Source of the DNA: Gammaproteobacteria bacterium
GTDB taxonomy: Bacteria > Pseudomonadota > Gammaproteobacteria > JAUZRS01
Length of the DNA stretch: 64,000 nucleotides
Assembly: GCA_030949385.1 (NCBI GenBank)
Contig: JAUZSP010000003.1
Span: forward strand, 124,001 to 188,000
Direction of reading: 5' to 3'
Part shown: piece after piece, positions 1 to 64,000 of the stretch
Numbering within the stretch: the first letter of the stretch is position 1
How the letters are laid out: each line of letters starts with the position of its first letter
Notes under the pieces: model-generated
The model's input: the letters and a program-made list of their open reading frames with translations, nothing else
What the model was told of the DNA's origin: nothing
The model's database searches: none
Program-made: the position numbers and the translations under genes

Positions 1-282
1 ACCTTGGTGATCAACAAAAGCCCACGCCGTTACACTTTGGTTAATCTCAAAGGTGAGTTACTGGCAGCGTCTACGGTGGTCAAGGAAGGGTTATCGGTCT
101 CCAGTGGTGCGTGCAGTACAAACGGACAGCCACACGTCTGGAATGTAACAAAACTCAATAAAGCCACGCCCGGCAAAGGCGCACAGCAGTGTGGCCAAGG
201 TCTGAGAATCAGTGAAGTCAGCGACGCCAAAGGCTATCGTAATGAATTTGTTGAGCTCTATTTCGATGCACCACTAAAATAG
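1..282 (+). CDS. C-terminal end of an unknown protein (5' truncated)
   Basis: An open frame enters from before the window and stops with TAG at 280-282, so only the last 93 codons are visible. I do not recognise the family. The last 30 residues contain RISEVSD and NEFVELYF, which resemble the opening strand of lamin-tail-like (LTD) domains, but such a domain would normally continue further. Two cysteines (in SGACST and QQCGQG) could form a disulfide in an exported protein. A strong hairpin terminator follows directly, so this is the last gene of its transcript. A TTG/GTG near base 4-7 could be read as a start, but reading through from upstream is more likely. Confidence 0.5.
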   Translation, partial: TLVINKSPRRYTLVNLKGELLAASTVVKEGLSVSSGACSTNGQPHVWNVTKLNKATPGKGAQQCGQGLRISEVSDAKGYRNEFVELYFDAPLK

Positions 283-293
283 ACAAGCAAGGC

Positions 294-334
294 CAGCCAC
301 CTCCCGCTACTTTTGTGGAGGTGCTGTTTTTTTA
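294..334 (+). terminator. Rho-independent terminator after the truncated first gene
   Basis: CAGCCACCTCC at 294-304 pairs imperfectly with GGAGGTGCTG at 317-326 and is followed by a run of seven T. It ends the plus-strand transcript of the first gene and abuts the end of the convergent minus-strand gene. Confidence 0.75.
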
Positions 335-1063
335 AAAGGCATACCCAAACTTCAAAATCTCTGCATCAATAATAACCTGCCCGTCGTCATCAAATGGATC
401 AAGAACCGACGCAAACTGATCATTTTTTCCCACTAGATAACGCCCCATGCTCAAACTGGCACCCCAATAATAATTGCTGCTGGAAAAAATGCGATAACCA
501 ATTCCCACCCCAACTCCCAGCTTCACCTCAGACCCCCGCTCTCTGATAAATTCAGGCGGCAATTGATTCGGCCCAAGGGCAGCATAATCAATGTTATCAC
601 TGCGAATGCCATCCAAATAGGCCAAACGAGTAAAGCCGCTCAGATAAAAGCCCTTCATGCTGTCACCTAAAAAACGACGATAATGCAGATCTACTGTTGC
701 TAAATTAAACAAATCGCTGTTCGAGCCTTCATTCGAAGAGAGAAAAATCGGAAAGGCTAATTCCACCTTGTCTGCTGGCTGGAAAAGTGAAAAGCCCCCA
801 CTCAAAACAACCGAGCCCGGTTCGGCAACCAAAAAACGCGCAACATTAAATTCGATGCCATAGGTTTTATCGGCAAAGGGAGAACGGTTCTGCTCACGTC
901 TAAGATCCGCTTGTTTCTGCAAGGCTTGAGCAATTTTTTTATCAATATCCGACTGCTCACTCGCACCATCCACGGTGACCACAATCGGCGGCACAACCTC
1001 CGCCGCCGACACCCACGAGCTCAACAACAGACCCAATAACAACAACTCAATCATTCTCAACAT
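332..1063 (-). CDS. Putative outer-membrane beta-barrel protein, family unknown
   Basis: A 243-residue protein with a hydrophobic signal peptide (IELLLLGLLL then WVSAAE). The mature part alternates polar and hydrophobic residues, as beta strands do (for example LGVGVGIGYRIFSSS), and ends in an aromatic residue (KFGYAF), the usual C-terminal signature of Bam-inserted barrels. The ATG at 1063 is chosen because GGAG lies six bases upstream; an ATG at 1075 and a TTG at 1090 are in frame. It lies 39 bp after sdhE on the same strand and may be read through from the sdh operon, but nothing links it to respiration. Function unknown. Confidence 0.6.
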   Translation of the reverse strand: MLRMIELLLLGLLLSSWVSAAEVVPPIVVTVDGASEQSDIDKKIAQALQKQADLRREQNRSPFADKTYGIEFNVARFLVAEPGSVVLSGGFSLFQPADKVELAFPIFLSSNEGSNSDLFNLATVDLHYRRFLGDSMKGFYLSGFTRLAYLDGIRSDNIDYAALGPNQLPPEFIRERGSEVKLGVGVGIGYRIFSSSNYYWGASLSMGRYLVGKNDQFASVLDPFDDDGQVIIDAEILKFGYAF

Positions 1064-1102
1064 ACTCCGCTCCATACCCAAAACAGTCAAATTCGTAGCC
1101 TA

Positions 1103-1354
1103 CTACAGCCTCCGAATCAAACCAATCACTTCTCTTAATTCCAGCACATCAGTCAGCTCAACCGACATTAACCAGCGTTGCAGATCGGGATCAGACTGTT
1201 CTAATAGGCAGACAAATTGCTGTTGCAGAGTGTCGCTCAAATCATCGTAGTGCTGCTCTAAAAATTCACCCAAAATAAAATCCAACTCCAACAAACCCCG
1301 CCGACACTGCCAGCGCAAACGGGCTTTCTCTTCAGCAGGACGTAAACGAGACAA
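1103..1354 (-). CDS. sdhE: Succinate dehydrogenase flavinylation factor SdhE (YgfY/Sdh5 family)
   Basis: An 83-residue protein of the usual family length. SdhE binds SdhA and promotes covalent attachment of FAD to the flavoprotein. The family motif is visible as RRGLLELD, with the conserved RG and acidic residue, in an all-helical fold (FILGEFLEQHYDDL). The start is a TTG that follows the SdhB stop with no gap (TAG-TTG on the minus strand), so translation is probably coupled to sdhB. Its place as last gene of sdhCDABE fits its role as an assembly factor for the complex encoded just upstream. Confidence 0.9.
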   Translation of the reverse strand: MSRLRPAEEKARLRWQCRRGLLELDFILGEFLEQHYDDLSDTLQQQFVCLLEQSDPDLQRWLMSVELTDVLELREVIGLIRRL

Positions 1355-2047
1355 CTAACTCTGATCCTTAAGCATCAAGGATTTAATCTGGCCGATGGCT
1401 TTGGTGGGGTTAAGGTTTTTCGGGCAGGCTTCCACACAATTCATAATCGTATGGCAACGAAACAGCTTATAAGCATCGTCCAAGTATTCCAGCCGAGCTT
1501 GTTTAGCGCCGTCACGGCTGTCAGCCAGAAAACGACAGGCGGTTAACAGCGCCTGCGGACCGAGAAATTTATCTGGATTCCACCAAAAAGAGGGGCAGGC
1601 CGTAGAACAGCAACCGCACATAATGCACTCATACAGCCCCTCTAATTTTTCATTTTCTGCTGGGCTTTGTAAAATTTCCTTTTCAGGCAACGGCTCAGAT
1701 GGTTTTAACCACGGATCGACTCGTTCGTATTGACGATAAAACTGGCTCATATCCACCACCAAATCCCGAATCACCGGTCGCCCAGGCAACGGACGCACCT
1801 CTATAGGCTCCTTTAAATCCGCCACTCGGGTAATGCAAGCCAACGTATTGCTGCCGTTGACATTAACCCCGTCAGAACCGCAAACCCCCTCCCCACAGGA
1901 GTGACGAAAAGCCAACGACTCATCCTGCTCTTGGATCAACAACAGAGCATCACGCAGCATCATGCCCCGTTGCACTGGCAGCTCAAACTCTTGCATCGAG
2001 GGCGCTTGTTCTGTTTCAGGATCAAAACGATAAATACGAAATAACAT
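1355..2047 (-). CDS. sdhB: Succinate dehydrogenase iron-sulfur subunit SdhB
   Basis: A 230-residue electron-transfer subunit of complex II, carrying electrons from the SdhA flavin to the quinone site. The N-terminal ferredoxin domain has the [2Fe-2S] ligands in CGEGVCGSDG and the later Cys of NTLAC. The C-terminal domain has CIMCGCCSTACP and CVEACP for the [4Fe-4S] and [3Fe-4S] clusters. The ATG at 2047 is preferred over the TTG at 2050 because AAGGGG lies upstream at a suitable distance. It lies 12 bp after sdhA and runs directly into sdhE. Confidence 0.96.
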   Translation of the reverse strand: MLFRIYRFDPETEQAPSMQEFELPVQRGMMLRDALLLIQEQDESLAFRHSCGEGVCGSDGVNVNGSNTLACITRVADLKEPIEVRPLPGRPVIRDLVVDMSQFYRQYERVDPWLKPSEPLPEKEILQSPAENEKLEGLYECIMCGCCSTACPSFWWNPDKFLGPQALLTACRFLADSRDGAKQARLEYLDDAYKLFRCHTIMNCVEACPKNLNPTKAIGQIKSLMLKDQS

Positions 2048-2059
2048 CAAAAACCCCTT

Positions 2060-3835
2060 CTAATAGATACGCTCTTTGGGGGGGAAGCTCTCCACACTCA
2101 AGGGCGTGGAACGCACCGCTTTGTAATTCAAACGATCACCCTGCTGAAAATAGAGGCTGTGTTTCATCCAATTCTGGTCGTCACGTTTGGGGTAATCGGG
2201 GCGCGAATGAGCGCCACGGCTCTCTTTACGGTTGGCCGCTGAAACCGCGATGGCCATACCAATATCAAACAGGTTTTCCAACTCCAAGGCCTCGATGCGC
2301 GCCGTGTTAAAAACCTTGCCGCGATGCTGCAAGCGCACCTGAGACAATTTTTTACGCAAAGCTTGCAGCTTCAACACCCCCTGCTGCATAACCTCTTCTG
2401 TACGAAACACCCCCGCATGATCTTCCATCAACTTTTGCAGCTCGCAGCGCAACTCATTCACACTCAACACCTTACCCTCAGCGGGAAGCTCCCAGCGATT
2501 GAGGCGATAGAGCGCACGATCCACACTGGCCTGATTCAATGGACGATGTTCAGGGTTGTTTTTCACATACTCAATAATGTCTTTGCCTGCCAAACGCCCA
2601 AAGACCAAAATATCCAGCAGTGAATTACCACCCAAACGATTCGCGCCGTGTACCGAAGCACACGCGCATTCCCCAGCGGCATACAAACCAGGAATCACCG
2701 CGTTCTTCTCATCTTGCTCCTGCTCACCCAATGGCATCACCACGCGAGCAAAGCGGTCGGTGGGAATGCCTCCCATCATGTAGTGAGCGGTAGGAAAAAC
2801 AGGAATCGGCTCTTCAACGGGATCAATACCAGCAAAAATGCGGCTGCTCTCTCGAATGCTTGGCAATCGTTTGGCCACCACTTCTTCACCGAGGTGATCC
2901 ACTTTTAGCAACACATGGTCTTTATCCGGCCCGCAGCCCCGGCCTTCGTTGACCTCAGTGACGATGGCACGGGAAACCACATCGCGGCTGGCCAGATCCT
3001 TGGCCATCGAAGCGTAACGCTCCATAAAACGCTCGCCCTCGCTGTTGATCAAGTATCCGCCCTCACCGCGCACCCCTTCGGTGATCAACATGCCTTTGCC
3101 CGCAATACCCGTGGGGTGAAACTGAAAAAACTCCATATCTTGCAATGGAATCCCCGCCCGCAGCGCCATCGCCATACCGTCGCCGGTATTAATATGAGCG
3201 TTGCTGGTGGTACGATACACCTGCCCACCGCCTCCCGTGGCGATCAGAGTCGCCTTGGCTTCAATCAAAATCGGCTCACCCGTGGCAATTTCCAATGCCA
3301 GAACACCGAGAATAAAACCCTCCTCGTCACGAATCAGGTCAATGGCAAAATATTCATCAAAAAAGTGAGTTTTAGCACGTAGGTTCTGCTGATAGAGGCT
3401 GTGCAAAATAGCGTGGCCTGTGCGATCCGCCGCTGCACAGGTGCGCGCCGCCTGTTTACCGCCAAACTCTTGGCTCTGACCACCAAAGGGACGTTGATAG
3501 ATCGTGCCGTTATCCAGCCGTGAAAAAGGCACGCCGTTGTGTTCCAGCTCGTACACCGTCGGAATCGCCTCCCGACACATAAACTCAATGGCGTCTTGAT
3601 CCCCCAGATAATCGGAGCCTTTGACCGTATCAAACATATGCCAATGCCATTTGTCTGCCATCACATTGCCCAAAGCGGCGTTCACCCCGCCTTGAGCCGC
3701 CACTGTATGGGAGCGAGTGGGAAAAACTTTTGAGACCACCGCCACCTGCAAATTTGCATCAGCCAACTGCAACGCGGCGTTCATGCCCGCCCCACCCGCA
3801 CCGATTATCAAAGCATCAAACCGCAGCGTTTTCAA
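2060..3835 (-). CDS. sdhA: Succinate dehydrogenase flavoprotein subunit SdhA
   Basis: A 591-residue subunit, normal length. It oxidises succinate to fumarate with covalently bound FAD on the cytoplasmic face of the inner membrane. Visible are the dinucleotide-binding motif [13 protein letters not shown], the FAD-attachment region [11 protein letters not shown], the active-site segment [21 protein letters not shown], and [13 protein letters not shown] near the C-terminal third. The start is a TTG at 3835 with GAGGTGG six bases upstream; no ATG is available that would keep the N-terminal beta strand. It lies 38 bp after sdhD in the sdhCDAB order. Confidence 0.96.
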
Positions 3836-3873
3836 TTTCAGCCACCTCTTCTTTTTTTAATTAGGCCAACGAC

Positions 3874-4200
3874 TCAGATCAATAACATCAATGCCCAACC
3901 GCCAGATGAAATCAACAAAGAAAGCAATAACACAGAGAACAGCAAACGCAGCGAATCATGGTGAACATAATCCATCAGCACGTCACGAAACCCGATCCAA
4001 GCATGAACTAAAAGTGCCACGACAAACAGCAAAAAAGCCACACTCAACCACGGTTGCTTCAACAAATCTTGCCAAGCGTGATGATTTTCTGGCGGTGCAA
4101 ACAGAAACAGAGCCAACAGGGAGCAAACAAACAACGCCAAATAAACCGCGCTGAAACGCTGCCAAACCCACCCCCTCAGCCCCCCTCGGTAACGGCTCAC
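3874..4200 (-). CDS. sdhD: Succinate dehydrogenase membrane anchor SdhD
   Basis: A 108-residue small cytochrome b anchor with three hydrophobic helices (about 15-35, 50-70 and 85-107), which with SdhC binds haem b and ubiquinone. The helix-2 stretch VVALLVHAWIGFRDVLMDY carries the family's conserved His and H-x-G-x-R-D-x-x-x-D pattern. I use the GTG at 4200, which overlaps the sdhC stop as GTGA; a longer reading from 4257 would overlap sdhC by about 60 bp and add residues unlike the family. Confidence 0.88.
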   Translation of the reverse strand: MSRYRGGLRGWVWQRFSAVYLALFVCSLLALFLFAPPENHHAWQDLLKQPWLSVAFLLFVVALLVHAWIGFRDVLMDYVHHDSLRLLFSVLLLSLLISSGGWALMLLI

Positions 4201-4742
4201 AACAGCCCCCCCAACAGCAACAGCGCCACTGTTGGAGCCAAAAATAGCACCAGCCAAGCACTCTGTCGATAACGGGGTTTATCCACCCCCACCTCCAGAT
4301 CAATCAACAGATAACGCACCCCCGCCAACAGATGATGCATCAATCCCCACAAAGCAAAAAAGAGCACAAACCGACCAACATCGCTAACAAACAGCGCCTT
4401 AACCACTAAAAAACCGGCTTCATCAGCTAAAGAGAGATCCAACAAATAGAAAAAGACCGGCAACAACAGCACCATCGCCACACCGGTAATTCGATGTGCA
4501 ATCGACATCACACCGGCTACCGGCAAACGTATTTTGCGCAGATCAAGAAACACCGTGCGTTGCCGCTGCCGTAACGCCGGTTTGGCACTCAAACGCACAT
4601 GACCACTGCTGCTCAATGCCTGTTGTAACTGCTCTGCGGTCAGAGCTGGGGGTATTTTAGCCCTCGACAAAGGACTTTTTTTGGACGTTGAATCGCCAAG
4701 TTCCTGACCATAACCGTCCCTAATTTCAAGATGACGCTTCAT
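4197..4742 (-). CDS. sdhC: Succinate dehydrogenase cytochrome b556 subunit SdhC with an N-terminal extension
   Basis: The C-terminal ~125 residues match SdhC: FLDLRKIRLPVAGVMSIAHRITG (quinone-site and haem region), three transmembrane helices, and LMHHLLAGVRYLLID with the haem-ligand His. Before this the frame stays open for ~55 further residues of polar, Lys/Gln-rich sequence. I take the ATG at 4742, which has GAGAGGG upstream; a GTG at 4609 (in GHVRLSAK) would give a protein of normal length but lacks a good ribosome-binding site. An ATG at 4829 is also in frame. First gene of the sdhCDAB-sdhE operon. Confidence 0.85.
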   Translation of the reverse strand: MKRHLEIRDGYGQELGDSTSKKSPLSRAKIPPALTAEQLQQALSSSGHVRLSAKPALRQRQRTVFLDLRKIRLPVAGVMSIAHRITGVAMVLLLPVFFYLLDLSLADEAGFLVVKALFVSDVGRFVLFFALWGLMHHLLAGVRYLLIDLEVGVDKPRYRQSAWLVLFLAPTVALLLLGGLL

Positions 4743-5882
<1,140 letters not shown>

Positions 5883-5998
5883 TCAATTACACACCCACCG
5901 CTGTAACAGAGACAGAGGTGGGTGCAAGCACGCGCCAACAGTATTACACTTCTGCCAACGAACCACCCTGATCACCCTCTAGTTACACGGAAAATCGT

Positions 5999-8194
5999 AT
6001 GAAAAGCCTTAAATGGGTTCTGCTCTCACTGCTCTCTTTGTTGTTATTGGTCTTTATTGTTGCGGGCATCATGCTCTATACCCTTGACCCCAATGAACAC
6101 AAAACCATGATCTCCGAACAGGTCAAAACAGCAACGGGGCGCGACCTCAATATTAAAGGCGACATCCAACTTTCACTTTTCCCGTGGCTCGGTTTTGAAT
6201 TGGGTGAAATCAGCCTCAGCAACGCCGCTGGGTTTGGCGACGCCCCGTTTGTGAAGCTCCGTGGCGCACAGCTAAAATTGGCCCTGTTGCCGCTGCTGAA
6301 ACAGCAGATCAAAATCGATCGCATTGAGTTGATCGGTTTTGAGCTGGAACTGGCGCGCAATGCCGCAGGGGTAAACAACTGGGACGACCTCAGTAACACC
6401 AACGAAAAACCCGTCGAAGAGAACAGCGAGCCCCTCTCGCTGGAATCCCTCGGCATTGACATTCAAGCAGTGTTGATTGAAAACGCCAAACTGCACTGGA
6501 GCGACGCCACCACCCAGAGCGACCTGCGCATCAACGACCTCAGCCTCAAGCTGGGACGGCTGCAACTGGGAGAGGACTTCCCCCTCGAATTGAGCTTCAA
6601 GCTGGCCAATCAACAACCGGCCATGACCGTCGCGCTGCACCTCAACAGCCAAGTCAACCTTGACCTAAACCAACAGCAATACCGACTCTCCGCTCTGCAG
6701 CTGAACATCAACGCACAAGGAGCCGAGCTGCCCAATGGGGCTGTAAGCCTACACATGAACGCCGACCTGTTGGCCAACCTACACACCGAGAGCCTCAAAC
6801 TCAAGGTGGCCGAATTACAGCTCGCTGGGGTAAACACCAGCCTCAGCGTTGAGATCGAAAAACGGTTACAAAACCCGCAAATCAAAGGCCTCTTTACCCT
6901 GCACAACACCGATCTGCGCCAAGTACTAACCGACCTCAAACTACCCCTGCCAGAGATGGCTGACAACAGCACCCTCAGCGCCATTTCTGCTCAAATTCCC
7001 TTTCAATTTGACGGCAAAAAGCTGCACCTGTCCCAACTGAAACTGCAACTGGATCAAAGCCAATTGAGTGGCAATCTCACCCTCGGCCAACTGGATGCCG
7101 CCCTGCCTGAAGTACAGTTCCAACTGAACATGAGCGCCCTCAACGCCGACCGTTATCTGCCACCGCCCAGCGAGACCAAAGAGCCAGAAATGGAACAAGC
7201 AGCCGATGGCGATGCACCCATCGAATTGCCACTGGAATTGCTGCGTCAGCTCAATATCGACGGCAGTTTTGAACTGGAACAGCTCATCATCAGCAACCTA
7301 AAGTTGGCCCATCTGCAACTTGGCATCAAAGCCAAAAAAGGCCAGATCGCTCTACAACCGCTTAATTTGGATCTCTATGAAGGCAACCTCAAGGCCAGCG
7401 CCAAACTGGACGCGCGTCAAAACACGCCGCGTTATCACCTGCAGAGCCAACTGACAAACCTCTCTTCCGGCCCGTTGTTGAAAGACTTTCTCGACAACGA
7501 TTTTCTCCTCGGTCACGGCGACGTAATCCTGACGGTAAAAACCAGCGGCAACAGCGTCAATGCACTGAAAAAAGCCCTCAATGGCGACACCGCTCTGGCC
7601 TTTAAAAACGGCGCAATCAACGGCTTTAACCTCGCCCAAAGCCTGCGCAAAGCCAAAGCCAAATTGAGTGGCAAATCCTTCACCGAAACAGAGTTTTCCA
7701 AAACTGACTTTACCGCCCTAACCGTCAGCGCCACGATCAAAAACGGCGTAGTCAGCAGCAATGATCTTGATCTGCGCTCACCGTTGCTGCGCGTCAGTGG
7801 TAAAGGCAACGCCAACTTGGTGAGCAATCAACTCGACTACACCGCAGAAATCAAAATCACCAACAGCACCAGCGGCCAAGGAGGTAAATCCGCCAACGAT
7901 TTAGCGGGGCTTAATATTCCAATTCGGGCATCCGGTCCTTTTGATGATGTTGGTATCGAGTTTTTGCTCACTCAAGCTCTAGCGGGAAAAAAATTGGATG
8001 CGGCCAAAAACAAATTGAACGACGCCGTAGCCGAACAGAAACAAGCTGTGAAAAAACAGCAACAAGCCCTGCAACAGAAAAAACAAGCAGCAGAAGAAAA
8101 AGCCCGCGCAGAAGCTCAACGCGCCCTAAAAGAAAAACAGCAACAACTGCAACAAGAAGCCGAACAGAAACTGAAAAACCTGCTGAAATTCTAA
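5999..8194 (+). CDS. AsmA family protein
   Basis: A 731-residue inner-membrane-anchored protein of the AsmA/TamB-like family, whose members form long periplasmic beta-sheet grooves linked to phospholipid and outer-membrane homeostasis. Visible are an N-terminal helix (WVLLSLLSLLLLVFIVAGI), the family opening TGRDLNIKGDIQLSLFPWLG, long repetitive beta-rich stretches, and an AsmA C-terminal domain (about 430-660: DLYEGNLKASAKLD, LDYTAEIKIT, IPIRASGPFDDVGIEF). The last ~65 residues form a Lys/Gln/Ala-rich coiled coil (KKQQQALQQKKQAAEEKARA), common in this family. Good match; exact cargo unknown. Confidence 0.88.
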   Translation: MKSLKWVLLSLLSLLLLVFIVAGIMLYTLDPNEHKTMISEQVKTATGRDLNIKGDIQLSLFPWLGFELGEISLSNAAGFGDAPFVKLRGAQLKLALLPLLKQQIKIDRIELIGFELELARNAAGVNNWDDLSNTNEKPVEENSEPLSLESLGIDIQAVLIENAKLHWSDATTQSDLRINDLSLKLGRLQLGEDFPLELSFKLANQQPAMTVALHLNSQVNLDLNQQQYRLSALQLNINAQGAELPNGAVSLHMNADLLANLHTESLKLKVAELQLAGVNTSLSVEIEKRLQNPQIKGLFTLHNTDLRQVLTDLKLPLPEMADNSTLSAISAQIPFQFDGKKLHLSQLKLQLDQSQLSGNLTLGQLDAALPEVQFQLNMSALNADRYLPPPSETKEPEMEQAADGDAPIELPLELLRQLNIDGSFELEQLIISNLKLAHLQLGIKAKKGQIALQPLNLDLYEGNLKASAKLDARQNTPRYHLQSQLTNLSSGPLLKDFLDNDFLLGHGDVILTVKTSGNSVNALKKALNGDTALAFKNGAINGFNLAQSLRKAKAKLSGKSFTETEFSKTDFTALTVSATIKNGVVSSNDLDLRSPLLRVSGKGNANLVSNQLDYTAEIKITNSTSGQGGKSANDLAGLNIPIRASGPFDDVGIEFLLTQALAGKKLDAAKNKLNDAVAEQKQAVKKQQQALQQKKQAAEEKARAEAQRALKEKQQQLQQEAEQKLKNLLKF

Positions 8195-8251
8195 AACCAC
8201 GGTACACTTTTGTTTTACCCAACATCAACCAAAAAGACAGGGACGCTGACA

Positions 8252-9139
8252 ATGACAGAACACGGTTTTATTAAATTTGACCTGATTCTCCTCTCCCTGT
8301 TTTCAGCATTAATAGCGTTTCTCTTTTACGCCGGTGTTGACTCCATATCCTTCAGTAACAATGACATTCGTTCATTTTTAGATGAGGTGTCTCTGACCGA
8401 ACAAAACGACACCCAAGACGACCCCGGCATTGAAGAACCGCTCAGCACATCGGAAAAACTGATCGTCATCCCACGGACAATGCCAACATTGACATCCACA
8501 GATAAACAAACACCCCAACAACACATCCTCGACTTACAAGTTCAAGTGGCACAACTGACTCTGCAACTGCAACAAATTGAACCTGCCGCAGCTCAAGAAA
8601 CACCCGACAGAGAGTGTGAGCGTCAATCTCAAACAGATGCCCCCTCCATCCCTGCAATGAAAAAAATAACACCACAAACCGAACAGAAAGCCAGTGTATC
8701 CACACCAGCGCAATCAACACCTTCAGCAAAAAAGACCGTTAAACCCGCTCTGATAGCAAAACCAGCACGGCCGATACAATCAGCGAAGCACAATAAAACC
8801 TCAACGCAACAACAAAATCACCTTCTGCACGACAAAGCTTGGCTGTTGTCCCAAAAAGACAGCCGCTACAGCATGCAAATTTTGGCGGTACGCAGCAAAC
8901 AAGAACTGCTACAAGAGATCAAAGAAAGCAACTTGGAACTCAAAACCCTCTCTTACTACCCCATCATTCGCAACGGTCACGTTTGGTACGCACTGCTCTA
9001 CGGTCTGTTTGACAACCGAGCAGAGGCACAACACGCCCTTAAAAAACTGCCCAAACACATCCGTCAAAACAAACCTTGGTTACGCTCCCTACGTGCGATC
9101 AAAAAAGCCATCCAACAAGTCCCCATAGAGACGCAATAA
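8252..9139 (+). CDS. SPOR-domain membrane protein
   Basis: A 295-residue protein: one N-terminal transmembrane helix (ILLSLFSALIAFLFYAGV), a long low-complexity Gln/Pro/Thr/Lys linker with a short coiled coil (LDLQVQVAQLTLQLQQ), and a C-terminal SPOR domain from about residue 200 (YSMQILAVRSKQELLQEI, HVWYALLYGLFDNRAEAQHAL). SPOR domains bind denuded peptidoglycan strands at division sites. The C-terminal ~100 residues clearly resemble those of the DamX-like protein at 57427-59103 (AWLLSQ/SWLLQQ, WYALLYG/WYALTYG, KPWLRSLRAI/RPWIRRLKAI). Start set at 8252, where AGGGA lies upstream. mutY follows after 12 bp. Confidence 0.8.
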   Translation: MTEHGFIKFDLILLSLFSALIAFLFYAGVDSISFSNNDIRSFLDEVSLTEQNDTQDDPGIEEPLSTSEKLIVIPRTMPTLTSTDKQTPQQHILDLQVQVAQLTLQLQQIEPAAAQETPDRECERQSQTDAPSIPAMKKITPQTEQKASVSTPAQSTPSAKKTVKPALIAKPARPIQSAKHNKTSTQQQNHLLHDKAWLLSQKDSRYSMQILAVRSKQELLQEIKESNLELKTLSYYPIIRNGHVWYALLYGLFDNRAEAQHALKKLPKHIRQNKPWLRSLRAIKKAIQQVPIETQ

Positions 9140-9151
9140 CGGCGTTTATCA

Positions 9152-10222
9152 ATGAAAAAAACCGCCTTTTCTCAACCACTGCTAAGCTGGTTCGACCAAC
9201 ATGGGCGGAAACACCTGCCTTGGCAGCAAACGCCAAACCCGTATCAGGTCTGGGTTTCAGAGATCATGCTGCAACAGACCCAAGTAAAAACCGTACTCGC
9301 GTATTACACACGTTTTATGCAGCGCTTCCCCAACATAGAAAGCTTGGCCAGCGCCAGCGAAGATGAGGTGTTGAGTTATTGGTCGGGTTTAGGTTATTAC
9401 GCTCGTGGGCGTAACTTGCGCAAAGCGGCCATCATGGTGATGCAGGAGTTCGACGCTACATTTCCACAGCAATTGGATGACGTGATGGCTCTACCGGGCA
9501 TCGGTCGCTCCACCGCCGGAGCCATTCTCAGCCTTGCTTGTCATCAGCATCACGCCATTTTAGACGGCAATGTCAAACGGGTCTTAGCGCGTTATTTTGC
9601 CATTTCTGGCTGGGCTGGAAAAAAAGCCGTCTTAGATCAGCTCTGGCAAAAAGCCGAAGAGTTAACCCCTAAAAAACGCGTGGCGAACTACAATCAAGCC
9701 ATGATGGATCTGGGGGCAACGCTCTGCACCCGTCGTCAACCGGAATGCCCACGTTGTCCAGTACAAAAAGGCTGTCTGGCACATCAACAAGACAACCCAC
9801 AGGACTACCCCAGCCCCAAGCCAAAAAAAATCAAACCTGAACGCACAACCTACATGCTGTTATTGCAAAACCAACAGGGCGATATTTTACTGGAGAAAAG
9901 AGCCTCCACAGGCCTCTGGGGAGGGCTTTGGAGCCTGCCCCAGTTTGACACCCTGCTGGAGCACCAAAGCTGGCTACAGAGCCAATTTGGCCTGTTTGTC
10001 CAACAGCCTCAACAGTGGCCCAGCTTTCGGCACACCTTCAGCCACTTTCATCTGCACATTACGCCTCTACACGTTGTTCTGAATAGCCCCAACAATGTTG
10101 TGATGGATGCCGACAATCGAGTCTGGTATAACAACGGCCAACAACTCGGCGGGCTGGCAGCCCCCATCTCACGTCTGTTAGCAGACGTTTTTGAACTAAC
10201 AACACAAGAGGATGAGTCATGA
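9152..10222 (+). CDS. mutY: A/G-specific adenine glycosylase MutY
   Basis: A 356-residue base-excision repair enzyme that removes adenine mispaired with 8-oxoguanine. Visible are [13 protein letters not shown] near the N-terminus, the helix-hairpin-helix and catalytic Asp in [16 protein letters not shown]...[11 protein letters not shown], the [4Fe-4S] ligands in C-x6-C-x2-C-x5-C spacing ([17 protein letters not shown]), and a C-terminal NUDIX-like 8-oxoG-recognition domain ([21 protein letters not shown]). It overlaps yggX by four bases, the usual mutY-yggX operon. The partner enzyme MutM is encoded 4.5 kb downstream. Confidence 0.97.
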
Positions 10223-10488
10223 CACGCATGGTGCACTGTGTAAAATTAGATAAAGAAGCCGAAGGGCTGGAACGCCTCACTTACCCGGGTGATCTGGGCA
10301 AAAGAATATTCGATAACATCAGCAAAGAAGCGTGGCAGCAGTGGGTGAAACAGCAAACCATCCTCATCAATGAATACCGCCTCTCTGTGGTTGACCCCAA
10401 AGCCCGCAAATATTTAGAGGAAGAGATGGAGAAATTTTTCTTCACTGGCGGCTCTGAACTGCCCGTTGAGTTCCAAGCCAAAAAATAA
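10219..10488 (+). CDS. yggX: Fe(2+)-trafficking / oxidative-protection protein YggX
   Basis: An 89-residue small cytoplasmic protein. The family opening MVHCVKL with its conserved Cys, the PGDLGKRI segment and [17 protein letters not shown] are all visible. YggX protects iron-sulfur proteins, including MutY, from oxidative damage, which fits its translational coupling to mutY (ATGA overlap at 10219). Length is normal for the family. Confidence 0.95.
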
Positions 10489-10556
10489 GACTTGACTCTG
10501 GGCGGCGATATCGATTTAATACGCCCCCTAAATGATCTACTCGATTATTTAACCCC

Positions 10557-10632
10557 GCCCAGATAGCTCAGTCGGTAGAGCAGAGGATTGAAAATCCTCG
10601 TGTCGGCAGTTCGATTCTGTCTCTGGGCACCA
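10557..10632 (+). tRNA. tRNA-Phe (anticodon GAA)
   Basis: Seventy-six bases with a complete cloverleaf: acceptor GCCCAGA pairs with TCTGGGC, D arm GCTCAGTCGGTAGAGC, anticodon stem GAGGA/TCCTC around the GAA anticodon, T arm with TTCGATT, and an encoded CCA end. A strong terminator follows six bases later. Confidence 0.96.
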
Positions 10633-10637
10633 TACTC

Positions 10638-10676
10638 AAACCCCTGTCTTTGCCTTAGCAATACAGGGGTTTTTTA
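10638..10676 (+). terminator. Rho-independent terminator after tRNA-Phe
   Basis: AAACCCCTGT (10638-10647) pairs with ACAGGGGTTT (10663-10672) in a perfect ten-base stem that runs into a T tract. Confidence 0.92.
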
Positions 10677-10805
10677 TTGCCCCCTCTCCTCCCTGAATGA
10701 ATATCTTCTGCTACACTATCTCAGATTTTTGTGCAGTGTGTGTTAACTGCAAACACTGCTTAATATGGCGATGCATACTCGTACATCGCCTATCTGGGAG
10801 CATGA

Positions 10806-12083
<1,278 letters not shown>

Positions 12084-12108
12084 ACATCGGTTTTTCAATC
12101 TCGTTATT

Positions 12109-12135
12109 AAAGGTGCTCTTTAGAGCGCCTTTTTT
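12109..12135 (+). terminator. Terminator downstream of sqr
   Basis: AAAGGTGCTC pairs with GAGCGCCTTT (one mismatch), followed by a T tract, starting 25 bases after the sqr stop. Confidence 0.8.
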
Positions 12136-12180
12136 ATGGCTGCACAAAAAAAGACCGAATCAGCTTTTATCACAGCCACA

Positions 12181-12209
12181 AAAAAACCCAGCCTAGCTGG
12201 GTTTTTTTT
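12181..12209 (-). terminator. Terminator downstream of rpmG (works on either strand)
   Basis: AAAAAACCCAGC-CTA-GCTGGGTTTTTT is a perfect palindrome with A and T tracts on either side. It lies 31 bases beyond the rpmG stop on the minus strand and also backs up the sqr terminator on the plus strand. Confidence 0.85.
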
Positions 12210-12239
12210 ACACATCAGACAAACAAACAAAATTAAAAG

Positions 12240-12395
12240 TTACTTAATTTTGCCTTCTTTGTACATAACGTGTTTACGCACAACAGGATCGAATTTTTTG
12301 ATTTCGAACTTGCTGGTCATGGTGCGCTTGTTTTTGGTCGTGGTGTAGAAGTGACCGGTACCCGCGCTGGAAATCAAACGAATTTTATCACGCAT
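12240..12395 (-). CDS. rpmG: 50S ribosomal protein L33
   Basis: A short gene of 51 codons encoding [17 protein letters not shown]... and ending EGKIK. The family features [25 protein letters not shown] and the basic content are clear. It has TTTAKN in place of zinc-binding cysteines, so it is the Cys-free form usual in gammaproteobacteria. AGGAG precedes its ATG, ten bases after the rpmB stop; rpmB-rpmG is the usual pair. Confidence 0.96.
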
Positions 12396-12405
12396 AACTT
12401 ATCTC

Positions 12406-12642
12406 CTAAACCTTCTCGCCACGGCCACGCATTTCGGCAAGTACGGTATCAATACCTTTCTTGTCGATGATGCGCATCCCTTTGGTAGTCAAGCGCAAAC
12501 GCACCCAACGGTTCTCACTTTCAACCCAAAAACGATGGGACTGTAAATTGGGCAAGAAGCGACGTCTGGTTTTGTTATGAGCGTGAGAAACATTGTTTCC
12601 GCTCATGAGCCGCTTGCCGGTCACCTGACATACTTTGGCCAT
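12406..12642 (-). CDS. rpmB: 50S ribosomal protein L28
   Basis: A 78-residue protein opening [21 protein letters not shown] and containing [12 protein letters not shown] and [16 protein letters not shown], standard for L28. It starts at 12642, with GGAGAGCC nine or so bases upstream. An upstream in-frame ATG would add ~25 unrelated residues and is rejected. First gene of rpmBG. Confidence 0.97.
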
Positions 12643-12809
12643 GTTGGCTCTCCAAAAATATCGTGTTGCAGCAAAGCCGCGCACAATACCAAAAGAGCAC
12701 GAATATGACAAGTACAATTTTACCCAATATCAATAACCCTACAATCCCCATCTGGAAAAACAGCGACAAACTGGCTATAGTGGCTCGCCATTCACCACTG
12801 AGCACAGAC

Positions 12810-13166
12810 ATGGACATTATCTTTATCAATGATCTGCAAATAGAGACCATTATCGGCATCTATGATTGGGAGCGCGAAACCAAGCAGACCGTCAGCATTG
12901 ATCTGGAAATGGCCAGCGACATCCGCGCTGCCGCCAACAGCGATGCCATTGAAGATACCCTCAACTACAAAGCCGTTGCCAAACGGCTGATTGCCTTTGT
13001 CGAACCGAGCAGCTTTCAACTGGTAGAGACCCTCGCCGAGCGCCTGACCGAAATCATTCGTAACGAGTTTCAAGTGCCTTGGGTCAAATTAACCCTGCAC
13101 AAACCCGGTGCGCTGCGCGGTGCCAAAGACGTGGGCATCATCATCGAACGAGGCAACAAGGTTTAA
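12810..13166 (+). CDS. folB: Dihydroneopterin aldolase FolB
   Basis: A 118-residue folate-pathway enzyme cleaving 7,8-dihydroneopterin to 6-hydroxymethyl-dihydropterin. Visible are MDIIFINDLQIETIIGIYDWER, the helix LNYKAVAKRLIAFVE, and LTLHKPGALRGAKDVGI with the catalytic Lys. The start at 12810 gives the normal family length; an upstream frame to 12663 adds unrelated sequence over the rpmB promoter side. folK follows after 20 bp, so two consecutive steps of the pathway are co-transcribed. Confidence 0.93.
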   Translation: MDIIFINDLQIETIIGIYDWERETKQTVSIDLEMASDIRAAANSDAIEDTLNYKAVAKRLIAFVEPSSFQLVETLAERLTEIIRNEFQVPWVKLTLHKPGALRGAKDVGIIIERGNKV

Positions 13167-13186
13167 TCGCCTTTTTAGACGCGCCA

Positions 13187-13669
13187 ATGCCTCAGGTTTT
13201 TGTCAGTATCGGCAGCAACATTCAAGCTGCCCAAAACATCCGCTCCTCGCTACAGACTCTAAAACAGCAGTTTGGCAGCCTCATCCAATCACAAACGTAC
13301 CAAAGCCCTGCGGTCGGTTTTGAAGGCGCGCCCTTTTATAACTTGGTCGTTGGTTTTAGCAGCGCGCTGCCATTATGGGATCTCTACGATCAGTTGCGCC
13401 AAATCGAAACCGATCACGGACGGCAACGCAACGGGATTAAATTTTCCTCACGTCCCTTAGATCTGGACATCCTGCTCTACGGTGAGCTGCACCTCGAAAC
13501 AGAAAAATTACAGCTCCCCAGCGCAGAAATAGAGCAGTACGCCTTTGTACTTAAACCACTATCCGACTGCATTCCCGATCAAAAACACCCTCATCTAAGG
13601 CAAACCTACCAGCAGCTCTGGAATGACTTTCAAGGCGATAAAACACAATTACAACCCATCACGCTCTAA
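13187..13669 (+). CDS. folK: 6-Hydroxymethyl-7,8-dihydropterin pyrophosphokinase FolK
   Basis: A 160-residue enzyme transferring pyrophosphate from ATP to the FolB product. The family pattern VFVSIGSNIQ at the start, YQSPAVGFEGAPFYNLVV, and the catalytic SRPLDLDILLYG are present. The start at 13187 gives MPQVFVSIGSN; the ribosome-binding site is weak, and translation may be coupled to folB. Confidence 0.93.
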   Translation: MPQVFVSIGSNIQAAQNIRSSLQTLKQQFGSLIQSQTYQSPAVGFEGAPFYNLVVGFSSALPLWDLYDQLRQIETDHGRQRNGIKFSSRPLDLDILLYGELHLETEKLQLPSAEIEQYAFVLKPLSDCIPDQKHPHLRQTYQQLWNDFQGDKTQLQPITL

Positions 13670-13730
13670 TCCAGTCGTAAGCAAAACAGCTTACACTTCC
13701 GTGTTCAGTCCCTTATAACGGAGCTCATCC

Positions 13731-14126
13731 ATGCAACCTCAGCAGCGCGCCCACCTCTGTTTTAGTTATATTTCCCTCTATTTTATCGCCATTGCCCTGT
13801 TGCAGTTGCTCGCAGCACCCAGCCCCCTGTTGCAAACCATTGTTATGATTGTCGGCATCCCCGCCACGATTGTGTTTGTCCTCTCCAGTCTGATCGGCAT
13901 TATGAGCACCTTTATCTTCTGCCGTGATCAGTGGCCACTGGTGGCCATGTCCGCCAGCCTGTTCGGGCTTTATCTGCTCTTTTTTAGCAACAAACAGCAG
14001 CTCAGTGACCCTGAGGCCGACAACAGCGACCTCTACCGGCTGGCGTTTTTAGCCGCCGCCCTGATTGTTATTTTATCCGTCCGCTGGTTGCTAGAAAAAA
14101 ATCACGCGGATAATAAACAGCCTTAA
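13731..14126 (+). CDS. Small multi-pass membrane protein, function unknown
   Basis: A 131-residue protein with about four hydrophobic helices (around 10-28, 35-60, 66-86 and 102-120). I do not recognise its family. GGAG precedes the ATG at a good distance. It converges on the DUF3833 lipoprotein gene, with stop codons overlapping by four bases. Confidence 0.55.
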   Translation: MQPQQRAHLCFSYISLYFIAIALLQLLAAPSPLLQTIVMIVGIPATIVFVLSSLIGIMSTFIFCRDQWPLVAMSASLFGLYLLFFSNKQQLSDPEADNSDLYRLAFLAAALIVILSVRWLLEKNHADNKQP

Positions 14127-14716
14127 GGCTGACCAAACAAATAATTCCGCATCTGCTCCACCGTGTCGCGCACCTGCTCCACCGCATCATCTAAAGTGAG
14201 GGTGCGCTGCACAAAGATCGTCAGCTCCCCCATCGGCAAGCCGTACTTTTTCAGGCTGATTTTCTGCATTACGCTGTTGGCATCAATGGCGTAACTCCAC
14301 TGCTCCACCTGACGTACCGCTACCTCACTGCCATCATCAAAAGAGAAGCGGTAATTCCAATAGGCGCTGTTGCCCGCTACCCGCCCCTCGCCTTGACTCT
14401 GTGCATCAGAGGCCGCAATGCGATAACGGTGTTCATCCAATTTCTTCAAGGTCACAATACGCTGCGCCACCTTGCCCGTGCTGTAACGCCACGTCTGTTG
14501 AAGTTTACCCAGATCCTGTTGCCACGCGGCTTCCATCTCAATGCGAAAGCGTTGGCGCACCACACCGCTGCGGTCGGTGTAAATGCCCCAACCGCTCAAG
14601 TGACCACTGTAAAAGGCCTGTGGATCAAACAGCGGTCTTTGCAGGGCGTAATCCTCTATGTTTTGCGCCTGACAGCCCAGCAATAACAGCAGCAGTGCAA
14701 CCAAACTTATTTTCAT
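14123..14716 (-). CDS. DUF3833 family lipoprotein
   Basis: A 197-residue protein with an N-terminal lipobox (ALLLLLLGC), so probably lipidated and anchored in the outer or inner membrane. The body follows the DUF3833 pattern: GHLSGWGIYTDRSGVVRQRF, WRYSTGKVAQR, HRYRIAASDAQSQGEGRVAGNSAYWNY. Members are usually small single-domain lipoproteins of unknown function. An ATG at 14728, seven bases after the mutM stop, is an equally possible start. It follows mutM on the same strand. Confidence 0.8.
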   Translation of the reverse strand: MKISLVALLLLLLGCQAQNIEDYALQRPLFDPQAFYSGHLSGWGIYTDRSGVVRQRFRIEMEAAWQQDLGKLQQTWRYSTGKVAQRIVTLKKLDEHRYRIAASDAQSQGEGRVAGNSAYWNYRFSFDDGSEVAVRQVEQWSYAIDANSVMQKISLKKYGLPMGELTIFVQRTLTLDDAVEQVRDTVEQMRNYLFGQP

Positions 14717-14734
14717 ATCATTCAACATGGAGAA

Positions 14735-15547
14735 TTACCGCTGACAGGTGGAACAAAAAAAGGTCGAACGCTGACCCAAAACAACCTGTTCAATCGGCTT
14801 TTCACAAACCAGACAGGCTTCATTTTTGCGCCCATAAACGTGCAACTTTTGCTGAAAATAGCCGGGCTTGCCATCGGCTTGAACAAAATCTTTCAGCGTC
14901 GTGCCGCCCTGTTCAATGGCCGCCGCCAACACCGCTTTAATCACCCGCAGCAGCCGCTCGAAACGGGCTTTGGAGATTTTGCCCGCTGCCGTGGTGGGTA
15001 AAATACCGCTGAGAAACAGTGCCTCGCTGGCGTAGATGTTTCCCACCCCCACCACCACCTGCGAGTTCATAATAAAATTTTTCACCGCCACCCGCCGCCC
15101 TTTGGCTCGTTGCAGCAGGTAATCCAGATTAAATTCATCACTCAAGGGTTCCGGCCCCAGCTTTTGCAACAGCCAGTGCTGCTCAAGGGGTTCACTGCTC
15201 CAAAGCACCGAACCAAAGCGGCGCGGATCACGCAGCCGCAACGCCTGACCGTTAGCCAAGGAGAACTGCACATGATCGTGCTTTTCCAGTGGCAAACTCT
15301 GTTTTACCAGCCGTAAACTGCCCGACATGCCCAGATGCACAATGGCACAGCCTGTTTTGCTCTGGATCAAAATGTATTTACCCCGTCGCTCCACAGAGCG
15401 GACAAACTGCCCCTCAATCTGCTGCAACTCTGGCGGCACCAGCCAACGCAACTGGGGCTGAAACACCTGCACAGATTTGATTTTTTTACCCAGCAAATGA
15501 GGGCGAATGCCTCGACAGGTGGTTTCTACTTCAGGCAGTTCCGGCAT
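14735..15547 (-). CDS. mutM: Formamidopyrimidine-DNA glycosylase MutM (Fpg)
   Basis: A 270-residue bifunctional glycosylase/AP lyase that removes 8-oxoguanine. It opens MPELPEVETTCRGI, giving the catalytic N-terminal Pro and Glu after Met removal. Also visible are the helix-two-turn-helix region MNSQVVVGVGNIYASEALF and a C-terminal zinc finger, C-x2-C-x16-C-x2-C. The start at 15547 is fixed by the PELPEVE requirement; a longer frame to 15691 is discarded. Confidence 0.97.
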   Translation of the reverse strand: MPELPEVETTCRGIRPHLLGKKIKSVQVFQPQLRWLVPPELQQIEGQFVRSVERRGKYILIQSKTGCAIVHLGMSGSLRLVKQSLPLEKHDHVQFSLANGQALRLRDPRRFGSVLWSSEPLEQHWLLQKLGPEPLSDEFNLDYLLQRAKGRRVAVKNFIMNSQVVVGVGNIYASEALFLSGILPTTAAGKISKARFERLLRVIKAVLAAAIEQGGTTLKDFVQADGKPGYFQQKLHVYGRKNEACLVCEKPIEQVVLGQRSTFFCSTCQR

Positions 15548-15709
15548 AACAGACTCGATGGGGTCATCAAAAAAAGGTGGACGGCAGTGTAACAAGTAAG
15601 GCGCAGCAACCGAAGGGCGGTGCGTTTTGGTGAGTGGCAGCGATTCTGTTTGACACTGTTTATCGATAAGTCCAGTGTAATACCAAATCACAATCGATGG
15701 GGTCTACTC

Positions 15710-15916
15710 ATGTTATCTGTCACCGTTTCTCCGAAGTATCAAGTGGTTATTCCAAAAGAGGTCAGGGAGTCAATGGGCATTGTCTCTGGGCAAAAGATCC
15801 AAATGTTGACCTATCGGAATCGCATTGAGCTGATTCCGATCAGGCCAATGAAACAACTGAAAGGGTTTCTCAAGGGGATTGATACCGAGGTTGGCAGAGA
15901 GGCTGACGGCCTGTGA
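15710..15916 (+). CDS. vapB: AbrB/SpoVT-fold antitoxin, VapB-like
   Basis: A 68-residue protein with a complete swapped-hairpin AbrB domain: VTVSPKYQVVIPKEVRESMGI, then GQKIQMLTYRNRIELIPI. The C-terminal tail (LKGFLKGIDTEVGREADGL) is the part that normally wraps the toxin. It should bind its own promoter and neutralise the PIN toxin encoded by the overlapping vapC frame (GTGA at 15913-15916). The start at 15710 is the Met just before LSVTVSP. Confidence 0.85.
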   Translation: MLSVTVSPKYQVVIPKEVRESMGIVSGQKIQMLTYRNRIELIPIRPMKQLKGFLKGIDTEVGREADGL

Positions 15917-16296
15917 ATGTCGTCGATTCTTCAGCTTGGTTGTCGTATTTTTCCGGTGATGCCAACGCGGAGGTGTTCTCGCAGCCAATAGAAAATATCG
16001 ACACCTTGATTGTGCCGAGCATAACGATTACCGAAGTGTTTAAGTGTGTTTTTCGACAGCGCGGGGAAGATTTGGCTTTGGAATGTGTCGCTCACATGGA
16101 GTAAGGAAGCGTGGTGCCACTGAATGGCTCATTGGCCATCAATGCAGCGCACTACGGTCTCGAATACAAACTCCCCTTGGCGGACAGCATCATCTACGCA
16201 ACCGCAAAAAAATGTGATGCTCTGATCTGGACACAAGATCGTGATTTTGAGGGACTTGAGGGGGTGAATTATTTTGTTAAACAGAAGCAGGCATGA
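15913..16296 (+). pseudogene. vapC: VapC-type PIN-domain toxin interrupted by an in-frame stop
   Basis: Read through, the frame gives a ~127-residue PIN ribonuclease with all expected acidic residues: Asp5 (NVVDSS), Glu41 (ITITEV), Asp91 (LPLADSII) and Asp109/Asp111 (TQDRDF). Codon 64 is TAA (16102-16104), between HME and GSVVPL; the frame continues without a shift. A single C-to-T change from CAA would explain it. The GTG start at 15913 overlaps the vapB stop. As written the toxin is cut in half and should be inactive unless the stop is read through or an internal GTG (16111) yields a fragment. Confidence 0.85.
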
Positions 16297-16509
16297 CCGT
16301 TGGTGCTGGGATTTTGGCTTGTATGGGGCTTGTTTTTCTATTACTCTTGATTCTTGCTCATCCAGCTAACGAATAAAATTAGATCGTGATTCACACGCAA
16401 CATAAATCCACAATCTAAACCGCGTGTTAAACAAGCCCGCCAGTTAAGTTATTACACGCTATTGAAAATAGTAAAGCGAACGAAACAAAATTTGTACTGA
16501 GGATCTGAA
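16297..16509. other. AT-rich spacer between vapBC and the restriction-modification genes
   Basis: About 210 bases with no recognisable gene, noticeably more A+T-rich than the flanks. The restriction-modification promoter is expected here. I saw no clear direct or inverted repeat marking an island edge. Confidence 0.4.
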
Positions 16510-17121
16510 TTGAAATTAGAAGAACATATTTTTCACTCTAAATCTTTCATTAAATTTATTGATGACGCTGTCGCTTTTATGCTCAACACACCAATGGAAT
16601 CACTACCTCCAGATGATACATTTTCTGGTGGTGGCGTGTATGCACTCTATTACAACGGTGATTGCCCTTTATATCAGAAAATTTATAGCCAAAATAAAGA
16701 CCTCCCAATATACGTTGGTAAAGCCGTTTTACCAGGATGGAGACAAGGGCGAAATACAGATAAAGAACAGACCCCTGCCCTGTTTAGACGACTGCGCGAG
16801 CATTCAAGAAGCATAAATTCCGCACATAATCTTGAGCTGGCTCATTTTGCCTGCAAATTCGTTGTACTCAAATCTCAAGAAGCTGATTTGATTGGTACAG
16901 TAGAGGCTGCGATGACAAGACGACATAACCCATTATGGAATTCACATATTGACGGTTTCGGCAATCATGATCCCGGCAAAGGCCGTTATGAACAAGCAAA
17001 ATCAGAATGGGATGCATTGCACCCCGGTCGTGCTTGGGCTGAGCGTTTAAAAGGGACACCTCCAGACAGCAATGAAATAGAAGTAAAAATAGGCGCATAT
17101 CATGTCAACAAATCAACTTAA
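16510..17121 (+). CDS. Type II restriction endonuclease, Eco29kI-like GIY-YIG family
   Basis: A 203-residue protein with the GIY-YIG core: GVYALYY (Tyr44) and PIYVGKA (Tyr68), then RRLREHSR (Arg94, His98), VEAAM (Glu132) and NPLWN (Asn144). The Arg-His-Glu-Asn spacing (4, 34, 12) equals what I recall for the Eco29kI active site, which cuts CCGCGG. The start is a TTG with GAGGA upstream. It overlaps the methylase gene by 20 bp, so the two are translated together. Specificity is inferred from family only. Base composition is AT-richer than the neighbouring housekeeping genes, suggesting acquisition by transfer. Confidence 0.85.
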   Translation: MKLEEHIFHSKSFIKFIDDAVAFMLNTPMESLPPDDTFSGGGVYALYYNGDCPLYQKIYSQNKDLPIYVGKAVLPGWRQGRNTDKEQTPALFRRLREHSRSINSAHNLELAHFACKFVVLKSQEADLIGTVEAAMTRRHNPLWNSHIDGFGNHDPGKGRYEQAKSEWDALHPGRAWAERLKGTPPDSNEIEVKIGAYHVNKST

Positions 17122-18289
17122 TTCAGTAGAGCTTTTCTCAGGGGCGGGTGGCTTAGCACTTGGCATGTCAAAAAGTGGCTTTCATCATGAACTGCTTGTA
17201 GAGCTTGATAAAAATGCAGTTGAAACCTTAATTAAAAATCATGATTCAGGTCAAGCCCAGATAAAAAATTGGAACATAAAGCATGATGACGTGAACAACG
17301 TATCGTTTAAAAAATTCAAAAATAAAATATCAGTTGTTGCAGGCGGCCCTCCCTGCCAACCCTTTTCCCTCGGCGGAAAGCATAAAGCATTCAATGATGC
17401 GCGTGATATGTTTCCACAATCCGTTCGGGCTGTCAGGGAATCCCAGCCAGATTCTTTTATCTTTGAAAATGTTAAGGGGCTGCTAAGAAAAAAATTTAGT
17501 GCCTATTTTGAATACATCATCCTGCAACTGACTTACCCAAATATAACCAAGTGTGATAATGAAGATTGGCAAGATCATTTATGCCACCTTGAGGAAACGC
17601 ATACAAAAGGAAACTATCGAGGCCTAAAATACACTGTTCTATTTCGATTGCTCAATGCCGCTGACTATGGCGTACCTCAAAAACGAGAGCGTGTCTTTAT
17701 AGTTGGTTTTCGCAATGACTTAAATATTAAGTGGAGCTTTCCAAAAGCAACCCATTCGCGGGATTCATTATTGTGGCAACAATGGGTCACTGGGGATTAT
17801 TGGGAGCGTTTAAAGGTTTCAAAATATGACCGACCAAAACAAAACTCATCAATTGAGAAGCTATCTTCTAAGTTACAAAAAAAATACGGTTTATTTAAAC
17901 CAACAGAAAAACCGTGGGTTACTGTCCGTGATGCTATCAACGATTTACCTTGTCCAAAAAAAGAAAACAGCTACAACAACCATCAATTCAGAGAGGGGGC
18001 AAAATCTTATCCTGGGCATACAGGCAGCCCCATAGACGAGCCATCCAAGACCCTTAAGGCTGGAGATCATGGCGTTCCTGGAGGGGAAAACATGATTCGA
18101 TTTAACGATGATTCAATTCGATATTTCACCGTAAGGGAAGCGGCAAGAATTCAAACCTTTCCTGACGACTATCATATTTCAGGCGTTTGGAGTGAATGCA
18201 TGCGGCAAATAGGCAATGCCGTCCCTGTGTCACTCGCTGAAGTCGTTGCTCATAGCGTTTACTCAGCAATCGTCTCTAACAAGGCTTAG
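17102..18289 (+). CDS. DNA cytosine-5 methyltransferase of the restriction-modification pair
   Basis: A 395-residue C5 methylase with the ordered motifs: I (ELFSGAGGLALG), IV with catalytic Cys85 (GGPPCQPFSLGG), VI (FENVKGL), VIII (PQKRERVFIVGF), IX (REAARIQTFPDDY) and X (QIGNAVPVSLA). The target-recognition region lies between VIII and IX. It should protect the host from the overlapping GIY-YIG nuclease. AT-rich composition and poly-A/Lys tracts match the nuclease gene and differ from the surroundings. No very-short-patch repair (Vsr) gene is adjacent. Confidence 0.95.
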   Translation: MSTNQLNSVELFSGAGGLALGMSKSGFHHELLVELDKNAVETLIKNHDSGQAQIKNWNIKHDDVNNVSFKKFKNKISVVAGGPPCQPFSLGGKHKAFNDARDMFPQSVRAVRESQPDSFIFENVKGLLRKKFSAYFEYIILQLTYPNITKCDNEDWQDHLCHLEETHTKGNYRGLKYTVLFRLLNAADYGVPQKRERVFIVGFRNDLNIKWSFPKATHSRDSLLWQQWVTGDYWERLKVSKYDRPKQNSSIEKLSSKLQKKYGLFKPTEKPWVTVRDAINDLPCPKKENSYNNHQFREGAKSYPGHTGSPIDEPSKTLKAGDHGVPGGENMIRFNDDSIRYFTVREAARIQTFPDDYHISGVWSECMRQIGNAVPVSLAEVVAHSVYSAIVSNKA

Positions 18290-18317
18290 CGGTTTTAAAC
18301 AAAAAACGTGGCTCACC

Positions 18318-19163
18318 TCACTGATCCAAAAAAGCCTCAGCCCGCTGAGGTAAAAACAACAACTCCTCACTCAAGGCCGCACTGAAACGCAGCTGATAAT
18401 TCGCCCCCTCTGGCACCAGCGTCAACGGTTCTTCGTTCACCACCCGATAACGCCAACTTTGAGTTTCACTGCGTAAAATAAGCCGCGCCCCCGTCACCTC
18501 AGCGCTAAAAGGCAACACCGCCTCCGCCAGCGCAAAACGCCACGACTCCGCCAACTGCTCCGCCGCCAAAGCAGGCTCTTGTGTGCTGCTCAAAGACCAC
18601 AAGCCCGCCTTTTTTTCGATCTGAATGTACGGGGTTTCAATGGAGATCAAGCTCGCCATCGGTTCAAAGGGACGACGCTGCACCAACTCTCGCCCACCGC
18701 CTGCCCACAACGGCAAATAAACATCATCCAACAGAAACAACGTCTGATCGAGCCTCACATAACGTTTTCCACTGGGGCTTTTATCGCCAAAAGCCAATGA
18801 CACCTCACCCAACTGCAACACCGCCCGAGGCGGCTGCAAGCCAAATTCAACTAAATTTAAGCCCTCGATGGGGTACTGCGAGCGCACCTCTGCCTGCCTG
18901 ATGGCCAACGCCGCCTCAATCCGCAACGGATCAGCAGGTGCGTGAAACGGCTCTTGCAACCACCAGCGCCCCGCTTGGCGTTGCACAACCATGCGCTCTC
19001 CAGCCAGCGGTTGAAACACCAACGACTCAAGCTCAAGATCTAACCCAATCAGAGGCGGCTCAGGCCGCTGCTCCATCACCTGACTCAGATAGATCAACAC
19101 CCCCAACTGCAACAACACCACAAAAATAAGCAGATTAAGCCAACTGCGTTTGTCCATCTTCAT
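18318..19163 (-). CDS. DUF4340 domain protein of a Gld-type ABC cluster
   Basis: A 281-residue protein with one N-terminal transmembrane helix (WLNLLIFVVLLQLGVLIYL) and a periplasmic beta-rich body containing VVQRQAGRWWLQEP, LAFGDKSPSGKRYVRLD and LFLLDDVYLPL, typical of DUF4340. Such proteins are regularly the last gene of GldA/GldF/GldG-like ABC clusters, as here. Their biochemical role is not established. ATGs at 19163 and 19157 are both possible starts. Confidence 0.85.
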   Translation of the reverse strand: MKMDKRSWLNLLIFVVLLQLGVLIYLSQVMEQRPEPPLIGLDLELESLVFQPLAGERMVVQRQAGRWWLQEPFHAPADPLRIEAALAIRQAEVRSQYPIEGLNLVEFGLQPPRAVLQLGEVSLAFGDKSPSGKRYVRLDQTLFLLDDVYLPLWAGGGRELVQRRPFEPMASLISIETPYIQIEKKAGLWSLSSTQEPALAAEQLAESWRFALAEAVLPFSAEVTGARLILRSETQSWRYRVVNEEPLTLVPEGANYQLRFSAALSEELLFLPQRAEAFLDQ

Positions 19164-19166
19164 CGC

Positions 19167-20538
19167 CTAATCACCCGCGACCTCACTCACAACACGCCGT
19201 CGTCGCCAGACAATCATAAACCCGGTCAACAACAACCCCGCTGGCAACAGCAGAAAAAAACCAAAGCCGATCAGAGCAATCTGCCACGAACTCAACTGCA
19301 ACTGGCTGTCTGCCGCTTTCGGCATGGAGATCTGCAACAGATTATCCTTCTCCGTCAACCAACTGAAGAGGCGCGACCCCAGCTCCAAGTTGCCACCGTT
19401 GCCCAGATATTGATTGGCGAGAAAATCACCATCACCGATCACCACCACTCGCTGCTGCTCGCGCTGATTGGGCAAAGGGCGCTGCAAAACCAAACCCAAA
19501 CTGAGCGGCCCCGCACGTTCATCGCTGCCCTCATCAAAACCGATCTCACCCTCAATGGGGCTTAACTCCGTCCAACTGCGGGGCAAGGTCTGCAACAGCG
19601 TCTGTACTTGCCAGCCACTCGGCTGCTTGGCCTGCAACGCCTGCGCCTGCGGGAACAGAGACACCGTCTGTAAAGGGGCGGTGATGGCATGATCACCGTA
19701 CTCACTCACCAAAGCAAAATCCGGTGAATCAATGCCAAACAGCGAGCCACTGGCATCCACAATCACCCCCCGGCAGACGTTCAAGATCCAGCTCCGTGGC
19801 CAATCGCTGCAAACCGTCGTCACTGTTGGGTTCACTCAACCAAAGCAGATTGCCGCCCCGTTGCAAATAGCTCTGCAACAGCGCCACCTCACCAGGCAGA
19901 TAGGCGCTCTGCGGCGAAGCCAACACCAGCAGATTTGTGTTATCGGGAATCTGTGGCTGAGTGATCAAATTAAGACGTTGCAGCTGAAACCCCCGCGCTT
20001 GCAGCCGCCGACCCAACTCAAAATAATCAAAATTGGCTTTGCCCAGTGGGTCACGCTCACCATGCCCCTCAATAAACACCAGCCAACTCTGCTCTGGCTG
20101 AGCCAAACGCAACAGCGCATTGCTAAAGCTGCGCTCATCCAGACGCTGCAAACGCTGTTGACGCTGCTGATAATCAATAAACAGCTCACCACCCTGCGCG
20201 ATACCCAACTCTCGCGCCAACGCCGGTGAGGTTTCAGGATTGATAAAGGTCAAACTGATGTCCGCTTTCAAACGCTGATAACGGCTGATCAGATCTTGAA
20301 TCGCTTTGCGCGTCACCTCATCGGGGCCAAGATAGACCGTCACCTGCACCGGTTCACTCAAGGTCTGCAACAGCTCCACACTGGTCTGACTCAAACTGTT
20401 GCGGCCATCCCGGCTCAGATCCCACTGCCACGAGTACACGGTACTCAACCACGCCAACACCCCCAACAAAAGGGCAAACAACAGATAAAAAATAACATTT
20501 TGCCAACGTCGAGAGCGCGGCTTCAGAACGGCTTTCAT
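19167..20538 (-). pseudogene. GldG-like ABC auxiliary protein, frameshifted at a C/G run
   Basis: The 5' part (20538 to ~19772) has a signal-anchor helix and the GldG-type domain (SWQWDLSRDGRNSLSQ, LVFIEGHGERDPLG, LLVLASPQ). It then runs into a spurious tail after ELDLERLPGG. The 3' part, in another frame, resumes at VIVDASGSLFGIDSP and continues through VVVIGDGDFLANQYLGNGGN to a C-terminal helix and a basic RRRR end. Removing one base from the six-C run at 19766-19771 (G on the coding strand) restores one ~456-residue protein of normal length. It follows the permease gene as TAA-ATG with no gap. Either an assembly error or a broken/phase-variable gene. Confidence 0.85.
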
Positions 20539-21285
20539 TTAATCGTTCAACCTCATATTATCCAGACGACGAATGGCCAAGCCAAGAAAGGCCACCACCA
20601 GCAACAGGTAATAGATCAGATCCACACTCTGCAACACGCCGCTCAAAAAGCCCCTCAAATGCGCCGACAGCGCCAAATAATCCAACAGCTCCGCCCCCTC
20701 ACTCTGACCCGTGGCGTTAATCAACCAGAGAAACAACAGCAACGCAAAGGCACCCACTGCGGCCAACAACGGCTGTGCGGTTAAGCTGGAGAAATAGAGA
20801 CCGATGGCCGCAAAGGCCGCCAACAGCAACCAACACCCCAACACCGCCAGCGCCAAAGCAGCCAGATCCACGGGCACCGCCATTAACAACGACAACGGCA
20901 TCAACGCCGTCAACAACAGCATCAAACTCAACAGAGACATCAAGGCCACGTATTTGCCCAAAACGATCTCTGTCATGGAAATCGGCGCGCTCAGCAACAG
21001 AGCAAAACTGCCACTCTGTAACTCCTCGGAGATCAGGCGCATGGTCAACAGCGGCATCACCATCAAATAGATACTCGACGCAGGCAAAAACAGACGGGCA
21101 ATCAGATATTCACTCACCCCAGGCGGATTATCCAACGTGGCCAATTGCGGCTGAATGAGCAGATATTGATCCAGATGAATCAAAAAAAGATAGGCAACAA
21201 TAAACTGCACCAGCGCCAATACCACCCACGCCAACGGCGAAAGAAACAACGCTTTTAACTCACGCTGCGCCACGGTAAAGATCAT
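20539..21285 (-). CDS. ABC-2 type transporter permease (GldF-like)
   Basis: A 248-residue protein with about six transmembrane helices, opening with the ABC-2 permease pattern FTVAQRELKALFLSPLAWVVL. RLISEELQSGSFALLLSAPIS is the usual cytoplasmic coupling segment of GldF/NosY-like permeases. It overlaps the ATPase gene by four bases (ATGA) and abuts the GldG-like gene, so it forms the membrane part of one transporter. Substrate unknown. Confidence 0.9.
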   Translation of the reverse strand: MIFTVAQRELKALFLSPLAWVVLALVQFIVAYLFLIHLDQYLLIQPQLATLDNPPGVSEYLIARLFLPASSIYLMVMPLLTMRLISEELQSGSFALLLSAPISMTEIVLGKYVALMSLLSLMLLLTALMPLSLLMAVPVDLAALALAVLGCWLLLAAFAAIGLYFSSLTAQPLLAAVGAFALLLFLWLINATGQSEGAELLDYLALSAHLRGFLSGVLQSVDLIYYLLLVVAFLGLAIRRLDNMRLND

Positions 21286-22217
21286 GCGCTCTGCTCCTGA
21301 CAGGTCAAGGCCACAAACACCTGCTCCAAAGATTGCCGTTGTGGGGAGAGTTCAAACAACCCCCAACCCTTCTGCACCGCCAAACTGGCCAAACGACTGG
21401 CAGGGTTGTGGTCGGGATCAATCTCAATGATCAGCCCACCGTCCGGCTGCGGCTGCACCCCTTCAACCCCTTCCATTGAATAAATCAGCTCCAGATCCGC
21501 CATTGCCCCCAAACGCACATTTAAATGGGTGGTGGGAAAATCATCGGTCAAACGCTGCATTTGTTCGTTAAAGACCAACTGGCCGCGATGAATGATCTGC
21601 ACACGGCTACAGGTGGCCTGCACCTCGGGCAAAATATGAGTGGAAAGAATAACCCCATGCTCACGCCCCAACTCCTTAATCAATTGGCGAATGTCCCGAA
21701 TTTGAATCGGATCAAGCCCCACCGTCGGCTCATCCAAAACAATCACCGCCGGTTTGTGAATCACCGCCTGAGCAATGCCCACCCGCTGTTGATAGCCTTT
21801 GGAAAGCTGGCCAATCAAACGCCGACTCACCTCAGCCAGACCACAGCGCTGTTTGACCTCATAGAGCGCATCCTCTAGACGCGCGGCAGAGACACCATGC
21901 AATTTGGCACAAAAGCGCAAAAATTCATCCACGCTCATATCCAAATAAAGGGGCGGCGTTTGCGGCAAAAAGCCCAGATGCCGTTTGGCCTGTTTTGGCT
22001 CAGCCAACAAATCAAGGTCATGAATCTGAATCGAACCAGCCGAAGGCGCTAAGTTGCCACACAACATGCGCATCACGGTGGATTTTCCCGCGCCATTAGG
22101 GCCTAAAAACCCCAACACTTCACCGCGATACAGCTCAAAACTGATCTGATCCACCGCACATAAACCGTGGTAATAACGACTCAGATCCCGCACCTGAATC
22201 AAGGGTTTTTCTGTCAT
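21282..22217 (-). CDS. ABC transporter ATP-binding protein (GldA-like)
   Basis: A 311-residue ATPase with Walker A (GPNGAGKST), Q-loop region (LGFLPQTPPLY), signature (LSKGYQQR), Walker B (VIVLDEPTVGLDP) and the switch His (LSTHILPEV). The ~90-residue extension beyond the ATPase fold is typical of ABC-2 export systems. First gene of the ATPase-permease-GldG-DUF4340 operon. Gliding motility is known for the Bacteroidetes version; the proteobacterial role is unknown. Confidence 0.93.
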   Translation of the reverse strand: MTEKPLIQVRDLSRYYHGLCAVDQISFELYRGEVLGFLGPNGAGKSTVMRMLCGNLAPSAGSIQIHDLDLLAEPKQAKRHLGFLPQTPPLYLDMSVDEFLRFCAKLHGVSAARLEDALYEVKQRCGLAEVSRRLIGQLSKGYQQRVGIAQAVIHKPAVIVLDEPTVGLDPIQIRDIRQLIKELGREHGVILSTHILPEVQATCSRVQIIHRGQLVFNEQMQRLTDDFPTTHLNVRLGAMADLELIYSMEGVEGVQPQPDGGLIIEIDPDHNPASRLASLAVQKGWGLFELSPQRQSLEQVFVALTCQEQSA

Positions 22218-22266
22218 TCGTGTTCCATTCTTTTAAAAATCTCCCTTGTAGGGACAGACATAAAAC

Positions 22267-22289
22267 AGCCTCCCAACCTTCGGGAGGCT
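22267..22289 (-). terminator. Hairpin terminator after ubiK
   Basis: AGCCTCCC (22267-22274) pairs perfectly with GGGAGGCT (22282-22289). On the minus strand it is followed by GTTTTA and lies 27 bases past the ubiK stop, separating ubiK from the ABC operon. Confidence 0.7.
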
Positions 22290-22315
22290 TTCCGTTCAAT
22301 GAGGCTGTGCCAAAC

Positions 22316-22576
22316 CTACGCTTTGTTTTGCTGCAACAACGCCTGCTCCAGTTCTGTAACGCGCTGCTCCAAATTATCCAGTTTCAAGCGGGTGCGCTCA
22401 AGCAAGGCACTTTGCACTGCAAACTCCTCACCGCTGACCAAATCCATGCGCGCAAACACCGCCTGCACATTGGCGCGCATATTTCGCTCCACATCTTCTT
22501 TTAAAACACCGGCTCCGCTGGGCAGCAGATCACTCAGTTTTGAGCCAAGCTGGTCCAAAATACGTGGGTCAATCAC
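22316..22576 (-). CDS. ubiK: Ubiquinone biosynthesis accessory factor UbiK (YqiC family)
   Basis: An 86-residue protein with the family layout: an amphipathic N-terminal half (IDPRILDQLGSKLSDLLP) and a C-terminal trimeric coiled coil (RLKLDNLEQRVTELEQAL). UbiK acts with UbiJ to support the soluble Ubi complex in aerobic ubiquinone synthesis. The start is a GTG with AGGAG upstream. It is divergent from the porin-glnK-amtB unit. Confidence 0.92.
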   Translation of the reverse strand: MIDPRILDQLGSKLSDLLPSGAGVLKEDVERNMRANVQAVFARMDLVSGEEFAVQSALLERTRLKLDNLEQRVTELEQALLQQNKA

Positions 22577-22643
22577 AATTTATCTCCTCTTTAATCAATG
22601 ACGGGAAGTTTACCCCAATCCTCTTAATTCCTCTGATCTGTTT

Positions 22644-22673
22644 TGCGCCAAAACAGTGCGTTGCAACGGTGCA
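22644..22673 (+). promoter_or_regulatory. Two overlapping NtrC-like enhancer sites
   Basis: TGCGCC-N5-AGTGCG (22644-22660) and TGCGTT-N5-GGTGCA (22657-22673) both fit the 17-base NtrC pattern TGCACC-N5-GGTGCA with a few mismatches. They sit about 95-125 bp upstream of the sigma-54-like promoter at 22767, a normal enhancer distance. Pattern match by eye only. Confidence 0.55.
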
Positions 22674-22766
22674 AAAGAGCAATAAATCGAGTCAACACAG
22701 TGCGTAACAACCGACTCACCTAAAAAAAACACAGTTAAGCCATTGTTTATATTGAATAATAAACAT

Positions 22767-22782
22767 AGGCACAATAAATGCT
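22767..22782 (+). promoter_or_regulatory. Sigma-54-type promoter for the porin-glnK-amtB unit
   Basis: AGGCACAATAAATGCT contains GG (22768-22769) and GC (22780-22781) exactly ten bases apart, matching the invariant parts of TGGCAC-N5-TTGC. A transcript from about 22793 would leave a ~40-base leader before the ATG at 22832. The gene content (PII protein and ammonium channel) and the upstream NtrC-like sites support nitrogen control. Confidence 0.65.
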
Positions 22783-22831
22783 TATATACTCGCGCTGTCT
22801 TTTAACCCCTACAAAAATAGTGAGAGTACGT

Positions 22832-23442
22832 ATGAAACTGTTACACACCCCCTGATCCTTTCTGCCTTGGTTTTGTCCGCCATCGCCACCCCCGCTGCCG
22901 CTGAAGTGAGCGCCAACTTTGGTGCCACCTCCAACTACATTTGGCGCGGTGTCAGCCTCAGTAACGAAGGCCCCGCCATTTACGGTGGTCTTGATTTCAG
23001 CCATGACAGCGGTATCTACGCCGGTTTATGGCAATCCAGCGAAGGCGGCACTGGCAGTGCTGAAACCGACCTCTATGCCGGTTACAGTACTGAGTTTAGT
23101 GGCGTTAGTATCGACGTAGGTGCTATTGCCTATGCTTACCCACAAAATGATGCGGCCAACTTTAATGAACTGTATGCCAGTGTCGGTTTTGGCCCCGTCT
23201 CTGCCTCTGTGGCCAACGACTCTGAAAACAAAACCACTTATTTTACCCTCAGCGGTGAATTTGCCGGTATCAGCGCCACCTTTGGCAGCGCGGCTTTTGA
23301 TGGAGGAACAGGTGATTACACTCACTTTGATCTGAGCTACAGCCCTGCCGACAGCCTGACCTTAGGTCTGAGCAAAAACGATATGGACGGCGAAAACCCA
23401 CGTCTGTATGTCAGCTACGGCATCGACTTTGAAGTGAAATAA
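22832..23442 (+). pseudogene. TorF/Gcw_chp-family putative porin, apparent frameshift in the signal peptide
   Basis: The mature protein (~180 residues) has the family opening NFGATSNYIWRGVSLS, PAIYGGLDFSHDSGIYAGLW, and beta-strand-like repeats up to VSYGIDFEVK. The ATG at 22832 (MKLLHTP) is out of frame with it and stops at TGA in the next codon. Adding one C to the five-C run at 22848-22852 would give MKLLHTPLILSALVLS...TPAAAEV, a standard signal peptide. As written, the body could start only at a TTG (22867) with a headless signal peptide. This gene often precedes glnK-amtB in proteobacteria. Confidence 0.8.
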
Positions 23443-23447
23443 TGGAT

Positions 23448-23477
23448 AAGAGGGAGAGTATACTCCCTCTTTTTTTA
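23448..23477 (+). terminator. Terminator or attenuator between the porin gene and glnK
   Basis: AGAGGGAG (23449-23456) pairs with CTCCCTCT (23463-23470), followed by seven T. It could end the porin transcript or reduce read-through into glnK. Confidence 0.82.
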
Positions 23478-23478
23478 G

Positions 23479-23838
<360 letters not shown>

Positions 23839-23848
23839 GAGAGCGATT

Positions 23849-25099
23849 GTGGAAGCTGTTAAAGAGTTAAGTTACGCCCTAGATACATTCTATTTTTTAA
23901 TGTCCGGCGCTCTCGTGATGTGGATGGCGGCGGGTTTTGCTATGCTGGAAGCGGGTCTGGTTCGTTCCAAAAATACCGCTGAAATTTTGACCAAAAACAT
24001 CTCTCTGTTTGCCATTTCGTGCATCATGTACCTGCTGGTCGGTTACCAAATCATGTACGGCGGCGGCACCGAAGGCGGCATTTTCCCCAGCTTCGGCTCT
24101 CTGATCGGCGCAGAAAACACCGCTGCTCAGGTTACTGCCGGTGGCGATGATGCCCCTTATTATTCCAAAATGTCCGATTTCTTCTTCCAAGTGGTGTTTG
24201 TCGCCACCGCCATGTCGATTGTCTCCGGTGCCGTTGCTGAGCGGATGAAACTGTGGGCCTTCCTGCTGTTCGCCGTGGTTTTCACCGGCTTTATTTATCC
24301 TGTTGAAGGCTACTGGAAATGGGGCGGTGGTTTCTTGCAAGAAGCGGGCTTCCAAGATTTTGCCGGTTCTGGTGTGGTTCACATGGCCGGTGCCGCCGCT
24401 GCTCTGGCAGGCGTTATCTTGCTTGGTGCGCGTAAAGGCAAATACGGCAAAGACGGTTCCATCAACGCCATTCCTGGTGCCAACTTACCTATGGCCACCT
24501 TAGGCACCTTTATCCTTTGGTTGGGCTGGTTCGGTTTCAATGGCGGTTCTCAACTGCAACTCTCTACCGTTGACAACGCCAACGCCGTGGCGCTGATTTT
24601 CGTCAACACCAATATGGCCGCTGCCGGTGGTGTGGTTGCCGCTCTGCTGACCGCGCAACTGCTGTTTGGCAAAGCAGATCTGACCATGGCACTCAACGGC
24701 GCTCTGGCCGGTCTGGTGGCGATCACCGCTGAACCTCTAACCCCTGCTCCGCTGACCGCCACCCTGATCGGTGCGGTGGGTGGCATTATCGTAGTCTTCT
24801 CCATTATCAGCTTGGACAAACTCAAGCTGGACGATCCTGTCGGTGCCATCTCGGTGCATGGCGTAGTCGGTATTTGGGGCTTGCTAGCAGTGCCTATGAC
24901 CAACAGCGATGCCAACCTCAGTGCCCAACTGCTGGGCATTGGTGCCATCTTCGCGTGGGTCTTTATCGCCAGCTTCATCGTCTGGATGCTGCTCAAAATG
25001 GTGATGGGTATTCGGGTCAGCGAAGAAGAAGAACACAACGGTGTTGATCTCTCTGAGTGTGGCCTAGAAGCCTATCCTGAGTTCACCAAAGGCTCTTAA
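23849..25099 (+). CDS. amtB: Ammonium transporter AmtB
   Basis: A 416-residue channel with eleven expected transmembrane helices. Visible are FYFLMSGALVMWMAAGFAML, the family signature around GSGVVHMAGAAAALAGVILLGARKGKY with the first pore His, and VHGVVGIWGLLAVP with the second. The start is a GTG at 23849 (VEAVKELSYAL) with AGGAGAG upstream; a longer frame overlapping glnK is rejected. No signal peptide is apparent before the first helix, unlike E. coli AmtB. Confidence 0.95.
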   Translation: MEAVKELSYALDTFYFLMSGALVMWMAAGFAMLEAGLVRSKNTAEILTKNISLFAISCIMYLLVGYQIMYGGGTEGGIFPSFGSLIGAENTAAQVTAGGDDAPYYSKMSDFFFQVVFVATAMSIVSGAVAERMKLWAFLLFAVVFTGFIYPVEGYWKWGGGFLQEAGFQDFAGSGVVHMAGAAAALAGVILLGARKGKYGKDGSINAIPGANLPMATLGTFILWLGWFGFNGGSQLQLSTVDNANAVALIFVNTNMAAAGGVVAALLTAQLLFGKADLTMALNGALAGLVAITAEPLTPAPLTATLIGAVGGIIVVFSIISLDKLKLDDPVGAISVHGVVGIWGLLAVPMTNSDANLSAQLLGIGAIFAWVFIASFIVWMLLKMVMGIRVSEEEEHNGVDLSECGLEAYPEFTKGS

Positions 25100-25146
25100 A
25101 TGAGTCAGCGTTAAGATCCAAGCTGCTGTGAAAACAGTCAGTATAT

Positions 25147-25175
25147 TAAGGGCAGGTTTATCCTGCCCTTTTTTA
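25147..25175 (+). terminator. Terminator after amtB
   Basis: AAGGGCAGG pairs perfectly with CCTGCCCTT across a TTTAT loop and is followed by T residues. Confidence 0.88.
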
Positions 25176-25241
25176 TGCTTGCAAAAAAGCACTCATCCAC
25201 TCTAAAGTAAGCCATACTACTCCTCTGTTACGGAACATAAA

Positions 25242-25613
25242 ATGAACAAGCCTCATGCTCTTCTCAGCACAGCCGCCTGCCTTGTCCTGCTGCAAAACAA
25301 CGCTCAGGCTGAAGTAAAAATAGCCACTTTGCACAATGTACAACACAATACAAACAACATCAGCTTTACCGTCAGCAGCAACGGTTGCACCCAAAGCAAA
25401 GATTTCGAGCTGCTGATCGACTCCAGCAACAACAGCCTAACGATACTGAGACTGCGCCGCGACATGTGCCGCCGCCGCCCCTTTAGCCAAAAAATCACTC
25501 TGCCCTTACACAGCCCAATGCCAAACTTAAAAATCACCAACCCATTCAGCCAAGCACCGTTACAAGCGTTTCCTTTCCCCATGCCGAATAAAGAACGGAT
25601 ACCCCAACGTTAA
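25242..25613 (+). CDS. Small secreted protein ahead of the binding-protein/sensor operon, function unknown
   Basis: A 123-residue protein with a signal peptide (ALLSTAACLVLLQNNAQAEV) and a short mature part with two Cys (SNGCTQS, RDMCRRR) that may form a disulfide, then a Pro/Phe-rich tail (NPFSQAPLQAFPFPMPN). I do not recognise a family. It ends 11 bp before the first binding-protein gene and is probably co-transcribed with it and the sensor kinase. Confidence 0.6.
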   Translation: MNKPHALLSTAACLVLLQNNAQAEVKIATLHNVQHNTNNISFTVSSNGCTQSKDFELLIDSSNNSLTILRLRRDMCRRRPFSQKITLPLHSPMPNLKITNPFSQAPLQAFPFPMPNKERIPQR

Positions 25614-25624
25614 GAGCAACTTAT

Positions 25625-26590
25625 ATGAAAAAATCCCGTTTGATCAGCCTGTTCTTCGCTCTGCTCATACCCGCAAGCGGTCAAGCCGCCACCTGTTTGT
25701 GGGTTTCATCCTACGCACCAAATTACGAGTGGAATGACGGCATCGGGCGTGCTCTCCACAGCGGCCTAGCGGGTCAATGCGACCTGCTGGAGTTTCATCT
25801 GGACACCAAACGCAATCGCTCCAGCGAATTTGCTCAAGCCCAAGCAAAAAAAGCACTGGCCTACATCCAACAAACAAAACCCGATCTGATCATCGCCTCT
25901 GACGACAACGCCTCCAAATACTTGGTCAAACCCTATCTCAAAGACGGCTCCATTCCGGTGGTTTTTTGTGGCATTAACTGGAGTGTTAAGGAGTATGGCT
26001 ACCCTTATAAAAACGCCACCGGCATGATCGAAGTGGCACCGGTACAGCCGCTGATCAACGAAGCCAAAAAGGTGTTACAAAACCCGAAAAAAGCGCTCTA
26101 TCTAACCTCAGATGTCAAATCCTCTCGCAAAGATTTCAAGCAGTTTGCCCGTCTGTTTTCTCTCGCTGGCATCCAATTAAAGGGCCGCTTTGCTGAAACG
26201 ATGCAAGAGTGGAAAAGAGGCTTTAAAGACGCCCAGAATTACGATTTTATTATTATCGGCAGCAACGGTGGCATTAACGACTGGCAGCGAGACAGCGTGC
26301 TCAGCTTCGTGCAACAGCAGAGCACAAAATTCAGTCTGGCCTTCCACAACTGGATGGCACCCTTTGCGATGGTAACCTTCAATAAAATTGCCGAAGAACA
26401 GGGGGAATGGGCTGCCACAGTGGCCATTGAAATTTTAAACGGGGCTGATCCACAGCAGATCCCCATCTCTCCCAATCGACGCTGGAAAATTTACGCCAAC
26501 CCACAACTGTTGGCGAAAAATGATTACCAACTCAGTCCGCGCACCCAGCGCAACGCCATCAACATTACACCGGAAACCCATGCCGACTAA
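25625..26590 (+). CDS. Periplasmic substrate-binding protein, ABC_sub_bind-like (copy 1)
   Basis: A 321-residue protein with a cleavable signal peptide (SLFFALLIPASGQAA) and the fold of ABC-type binding proteins of the PF04392 kind: [75 protein letters not shown]. No permease or ATPase gene is adjacent. Instead it overlaps a paralogue by 11 bp, and that overlaps a hybrid sensor kinase. I infer it presents a ligand to the kinase rather than to a transporter. Ligand unknown. Confidence 0.78.
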   Translation: MKKSRLISLFFALLIPASGQAATCLWVSSYAPNYEWNDGIGRALHSGLAGQCDLLEFHLDTKRNRSSEFAQAQAKKALAYIQQTKPDLIIASDDNASKYLVKPYLKDGSIPVVFCGINWSVKEYGYPYKNATGMIEVAPVQPLINEAKKVLQNPKKALYLTSDVKSSRKDFKQFARLFSLAGIQLKGRFAETMQEWKRGFKDAQNYDFIIIGSNGGINDWQRDSVLSFVQQQSTKFSLAFHNWMAPFAMVTFNKIAEEQGEWAATVAIEILNGADPQQIPISPNRRWKIYANPQLLAKNDYQLSPRTQRNAINITPETHAD

Positions 26591-27545
26591 ACCTTCACAG
26601 CGTCTTTTAATCATTTTACTGCTCGGCCTCAGCGCCTGGAGTAACAGCAGCCAAGCCGCCCGCTGTTTTTGGGTCTCTTCTTACGCGCCCGGTTATGAGT
26701 GGAACGACGGCATTGAAATGGGCATTCGTGACACCTTAGCAGGAAAATGTGAGCTGAAAATATTTTACATGGACACCAAACGCCACCCCTCAGCAGAGTT
26801 TGGTCGCCAACAAGCCCGCAAAGCGCACGCGCAAATTCGTGCTTACAAACCAGACGTCATTATTGCCTCCGATGATAACGCCTCACGTTATTTGATTCGC
26901 CCTTACTACCGCAATGTCAAAACACCGGTGGTGTTTTGTGGCCTCAATTGGAGCGTGAAGGAGTACGGCTACCCCTATAAAAACGCCACCGGCATGGTGG
27001 AGTTTTCTCCTATAGCACCTCTACTCAAAGAGGTGAATTACATTTTAGGCCGACCAAAAAAAGCGCTTTATCTCAGCTCCGATGTAAAAACAGAACGCAA
27101 AGAGTATCAACACTACAAGACATTTTTTGCGGCCAAAAAAATTCAACTGGATGGCCATTTTTCCCAAACTCTAAGCAGTTGGAAAAAGGGCTTTTTAAAC
27201 GCACAGCAGTATGATTTTGTTTTTATCGGTAATAACGGTGGCATCAATGATTGGGACAAAAAACAGGCAATGGAATTTGCCCAACAACAAAGCACAAAAC
27301 TCAGCATCACCAACAACCTCTGGATGTCGCCTTACAGTATGCTGGCCTTTGTAAAAATCCCCCAAGAACAAGGCGAATGGGCAGCCACCGTGGCTTTGGA
27401 GATCATCAGCGGCATCAAACCCAGTGAAATCCCCATATCCCCGAATCGAAAATGGAATATTTACCTTAATCCAGTCTTACTTAAAAAGGCCAAAATCAAT
27501 CTACGCCAAGAGACCTTGCATAAGGCGATTAAAGTAACTCACTGA
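26580..27545 (+). CDS. Periplasmic substrate-binding protein, ABC_sub_bind-like (copy 2)
   Basis: A 321-residue protein, the same length as copy 1 and homologous throughout: [68 protein letters not shown]. This is a tandem duplication that has diverged. The start at 26580 (MPTKPSQ) sits inside the end of copy 1; a longer frame from 26520 is rejected because it lacks a signal peptide at its N-terminus. It overlaps the kinase gene as TGATG. Confidence 0.78.
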
Positions 27546-29842
27546 TGAGACTCTCAGAAAAATTTCCACTGCCGCTTCAAATTGCCTGGTTACTCGGCAC
27601 CCTCATTACGGCCATCTTAATGAACCAAGCATGGCACTACATCAAACAACAAGAAACCCTACAGCTGCAACGTCAATCACAACTGATTGCCAATGAAATT
27701 GCCGCCAGCCTCGATACGCTCAGCAACGCCGTTGCCAACACCGTCACCCTGTTCAATACCACCGATTATGTCTACGCCGATGACTTTCGTCTGTTTGTTA
27801 AAAATATTACCCAGAAAAAATTCATTCGCACCTTTAGTTATTTACCTAAAGTCATTCAAAGTGAAAAATACGCCTTCGAATCCAAACAACAACACGATTT
27901 TGGCTACTTTGATTTTATGATTAAAAATTATCTCACCTCAACGCCCATAAACACCTCACCTTCACACTATTTTCCCCTGCTGTACATTGAACCTTATACG
28001 GTCAGAAACTCACGTCTATTGGGTAAAGATCTGCTCAGCCTAATCAACTTAAACAACAGCATTGACAACGCAATAAAAAGCAATCAAACCGTATTTACCC
28101 CCGCGATAAAACAGTTGGATGGCAAACACTACCCTCTGGTTTTAAAAGCCATTTATCGGGGACGTGATACTCCGCCAGATCAGAGCAGCCGTCAAACACG
28201 CATCAATGGTCTGATCGCAGCCAGCTTTGATCCGCAACATCTATTCAGTCACTCATTAGCAAAAAACATCGCCTTACAACTTTCCATTCACAATAACAGC
28301 AGCAGTAGCGATGAAATACGCCTGCTCTCCATCCCCTTTTCCATCCCACGCAACACTCATTTTATCCAGACCACTCTCGCTCTTAGAACCCATCTGCCCA
28401 GCTCTCAATACAACATCACTCTGCTGTTGAACAAACGGCTTATCTGGCGCGACATTAACAGTTGGCCCTTCTGGATCGCTCTTATCAGTGGTCTACTCGG
28501 CTGCCTACTGCTACACACTTTGGTTGCTTTCAGCTTAAAAAATCATCTCGAATTAAAGCGGCGCAATCAAGAGATCAAACAACAAGTCAATCAACAGACC
28601 CACAAACTGACACTGCTCTATCAACAGGCTCAACGCACTCAACAAGAATTACAACAGGCCAAAGAGGGAGCTGAAAAAGCCAACCGTTTAAAAAGCGAGT
28701 TTCTCGCTAATATGAGCCATGAAATCCGCACCCCTATGAACGGCATCTTAGGTATGACCGATTTGGCACTCGACACCCCGCTCAACAATCAACAAAAAGA
28801 GTATCTCGACACCGTCAAATCATCGGCTCAATCGCTGCTCTCACTGTTAAACAACATTCTGGATCTGTCCAAAATTGAAGCCGGTAAAATGAAACTGGAT
28901 CACAGTGTTTTTGCCCTGCGATACAGCATGACAGAGACCCTAAAACCGTTTATCCCTCTCAGCCAAAAGAAAACGTTACAGCTCACAATGCACATTGGCG
29001 AGCAGGTACCCGACACTCTGCGTGGTGACCCCACTCGTTTACGGCAAATCATCATTAACTTAATCAACAACGCGCTAAAATTTACCGCCCAAGGTGAAGT
29101 TCATCTCAGTATCGAATTAGCCTCAACAACAGATGATCAGCACTCAAACAACACAACCGTGCGCCTGCATTTTTGCATCCACGACAGTGGCATCGGCATT
29201 AGCGCAGCACAACAACACCTTATCTTCGGCTCTTTTTCACAAGCCGATGGCTCCACCACTCGACGTTATGGCGGCACCGGTCTCGGTCTGAGCATCTGTC
29301 GTAAATTACTCAAGTTGATGCAGGGTAAAATTTGGCTAAAGAGCCAATTGGGACAAGGTTCAGAGTTCCACTTCGAACTGAACTTTGAAACCGTCGATCA
29401 ACTGCCAATCAAAGAGTACAACACTCAAGAAATTCAAGTACCTAACGACCTTAAATTAAATATTTTATTGGCTGAAGATACGGACATTAATCAAAAAGTA
29501 GCCACTCGTATCCTGTGCAAACAGGGGCATAAAGTCACCATAGCCGAAAATGGCCAACAGGCCATTCAACTTTGGAAAAAGGGCGACTTTGATCTGATCT
29601 TAATGGACATGCAGATGCCGATTATCGATGGTCTGGAAGCCACCCAAAGCATTCGAGCAGCGGAACATGATCAGCACATCCCCATTTTAGCCATGACCGC
29701 CAACGCCATGCAGGGCGATGAAGAACGCTGCTTAGCAGCGGGCATGGACGGTTACATCAGCAAACCGGTCAGCGCTAAAAAGCTGCTGGATATGGTTAGC
29801 ATTTATTACTGTTACCAAGCGGAGCAAAAAAAACCACAATAG
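27545..29842 (+). CDS. CHASE-domain hybrid sensor histidine kinase / response regulator
   Basis: A 765-residue protein. TM1 is at about 12-28. A periplasmic CHASE-type sensor domain follows ([33 protein letters not shown]). TM2 is at about 310-332, then a coiled coil, HisKA with phospho-acceptor His392 ([12 protein letters not shown]), HATPase with N and G boxes ([27 protein letters not shown]), and a C-terminal receiver with Asp688 ([10 protein letters not shown]). No output domain or DNA-binding regulator is adjacent, so phosphate probably goes to an unlinked HPt or regulator. The overlap with the binding-protein genes suggests they supply its input. Confidence 0.92.
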
Positions 29843-29844
29843 GC

Positions 29845-30543
29845 TCACGGGGTTTCACTGGGCTTTTGCGCCAAAATATCATCAGAATCACTGACCAGAC
29901 GCAGATGCAGAGAACTGGACTTGTAACCGTAACCCTCACGACCGTTACTGAACAGAACCCCCCAAGCATAAACCTTATAATCCTGATAACTGTTTTTGCT
30001 CCAGTACCCTTCGGGCAGCGTATTGACAAAAAAGAACCCGTTCACCATCGGCTTAGACTGAGCCTTGTCTTTTTCAACCAGCGACTTTAATTCCGCTCGG
30101 CTTGGCACACGCCAATTAACTCGCCCGCAGATTTTGGAGCCATTCAAACTGTTTTGATACGCCAAAGTGTCGCACTCGCTCTGACTGCACTCACCGCCAT
30201 TTTTACGTCCTTGCTCACGTTCTTTACCCGCCACGTCAGGATCAAACCAACTGTAGGTGTTGTCTTTGTGCTGCAAACCCACCTCGGTACTCTTGGTTTC
30301 CCAAATCAAACCACTGCGCTGATCCAAGACACAGCTCCAAGACGCAGACTCTACCGGCAAGATGTCACCTTGCGGATCCAACTTACGATAATAGCGGCTG
30401 CCCGCCAGACCCTCTGAATCAATCAAGACCGTCTTATTCTGATTCTGATCCAGATCCTTACCTGCATCATCCTTATTACCACAGGCAGGCAACATCAGTA
30501 AGCCCACTACCAACACCACTCCTTTGCCAATCACACCACACAT
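29845..30543 (-). CDS. Lcl/DUF1566 C-terminal-domain lipoprotein
   Basis: A 232-residue protein with a lipobox (LVVGLLMLPACGN), so probably lipidated. The body shows the Lcl_C (DUF1566) pattern: VLDQRSGLIWETK, NTYSWFDPD, ICGRVNWRVPSRAELKSLV, GYWSKNSYQDYKVYAWGVLFSNG. These C-type-lectin-like domains occur in surface and sulfatase-associated proteins. The ATG at 30543 has CAGGAGG upstream; earlier in-frame ATGs would bury the signal peptide. Converges on the sensor kinase gene with a two-base gap. Confidence 0.8.
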   Translation of the reverse strand: MCGVIGKGVVLVVGLLMLPACGNKDDAGKDLDQNQNKTVLIDSEGLAGSRYYRKLDPQGDILPVESASWSCVLDQRSGLIWETKSTEVGLQHKDNTYSWFDPDVAGKEREQGRKNGGECSQSECDTLAYQNSLNGSKICGRVNWRVPSRAELKSLVEKDKAQSKPMVNGFFFVNTLPEGYWSKNSYQDYKVYAWGVLFSNGREGYGYKSSSLHLRLVSDSDDILAQKPSETP

Positions 30544-31100
30544 AGCAGCCTCCTGATGCTCCATTCCTTGCTTTCCTTTAGCAGACAATACGGATTGATA
30601 AACCCGCCAAAAATTTCTAATAGCCTGTCCGCCTTTCATATTAGAGCTAAAAAAGACGGCCTCACAGCCGTTGAACATAGCTCAAACATACACTTTAACC
30701 ACCTATTTTTTTATCAACGGGCAGAAAAAATTATTATCTCTACCTCGGCCTAAATCCATCCCAACTGACGAATGGCCAACAAACAGACACCACTGGCATG
30801 ATTCCCTAAAGCAAAGCATTCCAAAGGAACATACACTGAGCCAATCAATCTAATCGCGGCTGCTATTGAGCAACATCACCCCTGTTTTTGAGCGTATATA
30901 AGGTAAAGTTAGAGGGAATAAAGTGGCTAAAATTGCTCTATACTGTCAGAAAATTGTGATACTTAAAGCGCTATTCTCCCACCTGAATAGACAGATATTA
31001 CGGTTATTGGCATTAAGCGCTTCACGGAAGAGCGATCAGAGCAGCTCAGTCAACACCGTTCTTAAGACAGTAGACGACTATAAAAATGGAATGCGGAACT
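30544..31100. other. Intergenic region between divergent lipoprotein and transporter genes
   Basis: About 550 bases holding the promoters of two divergent genes. Small open frames exist (for example 30671-30853 and 30923-31132), but neither has a ribosome-binding site with a family-like product. No RNA gene, repeat or clear operator was recognised. Confidence 0.4.
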
Positions 31101-32381
31101 ATGACAGCAACATCTTCAGAGAGTGCAAGTAAACACGGTTCTCGGCAATGGGCCAACAACCTATTCATACGCGCTGTTTTTCTCTCGATTAACTTCTTTT
31201 TAATCATCACCGCCTATTACCAACTCAAGCCAGCCAGTCGCTCGCTGTTCATCGAATACTTGGGCGCAGAAAAACTACCCTACGTCTGGATCGCTACGGC
31301 GGTGATTCTCACTCTGATACTCAGCGTCTATCACTTGGTGGTTAAAAACTACAGTCGTTTTCACATCGTAATCGGCTCCTGCACTCTGTTTATCGTCATT
31401 TTGCTGCTGTTCCGTATCATGATGTCGGAACCCGATGCCATTTTGGCTGCCAGCCTGCACATCTTTGCCGATATTTTCAGCGTCGTTTTAGTCGAACAAT
31501 TTTGGAGTTTGGCCAACAGCCTCTACACCAGCAAAGAGGGCAAACGCTGGTATGGCATCGTAGGGGCAGGAGGCGTTGCAGGGGGCATGGTCGGCAGCGG
31601 CATCGCCAGTCTCACCATCAGCCACACACCACTGGAAACCCCAGACCTATTACTGGTCGCTGCGGGCATCATCTCGCTGCTGGTGTTGCTCACCATCGCC
31701 ATGCGTCGTTTAGGCCTCTACGGTGAACAAGACAGCTCTCACGACAAACAGAAGCCGCAAGGCAGCTGGCGCGTCTTGACCAACAGCCGCTACCTCACCT
31801 TGATTGCCATCGTCGCGCTGTTGGGGCAACTGGCTGCCACCATCGTCGATTACCAGTTTATGAACAGCGTGCAAGATGCCTTCCAGGAACGAGATCCACG
31901 CACCGTCTTCATAGCCAACTTCTTCTTTATTCTCAGCGCCATTTCACTGCTGATCAATTTGGTTATCAGCCCACTGATTTATCACTACCTGGGGGTCGTA
32001 GCGGGCCTGCTTGCCCAACCACTGATGCTGTTCACCACCTCGGCACTGTTTATGTCCAACGGTGGCTTGATGTTCGGTGCGGCGATGAAACTCAGTGATC
32101 GCGCTCTGGCCTACTCCATCTCGCGCACCTCGAAAGAGCTGCTTTATGTGCCTCTCAGCCCCGTCTTGATCTATCAGGCCAAGGCCTGGATCGACATGCT
32201 GGGGTATCGAGTATTTAAAGTTTTGGGGTCAGTGCTGATTTTAGCGCTGACCGATTGGGGCTTTTTAAGCCTCTCCGTGCCCGAGTTAAGCTGGTTAACC
32301 CTCAGCATCTGCCTTGCTTGGCTGGTGGGAGCCGCACTGCTGCACATCGGCTATCGCTGGCGAGCAGCGTCTGAATTATAA
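31101..32381 (+). CDS. ATP/ADP-translocase (NTT/TLC) family nucleotide transporter-like protein
   Basis: A 426-residue membrane protein with about 11-12 helices. Family-like segments are YYQLKPASRSLFIEYLG with KLPYVWIATAV, FWSLANSLYTSKEGKRWYGIVGAGGVAGG, and SISRTSKELLYVPLSPVLIYQAKAWIDML, as in NTT nucleotide carriers. Characterised members exchange ATP for ADP or import nucleotides in obligate intracellular bacteria and plastids; divergent ones in other bacteria are uncharacterised. The ATG at 31101 has GGA just upstream; 31086 is an alternative. The next gene, an exported ATP-using enzyme, starts 56 bp later, so a role in moving nucleotide across the inner membrane is inferred. Confidence 0.75.
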   Translation: MTATSSESASKHGSRQWANNLFIRAVFLSINFFLIITAYYQLKPASRSLFIEYLGAEKLPYVWIATAVILTLILSVYHLVVKNYSRFHIVIGSCTLFIVILLLFRIMMSEPDAILAASLHIFADIFSVVLVEQFWSLANSLYTSKEGKRWYGIVGAGGVAGGMVGSGIASLTISHTPLETPDLLLVAAGIISLLVLLTIAMRRLGLYGEQDSSHDKQKPQGSWRVLTNSRYLTLIAIVALLGQLAATIVDYQFMNSVQDAFQERDPRTVFIANFFFILSAISLLINLVISPLIYHYLGVVAGLLAQPLMLFTTSALFMSNGGLMFGAAMKLSDRALAYSISRTSKELLYVPLSPVLIYQAKAWIDMLGYRVFKVLGSVLILALTDWGFLSLSVPELSWLTLSICLAWLVGAALLHIGYRWRAASEL

Positions 32382-32437
32382 TATTTTTTTAGCCGACAAC
32401 GGCTCAAACCCTACACATATGAAATGATGGAGTCTCA

Positions 32438-35374
32438 ATGATACGTCAACGCCTACTGCTCTTTGGCATTGCCCTCTGCGCAAGCTACGCCCCTTTGGCT
32501 ACTGCGGCACCCAGCAACTCGGAAATCGACGCCAGACACGTCGCTCGCAGTTGGATTCAAGAGATGAAAAAAGCCCGCAAAGGGCCCTTTCGTCGCATCC
32601 GCTGGTACTGCAACGACGGCACCATTCTGCCCCCCAAACCCTTTGCTTGTCGCAAACACGGTGGCGGAGTTCAACACGGAGAATGGAACAAACGCACCCT
32701 CGCCTTGCGGGGCGAAGGTTATTACATTGCCAACGTCTTAGCCGATCTGGATGTGGAAAAATTTCCTGAGCGCAAAGATGCCTTACCGCTGCTCAAGTCC
32801 ATTTTGGTCGAACAGTTTCTGCGTGAAGCCGATGACGGCTGGATCTTCCGTCGTGCGCGTTTCTACCGTGGCGCTCTGCAAGCCGAAGATGAATCAGGAC
32901 GCAGTCTTGAGCTGCTGAATACATTATTAGGCATCCCCATCTGGCGCCACGAACGTTTTATCCTGTTGCGCGAAGCGGTACGTCTGCTGCCTTACATGGG
33001 GCAATCCCCTCTGATCACTCAGGTTCGTCAAATGTCCTCCAATTTGGCCGCCGAAGATCGGGGTTTCACCCTATTAAGAAATAAAATTCATGCTAAACCC
33101 GACAGTGGCGACGCCACTCGAGTGCGCAACTACCAACAACAAAAAGCCCCAAAAGACCTGCATGAAGATTACAACGATCTGGTTGCGGTACTGGACGAAC
33201 TCTATCAACCGGGCGGTTTTACCACCCAGCTGGACAATTTGGCCAAAATGGTCAAAGACAGTGCAGTAAAGGCTGCTCTGAAAGCCTCAGCCAAACAACT
33301 GGAAGGGGTGAATGACCCCATTGAACAGCTTAAACTGGGTGGCTGGCTAATGCTCATGATCCGCGAAACCATGGATTTGATGGGCAGCACCAAGGCGATG
33401 TACAACTCCTTGCAAACCAGCCGTGTGCTGGAGCAAAAAGTCTATGTCGCAGGTAACGTACTGTTGGAGAATTTATCCAAAAGCAACCGCAGCCAACGTC
33501 TCAAATGGATGGATCATTCACTGGCCGCACTCTACGGTTCAGGTATGCTCTCTAAGCGGCAGTGGGCAGCCGCACGCGCCAGCTTGTCACGCTTACAAAA
33601 GAAAAACCTGCCGCTTGATGTTTACAAAAAAGAGCTGGATTACTTACAAAATGTGCCTGCTTGGGTTGCTCAAGGGCTTGGTTTTCACTTTAACGACGTC
33701 GTTTCACACCTCGCCGACATCGAACCTCTGGCCTACCACTACACCCAAGATCGGATGCGCGGCAGTCCCCTGCTGTTTTTCGCAGAAGTACTCGATACTT
33801 TGGTCAAAGACCTCAATCAACTGGCCGGTCTAAAACACACCTTCTTCGGTAAAACTTTAGGTGTTGGTTTGCAACGCCTCAATCCGGGTCTGGCTCGTGG
33901 CACCTTGCGCATCAAAGCCCATGAGAATATGAGTAAATTCCAACGGGACAGCATCTACCTTCTGCCCGTCACCACGCCAGATCTGCCTCCGGTAGCGGGC
34001 GTACTGACCCAAGGCGCGGGCAACTCTCTGTCTCATGTTCAGTTGCTGGCGCGTAATTTAGGCATCCCTAATATCGTTGTCGATGACTATCTAATCCGTG
34101 AACTGGAGAAAGAAGACGGCAAAAAAGTGGTCTTAGCTGCCAGCGCCGGTGGCGTGGTCAACTTGGTCGAAGATGGTCCAGAATGGGACAAAATCTTTGG
34201 CGGCGAAGACGTTACCGAAGATGTGGTCATTCGCCCTGATCTGGAAAAATTGGATCTGGAGAAAAAAGAGCTGATTCTGCTCAGTGAATTGCGCGCCACC
34301 GATGCCGGTCGCACCGTCGGCCCCAAAGCCGCTAACTTAGGCGAACTGAAACACTTCTTCCCCGAAACCGTCACCGAAGGTCTGGTGATTCCTTTTGGTA
34401 TTTTCCGAGATCTATTAGATCAACCCACTCGAGAGGGTGGTAACACGGTCTTCCAGACGTTGCAGTTCCAATACAACCTCATCAACGCCACCAGCAACGA
34501 TGTGGATGTACGCCTAACACAGAGCCGAGACCTGCTTACGTGGTTGCGCAACTGGATCAAAACTTCCGATCCAGGCCAGCAGTTCCGCGACAAACTCAAA
34601 ATAGGAATGGAACAGGCCTTTGGCAAAGAGGGCAGCTACGGTGTTTTTGTCCGCAGTGATACCAATGTGGAAGATCTACCTGGTTTTACCGGTGCCGGTC
34701 TTAACTTAACCGTGCCCAACGTGGTCGGTTTTGACAACATCTACGATGCCATTTTACGGGTCTGGGCATCCCCATTCACCGAACGCGCCTACTCTTGGCG
34801 GCAGGCGTACATGACGGAACCAGAACACGTTTATCCCTCCATTTTGCTGCTGCGCAGCGTGGATGCAGACAAATCTGGCGTCATGGTCACGCAGGACTTG
34901 GACACCGGTGATCGCAACACCCTCTCAGTCTCCATCAACGAAGGCGTGGGTGGCGCTGTGGATGGCCAAGGCTCTGAACAGCTGCGTATCAATACCAAAA
35001 CAGCCGATGTGACCCTCATCGCTCAAGCCAGTGAACCCATGCGGCGTAAAATATCGGCTACTGGCGGCGTCATTAAGGTTCCTGCCAGCGGCACCTCTGA
35101 AGTATTGAAAGAGCTCGAAGTAGAACAGTTAATCGCCTTATCCAAAGACGTTGAAAAACGCTTCACCAAAATCCGAGATGCCGATGGCAACCCCACCGCA
35201 GCGGACATCGAATTTGGCTTTTTGGATGGTAAATTGGTACTGTTCCAAATCCGTCCTTTTGTACAGAGCAAAAAAGCCAAGTTCAGCAAGTACCTCAACG
35301 AGCTGGATAAATCCTTGGCCGATCTATCCTCCATTACCGTCAATCTCAACGAAATTCCAAGGAACGCTCAATGA
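32438..35374 (+). CDS. Exported dikinase-like protein: phosphohistidine domain followed by PPDK-type ATP-grasp domain
   Basis: A 978-residue protein with a Sec signal peptide (LLLFGIALCASYAPLATAA). Residues ~25-500 are mainly helical and unrecognised, with Cys58 and Cys71 near KHGGGVQHGEW. Then comes a swivelling phosphohistidine domain with His533 (NSLSHVQLLARNLGIPNIVV), and a C-terminal PPDK/PEP-synthase-type ATP-grasp domain, ~615-950 (VGPKAANLGELK, VRSDTNVEDLPGFTGAGLN, VWASPFTERAY, ADIEFGF, FQIRPF). The His-then-ATP order and the LSHV-x-x-x-ARN and GAGL motifs match alpha-glucan, water dikinases; PPDK has the opposite order and a PEP barrel, absent here. It probably phosphorylates an unknown envelope substrate using ATP. 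The downstream hydrolase gene overlaps by four bases. Confidence 0.82.
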   Translation: MIRQRLLLFGIALCASYAPLATAAPSNSEIDARHVARSWIQEMKKARKGPFRRIRWYCNDGTILPPKPFACRKHGGGVQHGEWNKRTLALRGEGYYIANVLADLDVEKFPERKDALPLLKSILVEQFLREADDGWIFRRARFYRGALQAEDESGRSLELLNTLLGIPIWRHERFILLREAVRLLPYMGQSPLITQVRQMSSNLAAEDRGFTLLRNKIHAKPDSGDATRVRNYQQQKAPKDLHEDYNDLVAVLDELYQPGGFTTQLDNLAKMVKDSAVKAALKASAKQLEGVNDPIEQLKLGGWLMLMIRETMDLMGSTKAMYNSLQTSRVLEQKVYVAGNVLLENLSKSNRSQRLKWMDHSLAALYGSGMLSKRQWAAARASLSRLQKKNLPLDVYKKELDYLQNVPAWVAQGLGFHFNDVVSHLADIEPLAYHYTQDRMRGSPLLFFAEVLDTLVKDLNQLAGLKHTFFGKTLGVGLQRLNPGLARGTLRIKAHENMSKFQRDSIYLLPVTTPDLPPVAGVLTQGAGNSLSHVQLLARNLGIPNIVVDDYLIRELEKEDGKKVVLAASAGGVVNLVEDGPEWDKIFGGEDVTEDVVIRPDLEKLDLEKKELILLSELRATDAGRTVGPKAANLGELKHFFPETVTEGLVIPFGIFRDLLDQPTREGGNTVFQTLQFQYNLINATSNDVDVRLTQSRDLLTWLRNWIKTSDPGQQFRDKLKIGMEQAFGKEGSYGVFVRSDTNVEDLPGFTGAGLNLTVPNVVGFDNIYDAILRVWASPFTERAYSWRQAYMTEPEHVYPSILLLRSVDADKSGVMVTQDLDTGDRNTLSVSINEGVGGAVDGQGSEQLRINTKTADVTLIAQASEPMRRKISATGGVIKVPASGTSEVLKELEVEQLIALSKDVEKRFTKIRDADGNPTAADIEFGFLDGKLVLFQIRPFVQSKKAKFSKYLNELDKSLADLSSITVNLNEIPRNAQ

Positions 35375-36678
35375 ACACATTGAAACGTTTAAGTTACGCA
35401 CTGCCCCTGCTGGCACTGTCACAAACCAGTTGGAGCTACCCCTTTGATCAAGCCGCATCCGACTACAGCCAGATTCAACGGCTGGAAGCCTCACGTTTAG
35501 GTCAAGAGAAGAAGATCCCAGCTGGCATCTTGCCCAGTGGCGCTTTTCTTGGTCTTGAGGAGATAAAAAGCCGCCTGCTGGAAAAACAAGAGTTACAGAT
35601 CCCATCTGCGGATAAAGCGTTCAGCAAAGCGATTGAAAAATTTCTCGGCAAAGAAGCCGAAGACTACGGCGTTGCGGTACTGGATCTGAGCGACATTGAC
35701 AACCCACTCTACGCTGAACATCAAGCCAGCAAACTGTTTAACCCAGGTAGTGTGGGTAAGTTGTCCGTTGCCATTGCCCTCTTTCAGGCACTAAAAGACA
35801 CCTACCCAGATGACGTAAAAGCACGCGAGAAAATCTTACGCGATACACAAATCATCGCCGATCGCTTTATTATCCACGATCACCACAAAGTCCCCATCTG
35901 GAACAGTGAAAGCCAAAAACGCCGCTGGCGCGCCCTCAAAATTGGCGACACCACCAATTTGTGGGGATATCTGGATTGGATGCTCTCTGCCAGCTCCAAT
36001 GCGGCGGCCAGCATGGTGCTCAAGCAGGCGATGTTGATCAAACACTACGGCACTCAATACCCTGTCTCTGTTGCTGAAGAGAAACGTTTTTTCAAAGAAA
36101 CACCAGTGAAAGAGCGCATGGCACTGCTGGAGACGGTACTGCATGAATCCATTAGCCGCAGTGGTTTAAAATTAAAAGCCTTTCGACAGGGTGGCTTCTT
36201 TACCCGTCACGGCAAAGCCCGTGTGCCAGGCACATCAAGCCAAGCCAGCCCACGAGAGATGGTTAAATTTCTGCTGTTTCTAGAGCAAGGAAAAATCGTC
36301 GATGCTTTCTCCAGCCAAGAGATCAAACGCCTGCTCTACATTACCCGTAAGCGCATCCGTTACGCCTCTCACCCAGCCCTGAAAAAATCTGCGGTCTATT
36401 TCAAATCCGGTTCGTATTACAAATGCATCCCTGAAGAAGGTTTTAAGTGCGGCAAATACATGGGCAACAAACTCAACTGGATGAACTCTGTGATTACGGT
36501 TGAATCTCCCGGCAACGCCAAGAAAAAACGCCCTCCGACTCACTACATGGTCACCGTGATGTCCAATGTGAAACGCAAAAACTCAGCGGTGGCGCACCAA
36601 ACCTTGGCGATGAGAATTCATCGTCTGATTGAAAGCTACCATCAGGACAAACTGGCAGAATTTAAACAGAGTGAGTAG
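35371..36678 (+). CDS. Exported serine hydrolase of the beta-lactamase/PBP-like fold
   Basis: A 435-residue protein with a signal peptide (SYALPLLALSQTSWS). The three active-site motifs of the penicillin-recognising fold are present: S127-V-G-K130 (NPGSVGKL), S208-S-N210 (SASSNAA) and K345-S-G347 (YFKSGSY). The long insertions and basic C-terminus are unlike clinical class A beta-lactamases, so a peptidoglycan or other envelope substrate is likelier than antibiotic resistance. Its ATG overlaps the dikinase stop (ATGA), which strongly suggests joint function. A terminator follows. Confidence 0.82.
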   Translation: MNTLKRLSYALPLLALSQTSWSYPFDQAASDYSQIQRLEASRLGQEKKIPAGILPSGAFLGLEEIKSRLLEKQELQIPSADKAFSKAIEKFLGKEAEDYGVAVLDLSDIDNPLYAEHQASKLFNPGSVGKLSVAIALFQALKDTYPDDVKAREKILRDTQIIADRFIIHDHHKVPIWNSESQKRRWRALKIGDTTNLWGYLDWMLSASSNAAASMVLKQAMLIKHYGTQYPVSVAEEKRFFKETPVKERMALLETVLHESISRSGLKLKAFRQGGFFTRHGKARVPGTSSQASPREMVKFLLFLEQGKIVDAFSSQEIKRLLYITRKRIRYASHPALKKSAVYFKSGSYYKCIPEEGFKCGKYMGNKLNWMNSVITVESPGNAKKKRPPTHYMVTVMSNVKRKNSAVAHQTLAMRIHRLIESYHQDKLAEFKQSE

Positions 36679-36710
36679 CTCAACTCACCTTCCCCTCAAA
36701 CCGTAAGCCA

Positions 36711-36740
36711 AAAAAAGCCTCAATCAATGAGGCTTTTTTC
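36711..36740 (+). terminator. Terminator of the transporter-dikinase-hydrolase operon
   Basis: AAAAAAGCCTC pairs with GAGGCTTTTTT across an AATCAAT loop, 32 bases after the hydrolase stop. Confidence 0.9.
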
Positions 36741-36761
36741 ATGTCTACCTACCTAGTCTTA

Positions 36762-36880
36762 GTTCCCATGCTCCTGCGTGGGAACTCATACAATGGTGAG
36801 AATAACCTGCGGTATGGATTTCCACGGAAGACTGTAGGTACCAGAGCAAGGGCGGAAAATTTTTCGCCCCTACCGTTCTT
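36762..36880. repeat. Palindromic intergenic repeat, REP/MITE-like
   Basis: GTTCCCATG-CTCCTG-CGTGGGAAC (36762-36785) is an inverted repeat with one mismatch. About 60 bp on is a second, imperfect palindrome around AAATTTTTCGCCCC (36846-36873). Similar GTTCCCA-hairpin elements occur as dispersed repeats in gammaproteobacterial genomes. No transposase is linked. No other copy was noticed in the window. Confidence 0.5.
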
Positions 36881-36911
36881 GTTCCGTGCGTAACATCAGC
36901 TATTAAGTGTT

Positions 36912-37796
36912 CTACTTTTCCAACGCCGCCATTGCGGGTACAACCTTACGAGCAAAGATAATATCATCCAGACCGACAATCAACTTAGTCAACCAACGAC
37001 CACCACGACTGTCTGCCGCCAACGCCACCGCAATGTAAGTACGGCCATCGCGTTCGACAATGGCACTGTCTGCATGCCACTTACGCCATGAACCGGATTT
37101 GCGGAAAATCTTAGAACCAGGGCGCGCCCTCAAGCCTTTGACAAACTTATGATTAATGGCTGGATTACCCATAATGCCTTTCATCAAATGGCTGTAACTG
37201 GGTGAAACCAAACGCCCCGTTTCCATCAAATAGAGGTAACGCGCCACCTGAATTGCTGTCGCACCGTGAGAGAGGTTGTGCAACGGATCTCGCCGCCATG
37301 AGCCCCGTTTGCTGTACTCTTTACCGACCCACAAACCGCCATTGTATTTACGGTCATAAAGCCGATAACGAGGCGATTGCAGCAATTTGGCCAGATAACG
37401 TTTGCCTGCTTTGTTCAACATCGCCGTAGCCGACGAGTTGGAGGAGTTACGAATCATCCTGTTTAGTTGGTTAAGGGTTTTTTTATCCAGCTTAATCTCA
37501 CCGTCCGCTGCGCGCTGGCAAACACCTAATAAAATCGCAATTTTGGGCAAACTGGCGGCATACAACATGGCATTACCATTCACCGAAGCCATGTGAGGAT
37601 CACTGGGATCCGTAACATCAACCAACGCCACCGCCAAGGTTTTTTTCTTAATCGCCGAACGCATTCCCAACTTGGCAATGGTTTTTTCCAACTGCGCCTG
37701 CAATTCAGGATCGTGAGATTCACGCAAAGGCGGATAGATCTCCGCTGCTGCCAAAGACGAGCAGAGCAGCAGCACCACAACTAAAAAATATCTCAT
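36912..37796 (-). CDS. Second exported serine hydrolase, beta-lactamase/PBP-like
   Basis: A 294-residue protein with a signal peptide (RYFLVVVLLLCSSLAAAE). The motifs S82-L-P-K85 (YAASLPKI), S118-S-N120 (RNSSNSS) and K233-S-G235 (FRKSGSW) mark a penicillin-recognising serine hydrolase of compact class A size. It is convergent with the dikinase-linked hydrolase and related only at fold level. The ATG at 37796 has GGTGG five bases upstream; ATG 37808 is also possible. It lacks the usual E-x-x-L-N segment of true class A beta-lactamases as far as I can see, so hydrolysis of penicillins is uncertain. Confidence 0.8.
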   Translation of the reverse strand: MRYFLVVVLLLCSSLAAAEIYPPLRESHDPELQAQLEKTIAKLGMRSAIKKKTLAVALVDVTDPSDPHMASVNGNAMLYAASLPKIAILLGVCQRAADGEIKLDKKTLNQLNRMIRNSSNSSATAMLNKAGKRYLAKLLQSPRYRLYDRKYNGGLWVGKEYSKRGSWRRDPLHNLSHGATAIQVARYLYLMETGRLVSPSYSHLMKGIMGNPAINHKFVKGLRARPGSKIFRKSGSWRKWHADSAIVERDGRTYIAVALAADSRGGRWLTKLIVGLDDIIFARKVVPAMAALEK

Positions 37797-38170
37797 ATTT
37801 ACCACCATGAACCCCCGTTTTTCCATAAACTTCGGCTACCTATTTGCAGCATTTTTGCATAACAGAAAACCAAAACTTATCGTTCTATCTTCTCTGTTTA
37901 CATTTTCTACTAACAAATCCATAAACTGCCCTTTCCCTATCAGAGCACCCAATCATACAAAGCAAATGGCCAATTTTCTCTGAAAATAGCCGCACATTAG
38001 CGACACTTAAGCCATTATCCCCAATTTCAATACAGAACAACGAGCCAAACTATAACATAAAAAATGGACACTATTTAAGCAACTCTATGGCAGTTCTGAC
38101 CATTCAGGCAAAAAAAAGGCCCCACCGGTAAAACCGGTGAAGCCTTTTTAACCTACTTGAAACAATGAAC
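37797..38170. other. Intergenic region between two minus-strand genes
   Basis: About 370 bases holding the serine-hydrolase promoter side and, at 38109-38149, the terminator of the SLC13 permease gene. Nothing else was recognised. Confidence 0.4.
38109..38149 (-). terminator. Terminator after the SLC13 permease gene
   Basis: AAAAAGGC-CCACCGGT pairs with ACCGGTG-AGCCTTTTT around a short A loop. On the minus strand it ends in a T run, about 20 bases after the permease stop. Confidence 0.85.
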
Positions 38171-40165
38171 TTAGAAGATCAAGTTCAACATCGTCAAGGA
38201 GACCACCAAGAAGAGAATGGTCATAATTCCACCAGCACGAATAAAATCAGGCACACGATAACCACCTGGCCCCATAATCAACGCATTCACTTGGTGAGTT
38301 GGAATCAAAAACGAGTTAGAAGTCGCAATCGCCACCGTCAAGGCAAACACCGCCGGATCAGCACCCGCACCAATGGCGATATTAACCGCCAAGGGCACCA
38401 GCAGCACGGTCGCACCCACGTTGGACATCACCAAAGTAAAGAACGTCGCCAGTACAGCCACCGCTGCCTGAATGACCCAAATGGGCATATCACCCACCAC
38501 CAATAAGGTCTGCTCGGCAATCCACTTAGCTGTACCGGTGCTTTCCACCGCCAAACCGAGTGGAATCAGTGATGCCAACAAAAAGACCGTCTTCCAACTC
38601 ACCGCCTCGTACGCCTCTTCAATGGTCAATACTTTGGAGAGAATCATACCCACCGCGCCAGTCAACAAAGCAACCGAGAGACGAATGTCGGTGAACAGCA
38701 CCATAAAGAGTGCAATACCAAAGAAAAGGCTCGCCCAACCGACTTTGTTAGGTCGCATCTCTTCACGCGGATATTCGGTGGTCACCACCACAAAATTGCG
38801 ATCGCTCTCCAGACGCATCAACGCATCCCACGTAGTGTGGCAAATCAAGGTATCTCCAGCTTGAAAAGGCATGTCACGAATATGATCACCCTCTCGTTTG
38901 GTTTCACCGTTACGATGCAAAGCAATCATGGCCAAACCGTAGACTTTACGCATCCAAACGTCACGCGCACTTTTGCCAATCAGGTTGGAACCCGGGCGAA
39001 TCAAGACTTCGGCAATACCCGCTTTACTGGAGGACAACGACTCAGAAAAGGTACGCAGCTCATCACGCTGCTTGAGTTGATGTTCAGCAACAAAATTATT
39101 CAGGTCTTTCGGTGCGGCAATCACCCCCAAAACCATGCCTTCTATAATGGCCGTGTCGCGAGCAATGCTGCCAGGTCCAACGTGACTCTCTTCACCCAGA
39201 TATTTACTGCCGATAATGCGAACTCGATAATCGCTCTCCACATCATCCAACTGCTTGCCGATCAAAGAGCTCTCTTTCGGTACTACCAACTCAAACAGCT
39301 TGAAGTCCACATCATAAAGATCATGGAAATAACCCATTGCATCAGAACCCACAGCGCCCTCTGGCTTGCTTTTACTGCTGGGCAAAACAAAACGACCGGC
39401 AATGACAAAATAGAGAATACCCGTGGCCAACAGCGCGATGCCAATCGGCGTAACGGAAAACAGTGACCAGGTCTCCATCTGCTGGGTTTCTGGCAACGCG
39501 GTATTCGAAGTTAAAATCAGATCATTCAATAGAATCAATGGGCTGGAACCCACCATTGTCACGGTACCGCCCAAAATGGCACAAAACCCCATCGGCATTA
39601 ACAGACGTGACATGGGCAGACCTGAACGCGCTGAAATACGCGATACCACCGGCAAAAACAGCGCCGCCGCACCGACGTTCTGCATAAAGGAAGAGATCAC
39701 CCCCACGGTACTGGAGATAATAGGAATGATCCGGCTTTCCGTAGTACCGCCCACCTTCAAGATAAACGTCGCCACCTTGCTCATCATGCCTGTTTTATCC
39801 AGACCGGCACCGATGATCATCACTGCAATAATCGAAATCACCGCATTGGAGCTAAAACCATCAAACAGATGGCTGCTGTCCACCAAGCCCTGCTGCAACC
39901 CCATTGCTGGGGCCAACAGCGAGGTTAAACCCAACAGTACCATTACCGTTATGGCCGCCACATCAACCCCGACCACCTCAAAAGCAAAGAGGAAAATAGT
40001 CAGCAACAAAAACCCCGTCACCCAAGCAACTTCAATGGTGGGCACCAGCGTTGATAAATAAAGCCCCACGATCAAAAAGAGAGCACCCGCAATCCATTGC
40101 TTACGCGATCCCCCTCCCGTACTGCTCTCGCTCACCTGTTCGTTCGTTTTTGTATCCACACCCAT
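38171..40165 (-). CDS. SLC13/DASS-family permease with two internal RCK_C (TrkA-C) domains
   Basis: A 664-residue transporter. The N-terminal half has several helices with SSFMQNVGAAALFLPVV and GGTVTMVGSSPLILLND, the SNT-type substrate motifs of the divalent anion:sodium symporter group. Residues ~285-455 form two cytosolic RCK_C domains (KLFELVVPKESSLIGKQLDD, AGIAEVLIRPGSNLIGKSARD). The C-terminal half repeats the helices with MSNVGATVLLVPLAVNIA. Such proteins often move sulfate or dicarboxylates; the substrate cannot be fixed from sequence. Monocistronic. Confidence 0.88.
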   Translation of the reverse strand: MGVDTKTNEQVSESSTGGGSRKQWIAGALFLIVGLYLSTLVPTIEVAWVTGFLLLTIFLFAFEVVGVDVAAITVMVLLGLTSLLAPAMGLQQGLVDSSHLFDGFSSNAVISIIAVMIIGAGLDKTGMMSKVATFILKVGGTTESRIIPIISSTVGVISSFMQNVGAAALFLPVVSRISARSGLPMSRLLMPMGFCAILGGTVTMVGSSPLILLNDLILTSNTALPETQQMETWSLFSVTPIGIALLATGILYFVIAGRFVLPSSKSKPEGAVGSDAMGYFHDLYDVDFKLFELVVPKESSLIGKQLDDVESDYRVRIIGSKYLGEESHVGPGSIARDTAIIEGMVLGVIAAPKDLNNFVAEHQLKQRDELRTFSESLSSSKAGIAEVLIRPGSNLIGKSARDVWMRKVYGLAMIALHRNGETKREGDHIRDMPFQAGDTLICHTTWDALMRLESDRNFVVVTTEYPREEMRPNKVGWASLFFGIALFMVLFTDIRLSVALLTGAVGMILSKVLTIEEAYEAVSWKTVFLLASLIPLGLAVESTGTAKWIAEQTLLVVGDMPIWVIQAAVAVLATFFTLVMSNVGATVLLVPLAVNIAIGAGADPAVFALTVAIATSNSFLIPTHQVNALIMGPGGYRVPDFIRAGGIMTILFLVVSLTMLNLIF

Positions 40166-40390
40166 CCCCTCAGAAAATCTAATGATTTTTCACGCATAAT
40201 TTGAAAAGCGACGTTTCTACCACATCAAATCCCAACAGGCCACCTCTTTCGCTACTCCAAAACCATACTTATTAAAATGGTGATCCATAGAGCAGCAAAA
40301 AAAAAAACACTCTTAAATTCCCATGCCTAAAAGGTAACTCATGAGGTATTATGGTCGTCCATTTACAGTTGTTAAGGATGTGAACGTTTC

Positions 40391-40828
40391 ATGGCTGCAA
40401 CGGTTTTCGTGACCCCACAAGAGGCTGAACTGGCCTTTTACCAAGCGATTGAAGATGCTGATTTGGATGCCATGATGGAAGTCTGGTCAGATGAAAAGAG
40501 CATTGTCTGCATCCATCCTGGCATTCCACGCATGGTGGGTAGAGAAGAGGTGAGTGAAAGCTGGCGACAATTGTTCGAATCAGAAGTCGGACTGCGCTTT
40601 AGCCTCGAAGAGATTCATTACACCCAAGACTCGCTTCTCTCCATTCATCAAGTACGCGAACACATTGAAGTGGACGGCAACTTCACCGGCGTAATGCTTT
40701 CCACCAACATCTATCAACGCATCAACGGCAGTTGGAAAATGGTACTGCACCACGCCTCACCTGAACCGGATCTAGACGATGATGACATCATCGAAACCGA
40801 ATCTGAGCCTCCACCCATTCTGCACTAA
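40391..40828 (+). CDS. NTF2/SnoaL-like fold protein
   Basis: A 145-residue cytoplasmic protein with the cone-shaped NTF2-like pattern: AELAFYQAIEDADLDAMMEVW, CIHPGIPRMVGREEVSESWRQL, and INGSWKMVLHHASP near the end. The acidic tail (DLDDDDIIETESEP) is unusual. Related proteins are annotated as DUF4440/SnoaL-like and have no common reaction. AAGGATG precedes the start. Its own terminator follows. Confidence 0.8.
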   Translation: MAATVFVTPQEAELAFYQAIEDADLDAMMEVWSDEKSIVCIHPGIPRMVGREEVSESWRQLFESEVGLRFSLEEIHYTQDSLLSIHQVREHIEVDGNFTGVMLSTNIYQRINGSWKMVLHHASPEPDLDDDDIIETESEPPPILH

Positions 40829-40916
40829 CACACCCATCGTGGAGAAAGCAGGCACTCTTTTTGCTTATTCAATAACGTAGACAGATTTCATACTCTCCAC
40901 TTTGCTGTTAAAGCAA

Positions 40917-40950
40917 GCCCGTCGAACCCCCTTTGACGGGCTCTTTTTTT
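40917..40950 (+). terminator. Terminator between the NTF2-like gene and convergent moaE
   Basis: GCCCGTC (40917-40923) pairs with GACGGGC (40935-40941), followed by TCTTTTTTT. Confidence 0.88.
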
Positions 40951-40966
40951 GCCCAACCCCTTTTAC

Positions 40967-41407
40967 TCAATACCCGTCGCTGTTTTTATCGATCCAGCGT
41001 TCATTCTCCGACAGCAAAACCTCCTTTTTCCAAAAGGGCGCACGGGTTTTCAGCTCCTCCATCAAAAACCGACAGGCTTCAAAGGCCTCTTTACGATGAC
41101 TCGACCAGACACAAACCAATACAATCGGCTCTCCCACTTGGATCTCTCCGACTCGATGTTCAATCACGCCATCCAGCAACGTCCATTTTTCCATCGATTC
41201 CGTCAATATCTTGGCTAGTTCACGCTCCGTCATGCCAGGGTAATGCTCAAGCGTCATACTATTGACGACATCGCCTTGATTAAAATCACGCATGGTTCCC
41301 ACAAACGAAGCCGTTGCTCCATAAGCCCCCGTTTTAAGGTGTTCTTTTTGATGCTGTTGCAAATTCAACCACGGATCAAAAGCACCTTGGTGTAAAATAA
41401 TTGACAC
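40967..41407 (-). CDS. moaE: Molybdopterin synthase catalytic subunit MoaE
   Basis: A 146-residue enzyme that with MoaD converts cyclic pyranopterin monophosphate to molybdopterin. GAYGATASFVGTMRDFNQG, LEHYPGMTERELAKI, HRVGEIQVGEPIVLVCVWSSHRKEAFEACRFLMEELKTRAPFWKKE are the family blocks, including the MoaD-tail-binding Lys residues. It starts one base after the moaD stop. Confidence 0.95.
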   Translation of the reverse strand: MSIILHQGAFDPWLNLQQHQKEHLKTGAYGATASFVGTMRDFNQGDVVNSMTLEHYPGMTERELAKILTESMEKWTLLDGVIEHRVGEIQVGEPIVLVCVWSSHRKEAFEACRFLMEELKTRAPFWKKEVLLSENERWIDKNSDGY

Positions 41408-41408
41408 A

Positions 41409-41639
41409 TCAACCTCCCGTCACCGGTGGGAAAAAAGCCACCTCATCACCGTCGTTCACAATTTGGTCAAAATCGACGTACTCCATATTTAACGCCGTCA
41501 GGATGTTGTTTGCCAAAGGCCGATCCGTCACCTGCTGCCAAACGTCTTTGACCGTCATCTCTGCGTGATGCGCCAAAGTTCGCTCAGAGAGACCGATTGT
41601 TTCACTCAAACTGGCAAAAAATTTAACCGTAATCGACAT
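41409..41639 (-). CDS. moaD: Molybdopterin synthase sulfur-carrier subunit MoaD
   Basis: A 76-residue ubiquitin-like sulfur carrier ending PPVTGG, the Gly-Gly tail that is thiocarboxylated. VKFFASLSETIGL and NDGDEVAFFPPV are typical. The start at 41639 (MSITVKFF) has GGAGG upstream; an earlier ATG at 41654 overlaps that site. Paired with moaE; other moa genes are not in this window. Confidence 0.94.
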   Translation of the reverse strand: MSITVKFFASLSETIGLSERTLAHHAEMTVKDVWQQVTDRPLANNILTALNMEYVDFDQIVNDGDEVAFFPPVTGG

Positions 41640-41742
41640 AAACGCTGCCTCCAAATCTAAAATTAGTCATCTGAACAGACTTCATTCAAGCGGTAAATAG
41701 GCTAGAATAGCGCCCCAATTTGCTCGACGGTACAACAGTTCT

Positions 41743-42354
41743 ATGGACAACAACACCTTTTGGCTTCTGCTGCTGCCCGTTGGCGGCTACCTGCTCGGCT
41801 CGCTCTCGGCAGCCATTATCACCTGCCGCTTACTGGGCCTGCCCGACCCACGTACCATCGGCTCCAATAATCCCGGTGCCACCAATGTGCTGCGCACCGG
41901 TAATAAAAAAGCCGCCGCTTTAACCCTCTTTGGTGACATGCTCAAGGGGCTTTTGGCCGTCCTGATCGCCCGCCTGTTAACCACTGATGAGACTGTTTTA
42001 GCCCTCACCGCACTGGCGGCCTTTTTAGGCCACCTCTACCCGATCTTCTTCGGTTTCAAAGGCGGCAAAGGAGTGGCCACCGCCTTGGGCGTTTTTCTCG
42101 GTCTCTCTTGGCTCTGTGGCCTGCTCACCATCATCACTTGGTTGAGCATGACCTTTCTGTTTCGCACCTCTTCCCTCTCAGCTCTAACCGCCTTTGCCTT
42201 AGCGCCGGTGTACATGGCCATAAGCAGCGACAACGCCGCTTTTCTCATCATCAGCCTAATCATCTCCAGCCTGTTGTTCTGGCGACATCGCAGCAACATC
42301 CGCAAGCTGCTCAATGGCGATGGGGATCGCTTAGAGAATAAAGAGTCTAAGTAA
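41743..42354 (+). CDS. plsY: Acyl-phosphate:glycerol-3-phosphate acyltransferase PlsY
   Basis: A 203-residue five-helix membrane enzyme making lysophosphatidate from acyl phosphate. The three conserved loops are visible: [31 protein letters not shown] and [13 protein letters not shown]. It converges on tsaD, the two ends overlapping by eight bases. plsY beside tsaD and rpsU is a common gammaproteobacterial order. Confidence 0.96.
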
Positions 42355-43363
42355 GCGCAGGCAGACTCTGCATATCCCAACGGGGTTTAGCGTTGATTTT
42401 CAGCTCATCACATTGCCCCGCTTGCAGACGCAAACAACCGGCGTACGCGATCATCGCCCCGTTATCGGTACAAAATTCAATGCGTGGATAAAATACCTCC
42501 ACCTGATCTTTGCCCAACACGGCTCGCAATCGTTGACGCAAATTTCGATTTGCACCAACCCCTCCGGCGATCACCAATCGCTGATTCCCCGTCTGTTGTA
42601 GGGCACGGCGACACTTAATCAATAAGGTATCCACCACCGCCTCTTCAAACGCACGCGCCACATTAGCCGCACACTGCGCGCTCTGTGGACTTTTTTTCCA
42701 GGTGGTGATGGCTTGCGTTTTCAGGCCACTAAAACTGAAATCCAACCCAGGGCGGTTGGTCATTGGCCGCGAAAAACGGTACACCTCAGAATCACCCTGC
42801 TCCGCCAACTTAGCCAACAACGGCCCACCTGGATAAGAGAGACCCAGCATTTTAGCGGTTTTATCGAACGCCTCACCGGCTGCATCATCCAAACTTTGAC
42901 CCAGCAAATGATACTGACCCACACCGTTGACCTCAAACAACTGCGTGTGGCCTCCCGAGACCAGCAAACAGACAAAAGGAAATTCAGGCGGATTATCATC
43001 CAGCATCGATGCCAACAGATGCCCCTCCAGATGATGCACGCCCAGCGAGGGCAGACCTCGGCTCCAAGCCAAACTGCGCGCCACCGAAGCCCCCACCAGC
43101 AACGCACCCATCAAACCAGGGCCGGCGGTGTAGGCGATGGCATCAATACTTTCCAGTTCACACTCAGCATCGGCCAAGGCCTCATCCAGCAGAGGCAACA
43201 ATTTACGCACATGATCCCGTGATGCCAGCTCCGGCACCACCCCGCCGTACTCGGCGTGCAGCGCCACTTGGCTGTAAAGTGCCTCACCGATCAATCCCTG
43301 CTCCGCATCGTAAACCGCCACCCCAGTCTCATCACAAGAGCTTTCAATTCCTAAAACCCGCAT
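42347..43363 (-). CDS. tsaD: tRNA N6-threonylcarbamoyladenosine transferase TsaD
   Basis: A 338-residue ASKHA-fold enzyme that installs t6A37 in ANN-decoding tRNAs. [19 protein letters not shown] at the start, the metal-binding [21 protein letters not shown] and [15 protein letters not shown] are intact. AAGGTGA precedes the ATG. Divergent from rpsU, the standard arrangement. Confidence 0.97.
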
Positions 43364-43576
43364 TGTTTCACCTTAAAACCCCACCGTCTGTTTGAAAATC
43401 GTGCAAAAGCGGTCATATCTTTTGCAATCCTAGGCCATATGGCTATAATTGACCGATTGTGCGACAGCATCTTGCTGGATACAAGCCGCAACCGCGCTGT
43501 CCACAGAGGTAACCTTTTTCGAGATGTCTCCAAGGTGAGGCATTTTTACACGTCAACAAATTTACGGTGAGAAAAC

Positions 43577-43792
43577 ATGCCAGCTGTACGAGTTAGAGAA
43601 AACGAACCCTTTGAAGCCGCTCTGCGTCGTTTTAAACGCTCCTGTGAAAAAGCAGGTGTTTTAACCGAAACCCGTCGTCGCGAATACTACGAAAAACCCA
43701 CCACTGAACGCAAACGCAAAGCAGCCGCTGCCGTTAAGCGCCATCAGAAAAAAATCTTCAAAGAAAACTCACGTCACGTCCGCCTCTACTAG
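43577..43792 (+). CDS. rpsU: 30S ribosomal protein S21
   Basis: A 71-residue, strongly basic protein opening [27 protein letters not shown] and ending HVRLY, full length. GGTGAG precedes the ATG. The ~210 bases upstream hold the divergent rpsU/tsaD promoters. In most gammaproteobacteria dnaG and rpoD follow; here yqeY and hemE do. Confidence 0.97.
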
Positions 43793-43812
43793 TCGCTTAG
43801 GCCACTGTTATA

Positions 43813-44268
43813 ATGAGCGAACCCTTATTGAGAGAAAAGATCGTCAGCGCCATCAAGGTGGCGATGAAAGCGGGCGAAAAGTTCCGCCGAGACACCCTAC
43901 GTCTCATCAGCGCCGCCATCAAACAACGTGAAGTAGACGAACGCATTGAGTTGAGCAACCAACAGGTACTCGAAGTGCTGGATAAAATGGCCAAACAACG
44001 CCGCGAATCCATCACTCAGTTTCAGGCTGCTCAACGTAACGACCTTGCAGACAAAGAGATCGCTGAACTGGAGATCATTCAAACCTATCTTCCCAGTGCC
44101 TTGAGTGAAACTGAGATCGAGCAGTTAATCCAAGCAGAGATCAAGAGCATCGGTGCCAGCTCCATGAAAGAGATGGGCAAACTGATGGCCGCACTCAAAC
44201 CCAAACTGCAAGGACGCGCTGACATGAAAAAAGTCAGCGGTCGTATTCGAGCGTTGCTCAACAGCTGA
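43813..44268 (+). CDS. yqeY: GatB/YqeY-domain protein
   Basis: A 151-residue protein of the YqeY family: LREKIVSAIKVAMKAGEKFRRDTLRLISAAIKQREVDER, FQAAQRNDLADKEIAELEIIQTYLP, and ending with MKEMGKLMAALKPKLQGRADMKKVSGRIR. It shares the tRNA-binding tail domain of GatB, but its own role is uncertain. It follows rpsU by 20 bp, the conserved rpsU-yqeY pair. Confidence 0.93.
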   Translation: MSEPLLREKIVSAIKVAMKAGEKFRRDTLRLISAAIKQREVDERIELSNQQVLEVLDKMAKQRRESITQFQAAQRNDLADKEIAELEIIQTYLPSALSETEIEQLIQAEIKSIGASSMKEMGKLMAALKPKLQGRADMKKVSGRIRALLNS

Positions 44269-44287
44269 TCGATTTTTGTTTTACCTC

Positions 44288-44333
44288 AAGCCAAGTTAGC
44301 GCCGTGCCTGCATTACTCTAACTTGGCTTTGTT
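44288..44333 (+). terminator. Long hairpin after yqeY
   Basis: AAGCCAAGTTAG (44288-44299) pairs perfectly with CTAACTTGGCTT (44318-44329). The T tract is short (TTTGTT), so termination is probable but not certain. Confidence 0.7.
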
Positions 44334-44390
44334 ACGCGCGCCTACAACAGATCAGGTGCAAAACCCACCTTACCAATCGGCCCCAATTCC

Positions 44391-45458
44391 ATGACACGTT
44401 TAAAAAATGATCGTTTCTTAAGAGCCCTTTTGCGCCAACCCGTTGACCGCACTCCCCTCTGGATTATGCGTCAAGCCGGTCGTTACCTGCCCGAATACCG
44501 CGCCACACGCGCCAAAGCAGGCAGTTTTATGGATCTTTGCACCAATCCTGAGCTGGCCTGTGAAGTCACTTTGCAACCCCTAGAACGCTATGACCTCGAC
44601 GCAGCCATTCTCTTCTCCGACATTCTCACTGTGCCCGACGCCATGGGATTGGGGCTCTATTTTGTCGAAGGTGAAGGCCCCAAGTTCAAACGCCCGATTC
44701 GCAGCGCTCGCGATCTGGACAAACTGAAAAAACCCGATCCTGAAAATGAGCTGCGTTACGTCATGGATGCAGTACGCACCATTCGCCGTGAGCTGGATGG
44801 ACGAGTGCCTTTGATCGGGTTCACCGGCAGCCCGTGGACACTGGCCACCTACATGGTGGAAGGCAGCAGCAGCAAAGAATTTTCCCACGTCAAAACCATG
44901 ATGTACGACGAACCAGCACTGATGCACCGCTTGCTCAACGAAATCGCCGATTCTGTGACTCAGTACGTCAATGCTCAAATCGAGGCGGGCGCGCAAGCAA
45001 TTATGATCTTTGATACGTGGGGCGGGGTACTTTCACCGCGCTGTTATCAAGAGTTTTCGCTCAACTACATGAAACAGATCGTTGACAACATCAAACGTGA
45101 GCACGAAGGCGAAAAGATCCCCATCATTCTTTTCACCAAAAACGGCGGCCAATGGCTGGAAAGCATTGCTGACAGCGGTTGTGATGGCATCGGAGTTGAT
45201 TGGACAACGGATCTGTCTCAAGCGCGGGCGCGCATCGGTGATCGTGTTGCCCTGCAAGGCAATATGGATCCTAATGTGCTCTACGCTTCGCATCAAACCA
45301 TTCGAGACGAAGTGGCGCGAGTGCTCGCCAGTTACGGCAGCGGTGAAGGCCACATCTTTAATCTGGGTCACGGCATTCACCAGCACATCGACCCCGATAA
45401 AGTGTCCACCTTTGTTGAAGCCGTTCACGAATTGAGCCAGCCCTACCACGCCAAATAA
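44391..45458 (+). CDS. hemE: Uroporphyrinogen decarboxylase HemE
   Basis: A 355-residue haem-pathway enzyme making coproporphyrinogen III. The family signatures [16 protein letters not shown] near the start and [17 protein letters not shown] are intact, as are the active-site Asp in [15 protein letters not shown] and the C-terminal [15 protein letters not shown]. Normal length. Monocistronic between two hairpins. Confidence 0.97.
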
Positions 45459-45729
45459 TGCAAACAGATTAATTTTCTGCCATCAACTTTCATCTGATGG
45501 CATGACTCCGCTTATCCTACCAAAACACAACATCTTTCCTTCCGCTCCATCGACTCAACTCCTCCAGCAAATCCTTTAATTCTTTTTTATCTGCTTAGAA
45601 TAAAAACAGAATTTCAGGTTAGGCAAAACAAGCCGTTGAGGTATGTAGGGGAAATAGGGCTAAGAAAAAAATTCTTGATAACAGCCCCCTCCCATCCAAT
45701 ACATAAAACAACTGCTTAGGAACAGAACC
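45459..45729. other. Intergenic region after hemE
   Basis: About 270 bases. TGCCATCA (45478-45485) pairs with TGATGGCA (45495-45502), a hairpin 20 bases after the hemE stop but without a T run. The rest is AT-rich and presumably carries the promoter of the next gene. Confidence 0.4.
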
Positions 45730-46554
45730 ATGAAACCATCACGCATTAATGTCAGCATCGAACAATGGATGGGACTGGCCATTGGGCTTTTACTGGCCTC
45801 CGTATCCGCCACCGCCGACTGGTACACCTACTATTCCATTAATCCCAGCGTTGGTTTCATGATTTTGGGCGCTGCCATTGTAGCTTCACTCACCATGGTA
45901 AAGATATTGGGTGCGGCTTTTTTAATCCACACCCATGGACGAAGAAGACTCGCACTGCTCGGACTGCTGGCGGTGTTGATCGGGCTTTCGGGTGCTACAG
46001 GCACCTTCTTTTTTAAGAGCCTTCTTGATGGAGAATCATCAGAAACAGTACGAAAATCCTACCAATACCAAGAGATACAAGAGTCCATCAGCGTCTTAAA
46101 AAGGCAACAAGCCGCCATCACTCAACAGCTGGCAGCCTGTCCATCAGGCTGGAAATCAAATTGCATTAACCCACTGCAACGTGACATAGCCGCTCTGGAA
46201 ACGAATAAAAACAGCCTGCTGATCAAACTCAAAACCTTGCCTGGAGAATCCAGTACGGTGACCTTCTGGAACAGCATCTCAACCGCACTCGGCTGGAGTG
46301 TGGATCATCTTCACTGGACGGTATTTGGTTTTATCTCAATCTTAATTGATCTATTGTCACTGGCAGGATTTGCAATCTTTGGTAGCTCAATCCCGCCTCT
46401 ATTTTTTATGAAAAAAGTGCGCCCAAATCAGCTTCAAGAGAAAACCACTGCTAAAAACCCCCACATGGCAGCCACAACAAATAAGCAAAAAAAATGGAGC
46501 AAACCAGCTCAGCTAATAAAACCCTTTGTGGTTCATCATAAAAAGATACCGTAA
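45730..46554 (+). CDS. Four-helix membrane protein with a periplasmic/cytosolic coiled coil, function unknown
   Basis: A 274-residue protein not matched to a family. Hydrophobic helices lie at about 14-30, 38-65, 75-93 and 193-220. Between the third and fourth is a predicted coiled coil (QEIQESISVLKRQQAAITQQL) with Cys-x7-Cys (CPSGWKSNC) that may be disulfide-bonded, then a very basic tail (KKWSKPAQLIK, VVHHKKIP). AGGA precedes the ATG. It is isolated between hemE and the convergent mrcA, and slightly AT-richer than them, so it may be an accessory gene. Confidence 0.55.
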   Translation: MKPSRINVSIEQWMGLAIGLLLASVSATADWYTYYSINPSVGFMILGAAIVASLTMVKILGAAFLIHTHGRRRLALLGLLAVLIGLSGATGTFFFKSLLDGESSETVRKSYQYQEIQESISVLKRQQAAITQQLAACPSGWKSNCINPLQRDIAALETNKNSLLIKLKTLPGESSTVTFWNSISTALGWSVDHLHWTVFGFISILIDLLSLAGFAIFGSSIPPLFFMKKVRPNQLQEKTTAKNPHMAATTNKQKKWSKPAQLIKPFVVHHKKIP

Positions 46555-46586
46555 AACCCGCTTTTTCCCATTCAGCTGGTGATGAT

Positions 46587-49064
46587 CTAAAAAAGCTCTT
46601 CTTCTTGCAGCTCTTGACTCTCGTCTAAACGTGCAGCACCCATGGGAACAGACACCTCGTCGTTCTCCGCTTGAGCGTGTGGCGCATACTCTGAACGAAA
46701 ATGTTCAAACAAGGTTTTGCGCGCACTGGCTCCCGCTAAACCTCCCGTTTCAGCATCAATCAACATTGTCACCATACCATCTGGCTCCAGCAAACGATCC
46801 TCTTTCACCCCTTTAAGGGCAAAACGCATGTACTCAATCCACATCGGCAGAGCCGCTCGGCCACCGGTCTCTTTGGCTCCCAAGGGAATGTGTTTATCAA
46901 AGCCCACCCAAGCGGTCACGACCAAGTGACTGTTAAAACCGGAAAACCAAGCGTCATGTTGATCGTTGGTGGTGCCGGTTTTGCCACCCAAATCACGTCG
47001 ATTCAGTACTTTTGCTCTGACTGCCGTACCGTAACGCACCACATCCTGCAAAATCGTCCGCATAATAAAGGCATTACGCGCTTCGATCACCCGTGGTGCG
47101 TAATTAGGTTTCGGCTCTGACTCATTCGATTCAATTTCATCCAACACCGCCGCCTCAATCGACTCACCTGCGGCCTGAGCCGATGCGCGTTTTGCCGCCT
47201 CTTTCTCACACGGCAGACAGACCACCGCCGGATCAGCACGGTAAATGACCTCACCGTGCGCATCTTCAATGCGCTCAATGAAATACGGTTCCACCTTAAA
47301 CCCCCCATTGGCAAAGGTCGCATAGGCGGTCGCCAGCTGAATCGGTGTTACCGAGGCGCTTCCCAAGGCCAAGGAGAGGTTGCGTGGCAGATCCTTACGC
47401 TCAAAACCAAATCGCTCCACATAGTTCAGTGCGTAATCGACTCCGATGGCACGCAAAATACGAATCGAGACCAAATTCCGCGATTTGGCCAACGCCCAAC
47501 GCAGCCTCGTCGGGCCAAAAAATTTGCCACTGTAGTTTTCTGGTCGCCACGCCCCTTCCAGAGCAGAATCATTGACCACCACTGGCGCATCGTTAATCAG
47601 AGTCGCAGCGGTGTAGCCCTTCTCCAAGGCCGACGAATAGATAAAAGGTTTAAAATTGGAACCAGGCTGTCGCCAAGCTTGCATAACGCGGTTAAATTTA
47701 CTGCGTTGAAACTCAAAGCCACCAAGCAAAATCTGAATCGCGCCATTTTTCGGATTCAATGCCACCATCGCCCCTTCCACCTTGGGTAATTGCGCCAAAC
47801 GATACTCCCCCTCTTGATTGGCGTAGACGTAAATCAAATCACCCACCGCCACCACATCCGCAGGTTTTTTCGGACTCGGCCCGCGCCCTCTGCGCAGACG
47901 TTTACGCGCCCATTTCATGCCTTTCATCTTCAATTCAGCTGAATGACCCGTTTGAAATTGAATGCTCACCGCCTCTTTTTCAACAGCCGTCACCACCACC
48001 GGTAGAATCTTTTCAAAATGAGGGCGTGCCGCCAAGGCCAATTCTATGCCGTTCGGCTCCTGTAACTGCTCTGCGCTCAGCTGAGTAACGGCACCGATGT
48101 AGCCGTGCCGCTCTTCGTAAGCCAACAAGTTTTTACGCAACGCCCAAGTAGCCACCCGCTGCTGCTCCGCATTGATGGTGGTGTAAACCCGAAAACCTTG
48201 TGAATAGACCTCTTTTTTACCGTAATTTTTGCTGACCCAGTTGCGCACCATTTCACCCACATAACCCGCCTCCAGATCACTGGGGGCTTGATGACGTTGA
48301 GCCGTTACCGGTCGTGCTTTGGCCTCATCAAAATCGGTTTGACTGATCTTCTCCAGAGTCAACATACGCCCCAAGACGTAATTACGCCGAACCACAGCAC
48401 GTTTAGGATTGGTAATCGGATTATAACGGGAGGGTGCCTTAGGCAGACCGGCAATCATTGCCATCTCCGCCAAGCTCAAATCAGAGAGCGTTTTACCATA
48501 ATAAACTTGAGCCGCCGCTGCCACGCCATAAGAGCGATGACCTAGGAAAATTTTATTGAAATAGAGTTCAAGAATTTCGTTTTTTTCCAGTTCTTGCTCG
48601 ATTTTGAACGACAAGAAGATTTCATTAATTTTACGCAGATAGGTTTTTTCGCTGGAGAGGAAAAAATTACGCGCTACCTGCATGGTGATGGTGCTGCCCC
48701 CTTGACCTTTTTTACCGGTTTTTATCAGGTGTGCCACCGCCCGTAAGATGCCTTGATAATCCACCCCAGGGTGCTCATAAAACCGGTCGTCTTCGGAGGC
48801 CAAAAAGGCATCAATCAGCCGTTGTGGGGTTGTTTCAATCTTCAAAGGAATACGGCGTTTATTGCCGTATTCGGCAATCAAAACGCCTTCTTTGCTGTAA
48901 ACCCGCAGCGGTTCTTGCAACTGCACCTCTCGCAAGCGATCCACCGAGGGTAAACTGGGAGAAAGATAAACATAAAGCCCCACCAGACCAATCAAAGAGG
49001 CGGTCAGACCAGCAAACAGCGCACCCAACAAACCCTTTGCAACAACAGCGAAAAACGTACCCAT
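46587..49064 (-). CDS. mrcA: Penicillin-binding protein 1A
   Basis: An 825-residue bifunctional peptidoglycan synthase. One N-terminal helix is followed by the GT51 glycosyltransferase domain (SEDDRFYEHPGVDYQGI, GGSTITMQVARNFFLS, KILELYFNKI-like region) and the OB-like insert typical of PBP1A. The transpeptidase domain has SNFK (catalytic Ser), KSRN and KTGTTN. The acidic C-terminal tail (DESQELQEEELF) is normal for the family. Divergent from the cytochrome gene; the mrcA / pilMNOPQ arrangement matches many gammaproteobacteria. Confidence 0.96.
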   Translation of the reverse strand: MGTFFAVVAKGLLGALFAGLTASLIGLVGLYVYLSPSLPSVDRLREVQLQEPLRVYSKEGVLIAEYGNKRRIPLKIETTPQRLIDAFLASEDDRFYEHPGVDYQGILRAVAHLIKTGKKGQGGSTITMQVARNFFLSSEKTYLRKINEIFLSFKIEQELEKNEILELYFNKIFLGHRSYGVAAAAQVYYGKTLSDLSLAEMAMIAGLPKAPSRYNPITNPKRAVVRRNYVLGRMLTLEKISQTDFDEAKARPVTAQRHQAPSDLEAGYVGEMVRNWVSKNYGKKEVYSQGFRVYTTINAEQQRVATWALRKNLLAYEERHGYIGAVTQLSAEQLQEPNGIELALAARPHFEKILPVVVTAVEKEAVSIQFQTGHSAELKMKGMKWARKRLRRGRGPSPKKPADVVAVGDLIYVYANQEGEYRLAQLPKVEGAMVALNPKNGAIQILLGGFEFQRSKFNRVMQAWRQPGSNFKPFIYSSALEKGYTAATLINDAPVVVNDSALEGAWRPENYSGKFFGPTRLRWALAKSRNLVSIRILRAIGVDYALNYVERFGFERKDLPRNLSLALGSASVTPIQLATAYATFANGGFKVEPYFIERIEDAHGEVIYRADPAVVCLPCEKEAAKRASAQAAGESIEAAVLDEIESNESEPKPNYAPRVIEARNAFIMRTILQDVVRYGTAVRAKVLNRRDLGGKTGTTNDQHDAWFSGFNSHLVVTAWVGFDKHIPLGAKETGGRAALPMWIEYMRFALKGVKEDRLLEPDGMVTMLIDAETGGLAGASARKTLFEHFRSEYAPHAQAENDEVSVPMGAARLDESQELQEEELF

Positions 49065-49282
49065 TCAAACAACACCCTGTATAGTTCGCACCTCTCCATG
49101 GAGAGCCAAATTCGACTTAAAGTCGGCCATTGTATGCCTTTTATGCGAGAATACCGATTGATATTTCGCAATGGCAGATTAACCCAATAAGAGTATCCTT
49201 CTTCCGTTTGGCTAGGATAGCCTATGTCGTTTTCAGTAAGGAAAAACAGATAAAAGCCACCCACTTTGGAGGAAATAACCCA

Positions 49283-49879
49283 ATGAAACACCTTTTTACC
49301 ACCTTTGCCCTGCTGTTATTGAGCATAAGCAGCACCAACGCTTGGTCACAAACCGGCGAAGAGATCAATAAAAAATGCGCCCTCTGCCACGGCGTTTGGT
49401 CACAAGGCATTATCGGTGGACTCTACCCCCGTCTGGCCGGTTTGAATAAAGAATATCTGGTTAAAGCGATCACAGACTACAAGACCGGCGTTCGTCAAGA
49501 TAACTCGATGAACATCATCGGTGGCATCTTGAGCATGGGTGATCAGGACATCGAAAAAATTTCTCAATACCTCTCCGGTATTGATCTCAGCGAAAAGGCA
49601 CCCTTGCAAATCCCCACACTCGCGGGCAACGTCAACAAGGGTAAAAAACTCTATCGCAGCGATTGCAAAACCTGTCATGGCAAGAAAGGCGAAGGCAAAC
49701 CGAAAAAAGATTCACCTTCACTGGCAGGTCAATACAGCGGTTATTTAGCCAAACAGATCACCGATTTCAGAAATAAAGTTCGTCATCACGACAACGATGA
49801 AGACGATGAAACCTTTGATGACTTCAGCCCCACTCAATTCCAAGACATGTTGGCTTTTATCTCAACACTGGACGACTAA
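49283..49879 (+). CDS. Periplasmic dihaem cytochrome c (c4-like)
   Basis: A 198-residue protein with a signal peptide (FTTFALLLLSISSTNAWS) and two CxxCH sites: Cys32-Ala-Leu-Cys35-His36 and Cys128-Lys-Thr-Cys131-His132. The two halves each follow the class I pattern (PRLAGLNKEYLVKAITDYKTG, PSLAGQYSGYLAKQITDFRNK), so it arose by duplication like cytochrome c4. A His/Asp/Glu-rich stretch (HHDNDEDDETFDD) lies near the end. GGAGG precedes the ATG at 49283, which rejects a longer frame from 49130. It probably carries electrons to a terminal oxidase; the DUF302 gene 15 bp later may be a partner. Confidence 0.88.
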   Translation: MKHLFTTFALLLLSISSTNAWSQTGEEINKKCALCHGVWSQGIIGGLYPRLAGLNKEYLVKAITDYKTGVRQDNSMNIIGGILSMGDQDIEKISQYLSGIDLSEKAPLQIPTLAGNVNKGKKLYRSDCKTCHGKKGEGKPKKDSPSLAGQYSGYLAKQITDFRNKVRHHDNDEDDETFDDFSPTQFQDMLAFISTLDD

Positions 49880-49894
49880 ACCGAGGATCCTAAA

Positions 49895-50404
49895 ATGAAA
49901 ACAATAACCGCTCTACTCGCTACTGGCCTGTTGTTGGTCACCAGCCTTGTTGCTGCAGCCGAACCCAAACCGCCCATTATTGAGATCTACGATATTGGTC
50001 AAACGGTGGTCAAACTCTCCTTGCAAGAAGGCGTAAGCCCTGAAGATGCCGTTGAAGCGATGCTCTCCCGTGCTGCCGAAGTTAATATGCGTCAAGTGGG
50101 TCGCCTTCAAGTATCAAAAGAGCTGAAATCACGCGGTGTCGAAAGCAGACATTTAGAAATCTTCCAATTCTGTAACCCCGAAGATGCCGCCAAAATGGTC
50201 GCCTTCAACCCCATCTACGCCGCCTACATGCCCTGTCGCATCGCGCTGGTTGAAGATGAAAACAACCAATTTTGGTTGTTGACCCTCAATCTGGACATCT
50301 TGATCAACAAAGTCGCACTGCCCGATGATCTGCGTCGCATCGCCACCAGCGTCAATGGTGCCATTCTCGAAATCATGAGCTCTGCCAGCACCGGCGAATT
50401 CTAA
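49895..50404 (+). CDS. Exported DUF302 family protein
   Basis: A 169-residue protein with a signal peptide (LLATGLLLVTSLVAAAE) and a DUF302 core: EIFQFCNPEDAAKMVAFNPIYAAYMPCRIALVED. Two Cys (FQFC and YMPC) in the core may coordinate a metal or form a disulfide. DUF302 proteins are common beside sulfur-oxidation and cytochrome genes, but no activity is established. GAGGATC precedes the ATG. Confidence 0.85.
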   Translation: MKTITALLATGLLLVTSLVAAAEPKPPIIEIYDIGQTVVKLSLQEGVSPEDAVEAMLSRAAEVNMRQVGRLQVSKELKSRGVESRHLEIFQFCNPEDAAKMVAFNPIYAAYMPCRIALVEDENNQFWLLTLNLDILINKVALPDDLRRIATSVNGAILEIMSSASTGEF

Positions 50405-50725
50405 CTCGGTCACTGTCCGCGAACCGGTTCTCGGTTCGCACAGTTCAACAATCTCCAGCCCAGAAACAAGGCAGCCGCACAACAAAGAATATAAAGACCA
50501 ACCAACCTCTCAAAACGCCATCCAGTAATTTCCCTAAGCAAACAATATCCTGTATGTTCATGTTTCGTCGTTTTTAAGAGTGAAAAATGGTTTTGTTGAA
50601 AACAGTTACTTTTATTTCATCGAAGCAGCCACTAGGCTAGTATTCTTAGAAACTTGCGGCTATTATTTAAACCATATTCTTAACTTTCAATAGCACTAAT
50701 TGTTCGAGCACGTAGGGAAAAATCT
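50405..50725. other. Intergenic region upstream of pilM with a strong hairpin
   Basis: About 320 bases. ACTGT-CC-GCGAACCG pairs with CGGTTCGC-ACAGT (50412-50444), a stable stem without a T tract, just after the DUF302 stop. The remaining sequence is AT-rich and should hold the pilMNOPQ promoter. No gene was recognised. Confidence 0.5.
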
Positions 50726-51787
50726 GTGTTCCTATTCAGGCAAAAAACGCCTCCGATGGTCGGTTTAGACATCAGCTCCACCTCCGTAAAGCTGATTGAA
50801 CTGAGCCGTTCTGGTAACTCATTTCGGATCGAAAGTCATGCAGTCGAACCGCTGCCACTGAATGCGGTCACCGAAAAAACCATCCAAGACGTGGAAGCCG
50901 TGGGCGAATGCATCAAACGCACAGTGAAAAAATCGGGCACCCGCGCCAAGATCGCCGCTGTCGCTGTTTCCGGCTCTGCGGTGATCACCAAAGTCATCAC
51001 CATGCCCATCGCTCTAAGCGACAAAGAGATGGAAACCCAAATCCAATTGGAAGCCGATCAATACATTCCCTATCCACTGGATGAGATCAACCTCGATTTT
51101 GAGATCATCGGTCCAACAGAAAACAACCCTGAAACCGTCGATGTTTTACTCGCTGCCTCCAAGAGCGAAAACGTCGAAATGCGCTCCGCAGCCGTCAATA
51201 TTGGTGGGCTCACCACCAAAGTAATCGACGTCGAGCCCTACACCATTGAACACAGTTACCGACTGTTAAAAGATCAACTGCCCGCCGAAGTCAAAGACAA
51301 GTCCATCGCCATTATTGATATTGGCGCCACCATGAGCAGCCTCAATGTTATCTCTGGCAACCAGCTCATCTACACCCGTGAACAGCCTTTTGGCGGTAAA
51401 TTACTCACTGAACAAATTATGCGTCGCTACGGACTCTCTTATGAAGATGCCGGACGGGTCAAAAAAATAGGCGGTTTGCCTGACAACTACGAACCAGAAA
51501 TTTTAGAGCCGTTCAAAACCACGCTGGCGCAACAGGTCAACCGTTTTATTCAGTTCTATTTTTCCGCCGGAGATCACAACGGCATTGACCAACTGATGCT
51601 GGCGGGCGGCTGTTCCTCCATTCCAGGCATTGACGAATTCATCGAAGCCCAAATCGGAACCCCGACCAGTATTGCCAATCCTTTTTCTGGTATGCCCATT
51701 GCGCCAAAGGTGCATCGACAGCGTCTTAACGCCGATGCACCGTCCTTGCTCATCTCCTGTGGTCTAGCACTGCGAGGCTTTGACTGA
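50726..51787 (+). CDS. pilM: Type IV pilus inner-membrane platform protein PilM
   Basis: A 353-residue actin-like (FtsA-fold) cytoplasmic protein that binds the PilN N-terminus. PMVGLDISSTSVKLIELS, IIDIGATMSSLNVI and LAGGCSSIPGIDEFI are the nucleotide-fold motifs. The start is a GTG at 50726 with AGGGA upstream. First gene of pilMNOPQ; it overlaps pilN by one base (TGATG). Confidence 0.95.
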   Translation: MFLFRQKTPPMVGLDISSTSVKLIELSRSGNSFRIESHAVEPLPLNAVTEKTIQDVEAVGECIKRTVKKSGTRAKIAAVAVSGSAVITKVITMPIALSDKEMETQIQLEADQYIPYPLDEINLDFEIIGPTENNPETVDVLLAASKSENVEMRSAAVNIGGLTTKVIDVEPYTIEHSYRLLKDQLPAEVKDKSIAIIDIGATMSSLNVISGNQLIYTREQPFGGKLLTEQIMRRYGLSYEDAGRVKKIGGLPDNYEPEILEPFKTTLAQQVNRFIQFYFSAGDHNGIDQLMLAGGCSSIPGIDEFIEAQIGTPTSIANPFSGMPIAPKVHRQRLNADAPSLLISCGLALRGFD

Positions 51788-52344
51788 TGGCACAGATCAA
51801 CCTTCTGCCGTGGCGCGAAGAACAGCGCAAACAACAAAGCAAAGAATTTACCTTACACGCGCTGTTGGCAGCCGTATTCTGTTTTGCCTTGGTGCTGTAC
51901 GCTCAATTCCACATCAGCGGCATGTTGCAACAGCAAAACAACCGCAACCAGTATCTGGAGCTGGAAACTCAAAAACTGCTTTCGCAACTCAACGAGATCA
52001 AAAATCTGGAAAACACCAAGAAAAAACTGCTCTCCCGCATGGACATCATTCAACGCCTGCAAATCCGTCGCCCACAAGTGGTGCACCTGTTTCACGAACT
52101 CTCCGACACTCTGCCCAATGGCTCCTACCTGCGCAGCATAAAACAGAAGGGTAATACCATCACCCTAGAGGGTCTAGCAGAGTCCAATGCGCGTGTATCA
52201 GCTTACATGCGCAATCTCAGTGCTTCAGACTGGCTGACGGCACCGCGCTTAGAGGTAATTGAAGCGGATAAAAACGAACGCATCAGCTATTTTAAACTGC
52301 ACCTACAACAGTCTGCCCCCGGCATGAATACGGAGGTGCAATAA
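51787..52344 (+). CDS. pilN: Type IV pilus assembly protein PilN
   Basis: A 185-residue bitopic inner-membrane protein. The N-terminal INLLPWREEQRKQQSKEF motif is the PilM-binding peptide. One transmembrane helix follows (LLAAVFCFALVLYA), then a coiled coil and a small ferredoxin-like periplasmic domain (LRSIKQKGNTITLEGLAESN). Forms the alignment complex with PilO. Confidence 0.95.
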   Translation: MAQINLLPWREEQRKQQSKEFTLHALLAAVFCFALVLYAQFHISGMLQQQNNRNQYLELETQKLLSQLNEIKNLENTKKKLLSRMDIIQRLQIRRPQVVHLFHELSDTLPNGSYLRSIKQKGNTITLEGLAESNARVSAYMRNLSASDWLTAPRLEVIEADKNERISYFKLHLQQSAPGMNTEVQ

Positions 52345-52347
52345 GTC

Positions 52348-52962
52348 ATGGACATTGGAAAAATTCTACAAGACATCAATAATTTTGATCTGGCTGACCT
52401 AAAACAGATTGGCAGTGCGCCAGCAGCAGCACGGATTTCAGTGATTGTTTTTCTTTGTGCTGGGGTAATCGCACTGGGTATCTGGTTACTGATTATTCCT
52501 CAAATAGATCAGTTAAAGATACTGCAAGATCAGGAAAAAAGTTTAAAAACAAAATTCAGTATCATTCATAATAAATCATCTAATTTAGAGGCTTACAGAG
52601 TTCAGCTGGATGAGATGAAAATCTCTTTCGGAGCCATGTTGCGTCAACTGCCTGATACCACCGACATTGAAAGTCTATTAATTGATCTGTCACAAACCAG
52701 CGTCGCCAGCGGTCTGGAAGTTCGATTTTTCAAACCAGGCAACGAACAGCACAAAGAATTTTACGCCCAACACCCCATTGAGTTAAGTGTGATTGGAAGC
52801 TATCATCAATTTGGTAGTTTTATCAGTGGCTTAGCATCACTGCCTCGCATCATTACTATCCATAATATCTCCATATCTAACGCAGACAAATCCGCCCCTG
52901 GTAAATTAAAAATGGAATTGACTGCGATGACCTACCGTTATCTGGATGAGGGTAAAAAATGA
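52348..52962 (+). CDS. pilO: Type IV pilus assembly protein PilO
   Basis: A 204-residue PilN partner: one transmembrane helix (RISVIVFLCAGVIALGIWLLI), a coiled coil (LKILQDQEKSLKTKFSIIHNK), and the family periplasmic part with LRQLPDTTDIESLLIDLSQ, HPIELSVIGSYHQFGSFISGLASLPRI. Three bases after pilN; overlaps pilP by four. Confidence 0.95.
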   Translation: MDIGKILQDINNFDLADLKQIGSAPAAARISVIVFLCAGVIALGIWLLIIPQIDQLKILQDQEKSLKTKFSIIHNKSSNLEAYRVQLDEMKISFGAMLRQLPDTTDIESLLIDLSQTSVASGLEVRFFKPGNEQHKEFYAQHPIELSVIGSYHQFGSFISGLASLPRIITIHNISISNADKSAPGKLKMELTAMTYRYLDEGKK

Positions 52963-53471
52963 TCTCTCGCCTCTTAATTACAGTGATAAGCCTACTCATC
53001 CTTACCGGCTGCATCGACAGCACCGCAGATCTGGAAAACTTTGTCGCCGAAACCCAAAAAAGACAGCGCAGTTTTGTTGACCCCCTGCCCGAATTTGTTC
53101 CCTACCAAAGCTTCACCTATCATGCTGAAGTTCTACGCGACCCCTTTGTCTCTCAGCAACAGAGCCAAAGCAAAAAATCCGTGGACAACGGCATTACACC
53201 GGATGCACAAAGACGCAAAGAGCCTCTGGAACAGTTCCCCTTAGACACCCTAAAAATGGTTGGTATTTTGGAACAAAATCAAACGAACTGGGGGCTAATT
53301 CAAGCCCCTGACGGCACCATCCACAAAGTCTTGGCCGGTAACCACCTCGGTGAGAATGACGGTAAAATCATCTCCGTGAGTGAACAAAAAATCAGCATAA
53401 AAGAGATCGTCAACGACGGTTTGGGTAATTATGTTTCACGTAATGCCGCCTTGGTAATGGGCAATGAATAA
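52959..53471 (+). CDS. pilP: Type IV pilus lipoprotein PilP
   Basis: A 170-residue lipoprotein with lipobox LLILTGC (Cys18). The C-terminal beta domain shows LDTLKMVGILEQNQTNWGLIQAPDGTIHKVLAGNHLG, which links PilNO to the PilQ secretin. The middle is a flexible, Gln/Lys-rich linker. ATGA overlap with pilO. Confidence 0.94.
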   Translation: MISRLLITVISLLILTGCIDSTADLENFVAETQKRQRSFVDPLPEFVPYQSFTYHAEVLRDPFVSQQQSQSKKSVDNGITPDAQRRKEPLEQFPLDTLKMVGILEQNQTNWGLIQAPDGTIHKVLAGNHLGENDGKIISVSEQKISIKEIVNDGLGNYVSRNAALVMGNE

Positions 53472-53487
53472 AAAACGGAGAAACGGT

Positions 53488-55668
53488 ATGACTCCCACTC
53501 TAGCAATAGAAACATGGACTTCAAGCCACAAAACAAACAGACAAAAACGCATTTTAGGCTCAATCTTATTCCTATTTAGCGCACTACTGCTGGTTCTTAC
53601 CTCGATAAACAGCACTCATGCTGCCAGTAGCAATACTCTGCAAAAAATAAGTTATTCCACCTTAACCGGCAATCGACTGCAAATTGCCCTACAGATGACA
53701 CATCCTCCATCCACTCCTCAAGGTTTTACCATCGATAATCCAGCCAGAATCACTCTGGATCTGGCCGATACAAAAAACGGCCTGAAAAAACGCCTTATCC
53801 CAATCGGCGTTGGTGTTGTACGCTCCATCAATACCGTAGAAGCCAGTGGCCGCAGCCGAGTGGTCATAAACCTCAATAAACTCACACCCTATAAAACCCA
53901 CATTGATGGCAACACACTCTACTTAACCTTAGATACCGGCACACGCGGTGCCAACCAACGCCAAAACAACAACAAAACCATCACCACCAGTCGCCAAATA
54001 GATAAAACAGCGCCCACCAGCATGGCTCCACCCGCCATCTTGCGTAGTATTCACAATATCAACTTTCGACGCGGCGCTGACGGCGAAGGGCGGATTATTA
54101 TCAAATTATCCGAAGCAGGCATTCCAATGGACGTTAACGAAGAGAACGGCCGAATTGTTATCGACTTTCTCGGCACCGGTGTACCACAGAAGTTAGTCCG
54201 TCGCCTCAATGTACTGGATTTTGCCACCCCTGTTAAACACATTGACGTTATGAATCGTGGCAACAATGCCCGCCTTATTATCAGCCCCATCAACCAAGAA
54301 TACGAACAACTTGCCTATCAATCCGATGACCTATTTACCCTCGAGCTGAGGCCCATTAGCAAACGCGCGCTGGAAAAGAAGAACAAAGAAAAATTTGGTT
54401 ACACCGGCAAACGTCTGTCGCTCAACTTCCAAGACATCGAAGTGCGTGCCGTACTGCAACTGTTGGCCGACTTCACCGAGCTCAATATCGTCGTCAGCGA
54501 CACCGTAACCGGTCGTCTAACCTTGCGGCTGAAAAATGTGCCTTGGGATCAAGCCCTAGACATCATTCTCAAGAGCAAAGGATTGGGTGTGCGTAAAAAT
54601 GGCAACGTTTTATTGGTTGCACCCAACGAAGAAATCGCTACCCGAGAAAAATTAGAGCTGGAAGCCCTGCAACAAGTGGAAGAGCTCGCACCACTCAAAA
54701 CCGAATTTATCCAGATCAACTACGCCAAAGCGGCTGAAATCGCTGCAATGCTAAAATCCAAAGAGAGCAGCCTGCTCTCCACCAGAGGTAATGTCAGCGT
54801 CGATCCACGCACCAACACCTTGTTGGTACACGACACCGCAGAAAAACTCAATGAAATTCGTGGTTTGGTGGTCAAGCTCGACATTCCCGTACGACAGGTT
54901 TTGATCGAATCCCGCATTGTCATCGCCAGCAACGATTTTGGTAAAGAACTCGGTGTGCGTTTTGGGGTGCATCAAAACGATCTGTTCAGCACCGGTTCCA
55001 CTGGAGGTACTCTCATTACCTCCAGTTCAAATACCGTCACCGAATTTTCTAAAAATGAAGCCCTCACGTCGCCAGACCGTTTTAATGTCAATTTGCCTGT
55101 GGCAAATGCAGCAGGCTCCATCGCCTTAGCGCTGGCCAAACTTCCCTTTGGCACTCTGCTGGAGCTGGAACTCTCCGCCATGCAAGCCGAAGGTCGTGGT
55201 GAAGTCGTCTCCAGTCCGAGAGTCATTACTGCCAACCAAAAAGAAGCGTTGATTGAACAAGGGGTTGAAATCCCCTATCTGGAATCCTCCTCCAGTGGGG
55301 CCGCGACCATCACCTTCCGTAAAGCGGTGTTGAGCCTAAAAGTAACCCCACAAATTACCCCCGATGACCATGTGATTATGGATCTTCAAGTTAACAAAGA
55401 CAGCGTTGGAGAAATTTTTGAAGGGGTTCCCAGCATCGATACCCGCGAAGTGAAAACACAGGTCTTGGTCAACAACGGTGAAACCGTCGTACTTGGCGGC
55501 ATCTATGAACAGAGCAACACTCATCAAGTCAACCGCATCCCCTTTTTCTCTGAACTGCCTCTTATCGGCGGCCTGTTCAAAAAAACCCTAGTTCAGGATC
55601 AGAAAAACGAACTGCTGGTGTTTGTCACTCCAAAAATTGTCAAAAACAGCGTCGGCCTAAACTACTGA
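53488..55668 (+). CDS. pilQ: Type IV pilus secretin PilQ
   Basis: A ~726-residue outer-membrane secretin. After the signal peptide come AMIN domains (LQIALQMTHPPSTPQGFTI and INFRRGADGEGRIIIKLSE), an STN/N0 domain (SLNFQDIEVRAVLQLLADF), an N1/KH-like domain (LLSTRGNVSVDPRTNTLLV) and the secretin core, ending with NNGETVVLGGIYEQ and RIPFFSELPLIGGLFKK. The ATG at 53488 has GGAG eight bases before it; the ATG at 53464, inside pilP, is less likely. Last of pilMNOPQ; aroK follows. Confidence 0.94.
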   Translation: MTPTLAIETWTSSHKTNRQKRILGSILFLFSALLLVLTSINSTHAASSNTLQKISYSTLTGNRLQIALQMTHPPSTPQGFTIDNPARITLDLADTKNGLKKRLIPIGVGVVRSINTVEASGRSRVVINLNKLTPYKTHIDGNTLYLTLDTGTRGANQRQNNNKTITTSRQIDKTAPTSMAPPAILRSIHNINFRRGADGEGRIIIKLSEAGIPMDVNEENGRIVIDFLGTGVPQKLVRRLNVLDFATPVKHIDVMNRGNNARLIISPINQEYEQLAYQSDDLFTLELRPISKRALEKKNKEKFGYTGKRLSLNFQDIEVRAVLQLLADFTELNIVVSDTVTGRLTLRLKNVPWDQALDIILKSKGLGVRKNGNVLLVAPNEEIATREKLELEALQQVEELAPLKTEFIQINYAKAAEIAAMLKSKESSLLSTRGNVSVDPRTNTLLVHDTAEKLNEIRGLVVKLDIPVRQVLIESRIVIASNDFGKELGVRFGVHQNDLFSTGSTGGTLITSSSNTVTEFSKNEALTSPDRFNVNLPVANAAGSIALALAKLPFGTLLELELSAMQAEGRGEVVSSPRVITANQKEALIEQGVEIPYLESSSSGAATITFRKAVLSLKVTPQITPDDHVIMDLQVNKDSVGEIFEGVPSIDTREVKTQVLVNNGETVVLGGIYEQSNTHQVNRIPFFSELPLIGGLFKKTLVQDQKNELLVFVTPKIVKNSVGLNY

Positions 55669-55707
55669 CACCCACTTACATCAGACATCGTTAAACTAAG
55701 TTTTCCT

Positions 55708-56220
55708 ATGATTAAACCCTACAATCGTCTCTTTTTAATCGGCCCTATGGGGGCTGGTAAAACCACCATTGGCCGTCAACTGGCGCGCAAACTCAACTAC
55801 CAATTTGTCGACAGCGACAAAGAGCTGGAGACTCGGGCAGGGGTTGATATTGCCACCATCTTTGAATTCGAAGGCGAAGAAGGCTTTAGAAAACGCGAAC
55901 AACACTTAATCAATGAATTAAGTCAACACTCTGAAACCGTACTCGCCACTGGCGGTGGCGCAATTTTGAAACCCAACAATCGTAAAGTTTTACGCTCGCG
56001 GGGGTTGGTCATTTACCTTTCGGTCTCCATCGAACATCAGCTGGAACGTACCGGACGAGACAACAAACGACCGTTGTTGCAGACAGACGACCCGCGTAAA
56101 ACCCTCGAAACCTTGCAGACCATTCGCGCGCCTCTCTACGAAGAGCTGGCCGACCTCACCATCTCCACCGATCAAGGTAACAGCCGCTCAATACTGAATC
56201 AGATCATCAAGCAGCTGTAA
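55708..56220 (+). CDS. aroK: Shikimate kinase AroK
   Basis: A 170-residue P-loop kinase of aromatic amino acid synthesis. Walker A GPMGAGKTTIGRQLA, the shikimate-binding DSDKELETRAG with FEFEGEEGFRKRE, TGGGA, and the lid RDNKRPLL are intact. Normal length and normal place between pilQ and aroB. Confidence 0.97.
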   Translation: MIKPYNRLFLIGPMGAGKTTIGRQLARKLNYQFVDSDKELETRAGVDIATIFEFEGEEGFRKREQHLINELSQHSETVLATGGGAILKPNNRKVLRSRGLVIYLSVSIEHQLERTGRDNKRPLLQTDDPRKTLETLQTIRAPLYEELADLTISTDQGNSRSILNQIIKQL

Positions 56221-56277
56221 AATGGTGGGGACTCCGTTTACAATCGTAATATTCTCAAAACAGATTCGCCATCGCCC

Positions 56278-57354
56278 ATGATCACCCTAAACGTTGACCT
56301 CGCTGAACGCAGCTACCCCATCTACATCGGCCAAGATCTGCTCGATCAACCGGAGCTGCTGCGCCAGCACATTGTTGGCAACAGCGCCGTCATCGTCAGC
56401 AACACCACCGTCGCACCGCTCTATCTGCATCGGCTGAAACCGGCATTGGACGGTCTCAAAACCACCGAAGTCATTTTGCCCGATGGAGAGGAGTACAAAA
56501 CCCTCGAACAGTTGAACCGCATTTTTGACACTTTGTTAGAAGGCCACTTTGATCGCAACACCACCCTCATCGCCCTTGGTGGCGGTGTGGTAGGCGACAT
56601 GACCGGTTTTGCTGCCGCCACCTATCAACGCGGGGTGCCTTTTATCCAGATCCCCACCACCCTGCTGGCACAAGTGGACTCTTCCGTGGGCGGCAAAACC
56701 GGAGTTAATCATCCGCTGGGTAAAAACATGATCGGGGCGTTTTATCAGCCCAAATGTGTTATTGCCGATACCGCCACCCTCAATACCTTAGAAGATCGCC
56801 AGCTGAGCGCCGGACTGGGCGAGGTAATCAAATACGGACTGATCCGTGACCTTAATTTTTTTCATTGGTTGGAAAACAACATGCAAGCACTGCTGGCACG
56901 CGAGCCAGCAGCACTGGCCTACGCCATTGAACGCTCCTGTCTCGACAAAGCCGAAATCGTCTCTGCCGATGAACGGGAAAGCGGTCAACGAGCCCTACTC
57001 AATTTAGGCCACACCTTTGGCCACGCCATCGAAACCCACAGCGGTTACGGCAACTGGCTGCACGGCGAAGCCGTCTCTGCTGGCATCTGCATGGCGGCGC
57101 GTTTTTCCAAACAGCTTGACGGGCTTACAGAACAAGATGAGAACCGAATTCATACTTTGTTACACGCAGCCAAACTGCCCCTGCTGCCCCCCAACGAAAT
57201 GAGCAGTGAACACTTTTTAGAGCTAATGAAGGTGGATAAAAAAGTCAAAGACGGGGCATTAAGCCTAATCCTAATGCAGAGCCTCGGCCACAGTGTGGTG
57301 AGCCAAGACTACTCCCACGACGCACTGCACACGCTGCTGAAAAGTTACCACTAA
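56278..57354 (+). CDS. aroB: 3-Dehydroquinate synthase AroB
   Basis: A 358-residue NAD- and zinc-dependent enzyme. [60 protein letters not shown], and the metal ligands Glu in LGEVIKYG and His in [11 protein letters not shown] and LHGEAVSAG are present. Follows aroK as usual. Confidence 0.97.
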
Positions 57355-57426
57355 ACAGATGGCATACACCCTGCTGAATAACACCCAAGCCAAATGCCAC
57401 CCGCGTAAAAAATTGATTATAAATTT

Positions 57427-59103
57427 ATGAGCCTGCCAGCGGTTATAAAAACACAGTTAAACCCCTTGACCTTATCAGCATTGGGGTTACGACAGCAGCC
57501 CTTTTCTACCGTTGAACACGCGGTCGAACTCTATCGCGACAGCGCGCTGGATCTGCAATTTGAGGCTCTATTACAGCACCTGATCTACAGTGAGTTTCTC
57601 CAGATTCAGATTGCTCCCGAAGGTGGAGGTAAATCCTCACTCGCGCTGCGATTATTAGCGCTGGATAAAAAACGCCACCATGTTTTTCTGGTTCGCAGCA
57701 GTAAAAAGCTGGATATGGATCAGATCATCCGCAGTATGCTGCTCAGTATTACCGATGCCCCCCCCACCTCGCGTGCTCAAGGCATAAAACAGCTCAGCCA
57801 ACACATCAAAGATCTGGAAAGCCGCTCCATCTCCGCCATCCTATTAGTAGATGATGCGCATAAATTGAGCACCGCAACGCTTAATAATCTGCTGCAACAC
57901 ATTGATCTGCTCAACAGCCGCAGCAACGGCTACTTGCGGATTTTACTGCTGGCTGAAATCAGCATTGAAAACCTACTTTCTCAGGTTCATTCTCAGCAAA
58001 TTGACGAAGGACGACTCTACAACAGCCAGATTAAAAGCTTTAGTAAACACCAACAAAAAAATCTGATCCAACATCGATTACGGCGCAGCGGTTATCAAAA
58101 TGAAGATTTCCCGTTGACAGAAACCCAACTGCAAACGATCCACAAACAGTCGCAAGGCAACCCACTTAAAGTTCTTGAACTCACCGCTGAGCAGCTGAAT
58201 AACCTCTACACCCCCAAAGCCAGCCTTGAGCGAGTCAAAAGCTGGGGTTTGCACAATCCCTTTATTGCCGTTCCCGCGATCACCTTGATCATCGCCTCTT
58301 TGACCTTCGCTTGGCTTGAACCCAAAGTCTCTCTCTGGTCGGAAATTCAACACAACAGTGCTTTCAAGCAGAAACCACAGCTCAATACAGCAGAAGAGCC
58401 TCCACCTGCCAACGATCTGGAACCGGCTGCCTCCCCTGAAGAAAAGATACTCTTTAGTGCTCTCTCTGCACCCGTAACAGCAGCGCCAACAACGGCTGAA
58501 AAAATAACCCCTATAGACTCACTGGCCTTAGCAGTAGCCCCAGTCAAGACTGCAATAAAAACAGTTCCAATGAAAAGCGTTGCAAAGGAAGTGATTCCAG
58601 TGGAAGTGGCGACGGTGGAAATCCTTCCGGTGGAAATGACTTCTGTTGACATCACACCACTAAAATCAACGCTCGTAAAAAAATCTCCGCTAGAAACAGC
58701 ACCCATAAAAGCCGCGCCTATAGAAACAACTTCCACCCTCCCCCTTCCTGATGCCATTCAGAACAAAATCGAATCAAAAAACTTAACGAACCACTCCGAG
58801 CAACTGCACAATGAATCTTGGTTGCTGCAACAAAACCCGAAACACTACACCTTGCAGATTATGGCCATGCGAAATGAAGCTGCATTTTTAGATGAAGTAC
58901 AACAACTGAATCTGAACAAAAATCAAACCGCACACTATCGCAGCCTAAAAAAAGGCAAAACCTGGTACGCCCTCACCTACGGCAGTTTCACCAGCCTCAC
59001 CGCAGCCAAACACGCCATCAACGACCTACCCGTTTCACTGCAACAAAATCGCCCGTGGATACGCCGCCTCAAAGCCATTCAAAATATGATCAACAACCGT
59101 TAA
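57427..59103 (+). CDS. damX: DamX-like protein: ATPase domain, membrane helix, repeat linker and SPOR domain
   Basis: A 558-residue protein. The AAA/ExeA-type domain (about 25-265) has Walker A (APEGGGKSS) and Walker B (ISAILLVDDAHKL). A transmembrane helix follows (PFIAVPAITLIIASLTFAWL). The long linker (~300-440) carries an imperfect repeat of V-x-x-x-P-V-E/K units (AKEVIPVEVATVEILPVEM). A SPOR domain closes the protein (YTLQIMAMRNEAAFLDEV, TWYALTYGSF). Position after aroB matches damX, which acts at the division septum. The usual dam gene does not follow; dnaG does. Confidence 0.88.
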   Translation: MSLPAVIKTQLNPLTLSALGLRQQPFSTVEHAVELYRDSALDLQFEALLQHLIYSEFLQIQIAPEGGGKSSLALRLLALDKKRHHVFLVRSSKKLDMDQIIRSMLLSITDAPPTSRAQGIKQLSQHIKDLESRSISAILLVDDAHKLSTATLNNLLQHIDLLNSRSNGYLRILLLAEISIENLLSQVHSQQIDEGRLYNSQIKSFSKHQQKNLIQHRLRRSGYQNEDFPLTETQLQTIHKQSQGNPLKVLELTAEQLNNLYTPKASLERVKSWGLHNPFIAVPAITLIIASLTFAWLEPKVSLWSEIQHNSAFKQKPQLNTAEEPPPANDLEPAASPEEKILFSALSAPVTAAPTTAEKITPIDSLALAVAPVKTAIKTVPMKSVAKEVIPVEVATVEILPVEMTSVDITPLKSTLVKKSPLETAPIKAAPIETTSTLPLPDAIQNKIESKNLTNHSEQLHNESWLLQQNPKHYTLQIMAMRNEAAFLDEVQQLNLNKNQTAHYRSLKKGKTWYALTYGSFTSLTAAKHAINDLPVSLQQNRPWIRRLKAIQNMINNR

Positions 59104-59141
59104 ACCCCCCTTTTTACAGACAAGCCTGATAAAATCAGCGC

Positions 59142-60902
59142 ATGTCATCCGGTCGCATACCCCAAACCTTCATAGATCAACTTCTCAGTCGTACCGACAT
59201 TATCGAGTTGATCAGCGGCTACCTGCCACTGAAAAAAGCCGGTAGCAACCACAAAGCCTGTTGTCCGTTTCACGGCGAAAAAACCCCCTCCTTCAGCGTC
59301 AGCTCAAGCAAGCAGTTTTATCACTGTTTTGGCTGCGGTGCCCACGGCTCTGCCATCAGCTTTTTAATGGAGTACGAACAACTTGAGTTTGTCGAAGCCA
59401 TTGAACTGCTGGCGCAAAACGCCCACATGGAGGTGGTGCGAGAGCAGGGACACTCGCCCCGTAAACTCGATGAAACGGATCTCTATGCCCTGCTGGAAAA
59501 ATGCAGCGACTACTATCGCCAGCAACTAAAACAGACCCCCAAAGCCATCGACTATCTCAAACAGCGTGGCCTCAGTGGCCAGATCGCAGCCAAGTTTCAG
59601 CTCGGCTACGCTCCCGATGGCTGGCACACACTGGAACAACTTCTGGGTCAGACAAAACAGCGTGAGCTGCTCAAAAGCGGCATGTTGATTGAAAACGACG
59701 AAAGCCGCATCTACGACCGTTTTCGAGCGCGTATTATGTTTCCGATTCACGACTATCGAGGCCGCGTCATCGCCTTCGGTGGCCGCGTACTCGACGACGG
59801 CACACCCAAATACCTCAACAGCCCCGAAACGCCGCTGTTTCACAAAGGTCGCGAACTTTACGCCCTCTACCACGCACGTAAAAGCGAAAAGCAGCTCCCC
59901 CATATTTTGGTCGTCGAAGGCTATATGGATGTGGTGGCGCTCGCACAACAGGGCATTCACAACGCCGTCGCCACCCTTGGCACCGCCACCAGCGGCGACC
60001 ACATTCAGCGCCTGTTCAAAGCCAGCAGTGAAATCATCTTCTGCTTTGACGGCGACCGCGCCGGTAAACAAGCCGCATGGCGCGCCTTGGAAAACACCTT
60101 GCCTCATCTCAGTGATGGCCGTGAAGCCAAATTCCTCTTTCTGCCCGACGGCGAAGACCCCGACAGTCTGGTGCAGAAAATTGGCCAAGAGGACTTTTTA
60201 GCACAACTTAGCCAAGCCACGCCCTTGGCCGACTACCTGATCAACAGCCTAAAACAGCAGGTGGATCTCGCCAGCATCGCCGGACGCGCCCAACTGGCGG
60301 AACTCTGCACCCCACACATTGGCAACTTGAAAGAAGGCTTCTACAAAACCCTGCTCAAGCAACGCCTCTCAGACCTGATTCAATTGACCGAAAAGCAAGT
60401 CAATCAACAACTGCGTCACAGCGCCGAACACGAACCCGCCCCAGTAACAAAACGCAGCACACCTGAAAACAGCCTGAGCATGACTCCGATTCGTTCGGTC
60501 ATCGCCTTGTTACTGCAACAGCCTGATCTGTTTAATGAAATTGATCCCAAGGCCGCGTTTCTCAAACAAGATATTCCTGGCATTGAACTGCTGGCACAAC
60601 TGCTGAACATCATTCAACAAAGCCCCAATATTCACACCGCCGCCCTGCTGGAACGCTTTCGTGATCAACCCGCCGAACACCATCTGGTACGCCTCTGCCA
60701 ATGGCAGCCCGCCACCTTCAGCGAGGGCGACCCAGAAGAGCTGGAAAACGAAACCGAAGAACTGAATCGGCTCTACTTCCAACACGCTTTGCAACAACTG
60801 CAAACACACTATGAAAAAGAGCGTCTGCAACAGCTTACTCAACAGCAGCAGCCCCTGAGCGCCAGCGAAAAAGAGGAGCTACGCGGTCTGCTGCGCAGCT
60901 AA
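59142..60902 (+). CDS. dnaG: DNA primase DnaG
   Basis: A 586-residue primase. The CHC2 zinc-binding domain shows ACCPFHGEKTPSFSV and YHCFGCGAHG. The TOPRIM core has LVVEGYMDVVALAQQGI with GTATSGDHIQRLF and FCFDGDRAGKQAAWRA. A C-terminal DnaB-interaction domain follows (about 440-586). Normal length. It lies directly behind damX instead of between rpsU and rpoD; no rpoD is in the window. Confidence 0.97.
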   Translation: MSSGRIPQTFIDQLLSRTDIIELISGYLPLKKAGSNHKACCPFHGEKTPSFSVSSSKQFYHCFGCGAHGSAISFLMEYEQLEFVEAIELLAQNAHMEVVREQGHSPRKLDETDLYALLEKCSDYYRQQLKQTPKAIDYLKQRGLSGQIAAKFQLGYAPDGWHTLEQLLGQTKQRELLKSGMLIENDESRIYDRFRARIMFPIHDYRGRVIAFGGRVLDDGTPKYLNSPETPLFHKGRELYALYHARKSEKQLPHILVVEGYMDVVALAQQGIHNAVATLGTATSGDHIQRLFKASSEIIFCFDGDRAGKQAAWRALENTLPHLSDGREAKFLFLPDGEDPDSLVQKIGQEDFLAQLSQATPLADYLINSLKQQVDLASIAGRAQLAELCTPHIGNLKEGFYKTLLKQRLSDLIQLTEKQVNQQLRHSAEHEPAPVTKRSTPENSLSMTPIRSVIALLLQQPDLFNEIDPKAAFLKQDIPGIELLAQLLNIIQQSPNIHTAALLERFRDQPAEHHLVRLCQWQPATFSEGDPEELENETEELNRLYFQHALQQLQTHYEKERLQQLTQQQQPLSASEKEELRGLLRS

Positions 60903-60965
60903 AGTCTGCAATTTGATTTTTTTTGTTCTACAATTGTCGGCTTAATCGGATTTACCCTCCTCGTT

Positions 60966-61030
60966 GAGGAGCGCTGCGACAGGATCATCCTGCCAGGCTC
61001 AACGCAGGACTTACGATCAACGGCGCTCGG
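60966..61030 (+). promoter_or_regulatory. S-adenosylhomocysteine (SAH) riboswitch
   Basis: The leader contains the conserved blocks GAGGAGCGCTGCGAC, GCCAGGCTC and CAACGGCGCTC in the order and spacing of the SAH riboswitch. The 5' GAGCGC-type strand pairs with 3' GCGCTC to close the pseudoknot fold. It lies 18 bases before ahcY, the usual target: binding SAH turns on the hydrolase that removes it. The GGAG ribosome-binding site follows immediately. Confidence 0.9.
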
Positions 61031-61048
61031 TCAATTTGGAGAATGCAG

Positions 61049-62446
61049 ATGAGCAAAGACTACATCGTTGCCGATCTCTCTCAGGCCGAGTGGGGCCATA
61101 AAGAGATCCGTATCGCAGAGACAGAAATGCCCGGTTTGGTGAGTATTCGTGACGAGTACCGCGACAGCCAACCCCTCAAAGGCGCGCGCATTGCGGGCAG
61201 CCTGCACATGACGATTCAGACCGCTGTGCTGATCGAAACCTTGGTTGCCCTCGGTGCCGAAGTGCGTTGGGCCTCGTGCAACATCTTCTCAACTCAAGAT
61301 CACGCCGCCGCCGCCATCGCCGAACAAGGTCTGCCGGTGTTTGCTTACAAAGGCGAAAGCTTGGATGAATATTGGGACTACGCCCACAGGATCATGGAGT
61401 GGCACGACGGTGGTACCCCCAATATGATCCTTGATGACGGCGGTGATGCCACTGTGTTAGTGGATCTGGGTTCACGCGCCGAAAGCGACCTCAGCCTGCT
61501 GGACAACCCCAGCAACGAAGAGGAAATTTCTCTCTTCAACTCGATCAAAAAGAAGCTCACCGAACAGCCCAACTTCTACTCCAACATCAAGCAGAACATC
61601 CAAGGCGTAACGGAAGAGACCACCACCGGCGTGCATCGTCTCTACCAGATGGAAGAAGAAGGCACCCTGCCGTTCCCTGCCATCAACGTCAACGATTCCG
61701 TGACCAAATCCAAATTTGACAACCTCTACGGCTGCCGTGAATCTCTGGTGGACGGCATCAAACGCGCCACCGATGTGATGATCGCCGGTAAAACCGCCGT
61801 AGTATTGGGTTACGGTGATGTGGGCAAAGGCTGCGCGCAATCGTTGCGCGGTTTGGGTGCCACCGTCTGGGTGACAGAGATTGACCCCATCTGCGCGCTG
61901 CAAGCGGCAATGGAAGGCTATCGGGTGGTGAAAATGGACGAGGTGGCCAGCCAAGGCCACATCTTCGTCACCACCACCGGCAACGTCAATGTGATTGACC
62001 ATGACCACATGGCGGCGATGCGCGATCAAGCCATCGTCTGCAACATCGGCCATTTTGATTCCGAAATCAACATCGCCAGCCTGCGTCAGTACCAATGGGA
62101 AAACATCAAACCCCAAGTGGATCACATCATCTTCCCTGACGGAAAGCGGATCATCTTACTGGCCGAAGGTCGTTTGGTGAACTTGGGCTGCGCCACCGGC
62201 CACCCCAGTTTTGTCATGTCCAACTCCTTCACCAACCAAGTGCTGGCACAGATGGAATTATGGAACGACGACGGCAGCAAGTATGAAAACAAAGTTTACG
62301 TGCTGCCCAAACATCTGGATGAAAAAGTCGCTCGTCTGCATCTGTCCAAAATTGATGCCGAACTGACCACCCTCAGTGATGCCCAAGCCGACTACATCAA
62401 CGTTTCGGTAGATGGCCCTTACAAACCCGAGCACTACCGCTACTAA
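61049..62446 (+). CDS. ahcY: Adenosylhomocysteinase (SAH hydrolase)
   Basis: A 465-residue NAD-dependent enzyme splitting SAH into homocysteine and adenosine. Visible are [50 protein letters not shown], the NAD fold [31 protein letters not shown] and the C-terminal [32 protein letters not shown], ending KPEHYRY. The start at 61049 ([10 protein letters not shown]) is seven bases after GGAG; the ATG at 61043 is too close to it. Controlled by the upstream SAH riboswitch and followed by metF. Confidence 0.97.
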
Positions 62447-62490
62447 ACATTTGAGGCTGAGGGTCGGACAACGACTCTCTGTTCTAACTC

Positions 62491-63340
62491 ATGCAGAAAC
62501 AACAACACAACAAAACCGTCAGCGTTGAATTTTTCCCCCCCAAAACCGAACAAGGCATGCAAAACCTGCGCAGCGCACGGGCGGCGTTGGCGGAAAACCT
62601 CAAGCCTAATTTCTACTCCGTCACGTTTGGCGCTGGGGGTTCAACCCAAGCCCGCACCTTAGAAACCGTGTTGGAAATTCAACAAAATGGCCTGCAAGCC
62701 GCACCGCACATCTCCTGTGTTGGGGCGAATAAAAGCCAATTGTTAGAGACCTTGCAGCATTATCAAGAGGCCGGCATTCGCCATCTGGTGGCGCTGCGCG
62801 GTGATCTGCCTTCCGGCACCCACGGTTATGGCGATTTGCAATACGCAAATGAATTGGTTGAGTTTATCCGTGCTGAAACCGGCGATCATTTTTTTATCGA
62901 AGTGGCCGCCTACCCCGAAACCCACCCGCAAGCGTTGAACAGCGAAAGCGATTTGCTCAACTTCAAACGTAAAGTGGACGCAGGAGCAAACAGCGCCATC
63001 ACCCAATATTTTTACAACGCCGACGCCTATTTTTACTTTGTCGAACGCTGTGAAAAAATAGGTATACACGTTCCCATTGTGCCTCGGCATTATGCCGATC
63101 ACCAACTACAGCAGTTTGGCGCGTTTCTCCGCCGCCTGCGGCGCTGAAATCCCGCGCTGGATGAGCCAACAACTGCAAACCTACGGCGACGACAGTGACT
63201 CCATTCGCAATTTTGGGCTGGATGTGGTGAGTAAACTCGCGCAAACCTTACTCGACGGTGGCGCACCCGGGCTGCATTTTTACACCATGAACCGCGCCGA
63301 AAGCAGCCTTGCCATTTGGCAACGACTGCAACTGTCGTAA
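62491..63340 (+). pseudogene. metF: 5,10-Methylenetetrahydrofolate reductase MetF, single-base frameshift
   Basis: The first ~197 codons match MetF: VSVEFFPPKTEQGMQNL, SVTFGAGGSTQART, RHLVALRGDLPSG, FIEVAAYPETHPQA, GANSAITQYFYN. After IHVPIVP the frame is lost (RHYADHQLQ...). The other frame gives the expected GIMPITNYSSLARFSAACGAEIPRWM and runs to a normal end at 63340. Deleting one base near 63085 (CCTCGGCATT read as CCTGGCATT) restores a ~282-residue enzyme. ahcY-metF is a common methyl-cycle pair. Either a sequence error or a recent mutation; loss would cause methionine auxotrophy unless another route exists. Confidence 0.9.
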
Positions 63341-63362
63341 CCTTCACAGCCAGCGAAACCTC

Positions 63363-64000
63363 ATGCGCATACCACGAATTTACACAGCAACACCGCTGAG
63401 CCTACAACAGAACCTGTCGCTCTCAGTACAAGCCAGCCGCCATATCACCTCTGTGTTGCGGCTCAAAATCGGCGATCACATCATCTTATTCGATGGCCAA
63501 GGTGGGCAATACCGCGCCCATATTGTGCAATTGGACAAAAGGATCACGGTTGAAACCAGCGACTTTGAGGATCACAGCTGCGAATCACCGTTGCAAATTC
63601 ACCTCGCTCAAGTGATCTCAAAAGGCGACCGCATGGATTACACCCTGCAAAAAAGTGTGGAACTGGGGGTCAGCAGCATTCAGCCGCTCTTCTCTCGACG
63701 CAGCGTGGTGAAACTCAAAGGCAGTCGGCTGGAAAAACGCCAACAACATTGGCAAGAGGTGATCATCAGCGCCTGCGAGCAGTGTGGCCGTAACCGCCTG
63801 CCAGAACTGAAACCCACCCTCAATCTTGAGCAGTGGTTACAGCAAAGCCAAGCGGAAGCAACACACCCACACCTAATCTTAGATCCACAAGCCAGTGAAA
63901 CGCTCTCTCAACGCGAACATCACCCAGAACAGACGCTGTTAATTGGCCCAGAAGGCGGGTTATCAAAAGAAGAAATTCAGTTGGCTCAACAACACAACTT
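63363..64000 (+). CDS. rsmE: 16S rRNA (uracil1498-N3)-methyltransferase RsmE, 3' truncated by window end
   Basis: The frame from the ATG at 63363 is open to the last base (about 212 codons visible of ~245). It shows the PUA-like start MRIPRIYTATPLS, ASRHITSVLRLKIGDHIILFDGQGG, the SPOUT segment ISKGDRMDYTLQKSVELGVSSIQPLFSRRSVVKL, ACEQCGRNRLPEL and the SAM-binding knot LLIGPEGGLSKEEI. It methylates U1498 of 16S rRNA with SAM, so it sits next to SAM-cycle genes. It starts 22 bp after metF. Confidence 0.95.
   Translation, partial: MRIPRIYTATPLSLQQNLSLSVQASRHITSVLRLKIGDHIILFDGQGGQYRAHIVQLDKRITVETSDFEDHSCESPLQIHLAQVISKGDRMDYTLQKSVELGVSSIQPLFSRRSVVKLKGSRLEKRQQHWQEVIISACEQCGRNRLPELKPTLNLEQWLQQSQAEATHPHLILDPQASETLSQREHHPEQTLLIGPEGGLSKEEIQLAQQHN

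Follow-up and report, generated by a model that had tools for sequence, protein, structure and literature searches.

We report a conserved set of four genes encoding a membrane carrier of the nucleotide-translocase (NTT/TLC) family, hereafter TLC, a predicted exported dikinase-like protein (DIK) and two predicted exported serine acyl-enzymes (BLA and BLA2). The set is present in many free-living marine and sediment bacteria and is conserved across at least two classes. Its composition suggests an envelope modification that is paid for with exported ATP. More specifically we propose, with a confidence falling slightly short of even, that the four proteins constitute an envelope system in which the exported DIK performs ATP-fed phosphotransfer in the periplasm onto a component of the envelope, with TLC as the nucleotide carrier. 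We know of no kind of system in which an ATP-type carrier and an exported dikinase come together with a linked pair of serine enzymes; each of the families by itself is known. The initial annotation of this DNA had likewise known of no described system of this make-up, and searches of open-licence papers in PubMed Central for the trio of TLC, DIK and BLA, for exported dikinases and for NTTs combined with dikinases retrieved nothing relevant, which counts as weak evidence.

In the window, i.e. the entire analysed stretch of 64,000 nucleotides, the gene for TLC occupies positions 31101..32381 (+), as assigned by Pfam (PF03219), profile matches to solved NTTs and alignment A3. Its reading frame is also open from an ATG at 31086; the internal ATG at 31101, which has GCGGA a few bases 5' to it, is the better start. 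After a gap of 56 bp follows DIK (32438..35374, +; 978 aa), delineated by ORF calls, Pfam and homologue alignment, which overlaps by 4 bp (ATGA) with BLA (35371..36678, +), a Beta-lactamase2/PBP-like protein identified by Pfam, motifs and homologue alignment. An intrinsic terminator (36711..36739, +; dG -14.7 kcal/mol, z -5.8) separates BLA from the convergent BLA2 (36912..37826, -), which was recognized through Pfam, motifs and linkage. This three-gene layout with its gap, overlap and terminator had been described beforehand, and every detail that was checked by ORF calls, Pfam and folding proved correct; BLA2, the fourth conserved member, had been overlooked. All four genes evolve under purifying selection, with dN/dS values of 0.04-0.08 (0.04 for DIK) relative to the 93-99% identical locus L002, which comes from a gammaproteobacterial MAG labelled AMOR20 (JAUZRS01) and encodes a DIK 94% identical to that of the window. 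Divergence from L002 across positions 27333-42114 is mosaic (dS 0.07 for TLC and 0.5-0.8 for DIK, BLA and BLA2), which suggests recombination between these lineages. Upstream of TLC lies a gene for an Lcl_C domain protein (PF07603; 29845-30678, -), which is syntenic in L002 and outside the conserved set. Positions 25625-29842 encode two tandem, overlapping and mutually similar periplasmic ABC_sub_bind proteins (PF04392) and then a hybrid histidine kinase with a CHASE domain, and look like a two-receptor sensory operon.

Each family was searched for with one protein query in a common sample of 369 Gammaproteobacteria genomes, and DIK was scored as present wherever a full or partial homologue was recovered at E <= 1e-30. 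DIK homologues were found in 35 of the 369 genomes and BLA in exactly these 35. BLA2 is present in 33, all of them DIK carriers (it is missing from G010 and G153), and BLA and BLA2 form a linked pair that occurs in the sample only together with DIK. The TLC orthologue is encoded by 28 of the 35 carriers and by one outsider, G016, at a mere 27% identity; each of the seven carriers devoid of it (G153, G212, G232, G263, G298, G331 and G342) has a diverged NTT-family protein, which is encoded inside the same locus in five of them. Fisher tests of co-occurrence, uncorrected for kinship, yield p values from 2e-34 to 8e-50, and the positive genomes span more than 20 families. Outside Gammaproteobacteria the search covered other Pseudomonadota, and there all 10 genomes listed for one genus contain DIK; the listing comprised all genomes with matches and part of those without, so that a few DIK-less members are possible. 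These genomes measure 2.3-3.0 Mb and the genus is probably Mariprofundus (Zetaproteobacteria); hence the carriers probably include free-living iron oxidisers. DIK and BLA also occur in two more distant carriers, G448 and G426, in the latter of which no TLC/NTT-family gene was detected. Genome G174 additionally encodes a second DIK paralogue of about 30% identity (L079:4713-8945) near a weak BLA2-like match, and this locus may represent a sister system that acts on a different acceptor.

Examination of the ORFs in 36 loci revealed that only the DIK, BLA, BLA2 and TLC/NTT families recur widely, with one further family appearing in four loci. In at least 37 of 47 DIK loci the gene directly after DIK, in the same orientation, is BLA, and 41 of the retrieved stretches contain BLA at some position; BLA2 is present in 33 of the 47, usually on the opposite strand, and an NTT-family gene in 27, with several of the loci that lack a BLA, BLA2 or NTT neighbour ending at a contig edge. 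The commonest order is DIK, BLA, BLA2 (reverse), TLC, from which the window differs in that TLC precedes DIK; in L025, L059 and L075 TLC is situated between BLA and BLA2. Retention of these genes together while their order reshuffles argues for a functional link, and the co-occurrence in distant genomes combined with the conserved linkage means that they are not chance neighbours. The earlier reading had been staked in advance on the trio being conserved as neighbours, and this claim survived, DIK and BLA sharing an identical set of genomes that TLC and BLA2 track. Second copies of BLA2 were observed in probable Mariprofundus loci (L092:14938-15879, and also L091, L094 and L096).

DIK contains a phosphohistidine domain (residues ~510-569; 33965..34144, +) and, C-terminal to it, an ATP-grasp (PPDK_N) domain (residues ~626-950; 34313..35287, +), the latter recovered by Pfam at E=2.5e-31. 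The PEP-utiliser/phosphohistidine domain (PF00391) is detected more weakly (E=2.6e-4), and is matched by 23/23 aligned homologues at E <= 1. In alignment A1, which comprises 23 DIK sequences with members other than that of the window 35-49% identical to it, the phosphoryl-carrier candidate His533 and the ATP-grasp residues K630, R739, D923, E925, Q937 and R939 are all invariant, and profile alignment places His533 opposite the phosphohistidine region of PEP synthase. His533 and the ATP-grasp domain, both named in the initial annotation, are thus borne out. The closest solved relative of the ATP-grasp domain is PEP synthase (8a8e, E 1.8e-32), with which DIK shares the K, R, D, E, Q and R residues as well as the phosphohistidine. 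Unlike PEP synthase and PPDK, in which the order is ATP-grasp, phosphohistidine and PEP domain, DIK has these first two domains reversed, is predicted to be exported, and, like all 23 homologues, has no PEP/pyruvate-binding domain detectable by Pfam, so that PEP cannot serve as its substrate in the ordinary manner. The plant glucan and phosphoglucan water dikinases (GWD/PWD) also have a phosphohistidine followed by a C-terminal ATP-grasp domain, a large N-terminal acceptor region and no PEP/pyruvate domain. DIK resembles GWD/PWD in all these respects, whereas it differs from the plant enzymes in being bacterial and predicted to be exported, in having an N-terminus unlike any Pfam family, and in its grouping with an NTT and serine acyl-enzymes. 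None of the 23 homologues contains a Pfam carbohydrate-binding domain, the GWD phosphohistidine model PF22973 scores 14.8 bits against DIK, below its cut-off of 27, and 6 of the 23 weakly touch the Pfam GWD1 phosphohistidine model (best E 0.022).

The first ~480 residues of DIK yielded no credible match to any Pfam family. Their most conserved motif, RGPFxRIRWFCxDGxVLPPxPYACxxHGGGxQHGEW (residues ~49-83; 32582..32686, +), emerged from the alignment and includes the invariant C58 and C71. AlphaFold models built from two near-identical sequences are of low confidence (pLDDT 31 for DIK and 34 for BLA2), and that of DIK only suggests that helices may prevail in this region.

The ATP-grasp domain of DIK is also matched by the NCBIfam models for the prodigiosin ligase PigC and the undecylprodigiosin ligase RedH (E about 1e-17 to 1e-19), which indicates that the fold serves condensations as well. 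It is conceivable, if unlikely, that DIK spends periplasmic ATP on activating a group for bond formation in the manner of these ligases, with BLA and BLA2 as partner acyl-transferases or hydrolases, and the presence of two serine acyl-enzymes in the set would suit such acyl-transfer chemistry. However, the PigC/RedH matches cover the shared ATP-grasp domain only, and are weaker than that to PEP synthase (1e-31).

Export of DIK, BLA and BLA2, which the phosphotransfer reading presupposes for DIK, is indicated by conserved export-type N-termini. DIK has a predicted Sec-type signal peptide of about residues 1-24 (...LATAA-PSN; 32438..32509, +), in agreement with what had been noticed from the DNA alone. 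As a measure of export we took a 12-residue segment near the N-terminus with a mean hydrophobicity >= 1.9, a simple criterion to which internal segments are sometimes similar; such a segment is present in 21/23 DIK, 18/21 BLA and 13/13 BLA2 homologues. The BLA of the window is one of the three BLA sequences under the threshold (1.22), though it begins with the plausible signal sequence MNTLKRLSYALPLLALSQTSWS-YPF. Some DIK homologues (L023, L054) seem to be anchored in the membrane instead of being cleaved. The invariant cysteines C58/C71 of DIK and C352/C360 of BLA fit an oxidising compartment, as would be expected of exported proteins.

Both BLA (E=1.3e-6) and BLA2 match the Pfam Beta-lactamase2 family. 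BLA bears the motifs S127xxK130 (SVGK), SSN (208-210) and KSG (345-347), the triad already attributed to it in the initial annotation, along with the above invariant cysteines, and BLA2 the equivalent S92xxK95, SSN (128-130) and KSG (243-245). All three motifs are invariant across 21 BLA and 13 BLA2 sequences, the sole exception being an Ala at the variable central position of SxN in BLA, and in these motifs the pair resembles PBP-A and class A beta-lactamase-like enzymes. In class A beta-lactamases the deacylating residue is Glu166 of the omega loop. In contrast to these enzymes, the alignment of 21 BLA sequences has no conserved acid in the equivalent stretch, which would favour a PBP-like peptidase or acyl-transferase over a lactamase, and BLA and BLA2 form a pair linked to DIK. 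In BLA2, E/D170 aligns near the Glu166 position, and its profile touches TLL2115 (E 0.005), which we take to be the DD-peptidase PBP-A.

TLC is a multi-pass membrane protein that matches PF03219 at E=1.2e-18 (67.7 bits, cut-off 21), and its profile matches the solved NTTs 9j3n and 9j3j at 1e-23 and 1e-16 over most of its length; in both respects it is like the known NTTs. Characterised NTTs serve intracellular parasites (Chlamydia, Rickettsia) or plastids, and TLC differs from them in that its gene travels with a predicted exported ATP-using enzyme. Four charged residues are reportedly essential in Arabidopsis NTT1; of their presumed equivalents in TLC, E/D255 and K366 are kept, E151 is variable and a lysine is replaced by Ser51. 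As this pattern is only partially preserved the substrate of TLC may differ, with a nucleotide of some kind being likely.

TLC is also the loosest member of the set, as it lies outside the locus in several genomes, is replaced elsewhere by a diverged NTT and went undetected in G426. The linked carrier of both G212 and G342 is a long, diverged NTT, fused to HEAT repeats in G342, and it thus seems that what has been retained is a carrier function and not one particular lineage. Diverged long NTTs were found beside an ordinary TLC at L060:14930-17389, L063:15694-17838 and L067:568-2757, and alone at L056:1245-3500 and L065:3-2018. HEAT repeats are detectable in those of L067 and L056, which resemble the NTT-HEAT class of Major et al., who in 2017 also described NTTs in free-living bacteria, including Gammaproteobacteria, as being without a known role (PMC5381601). 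The idea that NTTs are exclusive to DIK carriers had to be abandoned: the Pfam model matched 0/50 negative genomes, but a more sensitive NTT profile matched 14/70 DIK-negative genomes, 5 of them strongly. The cassette-type TLC itself is nearly exclusive to DIK carriers. Strong NTT-family proteins of Gammaproteobacteria without DIK are encoded at L108 (G020), L109 (G016) and L110 (G056).

The direction and substrate of transport by TLC allow two further explanations. The NTTs characterised in intracellular bacteria take up nucleotides (reviewed in PMC5381601), and the NAD-carrying NTT4 of Protochlamydia illustrates that NTT substrates vary. TLC might accordingly be an importer in a set that salvages external nucleotides or phosphorylated envelope fragments, with DIK acting on extracellular ATP or a salvaged compound. 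We regard this as improbable, since external ATP should be scarce for carriers that probably include free-living iron oxidisers (Mariprofundus), and an exported enzyme that consumes ATP and keeps its active site invariant must be able to rely on its ATP supply. We are equally doubtful that TLC moves a non-adenylate, for example in muropeptide uptake, as part of some other step, while DIK obtains its ATP from leakage or lysis. The loose linkage of TLC and its incomplete NTT charge pattern are in keeping with such a role; however, the presence of an NTT-family substitute in 7/7 gammaproteobacterial genomes without the orthologue, 5 of them with it in the locus, points to a nucleotide-type substrate. 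That DIK and TLC have come to lie beside unrelated envelope genes by chance, or that DIK is a degenerate pseudo-enzyme, is contradicted by the co-occurrence, the invariant catalytic residues and the dN/dS of 0.04, and, nothing having been found in its favour, can be dismissed.

We accordingly return to ATP-fed phosphotransfer in the envelope, for which the following scheme can be proposed. TLC, in the inner membrane, would exchange cytoplasmic ATP for spent adenylate. DIK, exported by the Sec pathway, would bind this ATP in its C-terminal ATP-grasp domain. PEP synthase and the glucan water dikinases phosphorylate themselves on a histidine and release AMP and phosphate; from its invariant residues and domain order, DIK would do the same on His533. 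The phosphoryl group would then pass from His533 to an acceptor held by the ~480-residue N-terminal domain, and BLA and BLA2, in the same compartment, may cut back or rejoin the peptide portion of this acceptor. That the two act on such a peptide part, most plausibly of peptidoglycan or a fragment thereof, is speculative and, on its own, unlikely; peptidoglycan is what we would guess first, as the polymer on which PBP-like enzymes act and one that every carrier of the set should have. A point that counts against the scheme is that the product of a dikinase for TLC to take back would be AMP, not ADP.

The original reading of the locus as an envelope phosphotransfer system is therefore upheld in part: the gene set, its co-occurrence, the export-type N-terminus and the intact active site speak for it, whereas an osmoregulated periplasmic glucan is unlikely as the acceptor, MdoG being present in just 6/27 carriers and absent from this genome. 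We also considered several other contexts for the set. A defence system was rejected, as none of the four proteins is matched by the PADLOC models of known anti-phage defence systems. Among 72,556 plasmids no match reached 80% coverage of the query, the hits being confined to the shared ATP-grasp domain, and IMG/VR viral contigs gave none, so that mobile-element cargo was rejected as well. A link to autotrophy was likewise set aside, RuBisCO being only slightly commoner in carriers than in set-less genomes.

In its most general form, the proposal is that free-living bacteria run a periplasmic ATP economy, in which an NTT exports ATP and takes back adenylate, a water-dikinase-type DIK phosphorylates an envelope polymer and two serine acyl-enzymes process it; we advance this tentatively, as a real possibility that is nonetheless below even. 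Such a supply of ATP to the periplasm would resemble the eukaryotic secretory pathway, where ATP/ADP exchange feeds kinases. To our knowledge the bacterial periplasm is taught as ATP-free, and a set that couples an ATP carrier to an exported ATP-dependent enzyme would, if real, overturn this view for many environmental bacteria. It would also provide a role for at least some of the unexplained NTTs of free-living bacteria (Major et al., PMC5381601), explain the retention of NTTs by some non-parasitic bacteria, and mean that the bacterial envelope is chemically modified in a further, new way. The system is directly testable, and cultured carriers probably exist in the form of Mariprofundus.
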